Under the pieces are notes generated by a model, which saw only the letters and a list, made by a program, of their open reading frames with translations, did not search any database and was not told where the DNA came from. A stretch of 64,000 nt of DNA, from the NCBI RefSeq assembly GCF_002865645.1, contig NW_020194677.1:558001-622000 (forward strand), given 5' to 3'. Every line of letters begins with the position of its first letter. The stretch's first letter is position 1. Shown here in pieces: positions 1 to 64,000 of the stretch. The stretch comes from Hyaloscypha bicolor E. Taxonomy: Eukaryota; Ascomycota; Leotiomycetes; Helotiales; Hyaloscyphaceae. Made by a program: the position numbers and the translations under genes.

Positions 1-1395
1 AAAATAGAAATACTATAATTTTACTTTTAAAAGAATAAAAGAATAAAATATAGAAATCTAGATAATAGTTACTTTACCTTAGCCTTTTAACTCTTAATAG
101 CAGACTTCTTAATATAGCTTGAATTTTATAAAGTATTAGCCAAATATTCTATTTATCTAATTATTTACTTTTAGCTAGCCTAATACTATATTTCTAGAAA
201 TATTAATTCCTATTAGTATAAAGGTAATATTAATAATTTGGCTATTACTAAAGCTCTAAGTAGTAAGTTTTTCTTTAGTAAGGAAAATCGGAATCTTAGC
301 TATATATTTTTTATAGACTATAAGAAAATAGCTTCCTTTAGTAAAAAAGTTCTTAAGAGTATTAATTATTTCTCTATTTATAATAATTTCGACTTAGAAA
401 ATATAAAGGAATTAAATAAGTATATAGTTAAGTATATAGAAAGAAAGTATTTAAATATATAATATTTAATTAGATAAATAAATACTATTAGCTAAATAAT
501 TTATAAGTCTAAAATTATAGTCAAATAATAATTCTCGAATAAAATAGTAATTAAAGAATAGCTTAATAATAATCTATTATTTAAAAAGCCTTTTATTATA
601 ATTCTAGTAAGCCTAATTACTATTTAGAATAAAGTCTCCTATAAAATTATTAAAGCTTCTTATTAAGAGCTTTCCTTTCTTATTAAAGACTAATTTAAGA
701 ATATTAAGGGTAATATAAAATTCGAAGAAGCTATTTATTTAGAATATATTAGTATAATTTATAATATAATTTGCTATAATAAACCACCTTAGTATCTAGC
801 TATAAAGACTGAAATTAACTAATAATTAAAGGCAAATATTAAATAATAAGGAGAACTATATTATATTTAGTATAAGAATATAGTTAAGCGGGTTTGAATT
901 ATTTTTAAGTAAGTTCGAGAGTATAAAACAAAACTATTTAAGAATAATAGATTATATTTTTAGTATATTATAGAGAAATTAGAAATATTAGTAAAGAAAA
1001 ATTCTAACTATTTTATTATTTCGGATTCTAAATAGGGATTTTCTATTAGTTTTTAGTATTTAGGAAACAAGTATAAATAAATAGGGGATTAGATATAGTA
1101 TAGCAAGCTATATTCTATTAAAATTACTTTATTTTAATAGTTTTAATATTTTAGTTATATAATAAAGACTAGAGCCTTTTATATATAACTTATAGAAATT
1201 ATATAAAAAAGCTAGCTTTTCTATAGTTCTAGATAATAATTTCTTTTTTATATTTAATTAATTAAGCTTTTATATACTATATACTATTTATATTTTACTA
1301 TTTATACCTTTAATCTTATTATTTTATTATTAAGTTATATTTTATACTCTAGTATACTTTATATGGGTTTTTGTTTTATTATAGTTTCTCTCTTA
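1..1395 (+). mobile_element. Giant LTR retrotransposon copy 1: 3' end (ORF2 tail plus 3' LTR), RIP-degraded
   Basis: This is the 3' part of the element that is complete at 23,601-37,229, cut by the window edge. Positions 1-1,080 match the C-terminal half of the second ORF, including a 74-codon open stretch at 238-462 that aligns with the same region near 36,060-36,290 and, reversed, near 10,150-9,900 and 57,490-57,250. A purine-rich tract (AAATAGGGGATTAGA) precedes the 3' LTR at 1,094-1,395. The LTR starts TATAGTATAGCAAG, a C:G to T:A version of TGTAGTACGGCAAG at 23,601. Many in-frame TAA and TAG codons show it is dead. Confidence 0.8.
1094..1395 (+). repeat. 3' LTR of giant element copy 1
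   Basis: A 302-bp LTR that aligns end to end with 23,601-23,903, 36,930-37,229, and the reverse copies 8,971-9,271 and 56,297-56,597. It contains the GTTATATA...AAAGGC/GCCTTT...TATATAAC palindrome at about 1,153-1,190. The adjoining 5 bases (TACTA) are a candidate target duplication whose partner lies outside the window. Confidence 0.8.
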
Positions 1396-2300
1396 TACTA
1401 ATTAGTTTTGTATTATATAAGACTATTTTTATAAGCCTTAAATATATTATTAAAAAAAACTTAAAAAAATTAAAAATTAAAGTATAAAGTATTATACTTA
1501 GCCGCTTTACTAGTAAATTTAGTATTATATAACTGCGATAATACATATAGCTAGGGCTAGTATTTAGAATATTAAAGCTCTTATACTTAAGAGCTTCTCT
1601 CTTTAGTTTAGAATCCTCGGAATAGAGCTATTCTACCTTGCTTTCCAAGCCCAGAGATCCGGTCTCGTAATATAAAGTATAAGACTTAATTATATAAAAG
1701 TTATATTAATAAATCTCGCTTAATTTTGTTTATATACTTACTACTTGCCTTATACTTGCACTTAGTTTTTTTTTTAAAATAATTATAACTTTTATTATTT
1801 AATAATATATTAGTAGTTTAGTATTTAATTAAATTAAATTAGCCTTATATTTATATAATAAGTATTTGTAAAGTTAAGTTTTAAAGTTTTAAAGTTTTAA
1901 AGTTTTCATTGCCTAAGGTATGGAGAAATTAAGCGAAGTGCGCACTCGCTTAGTGAATATATGCCCGAAGTGCGCCCGACGTTATATGTAAAGTACTTAG
2001 AATTTAATTTTTTTTTTTAATTTTAATAAACCTTAATTTTTATTAAAAGTAATAAGAGAATTTAATTATATGATATTAATTAATACTAAGAAGTTTTAAC
2101 TTTTTAAAAATAATTAGTAATACTATTTTAATTAATTAATTTCTTTACTTTACTTTACTTTGCGATTTCTAATTTTTGATTTTCAATTTTCGGGGTTTGT
2201 TTTCTACCTCGTTATTATACTTAAGGTTATTTAATTATTATTTGAATTAGGGAGATTATACTAGAAGGGAATAATTATATACTAGAATAGCTGGCCATAG
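1396..2300. other. AT-rich intergenic stretch with a diverged gypsy-A-like LTR fragment
   Basis: No gene is seen. Around 1,500-1,673 there is a plus-oriented fragment resembling the gypsy-A LTR. The block TTCTACCTTGCTTTCC followed by AAGCCC and ending CGTAATA is the reverse complement of the LTR edge seen at 27,726 and 18,550. A small CpG-containing patch that has escaped RIP lies at about 1,912-1,985. The rest is low-complexity A+T. Confidence 0.55.
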
Positions 2301-3234
2301 CCCCAAGCTACCTTAGCCGGACTATCTTTATAGGACTCCAGGCTTCTTTACCTCAGAGAAAAGCACGAAGAACCTCCCTTCTGGATCTCAATCCTAGTAC
2401 GCTCCTCTAACCTGTATAGTTTAATGTCTAGGGAGGGTCCTGGCCGTAAAACGCTAATACTTAAAGAAAGAGGAATAGATCCATTTTGCCAAAATAACCC
2501 ATATAATCCTCGAACCGTTCTTATATTACCTCTAAGCCTCGCATTATACCTCCCGAGTCTGGTCCTCAAGTCCTTATCCTATCAAGAATCGTATACCTCC
2601 CAAAGCCAAGCCTATACTAGTAAAGTACTAAACCCAAAAGAATATAAGAGTATATCCCAAATATCTCCTTACTCCTACGGATGGTAATTAGCACCCGCTA
2701 TAGTCGGTATCCTTCGTAGAACGAGCGGAATGAGGACGACCCGATATACTGGCGAAGTCGAAGTCGAAAAGAATCGTGCGAGCGGTTAAGGTCGAGGTTG
2801 ATCGATAAAAGAGACACGGTGTCTCGTCGAGGGGAGGAGTCGGCGAGTTAGAGCGGCGGCGGCGGTGAAGGAGGAGGAGATTCGATCATTGTTGCCAGGT
2901 CGGGACTCAATCCTAGCCCTGTATTCTCCAAAGAGACTGTAATCGGTGGACCAGCTACTACAGGTTACCAGACCGCACCACGAGGAGGTGTTGAGTCGTC
3001 GCGGTCCCGTCTACCTCGTTATCGGCCCCAGTAAGGTGCGGGGTAGATTAGAGTATAAAGATAGGATAGGATAATTTAGCGAGCTAAGAAAAAGTCTTTG
3101 GCAAACTGCGTGACGTGGCGGCTGCCTCTCAGCGACACTTCCTCAGACATCCGCCCCAACTCATCGAAACGCTCTACACTAACCGATCAACACGCTCTTG
3201 TCTATTCCACCTTGTGGTAATCAATGAGTTGAAT
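2301..3234. other. Left flank of gene island 1; upstream region of the chimeric gene
   Basis: Composition rises from AT-rich to GC-normal between about 2,290 and 2,700, and a GC-rich tract with GCGGCGGCGG near 2,850 follows. Two overlapping open frames on opposite strands at 2,348-2,687 have no recognisable domain, and I do not call them genes. A 15-bp perfect palindrome with a one-base centre (GAGACAC-G-GTGTCTC) sits at 2,811-2,825. The stretch probably holds the promoter and 5' leader of the gene starting at 3,235. Confidence 0.5.
3054..3060 (+). promoter_or_regulatory. Possible TATA element (TATAAAG) upstream of the chimeric gene
   Basis: TATAAAG lies about 180 bp upstream of the chosen ATG at 3,235, inside GC-normal sequence where such a motif is not expected by composition alone. 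This is position and motif only; no transcription start can be seen. Confidence 0.25.
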
Positions 3235-6200
3235 ATGGCCCAGTTATCGCCAGCGTCAACCGCGTCGTAAGTCCGTTTCTAGTTAGAAATAGCTGATACC
3301 GTCACGTGTATCTTGTAAGACATGGCTTGTGATTGTGGTTAGATCGCTGTTTTATGAAAATATGCATATTATGTGCTTGATCGCGAGTACTTTACGGCTG
3401 ACATGCTACAGATTCCGCGTCGGAAGCACTGTTCCCAATTTCGAAGCCGAGACGACTCAGGCAAGATTGTCCAGCCGTTTCCAGGCACGTCCAACTTCTA
3501 ATGTCAATTCTAGGGAAGAATCAACTTCTACGAGCAAATCCAGGTGAGAAAAGCAGAGAAAAGCAGCGACGAAAGTAATCCGACTATTTACTATAGGGCT
3601 ATTGGGCAATCCTCTTCGCCTTCCCCGATGGTAAGTCCCGTCATTGCCGGATTGACATCTAGCTCCTCTTCGCCGAGCAAAATATTGAGTCTCGCGTTTC
3701 AGACTTTACCCCAGTTGCCACTACAGAGCTGGTCAGCTTCACGGAGCTCCAGTCCGAGTTTGCCCAGCGCCACGTGAAGCTCTTCGCCCTTTCTACCAAT
3801 AATACTCTGAACCACAAAGGACAGTTCGAGCCTCACGAGAAGTGGGTCAAAGACGTTAATGAGATCAGTAGCATCCCTCTCCTGTTTCCTATCATCAGCG
3901 ATGGTGATGGGAGAATCTCCTTGGCGTTCAATGTGTGAGTTCGCAAGCTCAACCTAGAGATACTTTGGAAGAACTCCGCGGCTAACCAAGATTTTCCGCC
4001 AGCCTTGAAGAGTCGGATGCGGATGCAGTGAAGGCTGATGACGCCGTTGGCGAGGGCCTCGCTTTCCGGTCGCGCACTATCTTCGTTATTAACGACCAAA
4101 AAAAGCTAAGGCTGATCTTCAACTACCCGGCCGCTGTCGGGTTGAACACCGCCGAGGTTCTCCGCGTGGTCGACTGTCTCCAGACCGCCGCGCGCGCCGA
4201 GTAGGCTATTCTGTCTCCTTTCCTGTGTTATTTTGTCAACGAAGCTCTCCACTAATCTGCGACTCTACCAGCATACAGACTCCAGCGAACTGGGTTCCGG
4301 GAGGATCGGTCGTCGTGCCTCTCAAGTACGACGACGAGGCTGCTAAGGTAATGAACTGCCTTCGTCTTTGACTGACAACGATTCTGCTGACAGCTCGTTA
4401 GAAAAATTTCCCTGGATTCAAAGCTCTGAAGCCGTACCTTCGCGTCTACCCTCTTCCCAAGGAGGAGACTAGCTTGACGCTGATTGGAGGCTTGTCTGAA
4501 GACGTCGCTGCGCAATTCCTGGCAGTGGGCGATGAGCCCGGGCTGGACGTGCCCGAGAGATATCAGGCCCCTAAGAGCCCTGGTTTATCCTTGCTGCCTT
4601 CGATTTCTGCACAGGAAATTGACGTCAAATCTTATGCATCCGTGCAAGCTGCACCAGAATATGGCACTGCAAGCTACGAAGAGCTGGACTTCGAACTAGT
4701 TCCGACACTTGATTCGGTTTGCCGCATGATCAAGATTGCTAGCTCTGATAAAAGCGGAACAATGTTCGAAGGCAAATGCAACGTATATTGGGATATCATG
4801 AAGTTCTATGAACGGGAGTTGGACCAGGGCGCTAGGCTTCACAACGTCGTCACCGTCACGGGCACACCAACGCATGCGGAAATGGACTCGTGCGAGAAAT
4901 TCATGAAGAAAATATGGTTTTCGTCAGCTCTCGTTGATTGTCTCGATGCATTTATGCGAGCCTCTACAATCCGAGGTGAGTCTTATACAAAGTTCTAATG
5001 ACTTCTTGTCAGTTACAACTTAAAGCTGTTCAAAACCTAACTTCTCACAGATCCCGACAAGCTCTACGATAATACGCATCTCTCCATTGAGAGTAAGGAG
5101 CATGAAGGCCTTGAATATACTTGTTTCTCGATATCTGGCCCGCTGCTTGAAGTTGGTCGATTGGTTCAGCAGCTTGCCTGGCTTACGGCAGCATTCACAC
5201 TTCCCACGCGAAATGCCCTAACGGTATCAACAGCCGTCTTACGTATTGCCGATCCAGGATTGATTGACATTCGATCGAAAAAGATTGACGACCGCAGTAC
5301 CTTAATGCGAGATTCGGTCGACCCTGGAGTGAATCCGACTTGCTGGCATCACCTCTTGCGTGGTGCTGTTTTGGCGTGCGGATTTCCCATATCAGCGCGG
5401 GAAGAAGGCATGGGGTTGGAGATACCGTTTGATCTGATGGTTGGTCTCGCAGATATTCGTACCCAGATAGATATTGGTGAGGGAGCAGCTCTGCTGGGTG
5501 GACCTGGAATCGTGTTGTATCCGACCAAAGTTCTGAGGGACAGCATACAATGGCACTGCGCCAAGGTTGACGATGACGACTACGCGAAACACGACTCTGG
5601 TTCGACTACAGTCCTTGCCAATCAGGATTTTGAGGAGCTCTCAAGTCGCAGAACCTTTCTTGGACATTACTCTCTAGCCGAGGTCTACCTGGGAACCAAG
5701 GATCTCGTTGAATCCAAGGCAGGTCGATGTGAAAGCTCCGGGTTTAACCCAGGACCGGAAAGGATCGAGCTTGCAAAAGAAGGGACATTCAGCGGGGGAT
5801 TTTCCATCAAGAGCATTTTCTCACTGTCCTTCGGCGGCAAATATGTGCTGACAAAAACCTTACTGGTTTCGTTGGAAGGTCGTACTACATTACAAGAACT
5901 TGCGAAAAAGGCAAAAAGTCAGCCCGTGCTCCTCTATGATACGGAAACCAAATCTGCCTGGTTAGTGTCAGAGATTAGCCTGGTATTGCATATCACCCTT
6001 GCATATCTATCAGATCCTGAGATTCAAAATAGGCGGCGTACTGGTTTCAAGAGGCTTTCAGGAGATTGGCCATTACTGCCATACGCTAAGCCGTCTCCTG
6101 ATGGTGGTTTGGAAGCGCACACAGTTTGCATGAACGAGGACAATTGCAACATTGAGTTGTGGTGGGACGAGAAGGAGAAAAAGAAGTTCGGGCATGTCAT

Positions 6201-7152
6201 ACAGGACTTCTTACGAGATTTTCGGTCGATCAAAGATGCGATCATTGCTCAGTCCAAGGGCTGGCGCCCCTGGCCTCTGCCGAAGCTGGGGCTTAGAGGT
6301 TGGGACTATGCCGATTTTCTGAGTCGGAACAGTCAAGTATGGCAAAAGGAAGTGCCTCGCGACGGTTTTGAGACCTCCTGGTGGAAGCTGGAGAACGTTG
6401 AGGGAACGCTAGTCATTCTTGGCCGTGGTTTCGGGAGCGTAATATGGCCTTCCCGGAATTCCAATCCCTCAGGACTAGTTAACATCCAGCCTGAAGCTAG
6501 GCTGTTGGTTGCCAGCAAACCATGCATGGAGATCTTGCGGAAATCCGACGAGCATGGCAAATACTCTCTTGGCTCACTGGAATGGAGGTCTGTCAAGCAA
6601 CGGTCGTGTTGCAGTAACGCCTGCGATAAGACGTCTTGCTTGAACATACAAATCTTGAGATCACACCGACCCTTGAAGGACAACACCGACGATCCACCTC
6701 AAATACTGTTGGATTCTCAGGCTGTTATTTTTGGAGAGGCGGCGCACTATCATGAGGCTCTTACAATAGCGGCAAAATCTAACTGGAGCAAAATAGCAGT
6801 GAAACCCCACCCCGGCGAGTACGTCCGACTGGAACAGATGCAGCTGTCCAATGACAACACATCGCTGATAGGATGGGTCGCCGTAGCCAATCTTGCATTC
6901 GAGAAGGACGTCAGTTGCCGGTATACTTTCGACAACTGGGGAACGTACTTCGATGTTACGGCTCAATACGTCTCTAAAAACCAACAAAACCAGGATCGAT
7001 TCACTTTCAATATCAGCCCCCCCGACCCGGCCAACCTCGAGTCCAAGGCCATGTACTTCTGCATCCGATACAAGGTCAAGGAGATGGTATTCTGGAACAA
7101 CAACAGTGGCTCCAACTTCCGGGTGGATTTCGCTAAGAAGATGCTGTTCTAG
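3235..7152 (+). CDS. Chimeric protein: peroxiredoxin-like domain, uncharacterised region, C-terminal CBM21 domain (9 exons, 1,108 aa)
   Basis: Exons are inferred at 3,235-3,266, 3,412-3,460, 3,514-3,543, 3,597-3,630, 3,703-3,934, 4,003-4,200, 4,272-4,347, 4,402-4,975 and 5,051-7,152. They sum to 3,327 nt, exactly 1,109 codons, with no internal stop. All introns are GT-AG except intron 2, which is GC-AG. Residues 1 to about 239 follow a 1-Cys peroxiredoxin (RVGSTVPNFEAETTQ, WAILFAFPDD, FTPVATTE, FPGFKALKPYLR), but the peroxidatic Cys is Ala54, so peroxidase activity is unlikely. Residues about 240-975 (QQLAWLTAAF at 448, FDLMVGLAD at 535, RTFLGHY at 609) resemble a fungal family of unknown function, judged from memory. 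Residues about 985-1,105 are a CBM21 glycogen-binding module as in Gac1-type PP1 regulators (VRLEQMQLS at 1,000, NLAFEK, FWNNNSGSNFRVDF). The peroxiredoxin part runs on in frame without a stop. The gene shows no RIP damage. The exon model is inferred without transcripts. Confidence 0.8.
3412..4467 (+). other. Domain: 1-Cys peroxiredoxin-like (AhpC/TSA and C-terminal part), Cys to Ala
   Basis: The domain is spread over exons 2-8. The order matches Prx6/Prx1-type enzymes: N-terminal strand, active-site loop, LIALS-like LFALSTNN, the conserved Arg strand (RTIFVI), the VVDCLQT helix, the NWVPG turn and the FPGF...KPYLR end. The active-site loop reads PVATTE (Ala codon GCC at 3,717-3,719) where the family has PVCTTE. 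TGC to GCC needs two base changes and is not a RIP-type change. The Thr and Arg of the active site remain. Confidence 0.8.
6775..7149 (+). other. Domain: CBM21 (starch/glycogen-binding; PP1-targeting subunit type)
   Basis: The C-terminal 125 residues or so carry the CBM21 signature: VRLE near the start, a VAVANLAFEKDV strand, R-TFDNW, DRFTFNIS, then FWNNNSGSNFRV before the end. In yeast Gac1 and metazoan PP1 glycogen-targeting subunits this module binds glycogen or the glycogen synthase complex. An RVDF string near the end resembles the PP1-docking RVxF motif, but it sits inside the module, so a docking role is uncertain. Confidence 0.8.
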
Positions 7153-7468
7153 ACTAGTAAAAGCGGCCTTCAAGGGGTTGCTTCGGGACTGGTAATGCGC
7201 CACCTCGAAATACGCTTCGAATGACGCGGGTTTTTGGCGTATGGTATTTGAGTTATATCACACAATAGCGTACGAAGTGATAAGGATCAAATTGAGTATA
7301 TTGACTAGTTCTAAGGAGGAGTGAAGCGTGAGAAAGCTAAGGAATCTAATATACTTAAGCTCACTTATTTACTTATATAATTAACTCATTAATAAGCGTA
7401 CTAAGCTTAAATTTGCCTAGGGCAATTATATTAAGTAATTAATTTACTTACTTTTATTTAATTAAAGC

Positions 7469-7507
<39 letters not shown>

Positions 7508-8970
7508 TAATATTTTATAATTAAGATAAACTATATATTAATATAAAGCATTATATAAATTATTATTTTATTTTCTATATATATATATATAAGGATTTAT
7601 TTTCTCTTAATTCTTAATTCTTTTAAACTTTTAATAATATATAATATTAATATTTAAATACTTCTTTAAACTTTTCTTAAGCTCTTTAATTTTTACTTTT
7701 ATATTCTTTTATAACTAAATTTAAAATAATAAAGTTTTTACTTAATTTTTATTTTATTTTAATACTTTTTATAAAGTTAATAATAATTTTACAAATATTT
7801 CTTAATATATTTTTCCTTAATATTTAATTATTTACTTTTATAATAAAGTATAAGAATTATTATAAATAATAAAATTATTAAATATTAAGTTATTTATAAG
7901 TTTATAATTTCTTAGCTTTATATTCTTATACTAAATTTCTTTAATTATTTTTGAATCCTTAATATAAAATATATTTATAATAATTAATAAGATATTTTTT
8001 ATTTAAATTATTTTTAATAAAAGAATAAAAGTAAAAATAGTAAAAGTACTAATTTTTTAATTTTTTAATTAAGAAAATAATAAATACTTAATTATATACT
8101 TTAAATAATATATAATATTAAGTAATAATAAATATTAAACTTATTTATAATTATTTAAAAAAAGGTAATAATATAATTATATAATATTAAATATCTTAAT
8201 TCTTTTATATTATATTTTATATATTTTTTAAAAATATTTATAATAAGTTTATATTTATTATTATTTAACTTTTACTTACTTACTTTTTAAGTTTTCTTAA
8301 AACTAACTTAAGAAATACTATATATAATAAGCTTTTTATATATATATAAAGTTATTATTTTTATATATTATTTTTATTTCCTTAATTTTAAATCCTTTAT
8401 TTATAAATAATATTTAAAAGATTTAAATATTATATTATATTTGATTTATTTATATTTATATCTTTTATATATTATTATATTATTTAAAGCTTATTTATTT
8501 TATTAAAAAAGGCTTTTATAATATTTTTACTTTTGCTTTTAAAAGTATTTAAAATATTAAAACTAAATTCTTAATATTTTAATTATAATACTTTTTAAAA
8601 AAAGTTAAAAAGATTTATATTATATAAAATAATATTTAAATATTTTTAAAAAATTAATAAGCTCTTTTAATTCTTTAAGAATATTATAATTATTAATAAT
8701 ATATATAATTACTTTTAAGACTTTATTATTTAATATTATTAATAAGAATTTAATTATAATAATATTTTAAGGAAATTAAATTTATAAGTATTATATAAAT
8801 AAATTTAAATATTTTTTTAAACTAACTTTTAATAAAGATTATTAAGATAAATAATTCTTAATAAGCTAATTTATATTTATAAAAATAATACTTTAATATT
8901 TTTATTTATAAATAAATAATAAATATACTAAATTTAATAATTATTAATTAAGTATTAAAATAGCTATTAT
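7153..8970. other. AT-rich stretch between island 1 and giant element copy 2
   Basis: About 180 bp of GC-normal 3' flank gives way to very AT-rich sequence near 7,340. No gene is seen. It contains an ATT-type microsatellite at about 7,470-7,501 and an imperfect inverted repeat (about 45-bp arms, about 8,115-8,160 and 8,230-8,278). It may be the fully RIPped body of an element that can no longer be identified. Confidence 0.6.
7470..7501. repeat. ATT trinucleotide microsatellite
   Basis: About ten uninterrupted copies of a TTA/ATT unit in intergenic AT-rich DNA. Confidence 0.9.
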
Positions 8971-9271
8971 AAGAGAGAAACTATAATAAAACAAAAACCC
9001 ATATAAAGTATACTAGAATATAAAGCGTGATTTAATAGCAAAATAATAAAATTAAAAGTATAAATAGTAAAGTATAAATAATAAATAGCATATAAAAGCT
9101 CAATTAATTAAATATAAAAAAGAGATTATTATTTAGAATTATAGAAAAGCTAGCTTTTTTTTATAATTTTTATAAGTTATATATAAAAGGCTCTAGTTTT
9201 TATTATATAACTAAAATATTAAAATTATTAAAATAAAGCGATTTTAATAGAATACGGCTTACTATATTATA
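8971..9271 (-). repeat. 3' LTR of giant element copy 2
   Basis: A 301-bp LTR homologous to the five others in the window. The outer edge reads TAAGAGAGAAA on the plus strand. Five flanking bases are TATTA (8,966-8,970). It contains the palindrome at 9,175-9,212. Confidence 0.8.
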
Positions 9272-10915
9272 TTTAATTTTCTATTTATTTATATTTATTT
9301 CCTAAATACTAAAAACTAATAGAAAATCCCTATTTAGAGTTCGAAATAATAAAATAATTAGAATTCTTTTTTACTAGTATTTCTAATTTCTCTTTAATAT
9401 ACCAAAAATATAATCTATTACCTTTATATAGTCTTATTTTATATTCTTAAACTTACTTAAAGGTAATCCGAACTTGCTTAATTATATTTTTATATTAAAT
9501 ATAATATAGTTCTTCTTATTATTTAATATTTATTTTTAATTATTAATTAATTTTAGCCTTTATAGCTAGATACTAAGGTAACCTATTATATTAAATTAAA
9601 TTATAAATTATATTAATATATTCTAAATAAATAGCTTCTTTGAATTTTATATTACTTTTAGTATTTTTAAATTAGCCTTTAATAAGAAGGGAAAGCTCTT
9701 AATAAAAAACTTTAATAATTTTATAAGAGATGTTATTCTTATATATTTTGTCCTAAATAATAACTAAGCTTATTAGAATTATAATAAAAGGCTTTTTAAA
9801 TAGTAGATTATTATTAAGCTATTTATTAATTATAATTTTATTCGAGAATTATTATTTAATTATAATTTCAGACTTATAAATTATCTAGCTAAAGATATTT
9901 ATTTATCTAGTTAAATATACTATACTTAAATACTTTTCTTTTATTTTCTTTACTAAATACTTATTTAATTTCTTTATATTTTTCAAGTTAAAATTATTAT
10001 AAATAAAGAAGTAATTAATACTTTTAAGGACTTTTTTACTAAAGAAAACTGCCTTCTTATAATTTATAAAGAAAATATAGCTAATATTTCGATTTTCTTT
10101 TCTAAGAAAGAATTTTCTATTTAAAGCTTTAATAATAGCCAGATTATTAGTATTTCCTTTATATTAATAGTAATTAATATTTTTAGAAATATAGTATTAG
10201 GCTAGCTAAGGGTAAATAACTAAATAAATAGAATATTTAGCTAATACTTTATAAAATCCAAGCTATATTAAGGAATCCGCTATTAAGAATTAAGAGACTA
10301 AAATAAAATAGCTATTATCTAGATCTTTATATTTTAATACTTTATTCTTTCGGAAATAAAATTATATTATTTCTATTTCTTTTATTAAAAGCTCTTAAAT
10401 ACTAAATTTCTTGGTTTATTTTAAGTAATTCCTCTTATAAATATAGCTATTTATACTTAAATTAGAAATACTAGATTTAGAAATAGAAACTATAATATTA
10501 AATTAGAGCTATAAATTTGGACAGAATTAATTAGAAATCTAATACTTATATTTATAGTTTATAATTTCTTTATTTTCTAAAAAGAAATCTTATATTTCCT
10601 TATTTATTTAAATAATAGAAATATACTTTTTATTTTTAATAATTTTATAAATCTTAGTAATTATCTTTAAGATATCTATAAGCTTAATATTAATTATCTA
10701 AATAAAAAGAATATTAGTAAATTACTAGAGATATATTTTATAGGAAGCTTTAAGAAATCCGTTAATAATTCTATAATATTCTTATTTATAAATAAGTTCT
10801 CGAATACTATTATATAATTCCTTAAAGATATAATTATACTAATAACTAAATATTAGCTTCTATTTAGCTAATATTTTATAAGTATAATATTTAAATATAT
10901 TATTAATATTATTAG

Positions 10916-10990
10916 TTTTCTTTTTCTTAGTTTTCTTTTTCTTAGTTTTCTTTTTCTTAGTTTTCTTTTTCTTAGTTTTCTTTTTTTTAG
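10916..10990 (-). repeat. 15-bp tandem repeat, five copies, inside ORF2 copy 2
   Basis: The unit TTTTCTTTTTCTTAG is repeated about five times. On the coding (minus) strand it gives a Lys-rich string. The corresponding sites in copies 3 and 4 are not expanded, so the array grew after this copy separated. Confidence 0.85.
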
Positions 10991-11127
10991 TTTTTAAAGT
11001 CTTTCTAGTTAGTATTTTCTTTTTATTTTCCTTTATTTTATTTCCTAGTATATTACTAGTTTTATATTTAGACTAGTATTTAGATCTATACTATTTATTA
11101 GAACTTTTAGGCTTAGCTAATATATTA

Positions 11128-11176
11128 AATAAATAGATTAGATTAGAATACCGGCCAGTAATCTAATCTATTTATT
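11128..11176. repeat. Perfect 18-bp inverted repeat with 13-bp spacer at an element junction
   Basis: AATAAATAGATTAGATTA (11,128-11,145) faces its exact reverse complement at 11,159-11,176. The spacer, GAATACCGGCCAG, is unusually GC-rich for the region. It lies where giant copy 2 ends and the hAT region starts, so it may mark a transposon terminus. Confidence 0.75.
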
Positions 11177-12152
11177 AAATATTCTTACTAATTATATTCT
11201 AATTAGATTCTAATTAAAGTAATTATAAATATTTATAAATACTTTAAATACTTTATAAATAATATTATATATAATATATATATAAGCGGCTAACCAAATC
11301 GGGTAGGGCTCCGGGTACTTCCGATCTAGTACTATCTTACTACTTAATTAGAAATAGTAATACTTAATAAGTAAACTAAAGCTTAATAATTCTTCTAGAA
11401 TTATTTTAACTTAATTATTTAGTAATATTAGTAATTCTAGAACTAAATATTAGAAGTTAAAGAACTAGAATCTTTGAAATAAGTAGATTCTAGATAATTA
11501 GAAGAAGAACTTAGAAGCCTTTAGAATATTAGAACTTTCTATAAAAGTATATTAATTTTCTTAATTTTTATTTCTTATCTATATTTTATTTATATATAAA
11601 AACTTAATTACTATTTCTATTAATATATTTTCTATTATAAATATATTCGATTATATTTAATATATTCGAAAATATCTTAAGGATCTTTAATTAAGTTTAA
11701 CTTAACTTAAAATTATTCTGAATTTAAGTTAAAGCCTATTAATAAATAAGCTTCTCTCTTTAAAAAGAGCTACTTAAGAAAGACTTTAGATTCTATATAA
11801 GAGAATCCTAAAAAGACTTATATATATACTATAAGATACTTAGTTCGAGGTTATTTATAAGTTATTATATCTATATATAATTTTTATTTAATTAATATAT
11901 ATAATAATAAAACTTAAATAAATTAATAAATATATATTTTTATAAGTAATTATTATATTTATTTTTAAAATTTATATAAATTTATAGATTTTAAGACTTT
12001 TAAAGAAAATAAAAATAATAGTAAGTTATTTTATATTAAATAAAAAACTAGATTTACTAATATATTTAATAAGTAAAAGTAAAGCTTCTAGTCAAGTTTT
12101 ATAAATAACTATAAATAGCCTTTTTAATAAGTAATCTAAATAATAAGAAGAA
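11177..12152 (+). mobile_element. hAT transposon, left part (split by gypsy-A)
   Basis: This AT-rich segment joins the hAT transposase remains at 18,826-21,048 once the retrotransposon at 12,153-18,825 and one AAGAA duplicate are removed. Plus-strand reading frames are broken by stops, and I cannot identify the N-terminal BED finger with certainty. A GC-richer patch lies at about 11,283-11,330. Near 11,225-11,275, ATT-TAAAT repeats resemble RIPped versions of the ATTCATGAAT repeats at the right end (21,170-21,290). Confidence 0.6.
12148..12152. repeat. Left target-site duplication of gypsy-A (AAGAA)
   Basis: AAGAA lies immediately left of the LTR edge and matches AAGAA at 18,826-18,830 immediately right of the other LTR. 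A 5-bp duplication is typical of Ty3/gypsy integration. Confidence 0.85.
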
Positions 12153-12428
12153 TATTATAGGTACGGTATTTAGGGCTTGGAAAGTAAGGTAGAAGGTCCC
12201 TTATAAAGACGATTCAAAGCTAAGGAAGGGAAAACTAGAATATAGGAGGCTATAAGGAAGTATATATACCCTATAGTATACTAGTTTATAAGGGGCTTAG
12301 CCTTCTAAATATCTCTAGTACATTTCAAGTATGCTTTTTTAGCGAGGCGGCCGTATTATATATATCTAGAAGGCAACAAAATATAGGCAACTATATTAGC
12401 TAACTAGATTAAAAGCTGAATTATAATA
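12153..12428 (-). repeat. 3' LTR of gypsy-A
   Basis: This 276-bp LTR differs from 18,550-18,825 mainly by C:G to T:A changes. The edges read TATTATAGGTACGG at the left and TATAATA at the right, RIPped forms of the TATTACGGGTACGG and CGTGACA edges of the solo LTR at 27,726-27,998. Confidence 0.92.
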
Positions 12429-12540
12429 TTATTCTTTCTTTTAAAATAAGCTTATTTCCGAGCTTTATAAAAGCCGTTAATCCATCTAATTTTATATTAT
12501 TTTTCTTCCTAAAGTAAACTAGTATCTCGGATATAGATAT

Positions 12541-12575
12541 TATATATAAAAGGCCGGCGCCTTTATTATATAACT
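12541..12575. repeat. Palindromic motif copy (AAAGGC/GCCTTT core) inside gypsy-A
   Basis: TATATATAAAAGGCC is followed by GGCGCCTTTATTATATAACT, a near-perfect inverted repeat. The same motif occurs in the giant element's LTR and pol, and near 44,064. Here it lies between the integrase region and the 3' LTR. The second gypsy-A fragment has it at the same place (52,352-52,390). Confidence 0.75.
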
Positions 12576-15500
12576 TAGGAGGGTTTATTATTATTTCCAT
12601 ATAGTTCTGGACGAGTATTATTTTTTATATAGTCTAGCTAATATTATAGGTTTTATAGAGGTCCTAGTATATTAATATTATTATTATAGAAACTCTATAA
12701 AACCAGAGGGCTATTACTTAGTACCGAAGCTGGATACTATACTGGATCCTTATTCCAATTAATCTAATAAATTCTATACTTTAGCTTATTTCTTACTAGC
12801 TTGACTATAATAACCCGCTTAATACTATACTCTTATTTACTATCCTCTAGTATTAACGGGGGCGGTTCCGGATTTACTTAACCTGGCAGAGGATTCTGGG
12901 GGTCTTTTTATAGCTTCTCTATATAAAAAACTGGATATATCTTTATAGTTTCCGGCAGTTTTAGGAGAAATAAGTAGCTATACTATTCCAGAATCTCAAA
13001 CGGGCCTTCTATTTGGTTCCCTAGCTTTTGGCTCGGATAATCGGATTTCTAGTGCTTTATAGTAACCTATACTTTATTCCCGACTTTGAAATCGATTAGG
13101 CGGCGGTATTTATTAGCCTATACTATATATTATTCTTAAGCTTGCTCTATATTACCTTAGGCAAGTTACTATAATTTATATAATCGATTTACTAATACTT
13201 TAGCTTTATCTCTATTTAGCTTCTCTTTAGGTAAGTTAGCTTTAATAAGGGAGTTCTAGTCTAGAGAGATATAAGGCTTATAGCCCTTTTTAGTTATAAA
13301 TAGGGACTGGCTAATAGTTTTGTACTAAAGGGAGGCTTATTAATAATTGATTATAGTAATTCATTTATTCTAGTTATTCTAGTAGTAGTTAATATATAAA
13401 TATAATCTCTAATTAAAGTACTAATTAATAATCTCTATTTATCCGTCCGTTTAGGGGTAATTAGCTATCGAGAGCTTAAGCTTTATACTGATTCTCGTAT
13501 AGAATTCACTCTAAAAATCGGATATAAATTAGGGTTCCCGATCTAATATAATTGTTTCTGGAATACCTACTTAGCGTATTATATAGAGTAAAAACAGAGG
13601 CACTAGCTACTTGGCTATAATTATATCTCGTACGGGAATTATAATTGGACGCTTAAATAAGCAATCTATAAATATAGTAACTATATTATAATCCGATTTG
13701 CTTTCTGGATAGCTCTTAAAGTCTACTATAATATATTACTAAGGGCAATCAGGAACTGGAAGGAGATAAAGCAAACCAGGCTTCTTATCTCTGGATATAT
13801 ATAATCTTCTATAAATGTAGTAATTACTATAGTATTAATTAATATTCTTACCTATAGATGGCTAGTAATATTACTTCTTTAATAGCTAACGGAGCTTTAT
13901 ATATCCAGGATATCCAGAAAGGGGTTTATTATATACTTTATAGATTAGGGCGGTTTATAAAGATAGTCCGGAGGTTATTTTATCCTCCGTAATATAGAGT
14001 CTTCTATAGCGTAAAAGAAGGCTGTCTTATAGTATCCAGATATTACTTTCGGCTTGGGCTGGTATATATAGCTCCTCTAGATCCGGTAATATATAATTAT
14101 TCTATAGGATCTTATCTATAAATTATAAACTACTATATTTGGCGGAAGCTTCTAATAGTGCTTCTATAAAGGCTACTATAGCGAAGTCTACTAGTAAAGC
14201 TTTTAAGAGAATACCTTCTTCCAGGGGAATTATACCTCTAATAGGGGTATTCTCCTCCGGAAAATCTTTAGTATATACTTGGTTTTCAGGGCCAAATTCC
14301 GGATTAAATAAGCCGACTTTATAGAGTATTACTATAAGCTACAAGTTATAGATAATCTCCGGATTAATCTTATCTTTAGAAAGAAGTACTTGAGTTTATA
14401 GCTTCTTCTTAATCTAGCCCTAAGCATCTATTTCATCTTATTTTTATAATAAAGTATCTGCTTGCTTATTCGATTTCCCAGAATAATATATAAGCTTAAA
14501 GTAATAGCAGAATAAGAGCTCAGCCTATCTAGCTTATTGAGAAAAGAGCTTCTTAGTAGTTATAAAGTACTTTAAGGTATAGTAATTAGAGTAGACTTTA
14601 AAGGAAGCGTTCTAAAGGCCCTCTAGCTTAGCTCTCTATTCCTCTAGTACTTATATTATAGCAAGTATCTTCTTATTATATATATTGTAATTAAGCTCTA
14701 CTAGAAGTATAGTTTTAGAAAAATAAGCTATAGGATATTAAAGGCCTATTTCCGGGTCTTATTAAGAGAGTAGGCCAGTAACTACTTCTTTAGATATATC
14801 TGTTTCTACTATTATAGGCAGATCTGGATTATAGTATTATAAAACTGGGATAGATATTATAGCTTCCTTTAGGCAAGTAAAAGCCTCTTAATATTACTCG
14901 GACTACTTGAAAGAAATCCCCTTTTTTATAAGTAAAGTAAGAGATCTAGTAATTCGTCTATACTCTCTAATAAAGTATCTATAAAAGTTACAGAAGCCGA
15001 GAAAGAACTATATACCCTTAACTGTCTTTAGGGGTTACTAGTTATATATTACTTCGACTTTATTAGGATCTACTTTAATACTAGATATAGAGATAATAAA
15101 GCTCAAGTACTTTATATATATAATTTTGAATTCTGATTTCTTAATATCTACTTAGAGGCCAGTAAGGCATAAACGGTCTAGTACTTTTTATATATACTAT
15201 TTGTACTCTACTAGGTCCTCTAAGTAAATAAGAATATTATTAAGGTATATTATATAAAAGTTATCCAGATATTTAAAGAGTATATTATTTATATAGTATT
15301 AATATATAGCCGGGCCATTTATAAGGCCTTTCCAGAGAATATTATATTTATACACTCTATAGCAAATACGGAATATCGTTAGCTTCTAAAAGTCCGGATC
15401 TATAGCTATATAATGGAAAGCTTAGCGGATATCTAATTTAATATAGATCTTAGCTTTAGATAATTGACTTAAAGTCTTATTAATAAGTAAAAGAGGATAT

Positions 15501-18500
15501 TAATTCTTCCGGGTAATATTATTCAGACGGCGGAAATTAATATAGAAGTATAAACCTCTATTTGCTTTTTTTATAAAAAGAACTAGTAAAGTAAAGGAAG
15601 CCTAACTAGCTTTAATAAAGCCCTTAGCTAGATTCTCTTCTAAGAAACGCTTGATTTCTAGAAGCTCTTAAGTAGACTACTACCGAAAGGGTTAATATCT
15701 AATACTCTTAGTTCCCTTTAGGCCTTTAATCTGAATCTTATAATTATACGGTTTATAGGGAGAAAGGGTATTAGATTCCTTTTTAGAGAAAACAGAGATA
15801 TATTCCTTAAGTTCCGGGGGTAATATCCTTTATAGCTACTAAAGCTTTATTTCTCCCGGTTATTAATTCTCCGGGCTAGGGATAGCTTCTCTTTTCCGAG
15901 CTTCAAGCTCTTTATTAATCTTATAGATAGAGATTCGACTAATAATATTATTTTTTCTTTTAGCTATATAGTTAAATACTATAGAGGTAAAAATGGCTAG
16001 ATCTAATATTTACTCTTTATTAAGGACCTCTTTCCGCTTCTTTGGCTTTTGCTTAGATATTATATCTTGCTTAAGCTATAGAAGCTTCTTTTCTATAGTC
16101 TTATATAATTTCCTTTAATTAGTCCGAAAGAAGAAAGACTGCTTTAGAATAGAAGGTTTCCAGAAATAGCTTATAATAGAATCTTATTAATTAGTATTCT
16201 TTTAATATTTCTTATTAGGTTACTTTTCTAGCTATTATTATAAAGTACTAATAATATAACCGAATTATATAGATTTAGGCTTATTCTTTAGCTATATAAG
16301 CCTATATCTTCTATAGTTAACTAAAATATTAATATATACTACCTATTTTCTACTAAGGATAATATTATAATCTCTAAAGTTTAGAATAATTATAGATATA
16401 TTAATACTTCGTCTATTAATTAGAAGTAAGACTTCTATATATTTCTTAGCGAACTTAGCTAGCTTTCCGTCAAAACCGTATATAATATAGGATAAGGGAA
16501 GGAGTTATAGTTCCACTCCTAAGAATTACTCTATAAGCTAAGTAAGCTTTATATTAATAAAAGTATAACTATTAGCTCTAGTATTAATAAAGGAAGAAAA
16601 CTTAATTTCTAATCCATTTATACTAATAATATAGGGTATTATAAGAGTATTCCCTTCTATTAGACAAGTCAAGTTAATCTCTACTAAATCTATACTATAA
16701 GCCCCTAAAATAGAGACTTTCTTTAAGAATACTTATTTTTCGGATCCTTTTTAAATTCAGAAACTAAACTATATAGTTCCTCCGGGGAAATAGGGACTAG
16801 GCCCGGCTTAATCCTAGATAAAGCTACCTTAGTTTCCTTACTATACGGATACGGGCAATATCTGGTATAATAGCCGAACTTATTATAATTAAAGTATTTA
16901 ATAGTTAAGAGATCCTTAATCTTTATAGGATATTACTTGCACTTATATGGAGGTATGTATTTAACTAGAGTAGTAAATATAGGCTTCTGGAGTTTCTTCT
17001 TAGAAGTATATAAGGGCATAATACCAGAAGTAAACTTGGCTGGACCGGCTTCTATCTTCTTATACTTCTTAGTCTTCTTATATATAGCCTTAATCTATTA
17101 ATTATTAGTAGTATAGTACTAAGTAAAGCAAGTAGTATTAATAGAAGAGTTATTATAGTATATATATATCGACTTCTGGAGCTTTAGCGGGAGCTTCTTA
17201 TTTAGTTCGTATTTAATATCTTGAAAACTAATACTATCTTCTATAGATAGTTATAAGAAGAAAGTATAGAACTTCTGAAATATCTAACTAGAGTATATAT
17301 AAAGCTTATTAAAGTTGCGGCAAGTGTTCTATATCTTATTAGGGTTAAAGTATAGCTTCTTTAAGTGGAAATAGAACTCTGAGAGCTAATAGTACTAATT
17401 CGAACTATCTTTATCTATATAAAAGTTAGTTAGGGCGAGAGTATTACTAGTAAATCTACTAGAAATATAAATAATCTTGAGATTCTCTAAGGAATATAAA
17501 TTAGTATTTCCTTATAGCTTATTCTTAATTTGAACTAGCCAGTTATTAAAGATAATATAATCTCTAGTAAAGAGAGTTAGATCTGGGAGCTTAGTAACTC
17601 TAGTACCTTTAAAGGAAGCGTAAGATATAGGGGATCCTAGACGGAAATAAGCGGGAGATAGTTCGGAATTCTTTTAAGAGGAATTCGGAGTAGCCGGAGC
17701 GGGCGGAGCAGAAGTAGTTAGAGCTACTATAAGCCGATCTACTATAGCTATATAGCGTTTGACTTTATTCTTAAGCTTAATATTATAGAGCTTAATATTC
17801 TCGAGAATAGCTTTATTATAACTATAGGCATTCTTATATAAAATAGCTCTTTAGATATTCTTCCGGTAGCTCTTTATAATAATATTAATATCTGAGAGCA
17901 AGATATCGGGTTCTTTGGCCCATTCGTATAACTCTCCGGCAGTAATATAGTCTTTAGTCTCTAGAAGCTTTATAATAAAAGCAGAGGGTTCTATTTCTAT
18001 AGACTCATCTATAAATTCTCCAGGAACGCTAACGGGACATTCGGTTCGGGAAGGGCCGCTAACGGAATGACCTGAACTAGCAGAAGCTTTACTAGAAGCC
18101 TTGGCGGAAGTCGATATAGTTCCTGGTTATATAGTATCCTGGGAAGTCGACCTATTATACTTTTCCTTTATTATATCTTTCCTGGTAGTCTTATTACCGG
18201 CGTATATATAGGGCCTATAAGGTCGTAGGGTAGGGCTTAAGGGTAGTAGTCAGGTTACTGGCCTATAGGTGCCTATTACTCTAGGATTTGGTTAAAGAGT
18301 AGCCTTTATTCGAGGTTCTTCGATTTTCGGGTTTTCGGGGGGGTTTCTAATATACTACTAGCGTATATTTATAAAGGTATAAATACCTGATTCCTCTGAG
18401 GGTTCTAAAGCTTTTCGCTTTTATTATTCTGGAGTCTATTACTCGTATTTCTGAGGTTCCGTCGTCTTAGCGGCACCTATATTTCTAATAGTTCGGAATT

Positions 18501-18549
18501 GGTTTATTTAAAATTCTCTATAGAATTAAAGGAAGCGAGCTTTGAATAC

Positions 18550-18825
18550 TATTACGGGTACGGCATTCAGGGCTTGGAAAGCAAGGTAGAAGGTCCCTTA
18601 TAAAGACAATTCAAAGCTAAGGAAGGGAAAACTAGAATATAGGAGGCTATAAGGGAGTATATATACCCTATAGTATACTAGTCCATAAGGGGCTTAGCCT
18701 TCTAAATATCTCCAGTATATTCCAAGCACACTTCCTTAGCAAGGCGGCCGCGTTACGTATATCTAGGAGGCAACGGGATATAGGCAACTATATTAGCTAA
18801 CTAGATTAAAAGCTGAATTATAATA
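18550..18825 (-). repeat. 5' LTR of gypsy-A
   Basis: A 276-bp direct-repeat partner of 12,153-12,428, richer in GC (it keeps GGTACGGCATTCAGGG and GCGGCCGCG). The inner edge is at 18,550 and the outer edge TATAATA is followed by the AAGAA duplication. Confidence 0.92.
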
Positions 18826-18830
18826 AAGAA
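18826..18830. repeat. Right target-site duplication of gypsy-A (AAGAA)
   Basis: Identical to 12,148-12,152, directly outside the LTR edge. Confidence 0.85.
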
Positions 18831-20820
18831 AGCTTTACTATTAATTATTTTAAGGAATTATTATTAAACTTTATTATTAATAATAATATTTCTTTTCGAA
18901 CTATTATTATATCTAGTTTTAAAAAACTAATATCTTATTTAAATTAGTAAGTTTTTATTAAATTCCCTCTTATATATATATATATATTAATATTTAAAGA
19001 TATTTATAAATAAGCTTAATTTATATTATATTAAAAAAAGTTTAAATATTAAAGAAGAATTAAGAGAAAATATTAAATCTTAAGGAATTTTCTCTATTAC
19101 TTTAGATATTTAAATAAGTATAAATTAAAAGGCCTTTCTTGATATTATTATATAAATTAATAAGTTATTAATTAAATAATTTTTTTTAAAAAATAAACTA
19201 ATTTTATTTTAGATATTTTATAAATAAAGATTTTATATTAAAGTCTTATTTATTAGCTATAAAAGACTTAAATAATATATATTCTGGTATTTATATACTT
19301 TCTGTTTTATTAGAAGCTTTAAAATAATATAATATTAAATATAATATTACTAGGTAAGTAATATAAATCTTAGTTTTTAAAAAATAATTACTAATATATT
19401 TTATTTAGTATTACTCGAGATAATACTAGCTTAAATAATACCTTATTAAAGGCTTTTATAAAGTATTATAATAAAAAAGGCATTAAATTTTAAGGAGATA
19501 TTTCTTATATAGCTTATATATTAAACTTAGTAATTTAAGATATTTTAAAAGCTTTTATTAAAAATAATTATAATACTTCTTATTCTATAGATTAATATAA
19601 GTAAGAAATAGAAGAACTTAAAGATAGAGAAGAAAATAAAGAAAAAGAATAAATAATAAGTAAGTTTCCTATATAATTTATAAGAGATTTATTAATAATT
19701 ATAGATTTATAAATTTAAAGAAAGATTAGAAAGACTATTATAGGTCTTAAATATAACTAAGAAAACCGACGATTATTAGAAGCTCAAATTAAAGCTTTTA
19801 ATATAGAAAATACTCGATTCTCTTAATTTAATAAGTAATTATTTATTTATTTATTTAATTATTAATTAATACTAATTATTTATAAATTAAAAAATACAGT
19901 AGTCTTTAACTTATTATATATTAAAGAACTTTTTATATATATATAAAGCTATTAAAGTAATTATTAATAGTTCTAATTTAAAGGCTTTTAAAAATAAAAG
20001 TCTTATTTTAACTAATATTAAATTTACTTATTTAAATAATATTTTAAATATAATTTCAATATTTATTAAAGCTATAACTAAGTTATAAGCCGAAAATTAT
20101 CCGACTATATATTATATTATATCTGAGGTATATAAAATATATAATAAACTCGAAAATTTTAAAAAGAAATTTAAAATAAGTCTTTTTTTAAATTCTTCTT
20201 ATATTATTAATAATATTATACTAATATTTAATAAAATAAAGTATTTACAGATACTATTAATAAAGATATAACTAAGCTTCGAAAATATTATTCTCAAACA
20301 GGTATTTTAGATAATAAAAGTAAAGCTTTATATTTAGTTCTTATTCTTAATTCTCGAATTAAATAAGAAGAATTAGCTAGTATTAGCTTATCTACTAGTA
20401 TATCTTCGGATATATATAATAGATTAAAGACTAATTATAATATATAAGTAATTCCTTTTATTAGTTTTTAATAAATTAATAATTAATTTTTAATTTAGAT
20501 ATAAATATAATTATAATATATCTCAAGCTAAATCCGATTTCTCGGATCTTAGTATAGCCGATTCCGACTCCAATAACTTAGATATATATATTACTAATTT
20601 GTTCTCTAATATAGGAGACGAATTAATAACTTATTTAGAAAAAAAGAGAGAAAATAAAAAAGTAAGTAAAATTTATTTAAATTCTACTAAATAACTAGCT
20701 AATATTTTCTTAATATATTTTAATATATTAGTACTAATATAAGTATAGACTAAACTTTTAGACTACTAGAAGTCTAATACTACTAGATTTCCTATTTTAG
20801 CTTTAATAGCTAGGAAATAT

Positions 20821-21048
20821 TTGGGAATTCCGGCTTCTTTAGCCACTAGCAAGAGATTCTTTTCTCAAGGCGCTCTTATTATATCTAAATTATATAATAG
20901 ACTTAATAAGAGTACCTTTGAGCTAATATCTTACTTAAAAAGCTAGGGGCTATTTAAAGATAAATTAGAAGAGATTAAAAAGGAAAAGCAAAGAGGAAAA
21001 AAACAAGATTTCGAGGAGAATAATCCATTTATTATTCTAGAAAATTAA
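20821..21048 (+). pseudogene. hAT transposase C-terminus (dimerisation domain)
   Basis: This is the least damaged part of the transposase. One stop (TAG, expected Trp or Gln) lies inside about 75 codons. It reads LGIPASLATSKRFFSQG, the hallmark IPASSA-SERVFS-like motif of fungal hAT transposases, followed by the conserved helix and a charged tail (KKEKQRGKKQDFEENN). The split upstream frame and stops make it non-functional. Confidence 0.85.
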
Positions 21049-21173
21049 TATTTAGCTAGTATTTTATAAGCCCTAGCTTAGTTTAAATAGGGTTGCTTAA
21101 TAAATACTCTAATTATTTAATAATTATTAAGTAAACCTTGATTTATTATAGTTACGTAACGAGTAATCACTTG

Positions 21174-21290
21174 TATTCATGAATATTCATGAATATTCAT
21201 GAATATATATTCTAATCTAATCAAATTTTTTGAGCATTCCGGTAATCATATTCTAATCAAGTTAATCATGAATATTCATGAATATTCGAA
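21174..21290. repeat. Cluster of ATTCATGAAT palindromes at the hAT right end
   Basis: Three head-to-tail copies of the 10-bp palindrome ATTCATGAAT at about 21,176-21,205 and two more near 21,267-21,286, with TTCTAATC repeats between them. Such subterminal repeats are typical transposase-binding sites in hAT elements; that role here is inference. Confidence 0.7.
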
Positions 21291-21341
21291 AATTCTTGAT
21301 TACTTTTTTGACACACTGCTCAGAAGTGAGTTAGAGTCCAA

Positions 21342-21572
21342 ATGCATAGAGACGCAAAGTATCAGGATGCGGAAGATTTGGGCAATCAGGAAGAGTCGGG
21401 ACATTCAATCACAACAAATACGAAGCTCAGCGCCAGAATCCAAGAGCTCGAACAGCAAATTGTAGATCTGGAGGCCGAGCTCCAGCAGAAGGAGGTTGAA
21501 CCAGAGGGCTTTGAAGATGCGGATTCGGTGATCTCGCGTTTTGTGATGTTTTCGCGCATGGAATACCGTTAG
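21342..21572 (+). CDS. Short coiled-coil ORF or gene fragment, 76 codons
   Basis: A GC-normal open frame on the plus strand whose middle (KLSARIQELEQQIVDLEAEL) has clear heptad spacing of Leu and Ile and high charge, as in a coiled coil or leucine zipper. No domain is recognised. It follows the hAT end directly and has no obvious promoter, so it may be the C-terminal fragment of a gene whose 5' part was lost, or a chance frame in formerly coding DNA. It is not a shadow of the minus-strand HET gene, which ends at 21,670. Confidence 0.35.
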   Translation: MHRDAKYQDAEDLGNQEESGHSITTNTKLSARIQELEQQIVDLEAELQQKEVEPEGFEDADSVISRFVMFSRMEYR

Positions 21573-21669
21573 GGTTCTCTATATAGGCCGCTGCCTGTCG
21601 ATCCTCGAGCCCTGGGTTCGCACGTGTCATAACAGTTTAGTCGGATCGTGATAATAATATCCGGGTTAT

Positions 21670-23150
21670 CTATCGAATCTTAATCAGCCTTTCTCCAAGG
21701 CAGTCTCCTAGTAGCAATTCCTTCGAGCCCTTAGAGAACGCGATAATCCCTTCTTGCACTGTCCCTATTAACTTTGCCAGTCCGGCTCTTGAAAACAGAC
21801 TAGTGTGGCCTTCGGTCTCTAACGTTGCCGTGAGGCTCGTCAAGACTAGGCAGAATATGTCCAAATTGCGAGAGTTCCAGTCTCCTGGATGGGTTTCGGC
21901 CATCACCGGAAATATGTATAGTCTGTCGCCAAGGCTATTTGAACGCTTCGAGTCCATCCGTACGGCGTGCTTATCTGGGACTGAATGTAGGTATGAGAAG
22001 AATAGGTTGTTCTGGAAATCGTAGTGGCTCGACCCATGCTCCTCCCAGATTGCCGATTCTGAGGCTCGATATAATCGTCCATGAATCTTGGCCACACCGC
22101 CCATAACAAGTCCAAAGGGATATTCCTCATTTTCTAAGAAAATATCCACCTTCTCCTTCCTGCAAAGTTCCTTAGCGCCATGCTTTCGATAGTACTCTCT
22201 CGAGAATTTGACTGGGAAATCCGACGACGTCAAGGACCAGGACGGGATGGATGTAACTGCCACTGCTGCGCTGGACGATTCTTTTGTAGCATTTTTACGA
22301 TAGGACTCCTCGGTCCGGGAATGCAGCCAAGGGTCAGTTACGCACCAAATCAACTCTTCAAGGAAGTCGCCTTCCCAAAGTCTAGCTAGGTACTTGTCTC
22401 CATGAGCGGGGTATTGCAAGACCAGTTCCATGGCAACTCCAGACAGTGCTGGCAAGCGATCCGAGTTTGTAGTAAATTAACATCTGGAGTACGATTTGAT
22501 GAGTTGCCGCCAGTGTTTGTAGAATGCAGGTATGGAATTATCCAACGCTATATAGTCAACTGGGGGATCATCGTCACTGGGATCATCGTCACTGGGATCA
22601 CCTCTCAATTGTTGTGACTTGAAAGGTTAAAACGATCGGACTGCCGGTGGCAATCTCTGTGGGAATTCTTCGCAGCTCTCTCCATGAGCACATTCCCAGA
22701 ATAGTTGTGCCCCGAAGCTTAATGTCCGAGGGCTCAGGAACCGCTCCTGGAATACCCATCCCCTTTGGTTCAATTCCGCTGTATCGATGCTGCTTCTAAA
22801 ATGAGAATCTTCCGGGATAACGCAATATGTTCTCACATCGTTTAGCCACAGCGCATCTGCCATGAATGCGGGAACGGCCGATTCTTTGGCCACATACAAT
22901 GATGCCGTCTCCGGGTCACTAGCTGCCGCCAGAGCTGAAATATTGAGAGCACCATTCTTATAGACTTTGTGCATTCTAGAAGCCTCCCGAGTCCAGTCAG
23001 AGTGTGAGTCTTGGATTATACAGAGAGCATCAATCAAGATGAAGTCGAAGCCTAGTTTCATCGTGAAAACAATGGCGTCTTTAAAAACGGTTGGAAGATT
23101 ATAGAAGGACTTATTACAAATTAACAATAGAGATACTTAAAAAATAAAAT
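21670..23150 (-). pseudogene. HET-domain (heterokaryon incompatibility) pseudogene, N-terminally truncated
   Basis: One minus-strand frame runs from about 23,127 to the TAG at 21,670. It is broken only by TAA at 22,627-22,629 and TAA at 22,477-22,479, both consistent with CAA to TAA (RIP-type) change. HET motifs are clear: LPTVFKDAI, LIDALCIIQDSHSDW, RMHKVYKNGALNISA, LNQRGWVFQERFLSPRTL and FWEC, then the usual downstream SDRLPALSGVAM and LARLWEGDFLEELIWCV. The start of the HET domain (the SYCWG strand) is missing: the kinase-ankyrin 3' end lies about 100 bp upstream, and the joining sequence is AT-rich. HET proteins trigger cell death after non-self recognition in fungi. An in-frame 15-bp tandem duplication (DPSDD twice) lies between the two stops. 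As it stands it is not expected to make a working protein. Confidence 0.88.
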
Positions 23151-23229
23151 ATCGGTATGCTCCAAAAGAATGAATAACACTCAAGCAAGGCAACTGTCCC
23201 GTCATAGCTATTCACTTTCGTCACTTCCA

Positions 23230-23595
23230 TTACTTAGGCCAGCGCCGCTTAGACATTACTAACTTGATAATCTCATGATTCTTACCCTGTTTAGCCCGTT
23301 CGACGGTGAATACTCCTTTATCAGGCTCCGCCATAAGTTTAGCTCCACTATCCATGAGGATTTTAAACATCTCTAAATACCCCTGTAGCGCTGCCACATC
23401 TAAGGGTAATCCTATATAGTCCCCTCGGCGGTTCACGTCTATACCTTATATGACTAAAAGCTTGATTACCAAAGGTAGATTCTTCCATACTACTTTATAT
23501 AAGGGCATAACGTTATCTTTACTTATAATCTTGGTACTAGTACCTCAATCAAGTAATAATTTAATAATCTTTATATTATCCAAATACTTCTATTA
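23230..23595 (-). pseudogene. Kinase-ankyrin pseudogene, 3' part (last ankyrin repeats)
   Basis: The minus-strand frame shows ankyrin repeats: KIIKLLLD, LVIKLLVI-GIDVN, GLPLDVAALQGYLEMFKI followed by LMDSGAKL, ending MSKRRWPK and TAA at 23,230-23,232. The last 68 codons are clean, and upstream codons carry RIP-type stops. The upstream edge is the giant element's LTR at 23,601, with target duplicate TATAA at 23,596-23,600. Joining it to 37,235-39,607 after removing one TATAA keeps the ankyrin frame across the junction (TLYLVII | KYLDNIKIIKLLL, with two RIP-type stops between). So this is the tail of the gene that starts at 39,607. Confidence 0.85.
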
Positions 23596-23600
23596 TATAA
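23596..23600. repeat. Left target-site duplication of giant element copy 3 (TATAA)
   Basis: TATAA directly before the LTR start TGTAGTACGG. The same five bases follow the other LTR at 37,230-37,234. AT-rich sequence makes a chance match possible, but the restored ankyrin frame supports it. Confidence 0.75.
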
Positions 23601-23903
23601 TGTAGTACGGCAAGCCATACTCTATTAAAATCGCTTTGTTTTAACAGTTTTGAGGTTTTGGTTATATAATAAAGGCTAGGGCCTTTTATATATAACTTGC
23701 GGGAATTATATAAGAAAGCTAGTTTTTCTATAGTTCTAGATAATAATCCCTCTTTTATATTTAATTAATTAAGCTTTTATATACTATATACTATTTATAC
23801 TTTACTATTTATACCTTTAATTCTATTATTTTTACTATTAAGTTATATTTTATACTCTAATATACTTTATATGGGTTTTTATCTTATTATAGTTTTCTTT
23901 TCA
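23601..23903 (+). repeat. 5' LTR of giant element copy 3
   Basis: It starts TGTAGTACGGCAAGCC and ends TTTCTTTTCA, so it is a canonical TG...CA LTR. It is the least RIPped start among the copies. It holds the palindrome at 23,661-23,696. Confidence 0.85.
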
Positions 23904-26900
23904 TATATTTTATAATAAGCAATATAGGAATAAAACCTGTAATCTCTTGATTTATAATTAAAATAATACTTTTATAAAGTTCTAAGGGATTTCTATAAGG
24001 CGGATTATTAGCTTAGTAAGTTTGGGGAAAAAAGGGCTATTATAATATCTTGAGCCTAAGGCTAAAATATTAAGGATATATAAGTATTAATTTTAGTATC
24101 TTATATTAATTTCTAATATATCTAGTAACTTAGATACAAGTTAGCTATAAGCTATAATTACTAATATAATATATAAGAATAATAAAAATAGAGGCTAATT
24201 ATAAAAAGAAAAGAAATAAAGGAAATAAAATAGAAAATATTATACTAAAATAGTATAAGTTAGATCTTAGTTAGAAGTAGACTTTAGTATATGGAAATAA
24301 AGTTATATTATTAATTTATATATTATTTTTAGTTATAATAAAAACCGAAATAGAAATAACTTTAGTTTTAGTAATAAAGTATAATAATACTGGCTAGAAA
24401 TAGCTATTATATAACTAGTTTCACCTAGCTAGCCGGCATTTCAATAGTTTTAGCTAGTACTTCCCTTCTTTTATCCCCTTTCCTTCTCTCTCTCTCCTTC
24501 TTCTCTTTAGCTTAGTATTCTCAATATATGGGATTTTCCTGGATTTTTAAGCCCTGGCCATTGCCTTAATCCCGCCGTTATATAAAGCTTGCTTCTAAAT
24601 ACGGAAAAGATACTTAAAATAGGAAATATCTTTAATTTTAAATAAAATAGTAAATAGAAACCGGAAATAAAAATTAAAAAGAAATCGGAAATAAGAAATT
24701 ATATAAATAATTTAGAGAGGTTTCTAGAGAAAAAAAAAGATACTAAATAAAGATAAAAAAGAGAATTTAGAGAAATTAAAGAAATTAGTAAAATTATATT
24801 TATTATTATTATTATTACTTTTAGTAATATTATTAAATATATCTAGTTTAGTAAAATTAAGTAAAAATACTATAGGTATTAAGCTAATAAAATAGGGAAA
24901 AAATATATAAATAATAGAAATAAAACTAGAAAAGCTATTATTTTATTATTACTAATACCGAAACTCGAATCTAAATTATATTTATTATTATTAACTAATT
25001 TCTCTCAAATTCTAGTTTCTAAACTAAAAGATATACTTAAATAGAAAGTTAGTTTTTTTTAGAAATCTTATTAGTAAAAGTTTCAGATATAGAAATTCTA
25101 TAATTAGTTATAGAAGAAATTATTAAGATTAATATAGCTAAAAACAAATATATATTAGTACTAGATTTAAATCTACTATTTATAAAAGCTTCTAAAGTAT
25201 TATAATTTTAGAAAAGTAATATTTCTATATTCTTAAAATAGTATATAGATATATATAAGAACTATTATATTTCTAATAATATTAAAAGAAAGAAAATTAT
25301 TTATTATATTTCTTTTATTTATAAGAATTAAATTAAGGCTATATTAAAATACTATACTAATAATTTAGGAAATTACTAGAAAACCAAGTTCTTTAAGGCC
25401 TTACTAAAGGAATTTCGAGAATATAACTAGAAAATACTTAAAATTAGCTATAACTTTTTTAATTAGATTATTATATAAGTCTAGAATAGAGGAATCTTTT
25501 CTAAGTCTTATATTAATATATTTAATAAAGTATTAAAGAAATTATTAAAAAGAAAAGAAATAAATAAAATTATTTAGTACTAGGAATTTATAAGGGAATT
25601 ATTTATTCTAGTAAGAAATTATATTCTTAAAAATACAAACTTTAAGCCTATAAATATTTCTATTTATAAATATAATAAGATATATAAGAAAATAATAATA
25701 TTTTATTAATATAAAAAGAAGAAATACTATTTTAATATTACTAATAATTTAAATATATTTAGATTTAAATAAGAATATTTAGATATAATAATTTATAATA
25801 TAGTTCCTAAATTAGAAAATAATTACTTTTTATTAGTCTTTTCTATTATATTTCCTAAATCTATTATAAGTATAAATAAAAAGAAAATCTAGCCTATAGC
25901 TAATTATATAAAGCCTATTAAAAGTAATAAACCTAAAAGAAATAATATTAACTAGCTAGTAAAAAGCCTGGAAAAACTATTTATTATTACTATAACTCAA
26001 GAAAACCTATAGAGATAATTTAATATAGCTATTATTATAATTCGAGAAAATATTTAGAGTCTATTTATATAAGCTAGCTAATTCTAGTAGAAATAATAAT
26101 ATTAATAGCCTAATAAATATAATTCGGGTTTTCGAGAAAAATATACTAGAAATTATAATAAAAATTATAGAAAATACTATAGTAGCTATAATAAATAAGC
26201 TAAAATAGATAAAGAAACTAAATAATTATATTCTAAAAAAAGTTAGTTTCAAATATAATTAGAAAATGCTATTTAAATTAATATAGCCTATAATATAAAT
26301 TTAGAATCAAAAAAACGATTTTATTATAAATACTATAATAGAGATAATAATAATATTATTAATTCAGAATATATTTATATCTTTTAGTTCTATTATTTAT
26401 TAATAGAAAAGCTTATAAATTATAAATATATTTACTAATTTAAAAAAAGATAATATAAAGACTTATTTAAGCCTAAATAAAAAAGCATTTCTTTTTTCTT
26501 TACTAGTAAATACTAGTAGTTTAACTAAATTATTTTCTAAGTTTAAGAAAAAGAATTTAATTATAACTTAAATACTTAATCTAAGAATTTCCAAAAAGTA
26601 ATAGAAAATATTTAATTTACTAGGCAAGAAAGAAATAAGGAAACTAGGTAACCGGAATTTATATATAAAAGTAAATAAATTAAATCTAGGAAATCTAAAT
26701 AGCTATTTTATTTTAGAAGAAATTATATTAGAATTATTAATACTTTAGATTCTAAAATTAATAAATAGTATTCAGATTTAGCTATAAATAGTATTTCTAT
26801 TAATATTATAATAGGTTTCTTATTAAAGAAAAAAAGAAAAGAGATAGAAATAGCTAAAGAGGTTTTCTAAAAATAAGCTAAAGCTAAAAAAAAGCTATTT

Positions 26901-27725
26901 TATATAAGAGACTAGAAAAATACTACTTTAAGAAATAATAAATAAAAAGATAGCCTAGCTAAGAATATAAATATTAATATTTCTGGAGATAAATAGAATA
27001 AATTAGGAATCTAATTTACTTTTAATTATAATAAGTATAGAACTTTTAAAATTAATAATATTCCGATAAAATTACTAAAGAAAATAACTATTTTATTTCT
27101 AAAAACTCAGAAAAAAATAAGAATACTTATTAATGCTTTAAAAATACTAGATTTAGCTATTATACTTTAAAACTAATAAATTAAGAATAATACTTTTTAT
27201 TTTACTATTCTATAAATAGGAAATACTATTATATTAAATATAATTAGGCAAATTAGAAAATCTATAGAACTAGTAGCTATAGCTTATATAATAAATAAAA
27301 TATTTAAGAAATTAGAAATATTAATTTAAGTATCTAATACTAATAGAATTATTTAATTTAAAGGCAATAATATTAATATTTAGATATTACTAACTTATAA
27401 ATATATTATATAATCTCTATATTTCTAATTTATATTTCGAGAATTATAAAATAATATTAAATATAAAGAAATAATTAATACTAGAGCTAAGATTAATATT
27501 CTTCTCTAAAAAATCTCTAGAAATATTAGTAAAATAATATATAATATTATAGATTATTAAATATTTATTATTACTAATATTAAATTTGAATTTATGGAAA
27601 TAATAAAACTTAGAACTAAAGTTATAAATAGAATAAAATATAAAGATATTTGCTTTCTAGTTAAAAGAGCTTTAAAGATTCTATTTAGTTAATTATTCTT
27701 AGCAAAAATAAAGATAAATATTATA

Positions 27726-27998
27726 TATTACGGGTACGGCATTCAGGGCTTGGAAAGCAAGGTAGAAGGTCCCTTACGAAGACGATTCAAAGCTAAGGAA
27801 GGGAAAACTAGAATACAGGAGGCTGCGAGGGAGTATATGCACCCCACAGTGCGCTAGTCCCGAAGGGGCTAGCCTTCTAAATATCTCCAGTGCATTCCAA
27901 GCATACTTCCCTAGCGAGGCGGCCGCGTCACGTGCGCCTAGAAGGCATCTGGCATCTGGCGAGGCATCTCAGATGCCGGGCATCTGGGAATCGTGACA
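27726..27998 (-). repeat. Solo gypsy-A LTR, nearly un-RIPped, inserted in giant element copy 3
   Basis: A 273-bp sequence homologous to the gypsy-A LTRs, flanked on both sides by TTATA (27,721-27,725 and 27,999-28,003). No internal sequence is attached. On the minus strand it starts TGTCACGATTCCC and ends CCGTACCCGTAATA. It is strikingly GC-rich (it keeps GCGGCCGC and CACGTG) amid very AT-rich sequence, so it arrived or was reduced to a solo LTR after the host element was RIPped, or was too short to be attacked. A GGCATCTG-type repeated motif near 27,947-27,990 is absent from the two LTRs of the full-length copy. Confidence 0.92.
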
Positions 27999-28003
27999 TT
28001 ATA

Positions 28004-31000
28004 TATAGAAATAATAGTATATAAAATAAAAAATTTACTAATTCTATAAATAATTAGAATATTTATACTATTATAATTATTTTATTTTTAAAAAATACTA
28101 GAAAGCAAAAAAAAGTAATAGTTTAAGAATATTAAGTTTCTAAAGTTAAAGAACTAAATAATATAGAACTAGAAACTAAAAAAAAAAATTAAAAAAATAG
28201 AGTCTAGTATTATAACTAGTAATAGTATTAGAAGAAATAGAAAAATACTAGAATTTTCTATAAATTCTTTTATTTTAGATTTAGAAATTTAGGAAATAAA
28301 TAATATTTTTAGAGAAACTAAAGTAGAAAAGGCTCTAATTAGAGTATTATTAAGAGTAATTCCGGATTTAATAAAAAAAGAAGCAAAAAAAATATTAAAT
28401 AAGAATATTTCTAAAAAAAGAAATAAAATAGTATCTTCTAATAATAAAGAAATATATTTCCGAAACTATAGAACCAGAAATCTAAAACTAGAAAGAATTC
28501 TGGAATTTATAAAAGCTTAAGAAAAGTACTTTAAAATACTAGATAAAAAGGCACTTTTTATATTTAAATAAAAAAGAACTAAATAAGAAAGTTATAAATT
28601 CTAGAGATTAAATAAAAATAATACTAGAGAAAATAGCTATAGCCCTTAAAAATAAAGATAATAACTATAGTTTATTTCTAGTTATAGAAATATATAAGAC
28701 AAAAAATAAGAAAATTTAATTAGTAAATACTAATAATAGAACTAGAAAAGGTTCTAGTAAATATTCGAACTAGTTTAAAAGATTTAAGGCTAGAAAATAC
28801 CTATAGAAATATATTAGGAAATATAAGAACTATTTTTTATTAAAGATATTAGTTATTTTAAATAATTAGATATTAGTAACTAGTTCTAGAAAGAAAAACT
28901 AGCTATATTTCGAGAATTAATAATTAATTAAAAAAATATAATTATATTTAATTAGAAAGAAATAGGAAAAGTTTATAAAAATATTAGCCTATTTATTCTA
29001 ATTAAAACTATTAAATATAAAGCCTAGTAAAAAAAGAATTTCCTATATTCTAAAGTTCTAGTACTAATAATAATAAAAATACTATTAGAATATTTAAATT
29101 ATAAAGTTCTTAAGAAATATAATAAACCTTATTAGAATTTATAGTTTTTAGTTACTAAAAAGATTACTAGAACTTATAGGCTAATTAATACTACTATAAA
29201 GATAAATTTAGTAATCTTATAAAATACTAATTTATTTCTATTTACTAATAAAATTTCAGAGAAATTTACTAAATATACTTATACTTTTCTAATTAATTTC
29301 TTTTTCGAATATAATTAACTTATACTAGATATTTGTAATAGAGATTTAATTATATTTATAATACCTCTAAGGCTATTAAGAATAATTATATTATTTTAGA
29401 AAGCTACTAATTCTATTATATAGTTTATATATATTATTATAACTATTCTAAAGAATTTATTTTCCAAAATTACTATATTATTTATTAATAATATTAAAAT
29501 AAAGAGACCTTATATAAACTATAATAAATAGTTTACTTTATTTAATATTTAGTATTTTATATTTAAATACTTTTAAAACCTAAATATAACCTTAAATAAA
29601 ATCAAATAAGCCAGAGCTAGTATTAGAGAAAAATTATAGTTCTATTATAATAAAATAGTTATTATTAGCTTTATCTATAAAATATTCAGAAAAAGCTTTT
29701 TAAGTTCAGGAATTACTAAGATTTTAAAATAGAAATATTATAATAATATAATTAAAGGCAAGGCATTTATTAAGATTATTATTTATTATTATATTTAAAT
29801 TAAAGGCTTTATAATTATTACTAAACCTATTTATTACTTAATAAGGAAAAGTGTAATATAAAAATAGGATAATAAATAAGTATAAACTATATAAATTCTT
29901 TAAGAAAAGCTTATTACTATTCTAATACTTTATAAGTTATATTATAATTTATTAGAAAATTAGAGAATAATTATATTAATAATAGATACTAGCCTAGATA
30001 AATAGAATAGAAGTCTGGGCTAATATAATAATAAAGAGAAAAAAAGAGTTATCTAATATAAGTCTAAAATCTGAAATAATACTAAATAGAGATATAATAT
30101 TATTAAAAGAAAATATTAAGAACTAATAAAATATTTATAAAAAGTATAATTCTAGCTATATAAAGTTTATTTTATTCTTAAGCTAGATACTAATATACTT
30201 ATTATATAGCTAAATAAAGTAGCTATAAATCTTTTTAGAACTCTAGTTATTTACTAGCTAGTATAAATTTAACTATTTAACTTTAAAATTAAGTATATTA
30301 AGGGAACTAAATATATTATAGCTAATAAATTATCTAGATATCTATAATAAGAAGATAATACTAAAGATAATAAGAATATTAATAAATAATTAGTAATAGA
30401 GCTTAATACTATTAGAATAATATCTATTAAATAGAAAATTTAATTAAATGAAATAGTTTCTATTTAGTTATATAATATTATTTTAAGAAATTAGACTTCT
30501 AAGACCTTTACTAAATATTTAGATAATAGTATTTAGTTACTAGAAATTAATAATTAAAGCCTTATTATATCTAAAAACAAATTAGTAATATTAATAAATA
30601 ATAATATCCGGAAATTATATAGTAAAGGCTATAGTCTTTTATATATAACCTCTAGTAAAATAGTAAATAATAATACTAACTCTTATATTTTATTTAATAA
30701 CCTAACTATTTTATTAGATTCTTTAAATAATAGCTATTTTAAATAATACTAGAATATTATATAATATTATATAATATTTTCTAGGCTAAAAGAAATATTA
30801 AAAGCCGAGTTTCGCAAGTTAAATAAAGAAGCTTTAAATTATAATATAAGAGATTAATTATTATAGAGAATTATATTTAAAATATATCTATTTTGGCTTA
30901 TTATTAATAACTAAGAATAAAAAGAGATTATTATTAAAGAGCTATATAATAAGATTAGATATATTAGAAAAGAAAATACTTTTTATTTAGTAACTAGCTA

Positions 31001-32280
31001 TTATTATTAGAAAGATTACTATAGCTATATACGGAAATATATTAAAACTTATAAAGTCTATTAATATAAGAGTAAAAGAAAACAAGAAAAAGCTCTATAT
31101 CTAATAAAAACTATATTTCTTTTTTATTATCTTAGAATTAATATAATTAAGCTACTAGATTATAAGAAATATAACTTATTAGTTATTACTAGAAATAATT
31201 TCTTAGGATAAATTAAAGCCAGACCTTTAAAGAATCCAACTAGTAAGAAAATTATTAAATATATTTAGGAAGAAATTATTTATAGATATAGTTTATTTAG
31301 ATAACTTAAAATAAATAATAAATCGGAATTTAAAGAAATAATAGTTTAGGAACTTAATAAACTAGAAATTAATAGAATTATTATTTTGGCTTATAATTTT
31401 AAAAGTAATAATATAATTTTAAAAAATATTAACTAATAATTTAAGTATTTATTACTCTTATAATAGATAAGAAAAAGCCCTAAATAGACTTACTATTATA
31501 TATTCTATTTACTAACCGAATTATTATATATAAACTAACTAGATTTATTCTCTTTTATATAGTCTATAATAGAGAAGCTATATTATTTATAGAAATATAC
31601 TTTTTAATCTAAAGAATACTTAAATAGAATAAAGTTTATAATAGAGAAATATTTCTAGAAATATATATAAAGCAAATATAAATAAGAAATAAAAATATTA
31701 AAGAAGCTAAAATAAAAAAGAATTAAAGATACTAAAAGAATTAAAGATACTAAAAGAAAAAGAAGTAATTTAATACTATTTACTAGATTTATTTAAAGCC
31801 TATTTCCGAAAAGAATCTAGTTCTTATATATAATATTAAATTAATAAATTAAAATAAATTAAGAAATATAAAGCTATTATACTACTAGCTAGGCTTATAT
31901 AAAATAAAATATACGAATTAACTAAAGAAATATTCTATACTAGAAAAGCTTAATAATACTATATTTTAGAGAATATATACCGGAAATTAACTTAAATAAT
32001 TTATTAAAAGAAATAAATTCTAGTATTTCCCTAAAAACCAAGTTAATAATAAATATATATTTATAAATAAATATTTCAAAATAAATATAGAGTTAGAAAA
32101 AGAAATAATTATAAAATACTATAAATAAAATAGTATTTAGAAAATTAAGAAAGCTACTAGTATTATTATATATATTTTAGAATTACCGGAATTAGAAAAA
32201 GTAAAATATATCTCTTTTATAGAAAACTAGATAAAAGCATCTAATAATAAAAGCTTTTCTTAATCTAAAAAAAAAGCTTA
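28004..32280 (+). pseudogene. Pol remains of giant copy 3 (protease end, RT, RNase H, integrase)
   Basis: A plus-strand frame interrupted by TAA and TAG. RT signature: ICNRDLIIFITPLRLLRI, ATNSIIQFIYI and LFINNIKIKRPY, where gypsy RTs have ...SRDLTAFxTPLGLxR, ATNSVAQF and FLDDVxVKGP. RNase H and connection sequences follow. Integrase: YYYQKDYYSYI and YKVYQYKSKRK (zinc-binding region with Cys and His lost), INNKSEFKE, LAYNFKSNNIILK, and YNREAILFIEIYFL, which parallels the VYGREAVLPVE block of fungal gypsy integrases. Copy 4 carries the same domains in reverse at about 61,450-64,000. Confidence 0.85.
30614..30649. repeat. Palindromic motif copy inside giant pol
   Basis: ATTATATAGTAAAGGC, four bases, then GTCTTTTATATATAAC. 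It is the same motif as in the LTRs but sits between RNase H and integrase. Copy 4 has it at 62,841-62,876, so it predates the split of these copies. Confidence 0.7.
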
Positions 32281-34197
32281 TTACTTTTAATTCTTTATAT
32301 ATCTTTTATTTTCTTTCTTTTAATTATTATTTATAGCCTTTAAAAAAGTATTATTATTAGTTACTATTCTAGAAATTAAATAAGTTTTACTATTATTTAT
32401 TTCTTATTATTATTTAGTTATTACTATTACTATATACTTTATTAAATAATATTTCTTATAAAAAATTCTATTATTAGAGCCTTAGAAATTAAAAATAAAG
32501 CTTTTATTTTAATATAAAAATAAATAAAAAGTTAAGAAACTATCTTATAAACTCTTGGTTTTAAAGTACTATTCTTTCCTAAATATTTTAATAATATAAA
32601 TAATTAGAATATTTAGAGAGAAAAAAAGACCTTTTATATATTTCTAGAAAAAAAAAATTAAACTAAAAACCTTTTAGAAACTTTACTTATCTTTTACTAA
32701 TTATATTTATAGCTTATACTAATTTAAAGCTTAACTATAATATTTATAGATTTTAATCTTAATTTAAACTACTATTATAAGTTTATTTATAATATTCAAG
32801 TAAATTTTCTAATTAGAAGTTATATATAAATAGAATATTTAACTAAAAGCTTTATAAGAAAAAAGAAAAAACCTTATTAAATCTAATAGTTATTTCAGAA
32901 AATACTTAATAATATATAATTCTAAGAATCTTTTAGATATTAAATAAACTAGATCTATTTATTTAAAGCCTATTTTATATTAGAAAGCCTATTTTCTTTT
33001 TAATATAATTATAATTACTTTTAAAACTTATATTAAGGCCTGGCTAATATATTATATAAAGAAAACTTTTCTTATTTAAAACCTATTTTCTAATTATAAT
33101 ATTATTTCTTTATTAGAAACTTATTACTTCTTTAAAAAGCTAATATAATTTATTAATTCTTATTATTATTCTATTTTTTACTATTAAATATTATCTAAAT
33201 AATTAAAAAGATAATCTTAACTTTTATATCTTTAATATTAATTTAGGATATCTAATTTTCTTATATACTATATTAATTCCTATATTAACTATTCCAAACT
33301 TAATAATAATACTATAAACTCTATTTATATTATTTTATAATTCTTTTTTTTATAGCTTCGAAATCTTTTAATATTATCTTTTTTAATATAGATATTACTT
33401 TAAAGTTCTAATTAAATAGTTTTCTATTATATAAAATTAATTTTAATAAATATTAAATATATTATAATTAGCTTTTAGAAGAGATATAGATTAGTTTCGG
33501 AAAAAGTAATACCTTATTCTAAATTATTTCTTAATTCTATTATTCTAATTTCTTTTCTATTAATACTTACTTTATATTTTTATAATATCTTTAATATACT
33601 TATATATCTTATTTTCTATATATTTCCTATATTATTTCTCTTTCTTTTATACTATTTTTAAGTTAATAGAAATATTTCTAAATAAATAAAAGATTAGAAT
33701 ATATTTATATTATAGATTCTTTTATTATTTTCTTTTATATTCTAATACTTTAAATACTATTATTATTATATTTATATTTCTATTATATTACTTTCTTATT
33801 TTTCTATTATTTCTATTTAGTTTAGCTTGCTTTAATTATTTTCCAGATTATATTTCCTTAAATATATATATTAGTATTCTTTTTTATAATAAAAGCTTAA
33901 CTCTGTATTTTATTTTCTATAATTATTTCTAATTTATAATTATATTACCTTAAATATATTTAATTATTATATCTATTTTCTTTATTATATATATTACTAT
34001 ATTAGCTTTATTTCCTTACTAAAAAGAAAGAAAACTCGAATATATATAATACTTTTATATAATTCAAATTGATTTTAATTTACTCTTTATTTTAGGAAAT
34101 ATTTAAAAGAAATTCTTATAATCTCGAGAATCTTTAATTTTATAATCTATAACTATTATACTAATAATATCTATATAATTTCTTTAAGAATAATAAA
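32281..34197. other. Giant element: spacer between pol and ORF2
   Basis: About 1.9 kb without a recognisable frame on either strand. It is conserved in copy 4 (59,346 to about 61,440, reverse; for example the stretch at 33,480-33,640 aligns with 60,070-59,910), so it belongs to the element and is not a later insertion. It may hold a promoter or splice site for ORF2 expression, but I see no specific signal. Confidence 0.7.
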
Positions 34198-36925
34198 ATA
34201 GCTAAAAAAACAGATTCCTTAAGCTAGTAAAGTATAATAGCTAGTTCTTGCAAGCTATAGTATTACTAAAAGCCTATAAATTAATAGTATTAAAGTTTAA
34301 AGTATTAAAGAAGCTTAAATAATTATAGAATACTTATTAATACTAGAAGAAATAGCTATAATTACTAAATTCAATATAAATATCCTTAATAAGCTAAATA
34401 GTATATATAATAAGCTCTTAAAATAGAAAACCTTTATTAAAAATAGAACTAAACTAGAATTAACTAAGAAAAAACTAAAGAACTACTAAGCTAATAATAG
34501 GAAATTCGAGAATATTATTAAAGGCATTATTAAAGGCAAATAAGAGAAGCTTAATAAGATTAAAACTATAATAAATAGTCTAGAAATCAAGAATTAGGAT
34601 AGAATTATATTATATAATAAAGCCTTTAGCTAATATATTAATAATATTTATAATAACCTTAATAAAAATATTTATAAAAAATTATATTTTCTTTTTAAAA
34701 TAAAAGCTTTAGTATATAAAGCTATTTAGTTAATTAATAAAACTACTTTAGAATATATTAAAAACAAGAAATATTAAAATACTAATATATTTACTAAATT
34801 AGATATTATTAAAATACTTAAATATACTAAAGCTATTTCGGAATCTAGAGAATTAGTTTTTAAGCTATTATTAGCTAATAATCTTAAGGCTAGCTAATAT
34901 ATTTTTAATACTTCCGGAATTCTTATTAAAGAATATTATAATAATAAATCTTTCTCTAGCTTCTATAATAAGTCTAGAGAATGGGCCCCTATTATAATCT
35001 TAGCTATAACTTAATTAGATTCAGCTAGTAAAACTAGAGCTAATCTAATAAAGTCTATTACTAGTACTACTAGTAAAACTAGTAAAGCTAGTATAACTAA
35101 TTAAGAATCTAGTAAGAAAAGAGAATAAACTAAGTCTAAAACTTCTAATAAATAATATAGATTTAGATACTAGTCTAAGTATAAGATTAGTAAAATATTA
35201 GGAAATAAAGTAAAAAAAAGCAAGAAAGAAATACTATCTAAAAAAACTATAAAAAATATATTTAGAACCAAGAAAAAGAAAACTAATAAGATTTATAAAA
35301 AGCCTAAATACTATACTTATAAAATACTAGCTAAATAGAAGTTAATATTTAGTTATTAGAAGAAATTATATCTTTAAGAAATTATATAATAATATTCTAG
35401 AACTTATTTATAAGTAAAAGTATTATAAAATTATTAATAGATTTCTTAAAACTCTCTATAAAATATATCTTTAGTAATTTACTAATATTTTCTCTATTTA
35501 TATAATTAAGATTAAGATTATAAATATCTTAAAAGTAATTACTAAGATCTATAAAGTTATTAAGAATAAGAAATATCTTTCTATTATTTAAATAAATAAG
35601 AAAATATAGGATTTCTTTTTAAAAAATAAGAAAATTATAAATTATAAATACAAGTATTAGATTTCCGATTAGTTTTACTCGAATCTATAGTTCTAATTTA
35701 ATACTATAGCTTCTATTTCTGAGTCTAGTATTTCTAATCTAAATATAAATAGCTATATTTATAAGAAAAATTACCTGAAATAAACTAAAAAGCTTAATAT
35801 TTAAAAGCTCTTAATAAAGGAAATAAAAATATTATAGTTTTATTTCTAAAAAATATATATATATTAAAGTATAAAGATTTAGATAATAACTACTTTATTT
35901 TAGCCTCTTAACTTCTAATAGCAGATCCCTTAATATAGCTTGGATTTTATAAGATATTAGCTAAATATTCTATTTATCTAATTATTTACTTTTAGCTAGC
36001 CTAATATAATATTTCTAAAGATATTAATTACTATTAATATAAATGTAATACTAATAACCTAGCTATTACTAAAGCTCTAAATAGCAAGTTCTTCCTTAAT
36101 AAGAAAAATTAGAATATTAGCTATATTTTCTTTATAAACTATAAGAAAATAGCTTCTTTTAGTAAAAAAGTTCTTAAGGGCATTAATTACTTCTCTATTT
36201 ATAATAATTTTAACTTGGAAAATATAAAGAAATTAAGTAAATATCTAATAAAAAAAGTAGAAAGAAAATATTTAAGTATAATTTACTTAACTAAATAAAT
36301 AAATGCCTTTAGCTAGATAATTTATAAGTCTGGAATTATAATTAAATAATAGTTCTCGAATAAAATAGTAGTTAAAAAATAGCTTAATAATAATCTATTA
36401 CTCGAAAAGCCTTTTACTATAATTCTAATAAGCCTAGTTACTATTTAAAATAAAATATATAAGAATAGAATCTTCTATAAAATTATTAAAGCTTCTTATT
36501 AAAAGCTTTTTTCTTTTATTAAAAGCTAATTCAAGAATACTATAAATAATATAAAATTCAAAGAAGCTATTTATTTGAAATATATTAGTGCAATTTATAA
36601 TATAATTTACTATAATAACCCATTTTAATATCTAGCTATAAAGGCTAAAATTAACTAATAGTTAAAGGCAAATACTAAGTAATAAGAAGAACTATATTAT
36701 ATTTAGTATAAGAATATAGTTAATTAGATTCGAATTACCTTTAAGCAAGTTCGAGAATATAAAATAAGACTATTTAAAAGTAATAAATTATATTTTAGGT
36801 ATATTAAAGAGAAATTAGAAATACTAGTAAAGGGGAATTCTAACTATTTTATTATTTCGAACTCTAAATAAAGATTTTCTATTAGTTTTTAGTACTTAGG
36901 AAATAAATATAAATAAATAAGGAAT
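34198..36925 (+). pseudogene. ORF2 of giant copy 3, unknown function, about 900 codons, RIP-degraded
   Basis: The start corresponds to ATG in copy 4 (59,345 reverse, MAKVQISQ-like) and is ATA here. The frame runs to just before the purine tract and 3' LTR. Using all copies, it shows an N-terminal Leu- and Lys-rich, probably coiled-coil half (LTKEELKNY, NREFENIIKGI, INGLETKSQNK), a middle rich in Ser, Thr and Lys (KTSKTSKTS, a basic cluster near 35,200-35,300), and a C-terminal half with conserved globular blocks (YKREYYRVTNKFLKAP, VIWVNKEIRDFFFKI, AITKALSSKFFF, YIFFIDYKK). I see no zinc knuckle, protease, RT, integrase, signal peptide or transmembrane pattern, so an env-type role is not supported. 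I do not recognise the family. Confidence 0.7.
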
Positions 36926-36929
36926 CGGA

Positions 36930-37229
36930 TATAATATAACAAGCTATATTCTATTAAAATCGCTTTATTTTAATAGTTTTAAAGTTTTAATTATATAATA
37001 AAAACTAGGGTCTTTTATATATAACTTATAGAAATTATATAAAAAAGCTAGCTTTTCTATAATTCTAAATAATAATTTCTTTTTTATATTTAATTAATTA
37101 AGCTTTTATATACTATATATTATTTATACTTTATTATTTATATCTTTAATTCTATTATTTTACTATTAAGTTATATTTTATATTCTGGTATACTTTATAT
37201 AGGTTTTTATTTTATTATAGTTTCTTTCC
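36930..37229 (+). repeat. 3' LTR of giant element copy 3
   Basis: A 300-bp direct-repeat partner of 23,601-23,903. It starts TATAATATAACAAGCT, a fully RIP-converted form of TGTAGTACGGCAAGCC, and ends TTTCTTTCC directly before TATAA. Confidence 0.85.
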
Positions 37230-37234
37230 TATAA
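37230..37234. repeat. Right target-site duplication of giant element copy 3 (TATAA)
   Basis: Same five bases as 23,596-23,600, directly after the 3' LTR. Confidence 0.75.
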
Positions 37235-39607
37235 TAACTAAATATAAAGTAGTTTTATTCTTATTATTAGTTTTATTAATACTTGCTCTCTTATTAAGGA
37301 AATATTTTAATAACTTCAAGATAATTATTAATAACTATAAAAGAAAGTAAAGGCGTTTTCTTATATCTATTTAATAGTTTTATTACTATACTAGCTCTTC
37401 TCTTAAGAAAAGGCTTTATTAATTTCAAGTAATTAAATTCCATAATATAAAATAATAAATTACTAATATTATTAAACCCTAAATTAATATTAGCTCTCTA
37501 TTTCAAGAATTCCTTAATTATTTCAATATTATCTTTAATAACTACTATATTAAAGCAAGTTCTTTACCTAAAATGCATTTTCTAATTTATTTTTAAGCCC
37601 GTATTTAAAAAGCATAATATAGCCGGAATATTCCCGTAATAAATAGTATTATATAGCTTAGAACTACTTGTATGTCTTTTATTCTTATTTAATAAAGCTT
37701 ATATTACTATTTGAGTAAAGTTAATATAATTCTTTCTATATAAAATATTTATAATTATAGCTCTATTCTTATTTTTAATTAGGGGTCTAAATTTCGGAAA
37801 TAGAAATATAAGAAAAAAGCAGATATTCTTTTTTATATAACTCGCAAGTAATATAATTACTAATTTATTATTATAAGTAATAGCTCTATATAAGAATATA
37901 TTACTATTCTTATTAATAGTATTAATATTACTATTTAATAATAAAAGTAACTTTAATAGAGTATTATTACCTGCCCTTATAATAATATATAAAGTAATAA
38001 ACTTATTACTAGTATTATCTTTAATTAAGGTACTATTATTTTAAAACAAATAAGAGATTTCCTCTAAGCCCGATTTAACTATAAAATATAAGGCTATTTT
38101 ATTTGTATTTTCCTTTATATTAATATTAGTATTTTTTCTAAATAATATTCGAATAGCTTTATTATAGTATTTTATATTAATTATTTTTAGCTTTAATATT
38201 AGTATTATTTTTAAATAATACTCGAATAGCTATCTTTTAGCCTTTTCGGGCAATAAGATATAAAAGAGTTATTCTAATATAATTATTTATATTAATATTA
38301 TTTTTATTTTTAAAGAATATATCTCTAATACAAGCTATATCTTCTTCTAGAATAATATAATAAAATATACTTCTTTTAGTAAAATCTCGAATAATTTTAT
38401 TACTAGATTTAAATAGTTTTATTTGAAATAAAATCTCTATATATCTTAAAGTTAATTCTATATTAAAGAAGTATTTGAGAAATATATTATATATATCTTA
38501 GTTAATAAACTAAGGTAATATATAGATACCTTTAATCTATTTTGTTTTAGATATAACTTTTATAATAAGCTAATATTTAGGTTATAATACTATTAATTCG
38601 AAAAAGAATTTAATAGCTTCTAAAGTAATATTTAGTATTATTAAAGTCTTTATAGGAAACTCAGATATATTAGTATTATATATAAATAAAGTTCTAAAAG
38701 ATATAAATAGTAGTTTGAGAAATAAAATCCAGTATATAATAAAGCCAAGAAACTAAATATTAATTATATTTATATATCTAAAGTTTTAGCTAGAATCTTT
38801 AAAGAAGCCTAGAACTTTAAAAGCTAGATATCTTTTTATTCTAATAGTAGTTATAAGAGTAGTATTATTATTAATTATATATTTACTAATACTAAAGTCT
38901 CTAAGCTTAATCTATAATATAAAGTTTTCGTAATAATAAAGATATTCTAAATAAATATACTATTATTTCTCGTTTTATTTATTAAAGATAAAAAGTTTAA
39001 TTAGTTTCAAATACTTACTAGCAGCTTTAAATCTCTATAAGTGAATTTATATCTATATATAATCTTTAATCCTTTAAGTAATTAAGTAATAATATACTTT
39101 ATAAAGCTTTCTAGTAAGAGTTCCTTTAAGTAACTTTCCAAGTTATTAGATGAGAAGAACTTTATAGTAAAGAAGACAAATTATATATTTTTATACTAGC
39201 TATAGAAATATACGAAAAATTGGCTATACTAAAATGATTTAGACTAATTAGTATATTTACTTAAGTAAAAGGGTATAAAAAGGATATAGAAAGCAAAAGC
39301 AGGAAGGAATAAAATAACTAAAACGTACCTTTAAAAGTTTGGCTAATATAATAAGCTCCCTTTAGTAATTAATACTCGATTTCTCTATTACATACTTGCT
39401 CACTTCCTTTGCGGCCCTTAGCTTGCCCGATTTCTCCTCCTCAAGCCAGACCGTTCCGAACCCACCCTGACCAAGGATTCTCTTCCTCGACTATCTCTGA
39501 CAGGCATTCCTATAAACTGGATCCGAGAGATAATATTTAATATATTCGGGAAGGAACTGGGTTTCGAGCTTGAGGTACTCTATAAGATCTGAAGATACGT
39601 CTGCCAT
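37235..39607 (-). pseudogene. Protein kinase-ankyrin repeat pseudogene, 5' part
   Basis: Minus strand, ATG at 39,607-39,605. After a 35-residue leader (MADVSSDLIEYLKLETQFLP) and one TAG (39,491-39,493) comes a glycine-rich loop ILGQGGFGTVWLEE (39,449-39,475) with the ATP-binding Lys in RAAKEV. A likely intron starts with GTACGT near 39,329. Then come LLKGLKIIYRYKFT and the catalytic loop YRDLK (39,025-39,039, HRDLK expected), DFS for DFG (38,891-38,899), a decayed activation segment and activation-loop end (RYLAFE), and INI-FLGFIIYWIL for a DIWSLG-type helix. Below about 38,300 ankyrin repeats follow, such as NTINKNSNIFLYRAITYNN and KTTLYLVII, up to the insertion edge. The tail is at 23,230-23,595. 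The first exon is almost clean while the rest is heavily RIPped. The architecture is that of fungal kinase-ankyrin proteins, often of unknown role. Confidence 0.85.
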
Positions 39608-40590
39608 AGAGGGAGCTAGGAAAAGAACTTGGTTCTACTAACCCCACGGTCTAATTTAGATTTTAAAATATAGCCAAAAAAGGCGAAGTCGAAGTAGGTC
39701 ATTTGTATTTAAGGTACGGGGAAGATATTTCAAGTCAGGTGAGATGCCTTCGCTTAGTATCTAATTGAATATTGAGGAGGTAGCAGTTTCAGCTTGAGTA
39801 AGGTGGTACAATTCGTACGCCAAAAATTTTTTTGCTCTAATCGTGGAACGCCAACAAGCCAAGCTCTCTGCTTTTGTCGGTTTACCAGGTTGTGTCTCAC
39901 TTTAGCTTAGCTCGTGAAATTACACCTGATTATATCACGATTATTATTATAAACAGAACTAATTAAAATAATAAAATAAACTCGCTATACAAAACCTCTC
40001 GTCAGAAACATTACGGGGTCTTACTAAGCCGAAACCCGAACTTGTTTCAATAACCTAGACAAGACAGAAGGTATTGGTATAGGCGAACCACGTATTAAAA
40101 GTATATGTATTATGTAATAAAAACACGGAACGGAAGAATATTTCCTCAGAATAAAATGTTTCTAGATTGATTTAATATTAAAATTAAGCCGGAAAAACTC
40201 CAAGAATAAACTATTTTTAGTAATGAACGGAGAAAGAAAAGGCCGAACCCATAGCGTTCCCTCTCTTTAAAGAACTTTCTCTCTAAGCTTTTAGCTCATT
40301 TCGAAGGCAAAAGTACAATGCTAGGAATATGTACTTAGATATCGCTATTATAAAAGATAAAGCAAAACACTAAAGCAAAATATTACTGAATGAAAAGAAA
40401 GTAGTATAAGAAAAGAAACGGTGGCTAGTAGTGGCTGAGACTAGCTTACCAAAGATATTACTAAATAAAAACGAATTAATTCGGAAAAACAAAACGCTGA
40501 AAGTATAGTGCTCTCTTCTCTTCAAAGAACCTTCTTATTTTAGCTTCTGCTAAAATTTCGAAGGTACAGGCGGCGAGCTACTAGCCTATT
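39608..40590. other. Upstream region of the kinase-ankyrin pseudogene; no gene seen
   Basis: Moderately GC sequence with no credible frame. It contains two diverged direct repeats of about 63 bp (40,251-40,314 and 40,506-40,568), each with CTCTCTT(T/C)AAAGAAC and ATTTCGAAGG blocks. It may hold the divergent promoter of the kinase gene near 39,608-39,800. Confidence 0.5.
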
Positions 40591-40746
40591 CCTTTATCCG
40601 ATAAGATATGGCCCGTACTAGCAAGGGGGCCTGGCTCGGACTAGAAAAGCATGTCTTTACTTATAAATATATTAGTTATTTATTGCCTTTTTTGCCTTGA
40701 GCCAGGCCCCCTTATTAGTATAAACCACATCTCACCGGATAAAGAA
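40591..40746. repeat. Foldback element: about 46-bp terminal inverted repeats, 156 bp total
   Basis: The left arm (40,591-40,636) reads TTTATCCGATAAGAT ... AAGGGGGCCTGGCTC. The right arm (40,699-40,746) is its imperfect reverse complement, with most differences of the C/T or G/A type. The spacer is 62 bp and AT-rich. It has the form of a MITE or foldback element, or a solo hairpin remnant. No coding capacity. Confidence 0.75.
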
Positions 40747-42693
40747 ATAAAGTATTATAAGTATATTTCTTTTTATTAGACAAGTCAAGTTAATCTTTAT
40801 TAAATTTATATTATAAGTCTCTAAAATAAAAACTTTCTTTAGAAATACTTGTTTTCCTGTTTCATACTAGAATTAGAGCCTAAATTCTTTAAATATTTTA
40901 TTAAAACAAGAACTAGATATTTTAGTAAAATAGAAACTAGGCCTTATTTAATTCTAGAGAAAGCTACTTTAGTTTCCTTATTATATATAAGCAAATAGTA
41001 CTTAATATAGTGGCCGAACTTATTATAGTTAAAGTATTTAATAATTAAGAGATTTTTAGTCTTTATAAAATATTGCTTATATTTATAAAGAAATATATAC
41101 TTAATAAAAGTAATAGATATAGGCTTCTTAAGCTCTTTCTTAGAAATATAAGAGAATATAATATTAGAAGTAAACTTGGCTAGGCCAGTTTCTATTTTCT
41201 TATATTTTTAGTCTTCTTATATATAGCCTTAATTTACTAATTATTAATAGTATAGTATTAAGTAAAGTAAGTAGTATTAATAAAAGAATTATTATAGTAT
41301 ATATATATCGATTTCTAAAGCTTTAATAAAAGCTTCTTATTTAGTTTATACTTAATATTCTAAAGACTAATATTGCCTTTTATAAATAGTTATAAAAAGA
41401 GAATATAGAACTTCTGAAATATCTAACTAGAGTATATTTAGAGCTTATTAAAGTTATAGCAAGTATTTTATATCTTATTAGAATTAAAATATAATTTTTT
41501 TAGATAAAAATATAGTTCTAAAAGCTAATAATATTAATTCGAATTATTTTTATTTTTATAAGAATTAGTTAGGGCAAAAGTATTATCTATAAGTTTACTA
41601 GAAATATAAATAATTTTAAGATTCTCTAAAGAATATAAATTAGTATTTTCTTATAATTTGTTTTTAATTTGAATTAGCCAGTTATTAAAGATAGTATAAT
41701 CTTAAGTAAAGAAAATTGAATTAAAAAGCTTAATAATTCTAGTATTTCTAAAGGAAATATAAGATATAGGGAATTTTAAACGGAAATAAGTAAGAAATAA
41801 TTCGAAATTCTTTAGAAAAGGGTTTAAAATAGCCGGAATTACAGAAATAATAAAAGTAGCTAGAGCTATTATAAATCAATTTACTAAAGCTATATAGTAT
41901 TTAATATTTTTCTCGAGTTTAATATTATAAAGCTTAGTAGTTTCAATAATAGCTTTATTATAGCTATAGGTATTTTTATATATAAGGGTTTTCTAAATAT
42001 TTTTCTAGTAATTCTTTATAATAATATTAATATTTAGAAGTAAGATATTAGGCTTTCTGGCTCATTTATATAATTCTTTCGTAATAATATAATTATTAGT
42101 TTTTAGAAGCTTAATAATAAAAATAAAAGATTTTATTTCTATAGACTTATTTATAAATTCTTCAGAAATATTAATATAGTATTTAATTCAGAAAGAACTA
42201 TTAATAGAATAACTTAAACTAGTAGAAACTTTAGAAGCCTTAGTAAAAATTAATATAGTTCCGGATTATATAGTATTTTATTTTAAAAAATTAATTTATT
42301 ATATTTTTTCTTTATTATATTCTTTCTAGTAATTTTATGACTAGTATATATATAAGGCCTATAAAGTTATAAGGTAAGGCTTAAGAGTAATAATTAAATT
42401 ACTAGCTTATAGGTATTTATTACTCTAAAACTTAATTAAAGAATAGCCTTTATATAAGGTTCTTTAATTTTCGGGATTTTCAGGAAATTTCTAATATATT
42501 ACTAGTATATATTTATAAAGATATAAATACCTGATTTCTTTAAAGGTTCTAAAGGTTTTTGCTTTTATTATTCTGAAATTTATTACTTATATTTCTGAGA
42601 TTCTATTATCTTAGTAATACCTATATTTCTAATAATTCTAAATTAATTTATTTGAAATTCTTTATAGAATTAAAAAAAGTAAGCTTTAAAGAC

Positions 42694-43402
42694 TATTATA
42701 AATATAGTCTTTTGGGCTTAAAAAGCAAGATATAAGGTTTTTTATAAAAATAATTTAAAGCTAAAGAAAGAAAAACCAGAATATAGAAAGCTATAAAGAA
42801 ATATATATATTTTATAATATATTAGTTTATAATATATTAGTTTATAATATATTAGTTTATAATATATTAGTTTATAATATATTAGTTTATAATATATTAG
42901 TTTATAATATATTAGTTTATAATATATTAGTTTATAATATATTAGTTTATAATATATTAGTTTATAATATATTAGTTTATAATATATTAGTTTATAATAT
43001 ATCAGTTTATAATATATCAGTTTATAATATATCAGTTTATATATATATATTAGTTTATAATATATTAGTTTATAATATATTAGTTTATAATATATTAGTT
43101 TATAATATATAGTTTATAATATATTAGTTTATAATATATTAGTTTATAATATATTAGTTTATAATATATTAGTTTATAATATATTAGTTTATAATATATT
43201 AGTTTATAATATATTAGTTTATAAGGGGTTTAGTTTTTTTTTAAATATCTTTAGTATATTTCAAGTATACTTTTCTAATAAAGTAGCTATATTATATATA
43301 TTTAAAAGTAATAGAATATAGGTAATGAGATATAAATAACGAAATATAAATAATTATTAGATAATTATATTAGCTAATGAGATTAAAAGCTAAATTATAA
43401 TA
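42694..43402 (-). repeat. 5' LTR of the gypsy-A fragment, expanded to 709 bp
   Basis: The edges match the LTR (TATTATAAATATAG at left, TATAATA at right). The middle carries the tandem array at 42,811-43,222. Confidence 0.85.
42811..43222. repeat. Minisatellite: 15-bp unit TTTATAATATATTAG, about 27 copies
   Basis: A nearly perfect head-to-tail array. Variants include three ATCAG units near 43,000-43,030, one with an AT-run insertion near 43,036-43,052, and one shortened unit near 43,106. The unit is a RIPped form of the single LTR segment TATACTAGTCCATAA (about 18,674 in the intact LTR), so the array grew from LTR sequence. Confidence 0.92.
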
Positions 43403-46400
43403 ATAATTATTTAAATTTAAGATTAAAAAAGAAATATTCTTTTAATATTAATTATTAAAAAAGAAATAAAGAATAAAGATATAAGTAATAAGTTTATTAA
43501 AGTATTTATTAAATCTTTTAATATTAATTAATTATATAAAAAGTTAAGTTTTAAGATTAAAGAACTTTATAATATTAATAATATAAATTATATTAATAAA
43601 TATAAAGCTATTTGTTTTAAAGTTAATAAGAATAATAAAGTATATATAAAATCTATTTTCTAATATTATATAAAATAATATAAAGAAAATTAACTTAAAT
43701 TAATCTTTAATAAATTAATTATATATTTTAAATAAAGGTTTTATTTTAAAGTTCTTTCTTTCTTAAAATTTTATTTTAATTATTATATAATTCTTTTAAT
43801 TCTTTTTAATCTTTTTTATATAATTTAAAACATTTTTTAATAATATAACTTAGCTTATTATAATTAAAATAAATATAATATTAATAAATATTAATAAATA
43901 TTAATTAATATAATTCTATTTAAAGCATTTTATTATTAACTTATATAAAGGAGTTATAAATAGTAATTATAAGTTTAAAAATATTATAAAACCGAGTCTT
44001 TAAGCTTATATAACATATCGAGACACGATTTATATACTTGGCTAAAAGCCTATATTAGATTATATAATAGAGGCCAGAGCCTTTATTATATAATATGCCT
44101 TCTTAAATTAATAAAATAATTATATATTACTTAGAGAACTCAAATACTTTAAAGAATATAATTCCGCTTCTTTTAGTTTCTTTTTCTTTTCTCCTTAGAG
44201 AATTCTATTTAGTTAATTAAATTACTAGTTTTCTTTATATAAAGGCCTGGCCTATAATATTAGAATTCTCTTTCTTTTATTTTTATTAACTAGAAATTAT
44301 ATATATATAAAGTTGAAAATAAGAAATATTTGAACTTATATATAAAAGATAAAGCTTAAAGCAAATAAAGCTAAAAGTAGATTCTATTCAATATTACTTA
44401 TAAAGCCAATACCTTAATAAAACTTTGAAATATATAAAGCTAGTAATAAAAAATACCCGAAATTATATATAAAAGCCAGAATACTAATTTAACTAATTAA
44501 TACTAGAAATTATTTGAGTTTTCTTAAGCCTAGCTTAAGAAAAGAAAACTATTAAATCTTTCTATTATATAAAATTTTAGAAATAAGACTTCTAGTAATT
44601 AGTTAAATAAATAAATAGCTATATAAATCTATAATAGTAAATAAAATCCCTTAATAGCTATAAAAAGCTTTTATAAAATAGTTTTAATAGCTATTAGAGC
44701 TAGCTATATAATAAATAAACTCAATAATAAATCTAGTTATATAAATTAATTTAATTAATAAATATATAATAATCTCGAATTTCTTATAAATATAAATACC
44801 CTTTTTACTTTATATATATTTTTATTTTCCTTTTACAAAATAACTAAAAGCTTGCTTTTTAAACCCTAATAAGTTTAATAGAAATAACTTGGCCTTATAT
44901 TTCTAGTTTAAAGAACTTCTATAAATAAAGCTAAAAATTAATAAAGAGATAATTAGTAAAAAGAAGAAAAAGGATTTAATATAAGTTTAAATATTTATCT
45001 AAAGAAGTAATAAGCCGGATATACTCGTAATTAGAATATACTTAAAAAAAAAAGTTTATAATTAAAAAACTATTTAAATAAATAAATCTAGTCTTTTATA
45101 ACCTATAGAAGTAATAAAAGGCTTTAGGGAAATTAAACCGAATTTAGTAAAAGTCGATTTCCTTAGGCGAATTTTTAAGTAATTTTAATTATTTAATTTT
45201 AAAGGCAAAAATATAGAAATAATAAAATTAAATTAAAAAAAGACATTTTAAAGCCGCTATTATAACTAAACTCATAGAAAGAATAATAAAAATAAAGAAA
45301 AAAGAATTATATAAAAATATTACTTCTAGTTATAAATAATTAATAACTAGTTAATTAAAGTTAAAAATATAAAAGCCTATTACCCGAATAAGTTAAATAA
45401 AAGGCTTAAGAGCCCTTTCTTATTTAAAGCCGCCTTACTTATTTAGCTAATAAAATAAGAGCCTATTATAAGTAATATAAGATAATAATTAAAGAATATT
45501 TCTAATTAGGCCTCTCGAAATGAAATTAATTAATAAAAGAGGGAAAAACTTTACTTTTAGTATAATTATTAAATAAAGCTATATTCGAGCTCTTTTTCCC
45601 GAGCTAATAAATAAAGAAAGAAAAAAGAAAAAAGAATAATTAAAAGCAAAAGCAAAAAGTATAAAAATATTAAAAATATTAAAAATAGCTCTAAAAAAAG
45701 GCAAAGGCAATTCGAGAAAAGAATAATAATATCTTAGATAAAAATAAAAATAAAAATAAAAAGAACTCAAATTTATTTAATTTAGAAAAAAACTAGCTTT
45801 TAATAAAAGTCGCTATTAGAAATATATAGAAATAAAATTAAATTAATAAGCTTAGAAATAATTTCGGAAAGATATAATTAGACTCTTTTTCTTATATTAA
45901 TAATAATTAATAAAGAGTATTTTATATAAACTTTTATTAATATTAGATATATATTATATGAAATAATTAATTCTCGCTTTATTAATTAATATAATTTCTA
46001 ATATATATTAATTACTTTTAAATAAATAAAAGCTTTTAATAAAATAATACCGGATATATTTAAAAAATATATTAATAGTTATTATAAACCTTATACTTTC
46101 CTTATATAATTCCCAAAATCTCTGGCTTAAAGATAATCTTAGATATATAATAGCTTTATTTATAAGATATAAAAATTTATAATTTGAGATTAGAACTATT
46201 TATTTCATTATTAGAAATCTTAATATAAAATAAAATAAGTAAAATACTAATTTTTAGCTTATAAATAATAAATTATATATAAATTTTAATTACTTTATTC
46301 TTTTATTTAATAAAAAAAAGTAAAGAAAGAAATATAAAGGTTTTCTTAACTAGTTTAATAAATATTTAAAAAACCCTAACTCGAAAAAAGAGAACTAATT

Positions 46401-46850
46401 CTTATAGAAAGCTCCCGAAATAATATAAAAGTTTTTAAAAGACTATAATATATATAGAGTTTTATATAACTCAAGGGCATATAATAAACCTCGGATATTA
46501 CGAGTATTAATTAGGAAAATTAATAGCTCTTTAATATTATAATTATACTACTATTTATATTATAGGCTTTAGACTTATAAATTACTAAATATATATATAT
46601 ATTAATATATTTTAGTAATTAGATATTTCTAAAGATTATTCTTTATTATAATTATTAGATTAATATTATTCTTCTATTTCTTAATTAGCTTCTTTCTTTT
46701 ATTAGTATTTATATTAAATCGAGTTTAGTTTCTTTCTAGTATATATATATATAGTTTATAATAGAAGAAATTTAAAAGTAAAGTAGTTTATAATAGATTT
46801 ATAGAAAGGATTTAATAGTAAAGATATTAGAATATTAAAGTAAATATTTT
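43403..46850. other. AT-rich stretch without recognisable gene
   Basis: No frame or domain is recognised; short open stretches (for example 45,579-45,770 minus) are low-complexity. A copy of the recurrent palindrome lies at 44,064-44,099, with a slightly GC-richer patch around 43,985-44,060. It could be a degraded LTR or 5' region of the gypsy element to the right, but I found no matching LTR pair. Confidence 0.6.
44064..44099. repeat. Palindromic motif copy outside any identified element
   Basis: ATTATATAATAGAGGC then CAGA then GCCTTTATTATATAAT, the same inverted-repeat motif as in the giant LTRs and gypsy-A. Confidence 0.7.
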
Positions 46851-49800
46851 ATTCTTAAAATTTTATTTATAATAAGAAATTTAGGAAATAAAATATTATA
46901 ATTCCGGAAGAGTCTAAAGCTCGAAAGGCTCGATTTAATAATAAAATCGAAGTAGTAATTAAAGAGTTTTAAAGGCATATATAAGATATATATTCCAGAG
47001 AAAGAATTCTATAAATTCGGGTATTATATAAATAGAAAAGATAATTTTCAAGAAAATAGTTTTAGGGCCGGAAAAAGTTACTTTTAAAGAATAATAGAAT
47101 TTAAATAAATAATTAATTAAATGGCTAACTATTTATTAATTAGTAAGAGCTAGATATTTCTCTATAGGCTACTAAATACTTTTATAAAATTAATAAATAG
47201 TTTTCTTTTTTAATATAAAATAGACTAGATTTGTTTTAGGCTACTAAATACTTTTAAAACTAATCTAAAATCTTTTCTAATCTATATATATAAACTAATT
47301 AGTATTAGTTTACTAGTAATATATAGTATTATTATATAATATATATAAAATATAGATATACTAAAATTAGTAAAGTAGTTAATATTTAGAAATAAGAATT
47401 ATAGTATTATAATATTAATATATAATTCCTAAATCTGCTAAGCCTAATAGAAACTAGTTACTAGTCGAGTTATTTATAGAATATAAGGTTATATAATTAT
47501 ATTTTATATTTCATATTTTATTATTTATATTCTATTATTTATATCTCGTATTTCGAGTCCCGTAACTATATATATAACTTCTAAAGAAATAGCTATACTA
47601 ATAATAAGTATCTAGAATTAAAGAAGTCGAGAAACGAGTATATTTTATAATAATTATATTTATTTATATTATAAAAAACAAAGTTCCTAAAACGAAAATA
47701 GTAATTAAGGTTATTATTAAAACAAGAAAAAGTAAATATAAAATCAGAATATTAATTAATTCGGGTATAAAAGCTAATTATATAAAAAGAAAACTAGTTT
47801 TAATATAAGTATTTTATTAATATTAAAAGCAATTCCCTTAATCTTACTAGAAAAAAAGAGAATTCATTTATATAGAAATTATATTCTTGAAATTATTACT
47901 AAAAAGATATTAAAGAACTAAAGAAAAGCCAATATATACTTTATATTATATAATTTCAATTTTAATTATATTAATATAATACTAGAATTTCTATAGCTTT
48001 ATTAATTTAATCTTTTAATTTCCTTTAGAAAAGTAATATAGAAATATTAGATTTAATTATAAAAAATTTAAGTTTTAGATACTAAAAAGTTTATTAAAAT
48101 AATAAAATATAAAATATATATTTTTCTATTAATTACCTATTTTATAATAAAGAGCTAAAGAATTACTATTATTATTATAAATAAAATAGTTTTATTTCTT
48201 AAAAAGTATTAGAATCTTTTTCAAGTATTTTCTATAAAGGCAATAAATATATTACCCGACTATTATATAATAAAATATTATATAAATCTGAAATTAGAAT
48301 TTTAATTATTATATAATTTTATATATATTTTATTAAAAAAAAGCTTAAAATTCTTTAGAAATATCTTAATACTAGCTTAAAAAATAAATAAAATCCGTTA
48401 TTTTACTAGTTTAGCTAATATTTTAATTATATTTATTTTAAAGAAAAAAGGCAGCTTATATTTATATATTAATTATTAGAATCTAAATAGAATTACTAAT
48501 AAAAACCAGATATTATTATTATTTACTAATAAAATAATAAATAGGCTTTATAAAATAAAGATATATATAATACTAGATTTAAAAAATATTTACTATTAAT
48601 TATAAATTCGGGAAAGTAATAAATAAAAAACAGTATTTCGAATATATTATAAATATTTTAAATATTATAGTATGCCTTTTAAACTCTCTAATAATTTAGT
48701 AATATTTCAAGTATATATTAATTATATACTAATAGGCCTTATAAATATTATTAATATAATTTATTTTAAAAATTCAGAATAATATATTCGAATAATTATA
48801 ATAATACTAGCTCTTTATAAACTTAATAAAATACGAGTTTAATATAGAAAAAATAAAGTTCTTGAAATTTATAATTAATTTAAATAATATAAAAATAGAA
48901 GCTAGCCAAATTATAGGTATTAAAAAATAACTAGTCCTAAAAAATAATATCCGGAAAATTCAAATATTTCTAGGCTTTATTAACTTTTATTAGAAATTTA
49001 TTTATAAATATTCCAGAATAATAAAAAGATTAACTAATTTATTAAAAACTAATAAAAAACTATAATATTACTTTAATTAGATAAATAAGGCAAATAAGGC
49101 TTTTAAGAAACTAAAAGTTATATTTATAATAATATTAATTCTTTATTATTTTAATTTAGTTTTAAAGATTTATATAGAAATAAATATTTCTCAATTTATA
49201 ATTATAAATATAATTTTCTAGGTTTTTAATAAAAGAATAAAAGCCCGGTAATACTTTATTACTTTTTATTTAAAGAAAATAATTATAATTAAAAATAGAT
49301 ATAAGATATATAATTCTAGACTTTTGGCTATTATTTTAATATTTTATATTTAGTAATATTATTTAGTATATATTTAATATATTATTATTATTAAAATACT
49401 TTATAATTAAGAGAAAATTAAATAACTAATAAATAAAATAAGTAAAGAAACTAGCTATTTTTAACTTTATTTTAGAATATTATTCGAGATATAATAATTT
49501 TATTAATAGGCTATTAAGAAAGCAAGACTTTATAATAAATATAAATAAAAATACTTTATTATGTATATTTTATAATAAACTATAGAATATAAAATAAAGA
49601 GCCTTATAAATAGTAATAATAGAATACTATATTATTTCTATAATATTATAATATAAGGCCTAAAAAAAGAAAATAAGTACTTTTTAATTAGTAAAATATT
49701 AAGAAATTCCGAAAAGGAAATCCGTTTTAATAATAAAATAATACTATTTAAGCTTATTATTAATATAGCTAGTTATAAATAATATATATTATAGATTCTA

Positions 49801-51300
49801 GCTATATAAATAACTAAATTCAAAATAATATATAAGAAAAGCAGAAAAATATTACTTAAATTATTATTATAATATTAAAGGCTTAATTCTTTAATATAAT
49901 ACTAGTAATATAAATAGTTTTTAAAGGAAATTTTTACTAAAGCTATTAAGATTTGGGAATTTAATATATCTGGGTTATTAAAATAATAAAATACTATTTA
50001 TATATTAAATAAATCGGGGTTTAAAAATTTTTTACTATAAGTAAACTATAATAATTTTATAAATAGATATTTTAGTATTAATAAAATATTAAATATTCTC
50101 TAAAGAAAATACTTCTAGTAAAATATAAAAAAGAATATAAAAGATTATATTAGAACTTATTTTATATATTAATAAACTAAAATAAAGAAATATTTATTAT
50201 ATAATATATTTAATTTATTTTCTATTTCCTTTAAACTATAATAAGAAATTACTATAGATTTTATTATAAAACTATTTCTTTCTAAATTTTATAGTAAGAT
50301 ATATAATTCTATATTTATTATTATTAATAAATATATAAAAATAATATAATATATTTCAATTACTAAGAAGATCTTGGGTTTTAAAATAATAAAATTATTT
50401 ATATATTATTAATATTTCTTTTTATGAAATATTATTCTTAATATATAGTTTAATACTTTTATTTAAAGGTTTAGTAATAGCTAAATATAGTATTTTATTT
50501 ATAAATTAATAAATAAATAGAAATTCTAAATTAAATTCTAGAATACTATTTAAAATATTATATTAATTACTAGTAAAATAATTAAATAATAAAGATTGCT
50601 TTTATAAGGTTTATATATTTAATAATAAAAATATCTTTATTTTATATATTATATAAATTTTATTTTAGTATTAAACTATATATTAAGAATAATATTTCAT
50701 AAAAAGAAATATTAATAATATAAAAAAGAATATAAAGAATTTAAATAAAACAAGAGATATTAGAAAAGTAATAATAAGAAATAATAAATATATAAAAAAT
50801 ATATTAATATAGAATTTAAAGTATATAATAAAGTTATATTTTATATAAAGAATATTTAATAATAATATTTTAATATAAAGCTAGTAAATAAATATCTCGG
50901 TTTCTTTAAAGTTTTAGAAGTTATAGAAATATATAAATAAGTATATTACTTGAAATTATTACTATTATATTAAATCTATAATATTTTCTATATTTCTCTT
51001 TTAAAACTATAATATTTACAAGCTAGTATTATAATAAAACCAAAAATAGTCGAGATTAAAAATAAAGAAGAATTTGAAATAGAATTTATTATAGCTTATA
51101 AAAAAGGCAAAAAAAGAAAAAAATATCTCATTTATTAAAAGAGCTATTTATTAGTAAATAATATATAAGAATTATTAAATAATCGGGAAAATATAGCTCA
51201 AGAATTATTAAAATATTTAGAAATAAATAATATTATAATATTATTAGCTAAATAAAAATATAAAAAATAAATACTTTTATTAAAAGATTATTAAAAATAT
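46850..51300 (+). mobile_element. Gypsy-C: chromodomain-type Ty3/gypsy remains, RIP-degraded
   Basis: Plus-strand order: gag-like frame, protease (ILINSGIKANYIKRKL near 47,748-47,800, for a DSGA-type active site), RT (TVFRIYYKYFKYYSMPFKLS, then IIYFKNSE in place of a YLDDS-type site, about 48,600-48,790), RNase H and integrase remains to about 51,000, and a C-terminal chromodomain (about 51,070-51,240; EFEIEFIIAYKKGKK, YLIY-KSYLL, NIAQELLKYLE). In chromoviruses the chromodomain directs integration toward modified chromatin. No LTRs were found at either end. It differs from gypsy-A, gypsy-B and the giant element. Confidence 0.75.
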
Positions 51301-51996
51301 TATATATTTTATTTTTAAAAAAACCATATAAAAATTATTAAAAACTTTAATTTCTATATCTTATAAATATTTTACTCTTATAATTATTTTTATCTATTAT
51401 TATTATTCTTCTTCTTATTAGTATTATTCTTATTAGTATTATTCTTATTAGTATTATTAAGATTTTTTCGAGAAATAAATAATAATTAGCTTAAAAAACT
51501 ATTAGCTATTAATAAAAAGTAAAAAGGAAATAAGCTTATTTAATACTAAAAAATATTAATTATATCTTTAAAAATACTTTATATTTATATTAAGCAAATA
51601 AGAATTACTTAACTTATATTTTAAATTATTAAAAGAATCCGCTAGCCTCAAATAATATCTTTAATATAAAAAATATATAAAGCTTAATATATAAAAAGAA
51701 AAGAAATAGCCTTTTCTTATTCGGGCAAAGAATAAATTTTTTTTTTATATATATTTATAGCTTAAAAAAGGCAATTTAATTATATTATATATATTTAAAA
51801 AGCCTTAAATAATATTAGAATAGGAAATAAGAAAGGAAATTATAATTTATAGAATTATATTTCTTATTTTTAAAGTAATAATAATTATATATTAGGTAAT
51901 TATTATTTTTAATATAAATAAAATCGGAAATCTTAGTAATATTCTTAAAATATTAAAAATAATAAAGGCAAATTAAGGCTATAAAAATATTAGCTA
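51301..51996. other. AT-rich stretch with short tandem repeat, no gene
   Basis: Three to four copies of a 15-bp unit (ATTCTTATTAGTATT) lie at about 51,410-51,460. The rest is featureless. It may include the 3' end of gypsy-C. Confidence 0.6.
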
Positions 51997-53290
51997 TATT
52001 ATAAATATAAGATCTAGAGTTTAAAAAGCAGAATTAGATTATTTTAATTTTAATAATTTAAAGCTAAAAAAGAGAAAACTAGAATATAAAAAGCTATAAG
52101 GAAATATATATATCTTATAATATATTAATTTATAAGAAATTTAGCTTTTTAAATATCTTTAATATATTTTAAATATATTTCCTTAGTAAGGCGGCTATAT
52201 TATATATATCTAAAAAAAAATAATAGAATATAAGTAACTAGATATAAGTAATAGTTAAGTAATTATATTAGCTAATTTATAATATATTTTTTTCTTTAAA
52301 ATAAGCTTATTCCCGAACTTTAAAAGTTTCTATTAAATTTCTCAAGTTATAGGTTATATATTAAAGGCTAGGGGCCTTTTATATATAACTTAAAGAATAT
52401 CTATTTATATTATATAACTCCGGTAATATATTATTCTTAATATAATTTAATTAATAAGAAAGGTTCTAGGGTAATTCTAGTTATTCGGGAATTTAATTAT
52501 AGAAGCTTTAAAGAGCTAAAATACCATTACTTAATAAGAACATAAAATATTATTTTAGATCTAAATTTTATTCTTTTTATTAAACTCGATATTTAAGCTT
52601 TTTATAAAATAGCTTTATTACTAATACTTTTTAAACTTTATATTTTTCTAGTATTTAGTAATAATTTATATCTTATTTTCTACTTTAAAGTTTATTAGTT
52701 AGTAATATTTATTAGCTTAAATAATATAATATTCTTATATTTATATTATGTTTTTTTATATCTTTTACTATAATTTATAAAACCATATTATTAGGGCCTT
52801 TGCCTCTTATTTATTTAGTTCTTTTTTTAGGATATTTAATTATACTTGAGTTTTTTAGTTAAATAATATTTGCGGTTTATAATTCTTTTTTATAAGAAAT
52901 AGAAATTAGCCTATAGTCTCGAAAAATTAGAACTATTTACTAATAATTAGTTATTATTATTTATTTATTTTAATTATTCTAGTAATAGTTTATATAGAAA
53001 TATAGCTATTAGTTAAAATACTAGTTAATAATCTTTATTTAGCTATTAGTTTAAGGATAATTAGTAATTAATAACTTGAACTTTATATTAATATATTTAT
53101 AGAACTTACTCTAAAAATCTAATATAAATTAGAAGCCTTAATTAAATATTATTATTTTCGGAATACTAATTTAATAAATTATATAAATAAGAAATAGAAA
53201 TATTAATTTTTTAGCTATAACTATATTTTAAACGAGAATTATAATAGAATACTTGCCTAAATAATTAATAAAGATTACTATTATTACAGT
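51997..53290 (-). mobile_element. Gypsy-A fragment: 3' LTR and part of integrase
   Basis: The LTR at about 51,997-52,284 and the following internal sequence align with 12,153-13,690 of the complete copy, including the palindrome at 52,352-52,390 (12,541-12,575 in the intact copy). Homology stops near 53,290, where another LTR begins, so it is probably split by gypsy-B with its remainder beyond the window. Confidence 0.8.
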
Positions 53291-56200
53291 TATTATAATA
53301 TATAATACTAGTAGGAATTAGACTAGAATTAGCTAGATATATAAAATCGAAGTCAGGAAGTATAAATCGAGGTTATATATTACGAGCTTAAGCTAGTATA
53401 TAGGCCCGTATATAGCTTGTAATTATTTAGATCCGAGGCTCTTTTAAGATTCGTTTCTTTCTTTAACTTTAAATTATTAGAATAGAAATAATTTAATCTT
53501 GCCTTTTAGGCCCTAGATTTTATACTTATAATATAATTTAAAGCTTAACTACTTCTTAATTCTATAGAGAATTTAAATAATACTTATTTAATCGGTTTTT
53601 AATAAGTATAAATACAATATACTATAGCTACTCTTATACTAGTTAACTAATATTAGAATAAAAGAAAGTTCTAGAATAATTAGACAAGAAAGCCTTAAAC
53701 CGGCCAGGCAAGTAAATAAGCTAGTAACCTTACTATTAAAGAAAATATAAAAAAGCAAGTTCCGGAATAATTAGGCAAATCAGAAAAAGCTATAGTATAA
53801 GATACTACTAGTATATTACTAGAAGATAAACTAGAGTCTCTTATTAAGTCTTCTAAAAGATCTAAATATTTTATTAATATTTATAATAAAAGAAATACTT
53901 TCTTTTAGAAAATAAAGGGAAAAAAGGGATCTATTCTATTAAAGGCAAAGTTTTAAGAGTTATTCCGGAATTTAGAAGCTTTATATAAAAAGATTATTAA
54001 GCTAATTCTAAAGATATATAATATTCTCGCCTATAGCAAGAATTATTATAATTAACTAAGAGAAACCAAGCAAATTATATAAAAGAATAAAGCTATTATT
54101 AAGAAGCTTATTATATAGCCTATTAGAATAACCGGTTTCTTTATTTTAGAAAAGAGATATTTAATTAAACTTTCTAATTCTTCTATTTTCAAAAATATAA
54201 CTAAAAATAATATTACCTTTAATAATTAGTTAATTCAGATTAAGAATAAGCTCTATAGTAACTCTAATATTTACTAAATAGAGAACCTTAAAATTATTTA
54301 TATATTCGGCTATATAGGTAATTATATTCTTATATTAATTTTTCTTTACCTGAATTAAAATAATTAATATATATATAAGACTATTAGAAAACTATATATC
54401 TATCTAAAAGAGCTATATAGTAACCCGAATAAGAAATATAATACTCGGCAAGTATTTAAGAAACTATTTATAAAAAAAAGCCAGATCTTTTAAAAGTTCT
54501 ATATTTTATTTCTAAAATATATAATAAACGGAAATATTAACTTATAGAACCTGAAAAATAACTTGAATAATAAGCTTATCTAGAAGATCTAAAAGACTAT
54601 AATTATATATTATAATAATCCGGCTATTTATACTATAAAGTTTATATAATACTATATTATAAATAATTAGTAAATCCGAGCTTATTATAAAAAAAAGACT
54701 AGATATTTAAAAAAGCTAATAAAGATATAAATAAGTTAAGCTTAGAAGGTGCCTCTTATATAAAGCTTATTCTTAAAACCCTAGTAATAGATAAGCCTAT
54801 ACCCTAAAGTCCGGATCTTTTAATCTTAAATACTATAACTATAATAGATTTAATTATATATCTAGAAACTATTAAAAGCCTAAAATAAAGTATATAAAGC
54901 AAGTTCTAGTAACTAAGCTAGCGGTATTTACTATAAATAAGCTATTCGAGGATATAGAATTAGAAAATAATAACCCCTAAAGAAAGTCTTCTTTTTAGGG
55001 CCATATTATATTAATATATTAGAAATTAATTTAAGCTAGCTATTCGGAAATAATATATTTATATTTCCTTATATAATTAATAATAATAAATTAGATATTA
55101 AAACTTCTTCTTTTATTAATACTAAAGCAAATAGATATACTTTTATTAATTTCAAATTTATAAAAATAATTAGATAATTTCTAAATATTAAGCCTACTTA
55201 ATTATTATTATCTTATAATATAAGAGAATTTAATAATAAATAGGCTATATCTATTATTTACTATATTAAGCTTATACTTTTAATTAATAAACGAAAAGTT
55301 CTAATATCTATATTAGTTATAGAGCTAGGCAAATATAATATAATTTTGGAATAATAATAGTTTATAAATACTAGTATCTTAATTAATTATAAGAATAGAA
55401 GATTAATCTGGCTAGATAATTAGCCTAGAAAGAAAAATTAAGATAAGATTCTAATTATTACTTATAAGAACTTGAAATCTGAAAAGAATAACTAGTACTA
55501 AAAAGATATAAATAAAAGAGATATAGCTATAGCTATAAATAAGTTCTAGAAATCTTAGATTATAAAAAGAAAACCTTTTAATTCTTTTTATAAGCCCGGT
55601 TTAGGAAGCTATATATAGTAAAAGAATTAAGCTCGATTTTATAGAGAAATACAAATAGCTTTAGGAAATATAGAAGTTTCTTTTAAGCTAAAGATAGAGA
55701 TATTAAAACTATACTATTTAAAGAAAAGCTATAAAAGCTAGTTAAGGCCTATAATTAATATTATAGGTATCTTGCCGGCTACTTTTTAGATAAATCTATA
55801 GAAGAAAAAGAATCTTTTTTTTATAATATTATTTTTTGAGATTAATAAAGAGCTAGAATTATAATAAAAGAATAAGTTTATTTCAGATAAGTAATAGCTA
55901 GAAGAAACGGAGCTATAATAGCTAGTAAGAGTCTTACTAGAAAAGTTTAAGAACTTTATAAATATCTTTTTAAAAAAAGTATTAAATATTTTATTTCCGT
56001 ATTAGCTATATAACTATAAGATTTAGATTAATAATTCTAAAGGCCCGGAAAGCCTAAAGTATTTCCTGCTTTATTAATAATTAATTTATAAGCTATAGGA
56101 GATTAAGTATTTCCTTAAAAAAAAACCTCTAATAGGGCTTTATTAAACTAAGCTAATTTCCTTTTATATTTCTAATTCTTTTTATAAAAAAGGCTAATAG

Positions 56201-56296
56201 AGCTCTATAATTCTATATTAACTATTATAAGCTAAATAATTTAATATAAAAGAATTACTATTCTTTTTTATTTATTTATAAAACCCTTATATAGTA
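53291..56296 (+). mobile_element. Gypsy-B: 5' part (LTR, gag, protease, start of RT), interrupted by giant copy 4
   Basis: A GC-richer LTR-like block lies at about 53,291-53,535, then a gag frame (about 53,650-54,900), a protease with SSFINTKANRYTFINF for a DTGA-type site (near 55,100) and a downstream YNIILE-QQFINTSILINY block, then the RT start (about 56,000-56,290; PILFIKKANRAL-FYINY, LNNLI-KNYYS), which stops at the LTR edge of giant copy 4. The RT is cut before its catalytic block. Only the left half of the target duplication (TAGTA, 56,292-56,296) is in the window. Confidence 0.78.
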
Positions 56297-56597
56297 TGAA
56301 AGAGAAACTATAATAAGACAAAAACCTATATAAAGTATACCAGAGCACAAAACGTAACTTAATAGTAAAATAATAAATTAAAAGCATAAATAGTAAAGTA
56401 TAAATAGTATATAGTATATAAAAGCTTAATTAATTAAATACTTATAAAGGATTATTTTCTAAGTCTATAGAAAAACCAGCTTTCTTATATAATTTTCGCA
56501 AGTTATATATAAAAGGCCGCAGCCTTTACTATATAACCTAAATCTCAAAACCGCCAAAATAATATAATTTTTAACGAGTATAGCCTGCTATATTATA
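56297..56597 (-). repeat. 3' LTR of giant element copy 4
   Basis: 301 bp. The outer edge is TG on the plus strand (TGAAAGAGAAAC), which gives the canonical CA end of the LTR. The palindrome is at 56,501-56,538. Confidence 0.85.
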
Positions 56598-56609
56598 TCC
56601 GATTTCCTA

Positions 56610-59345
56610 TTTATTTATACTTATTCCCTAAATACCAAAAATAATAGAAAAATCCTACTTAGAGTCCGAAATAATAAAATAATTAGAATCCTCCTTTATT
56701 AGCTAATCTAATTTCTTCTCTATATACCTAAAATAAGACTTATTACTCTTAAATAGTCTTATTTCATATTCCCGAACTTACTTAAAAGTAATCCGAACCC
56801 GCTTAATTATATTCTTATACCAAATCCAATATAGTTCTTTATATTTATTAGCATTTGCCTTTAACTATTACTTAATTTCCGCCTTTATTACAGGATATTA
56901 AGGAGGCTTATTATAGCAAATTATATCATAAATCGCACTAATATACTCTAAATAGATAATTTCTTTAAATTTCGTATTATCTATAGTATTCTTAAATTAA
57001 TTTTTGGTAGAAGAGGAAAGCTCTAGATAAGAAGCTTTAATAACCTTATAGAAGACTCTATTTTTATATATTCTATCCTTAATAGTAACTAGACTTATTA
57101 GAACTATAATAAAAGGCCTATTAAATAGTAAATTATTATTAAGTTATTCTTTAACTTATATATTATTCGAGAATTAATACTTTCTTATAATTCCAGACTT
57201 ATAGATTACCTAGCTAAAGGTATTTATTTGTCTAGTTATATAGACTATACTCGAAGTCTTTTCTCTTACTACCTTTAGTAAATACTTGCTTAATTCCTTA
57301 GCTACTTCTAGCTTAAATTTATTAGAAATAAAGAAGTAATTAATATTTTTAAAGAACTTCTTACTAAAGATAGTAGCCTTTTTATAGTCTATAAGGAAAA
57401 TATAGCCAATATTCTAATACTCTTTACTAAGATAGAATTTACTACTTAAAGCTTTAGTAATAGCCAGATCTTTAGTATTACCTTTATACTAATTATAATT
57501 AATATTTCCAGAAATAAAGTATTAGGCTAGCTAAAAGTAAGTAACTAAATAAATAGGATACTTATTTAATGCCTTATAGAATCCGAGCCATATTAATAGA
57601 TCTATTATTAAAAGTTAAAAGGCTAAGGTAAAGTAGTTATTACTAAGATCTCTATACTTTAATATATTATCTTTCCGGAAGTAGAACTATAGTATCTCTA
57701 TTTCCTCTATTAAGAGTTCTCGAATACTAAGCTTCTTAATCTATTTCAGGTGATTTTTCTTATAAATATAGCTATTTATACCCAGATTAGTAGTACTAGA
57801 CTCAGGAATAGAAACTATAGTAATAAATTAAAGCTATAGATTAGGACGGAATTAATTAGAAATATAGTACTTGCATTTATACTTCTTAATTTCCTGGATC
57901 TTAAAGAAGAAATCCCGTATCTCCTTATTTACCCAAATAACGGAAATATATTTCTTGCCTTTAATAACTTTATAGATCTTAGTAATTAGCTTTAGAGCGT
58001 CCTTAATTTCTCGTATATTAATAGAGAGAGCATTAGTAAGCTGCCAAATATATACTATATAGGGAGCTTTAAGGAATTTATTAGTAACTCTATAGTATTC
58101 TCGCTTATAAATAGGTCCCAAAATACTACTATATATTTTCTTAAAAGTATACTCATCTTATTAAGCAAGTATTAATTTCTATTTAGCTAGTATTTTGCAG
58201 ATATACTTAATACTACTATTAAGTTCTCCGGACTTAATATTCTTAGTCTTCTACTTCTTAGTTCTGGATATAGTTAAAGGAGTCTTTCTAGACAGTATCT
58301 TTTTCTTTAGAGTAAAGAGTTCCTCTTTACTTTCCTCTATTTTACTAACCTTGCACTTAGTCTAGTACTCAGATCTCCGCTATTTATTAGAAGTCTTAGG
58401 CTTAGCTTACTCTCTATTCTTATTAGGTTCTTCTTATCTAATTATACTAGTTTTACTAGTCTTACTAGTTTTACTAGCTTTCTTACCAGGCTTTATTAAA
58501 TTAGCTTTATTTTTCTTAGCTAGATCTAGTTAAGCCAAAGCTGAAATTATAATAGAAGCCTATTCTTTAGACTTATCTCGGAAAGTAGGAAAAGGCTTAT
58601 TATTATAAGCTCCCTTAATTAGAATTCCGAAAGTATTAAAAGTATATTATCTAGCTTTGAAATTATTAGCTAATAGTGGCTTAAACTCTAATTCTCCAGG
58701 TTCCGAAATAGCTTTAATATACTTAAGTACCTTAGTAATATCTAATTTAGTAAATATACTAGTATTCTAATACTTCTTATCCTTAATATACTCTAAAGTG
58801 GCTTCGTTAATTAACTAAATAGCTTCGCGTACTAAAGCTTTTATCTTAAAAAGAAAGTATAACTTCTTATAGATGTTTTTACTAAGGTTATTATAGATAT
58901 TATTAATATATTAGCCAAAGGCTTTGCTATATAGTATAATTTTATTCTGACTCTTGGTTTCCAGACCGTTTATTATAGTCTTAATCTTATTAAGCTTCTC
59001 TTATTTATCTTTAGAAATGCCTTTAATAATATTCTCGAATTCCCTATTATTGGCTTAGTAGTTCTTTAGCTCCTCCTTAGTTAATTCCAGTCTAGTTCCG
59101 TCTCTAATAAAGGTTTTCTACTTTAAGAGCTTATTATATATACCGCTTAGCTTATCTAGAACATTCGTATTAAATTCGGTAATTACAGCTATTTTTTCTA
59201 GTATTAGTAGGCCTTTTATAACTATCCAAGCTTCTTTAATACTCTAAACTTTAATACTATTAATTTATAGGCTTTTAATAATATTACGGCTTATAAGAAC
59301 TAGCTACTATACTTTACTAGCTTAAGAAATCTATACTTTAGCCAT
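56610..59345 (-). pseudogene. ORF2 of giant copy 4, best preserved copy, unknown function
   Basis: ATG at 59,345-59,343 on the minus strand (MAKV-ISQASKV), about 910 codons to near the purine tract before the LTR. This copy gives the clearest view: LTKEELKNY-ANNREFENI, IKPGKKASKTSKTSKTS, a Lys-rich tract, then the clean block 58,121-57,852 (GPIYKREYYRVTNKFLKAP through ISVIWVNKEIRDFFFKI), and AITKALSSKFYLSKEY near 57,490. Scattered TAG and TAA fit Gln or Trp losses. No similarity to gag, env or transposases is recognised. Its presence in four element copies argues that it is part of the element. Confidence 0.72.
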
Positions 59346-62300
59346 TTTGTTATTATTAAAGAAATTATAAAGATATTATTAGTATAATAGTTATAGTTTA
59401 TAGAGTTAAAGGTTCTCAAGGTTACAAGAATTTCTTTTAAGCGCTTTCTAAAATAAAAAGTAAATTAGAACAGACTTGAATTATATAAAGATATTATATA
59501 TATTCGAGTTTTTCTTTCTTTCTAGTAAGAAAATAAAGCTGAAATAGTAGTATATATAATAGGGAAAATAGATATAATAATTAAATATATTTAAGGTAAT
59601 ATAATTATAAATTGGAAATAATTATAGAAAGTAAAATATAAAGTTAGGCTTCTATTATAGAAAAGAATACAAATATATATATTTAAGGAAATATAATCTA
59701 GGAAATAATTAAGGCAGATTAAACTAAATAATAATAATAGAGAAATAAGAAGGTAATATAATAGAAATATAAATATAGTAATAATATCTGAAGTATTAGA
59801 ATATAGAAGAAAATAATAAAAATTTCATAATATAAATATATCCCAACTTTCTATTTATTTAAAGACATTTCTATTAACTCAAAGAATAATATAAAAGAAG
59901 GGAAATAATATAGGAAATATATAAAAGATAAGATATATAAGTATACTAAAGATATTAGGAAAATATAAAGTAAATATTAATAGAAAAGAAATTAGAATAA
60001 TAGAATTAAGAAATAATTTAGAATAAGATATTACTTCTTCCGAAACTAATCTATATTTATTTAGTACTTATTAAAGTCGACTTTATATAATATAAAACTA
60101 TTTAGTTAGTTAGAACTTTAAAGTAATATCTATATTTATAAAAGTAATATTAAAGGTATTAGAATATATAAAAAAAAGAACTATAAGATAGTATAAATAG
60201 GGTTTATAGTACCGTTATTAAGTTTGAAATAGTTAATATTAAAGTTAATATAGAATATAGAAAGATTAAATATTCTGAATTAGTATTAAGAATATAGTAT
60301 TAAAGATATCTTCTTAATTACTCAGATAATATTTAATAATAGAAAATAGATTAATAGTAAGAAATAGCGAATTATACTAGCTTTTTAAAGAAGTAATTAA
60401 TTTCTAATAACGAAATAGTATTATAGTTAGAGAATGGGTTCTATATAGAAGAAGTTTTCTTATATAGAAATAGAAATATATAATATACTAACTAAGCCTT
60501 AATATTAGTTTTAAGCGCAACTATAATTATATTAAAGAAGAAGTGGGTTTTCTAGTATAAAGTAAACTTTAAATAGGCAGATCTAGTTTATTTAATATCT
60601 AATAGATTCCTAGAATTATATTTTATTAAATACTTTCAGAAATAACTATTAAGTTTAATAAGGTTTTCCTTTTCTCTTATAGGGCTTCTAATTTAGCTAT
60701 TTCATTTATATATAATTCCTAATTAGGAAGTTTATTTAAATATTATAAGGAAACTTGTAATAGTAATTTAAGTTAAAGTCGAGATCTATAAATATTATAG
60801 TCAAGCTTTAGACCGGTATAAGCTATAAGAATAGCTAGATAAAAGGGCAAGTAAAGCTTTTAAAAGATTTCTAGTTTAGTAAGATATATATAAAAGGCTC
60901 TCTTTCTTTTTTTCTTCTCTCTCTATCTCTAAATATAGGTACTATCTATTACTATAATTCGGAATTAAAAGTCTATAAGATAATCTCTTAACTCTCTATT
61001 TAATTTTATACTAAAAGGGATACTTTATATTTAATTCCCAAAATCTAGTAATAAAATCTCATATATTAAGAATACTATCTAGTAGTAATAATTAGATAAT
61101 AGTAAGAAATAAATAATAATAAAGCTTGTCTAATTTCTAGAATAATAGTCTAATAATAATATTCTCTAAAGATTATAAATAATAGTCAAAAAGAAAATTT
61201 AAAAGTTATATAAGAAATTAAAGGTAATAAGCTTTATTTCAGGTTAAAAAAAGCCCCTATTATTAGATACTTCTTTCTAGTTCTCTATAAAGAAAACGTA
61301 TTTTACTTTCTCTAATTCCGGTAACTCTAAAATATATATAATAATACTAGTAGCTTTCTTAATTTCCTAAATATTATTTTATTTATAGTATTCTATAATT
61401 ACTTCTCTTTCTAGTTCTATATTTATTTTAAAATATTTATTTGCAGATATATACTTATTATTAACTTTATTTTTAGGGAAATACCAGAATTTATTTCTTT
61501 TAATAAATTACTTAAGTCGATTTCTAGTATATATTCTTTAAAATATAGTATTATTAAGTTCTTCTAGTATATAGTACTCTTTTAATTAATTTATATACCT
61601 TACTTTATATAGGCTAAGCTAGTAATATAGTAGCTTTATATTTCTTAACTTATCTTAATTTATTAATTTAATATTATATATAAGAACTAGATTCTTTTCG
61701 GAAATAGGCTTTAAATAAATCTGGTAAATAATATTAAATTACTTCTTTCTTTCTCGGTATCTTCTATTTTTCTTTATTCTGGCCTCTTTAATATCTTTAT
61801 CTCTTATCTATATTTGCTTTATATATATTTCCAGAAGCGTTTCTCTATTATAAACTTTATTTTATTCAAATATTCTCTAGATTAAAAAGCGTATTTCTAT
61901 AAGTAATATAGCTTCTCTATTATAAATTATATAAAAAGAGGTAAATCTAGTTAGTTTATATATAATAACTTAATTAGTAAATAGAATATATAATAATAAA
62001 TCTATCTAAAGCTTCTTTTTACCTATTATAAATATAATAAATATCTAAATAATCGGTTAATATCTTTTTTTAATTATACTATTTCCTTTGGAATTATAGG
62101 CTAAAATAATAATTCTATTAATTTCTAGCTTATTAAATTCTTAAATTACTACTTCTTTAAATTCTAATTCGCTATTTATCTTAAGCTAGCTAAATAAATT
62201 ATACCTGTAAATAATTTCTTCCCAAATAAACTTAGTAATCTTTTTACTAGTTAGATTCTTTAAAAGTCTAGCTTTAACTTATTCTAAGAAATTATCTCTA

Positions 62301-62840
62301 GTAATAACTAATAAGTTATATTTTTTATAGTCTAGTAATTTAATTATATTAATTTCAAGGTAATAGAAAAGAGGTATAGCTTTTATTAGATATAGAGCTT
62401 CTTTTTATCTTCTTTTATTCTTATACTAATAGATCTTATAAGTATTAATATACTTCCGTATATAGTTATAATAACCTTTCTAGTAATAGTAGCTAGCTAC
62501 TAAATAAAAAGTACTTTCTCTTCCAGTATATCTAATCTTATTATATAGCTCTTTACTAATAATTTCCCTTTATTCTTAATTATTAATAATAAGTTAAGGC
62601 GGATATATTTTAGATATAATTCTCTATAGTAATTAATCTCTTATATTATAATTTAAAGCTTCTCTACTTAACTTTCGAAACTTGGCCCTAGGTATTTCTT
62701 CTAGTCTAGAGAGTATTATAAGGTATTATATAATATTTTAGTATTATTCGAAATAGCTATTATCTAAAAAATCTAGTAAAATAGTTAGGTTATTAAGTAA
62801 AGTATAAGAGTTAGTATTATTATTTACTATTTTACTAGCA

Positions 62841-62876
62841 GTTATATATAAAAGGCCATGGCCTTTATTATATAAT
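62841..62876. repeat. Palindromic motif copy inside giant copy 4 pol
   Basis: GTTATATATAAAAGGCC then ATGGCCTTTATTATATAAT. This is the same location in pol as 30,614-30,649 in copy 3. Confidence 0.7.
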
Positions 62877-64000
62877 TTCCGGATTTTATTATTTTTTAAT
62901 ATTACTAATTTGCTTTTAGATATAATAAAGCTTTAATTATTAATTTCTAGTAACTAAATACTACTATTTAAATATCTAATAAAGGTTTTAGAAATCTAAT
63001 TCCTTAAAATAATATTATATAACTAAATTAAAACTGCTTCCTTTATCCGAATTTTCTGCCTAATAGGCACTATTTTAATAGTATTAAGCTCTATTACTAA
63101 CTATTTATTAATATTCTTATTATCTTTAGTATTACCTTCTTACTATAGATATCTTAATAACCCGTTAGTAGTAGTATACTTGGTTTCCTTAATATACTTA
63201 ACTTTAAAGTCAAATAACTAAATTTATACTAGCTAGTAAGTAATTAGAGCTCCAGAAAGATCTATAGCTGCTTTACTTAATTATATAACAAGTGTATTAG
63301 TATCTAGTTTAAGAATAAAGTAAACTCTATATAGCCAGAATTATACTTTCTATAAATATTTTACTAGCCCTTAATATTCTCTTTTAGTAGTATTATATCT
63401 CTACTTAGTATTATTCCAGATTTCAGACTTATATTATATAACTCTCTTTTTTCCTCTATTATTATATTAATTAAAAGTTCCGCTCTATTTATTTAGGCTA
63501 GTATCTACTATTAATATAATTATTCCCTAATCTTCTAATAAATTATAATATAACTTATAAAGTATTAAAATAGTAATAAGCTTTTCCTAAAAGGTTTATA
63601 TAGCTTACTTTTATTTACTATTCTAGTTTCACGTTATATTCTTTCTTATTAAGTAGTAAATGGATTTAGTAATAATTATAAAGCCTTTAATTCAAATATA
63701 GTAATAAATAATAATTCTAATAAATGCCTTACCTTTAGTTATACTATTATAATACTTCTATTTTAAGATCTTAGTAACTCCTAAATTTAAAGGACTTCTT
63801 TTAAATACTCTATAAATAAATCTAATAATAACTATTCTATTATAATAGAACTATAATTTTTCTTTAATACTAGCTCTAGCTTATTTGACTTTATCTAAGG
63901 TTATATTCAAGTTTTAAAAGTATTCGAATATAAAACACCAAATTTCAGATAAAATAAGCTACCTATTATAGTCTATATAAAGTTCTTTAACTCTAATATT

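Follow-up and report, generated by a model that had tools for sequence, protein, structure and literature searches.

A three-part gene of Hyaloscypha bicolor joins a predicted inactive peroxiredoxin, a PF28131 middle module and a CBM21 domain

Introduction

In fungal NLRs and HET-type modular proteins a conserved core is preceded by an N-terminal domain that varies. The N-terminal domains of the fungal NLRs include protein kinase, HET and nucleoside phosphorylase domains (PMC9815663), and putative integrated decoys, kinases among them, have been proposed for these proteins (PMC12258605). A different combination is described for the fungal Hybrid B heme peroxidases, in which a peroxide-related domain precedes a CBM21 for which binding of cell-wall carbohydrates has been suggested (PMC5571214). 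The abstract of that paper makes no mention of a PF28131 core in them.

Here we describe a gene found in a window of 64,000 nucleotides (the whole stretch of DNA that was analysed) from Hyaloscypha bicolor E, which joins a 1-Cys peroxiredoxin-like domain, a middle module bearing the family label PF28131 and a C-terminal CBM21. As in the Hybrid B proteins, a peroxide-related domain comes before the CBM21, although theirs, as the abstract presents it, is a heme peroxidase, unrelated to the peroxiredoxin found here. The family of the middle module resembles the fungal NLRs and HET-type proteins in setting variable N-terminal domains on a conserved core, and its N-terminal set (Pkinase, HET, nucleoside phosphorylase) overlaps that of the NLRs. 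In the chimera itself there was no NACHT or NB-ARC domain among the Pfam matches up to E 1, and Pfam gave neither C-terminal repeats (the C terminus is the CBM21) nor a HET domain, which one paralogue does have, in a broken-looking copy. The tripartite layout of the NLRs is thus missing from the chimera despite the variable N terminus of its family. We have ruled out that it is a fungal NLR, as no nucleotide-binding domain was found, and its resemblance to these proteins is, by analogy, one of layout.

Gene structure and transcript

The gene lies at 3235..7152 on the forward (+) strand, as do all of its parts given below. Its nine exons are found at 3235-3266 (exon 1, 32 nt), 3412-3460 (exon 2, 49 nt), 3514-3543 (exon 3, 30 nt), 3597-3630 (exon 4, 34 nt), 3703-3934 (exon 5, 232 nt), 4003-4200 (exon 6, 198 nt), 4272-4347 (exon 7, 76 nt), 4402-4975 (exon 8, 574 nt) and 5051-7152 (exon 9, 2102 nt). 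They sum to 3327 nt and encode 1108 aa with a single, terminal stop, in agreement with the preliminary description of nine exons adding up to a multiple of three without a stop. Seven of the eight introns are GT-AG. The exception is intron 2 (3461..3513, 53 nt), a GC-AG intron that is supported by the peroxiredoxin alignment and lies outside the range of the spliced protein P0001 (see below). Intron 8 (4976..5050, phase 1) is spliced in P0001 and separates the N-terminal from the main part of the middle module; several paralogues have candidate introns at about the same place.

Pfam identified AhpC-TSA at residues 14-163 (E 8e-20), 1-cysPrx_C at 185-220 (E 6e-4; its 20.1 bits fall just short of the 21.1-bit cut-off) and CBM_21 at 998-1100 (E 1.7e-31), with no domain between the last two. 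From these matches and the alignments, the 1-Cys peroxiredoxin-like domain spans residues about 11-239 (3412..4467). A linker follows at residues 240-311 (4468..4683), the BLASTP matches of the two closest named relatives beginning at residue 312, and then comes the middle module at residues 312-979 (4684..6762), as delimited by BLASTP and the family searches. Exon 8 encodes its N-terminal part (residues 312-408), and exon 9 its main part, which begins at residue 409. The CBM21 (residues 998-1100, 6817..7125) is defined by Pfam and by alignment to solved domains. One exon, 4402-4975, encodes both the C terminus of the peroxiredoxin (to about residue 239, window position 4467) and the first residues of the middle module, and the fusion point of the two would be at about the linker. 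The in-frame passage from the peroxiredoxin into an unrelated region within one exon and the glycogen-binding module at the C terminus, both pointed out before, are thereby corroborated.

Independent support comes from P0001, a database protein (source 'lgn') of 1036 aa encoded on a contig of 3374 nt. It corresponds to residues 73-1108 of the chimera with 99.9% identity, the sole difference being Val73, whose GTG codon was taken as the start Met in P0001. It crosses introns 5, 6, 7 and 8 unbroken, exactly as modelled; introns 1-4 and the first four exons lie outside its range. The contig has 263 nt outside the ORF, enough room for the 216 nt needed for the missing N terminus. The splicing of introns 1-4 is supported by aligning exons 2-5 with normal peroxiredoxins: there is no gap up to about residue 89, and an insertion follows near residue 90. 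Unspliced DNA cannot yield P0001, and the gene turned up as a single DNA copy when the genome was searched. P0001 is therefore best read, from its spliced state, as assembled RNA; a retrocopy as its source was not seen in this assembly. With this one step of inference, peroxiredoxin, middle module and CBM21 are on one transcript. The preliminary description had proposed that a single transcript be sought, and P0001 provides it for exons 5-9, joining peroxiredoxin to middle and middle to CBM21. The three-part chimera is therefore confirmed as real, its transcript being deduced from the splicing of P0001.

The peroxiredoxin part

Residues 12-232 match the yeast mitochondrial PRX1 (5ykj) with an E value of 8e-52, which together with the AhpC-TSA and the sub-threshold 1-cysPrx_C matches places this part in the 1-Cys peroxiredoxin fold; the assignment is sequence-based, the structure model being unreliable over this region. 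The catalytic positions, which we take to be a Cys, a His and two Arg, are largely altered. Where the motif PxxxTxxC has its peroxidatic cysteine the chimera reads PDDFTPVA, with Ala54 (3717-3719) at that position, Phe46 stands for the His and Leu173 for the second Arg, and Pro47, Thr51 and Arg150 are kept. The genome's two normal peroxiredoxins, on contigs C70 and C51, have HPEDYTPVC and GRNTAE at the places where the chimera has FPDDFTPVA and GLNTAE. Because the Cys, the His and one Arg are replaced, this part is, as judged from these residues, a dead peroxiredoxin, a member of the fold family but not an active enzyme, and the earlier term pseudo-peroxiredoxin is apt. In comparison with the 1-Cys peroxiredoxins of the PRX1/PRDX6 type, it likewise has the P...T motif and one Arg, but it lacks the catalytic Cys, His and second Arg and its chain is about 870 residues longer.

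The chimera's peroxiredoxin is identical to the C70 protein at 111/219 positions (51%) and to the C51 protein at 103/214 (48%), whereas the two normal proteins share 176 of 214 (82%) with each other. Of the 176 columns common to these two, 96 are retained in the chimera. An intron after residue 125 looks common in position to all three genes, going by the breaks in their reading frames. The copy seems to be old, derived at the DNA level and long diverged. Among 1697 candidates for long proteins with a peroxiredoxin of the chimera's type there was one match, P0001 itself.

The middle module and its family

A search with residues 236-1108 returned at least six proteins, each labelled PF28131, and a profile search for the middle returned at least 15, all with this label and 12 of them new, giving at least 18 different proteins overall. 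PF28131 is a label precomputed in the protein database (our own Pfam scans gave no PF28131 line), and membership in the family follows from this label on P0001 and 17 other listed proteins. The named sources are Pochonia chlamydosporia, Conoideocrella luteorostrata, Clarireedia jacksonii and Coniochaeta, and the identity to the chimera's middle is 50% for P0002 of Pochonia, 50% for P0003 of Conoideocrella and 40% for P0004 of Clarireedia. Residues 312-979 of the chimera are what it has in common with these relatives. None of the 17 others has a peroxiredoxin label or match (by precomputed labels, and by our own scans in seven of the 17), so that among the 18 listed proteins the chimera alone carries this domain, with the proviso that most of the 17 are short contig ORFs ending just after the middle, whose exons may be missing. 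Of the 18 listed proteins, P0001 and P0004 alone bear a CBM21 label, in both cases behind the middle at an equivalent position, and P0004 has its middle and CBM21 without a peroxiredoxin match.

The middle is present at 13 loci in this genome, the chimera and 12 paralogues. Four queries gave 13, 13, 13 and 12 loci; the 23 matches of one of them comprised the 13 middle loci plus further exons, peroxiredoxins and one CBM21. The region had been tentatively ascribed to a lineage-specific gene, a view that is superseded by a family found in several Pezizomycotina and so numerous here. A model of the main part gave no fold match, profile search found no solved relative, and we found neither a functional annotation of the middle nor, in the literature searched, a paper on the family label.

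Variable front ends

We have scanned 17 chosen stretches at 11 of the 12 paralogue loci, and at the remaining one, on C8, the main-part ORF alone. Five of the 12 paralogues have a front-end domain above the curated cut-off: NDT80_PhoG, DUF6590 (twice), Pkinase and HET. In three of them, the NDT80_PhoG copy at C70:3.04 Mb and the DUF6590 copies on C1 and C62, the domain and the N-terminal part of the middle are in a single ORF. For the Pkinase at C27:0.64 Mb and the HET at C70:3.52 Mb, a candidate GT-AG intron would join the domain to the middle. In the HET paralogue two ORFs of one frame, separated by a stop, each hold part of the HET match, and the main part of the middle is fragmented, with a stop interrupting the match in one fragment; we judge the stop in the HET match to be a break and not an intron, and the copy is probably broken. 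The genome is rich in HET domains, all 150 of the 150 scored candidates being above the cut-off. The paralogue on C75 has a weak propeller match below the cut-off, and the remaining six gave no front-end match in the stretches scanned (for C8, the main-part ORF). By eye, the front ends of the C27:50k paralogue and of Pochonia P0002 look alike in being rich in Cys. The broken HET copy and the gap at C8 leave our estimates of the readings discussed below unaffected, since these depend on the three fusions that lie in single ORFs.

Similar variety is seen in other fungi. Conoideocrella P0003 has a TPR-like front end (27.3 bits, slightly below the cut-off of 27.5), Clarireedia P0004 has the C-terminal half of a nucleosidase (NCBIfam E 5e-7, below the model cut-off; Pfam 0.029), and P0017 and P0018 have weak ankyrin matches. 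A midpoint-rooted tree of the middle was built from 30 sequences and 533 columns, four loci being represented by main-part ORFs roughly joined without splice models. In it the chimera groups with P0010 (0.999), then with the Pochonia and Conoideocrella relatives (0.997), and Clarireedia lies further out, placed with P0013 at weak support (0.349). The chimera's clade includes branches with different front ends, from which it follows that front ends have changed within one clade. Taken together, these data show a family that joins a conserved core to unrelated N-terminal domains.

The CBM21 domain

The CBM21 profile match is accompanied by the conserved binding aromatics: solved CBM21 domains of PPP1R3 have counterparts of Trp1038, of Trp1090 and of the WNNN..N stretch at 1090-1097 in the alignment. 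Glycogen binding by this domain is plausible, since it retains the tryptophans and asparagines of the solved domains. Two places in the whole genome were found to encode a CBM21, the chimera and an ORF at C51:1476678 that reads as GAC1-like from its translation. The three CBM21 domains compared are 46-48% identical pairwise, with 48% between the chimera and the other one of this genome and 47% between the chimera and Clarireedia. An RVxF-type pattern is the PP1 docking motif before the CBM21 in GAC1 and PPP1R3. In the chimera RVxF-like patterns are found at residues 29, 386/387 and 1099 only, all inside domain segments, and the pattern scan gave none in a flexible stretch before the CBM21. The chimera therefore has the CBM21 aromatic and Asn positions in common with PPP1R3A-C and the GAC1-like ORF, but differs from the PP1 glycogen-targeting subunits in having no evident docking motif and in the remainder of the protein, which is unrelated. 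With CBM21 found at only one of the 13 middle loci of the genome, the domain counts as accessory within the family.

Origin of the gene

At about 50% GC the gene stands out as an island from the adjoining stretches 1-2000 and 7001-12000, which have 8-24% GC. On either side of it lies one arm of a dispersed repeat in inverted orientation, the left arm at 2..1408 and the right arm at 8957..10378, and the arms differ by 155 transitions vs. 26 transversions, a RIP-like pattern. The repeat is an element dispersed on many contigs. The preliminary description had suggested a possible new gene, of an architecture known to it from no other protein, assembled in an accessory compartment from a peroxiredoxin gene, a lineage-specific gene and a GAC1-like gene. 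As to the order, the three parts together occur nowhere else among the matches listed in word-based searches, but the combination of middle and CBM21 exists in Clarireedia, so that this genome need not be where a GAC1-like gene was joined on. The peroxiredoxin identities of 51% and 48% and the CBM21 identity of 48% mean that there is no recent donor among the genes compared. A recent assembly is accordingly not supported by these comparisons. Since middle and CBM21 are also together in Clarireedia, the peroxiredoxin is the only part of the chimera so far seen in this gene alone.

Possible functions

We tentatively favour, as a possibility at somewhat less than even confidence, that the chimera is a modular protein acting inside the cell as a receptor or in surveillance, in which a dead peroxiredoxin would be the bait, the middle a signalling module and the CBM21 a tether. 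It would act like the fungal modular receptors in non-self and damage responses. The dead fold might offer a bait or docking surface, perhaps the dimerisation surface of its relatives, and could report interference with the real peroxiredoxins or their oxidation state; the middle would relay the signal onward (its signalling role is a guess), and the CBM21 would anchor the protein on glycogen or another alpha-glucan. The intact frame and the retention of 96 of 176 columns, though the Cys, the His and one Arg are lost, speak for this proposal, as does the same core with other front ends in paralogues and relatives; the single spliced transcript, the overlap of these front ends with the N-terminal domains of fungal NLRs, the aromatic and Asn positions kept in the CBM21 and the wealth of HET domains in the genome point the same way. 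Against it stand the lack of a nucleotide-binding domain, a middle with neither annotation nor fold match, the seven of 12 paralogues with no front-end domain above cut-off in the scanned stretches, the broken look of the HET copy, and the position outside P0001 of the first four exons, which include part of the dead active-site region. An old dead domain can, moreover, be a relic.

This last thought leads to the view that two neighbours were once fused by read-through that stuck, and that the peroxiredoxin segment has been drifting since with no selected function. The three lost catalytic positions, the divergence to about 50% from the genome's normal peroxiredoxins, the AT-rich, repeat-filled surroundings and a decayed-looking paralogue fit it, but a frame of 1108 codons free of stops and frameshifts, clean splicing of introns 5-8, the many conserved columns kept and the unrelated domains at the same place in other family members do not, and we consider it rather unlikely. 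A regulator of glycogen metabolism, which would bring a phosphatase or some other enzyme to glycogen in the manner of GAC1 and PPP1R3 and use the peroxiredoxin fold for oligomerisation, is improbable given that no RVxF-like site was evident in a flexible stretch before the CBM21 and given the accessory nature of this domain in the family. The assembly in an accessory compartment from a resident peroxiredoxin, a lineage-specific gene and a GAC1-like gene appears very unlikely to us; the isolated GC island and the inverted repeat pair around the gene agree with it, but close donors are missing among the genes compared, Clarireedia has middle and CBM21 too, the middle occurs in several Pezizomycotina and at many loci here, and the flanking repeat is dispersed. 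Finally, annotation commonly fuses neighbouring genes in fungi, but that the chimera should be two genes misread as one, or an assembly artefact, is hardly credible when an independent sequence, P0001, spans both domain borders in spliced form.

The receptor reading can be carried further, to the family as a whole. PF28131 proteins might be fungal surveillance receptors devoid of a nucleotide-binding domain, in which a conserved core takes plug-in N-terminal baits that are copies of the host's own proteins (a peroxiredoxin, an NDT80 factor, a kinase, DUF6590 or HET), and the dead peroxiredoxin of the chimera an integrated decoy on a glycogen-anchored receptor. This broader proposal is speculative and we think it unlikely as it stands. 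If the receptor reading were true, there would be a further fungal family besides the NLRs and HET proteins that joins one core to copies of ordinary proteins, a dead peroxiredoxin included, and the 13 loci with their different front ends would be a natural set in which to tell baits from effectors and relics.

A second clear chimera involving the PF28131 core, the middle module of the peroxiredoxin-CBM21 chimera, is found on another contig of the same genome (L038, C70:3038500-3047500), where an NDT80/PhoG DNA-binding domain and the N-part of the core are joined in a single ORF. A different front end is seen on the same contig at L045 (C70:3520000-3529000), where a HET domain lies upstream of the core; this copy looks broken, because a same-frame stop interrupts the HET match. 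A further peroxiredoxin-like gene (L047, C21:1179470-1180049) has the peroxidatic Cys and, as assembled, carries a stop codon within the peroxiredoxin match.

Within the window, a dispersed AT-rich repeat forms an inverted pair (2-1408 and 8957-10378), the arms of which are ca. 87% alike and differ mostly by transitions. On the reverse strand at 42745-43113, in AT-rich surroundings, lies a tandem array whose translation gives YYKLI repeats.

The window also contains a HET-domain ORF of 169 aa (22630-23136, reverse strand; Pfam HET, E-value 3.5e-19), which may continue into a second ORF, of 268 aa, at 21673-22476. The HET repertoire of this fungus is very large, with at least 150 sequences over the Pfam cut-off in the whole genome (all of the 150 scored, out of 785 first-look candidates).
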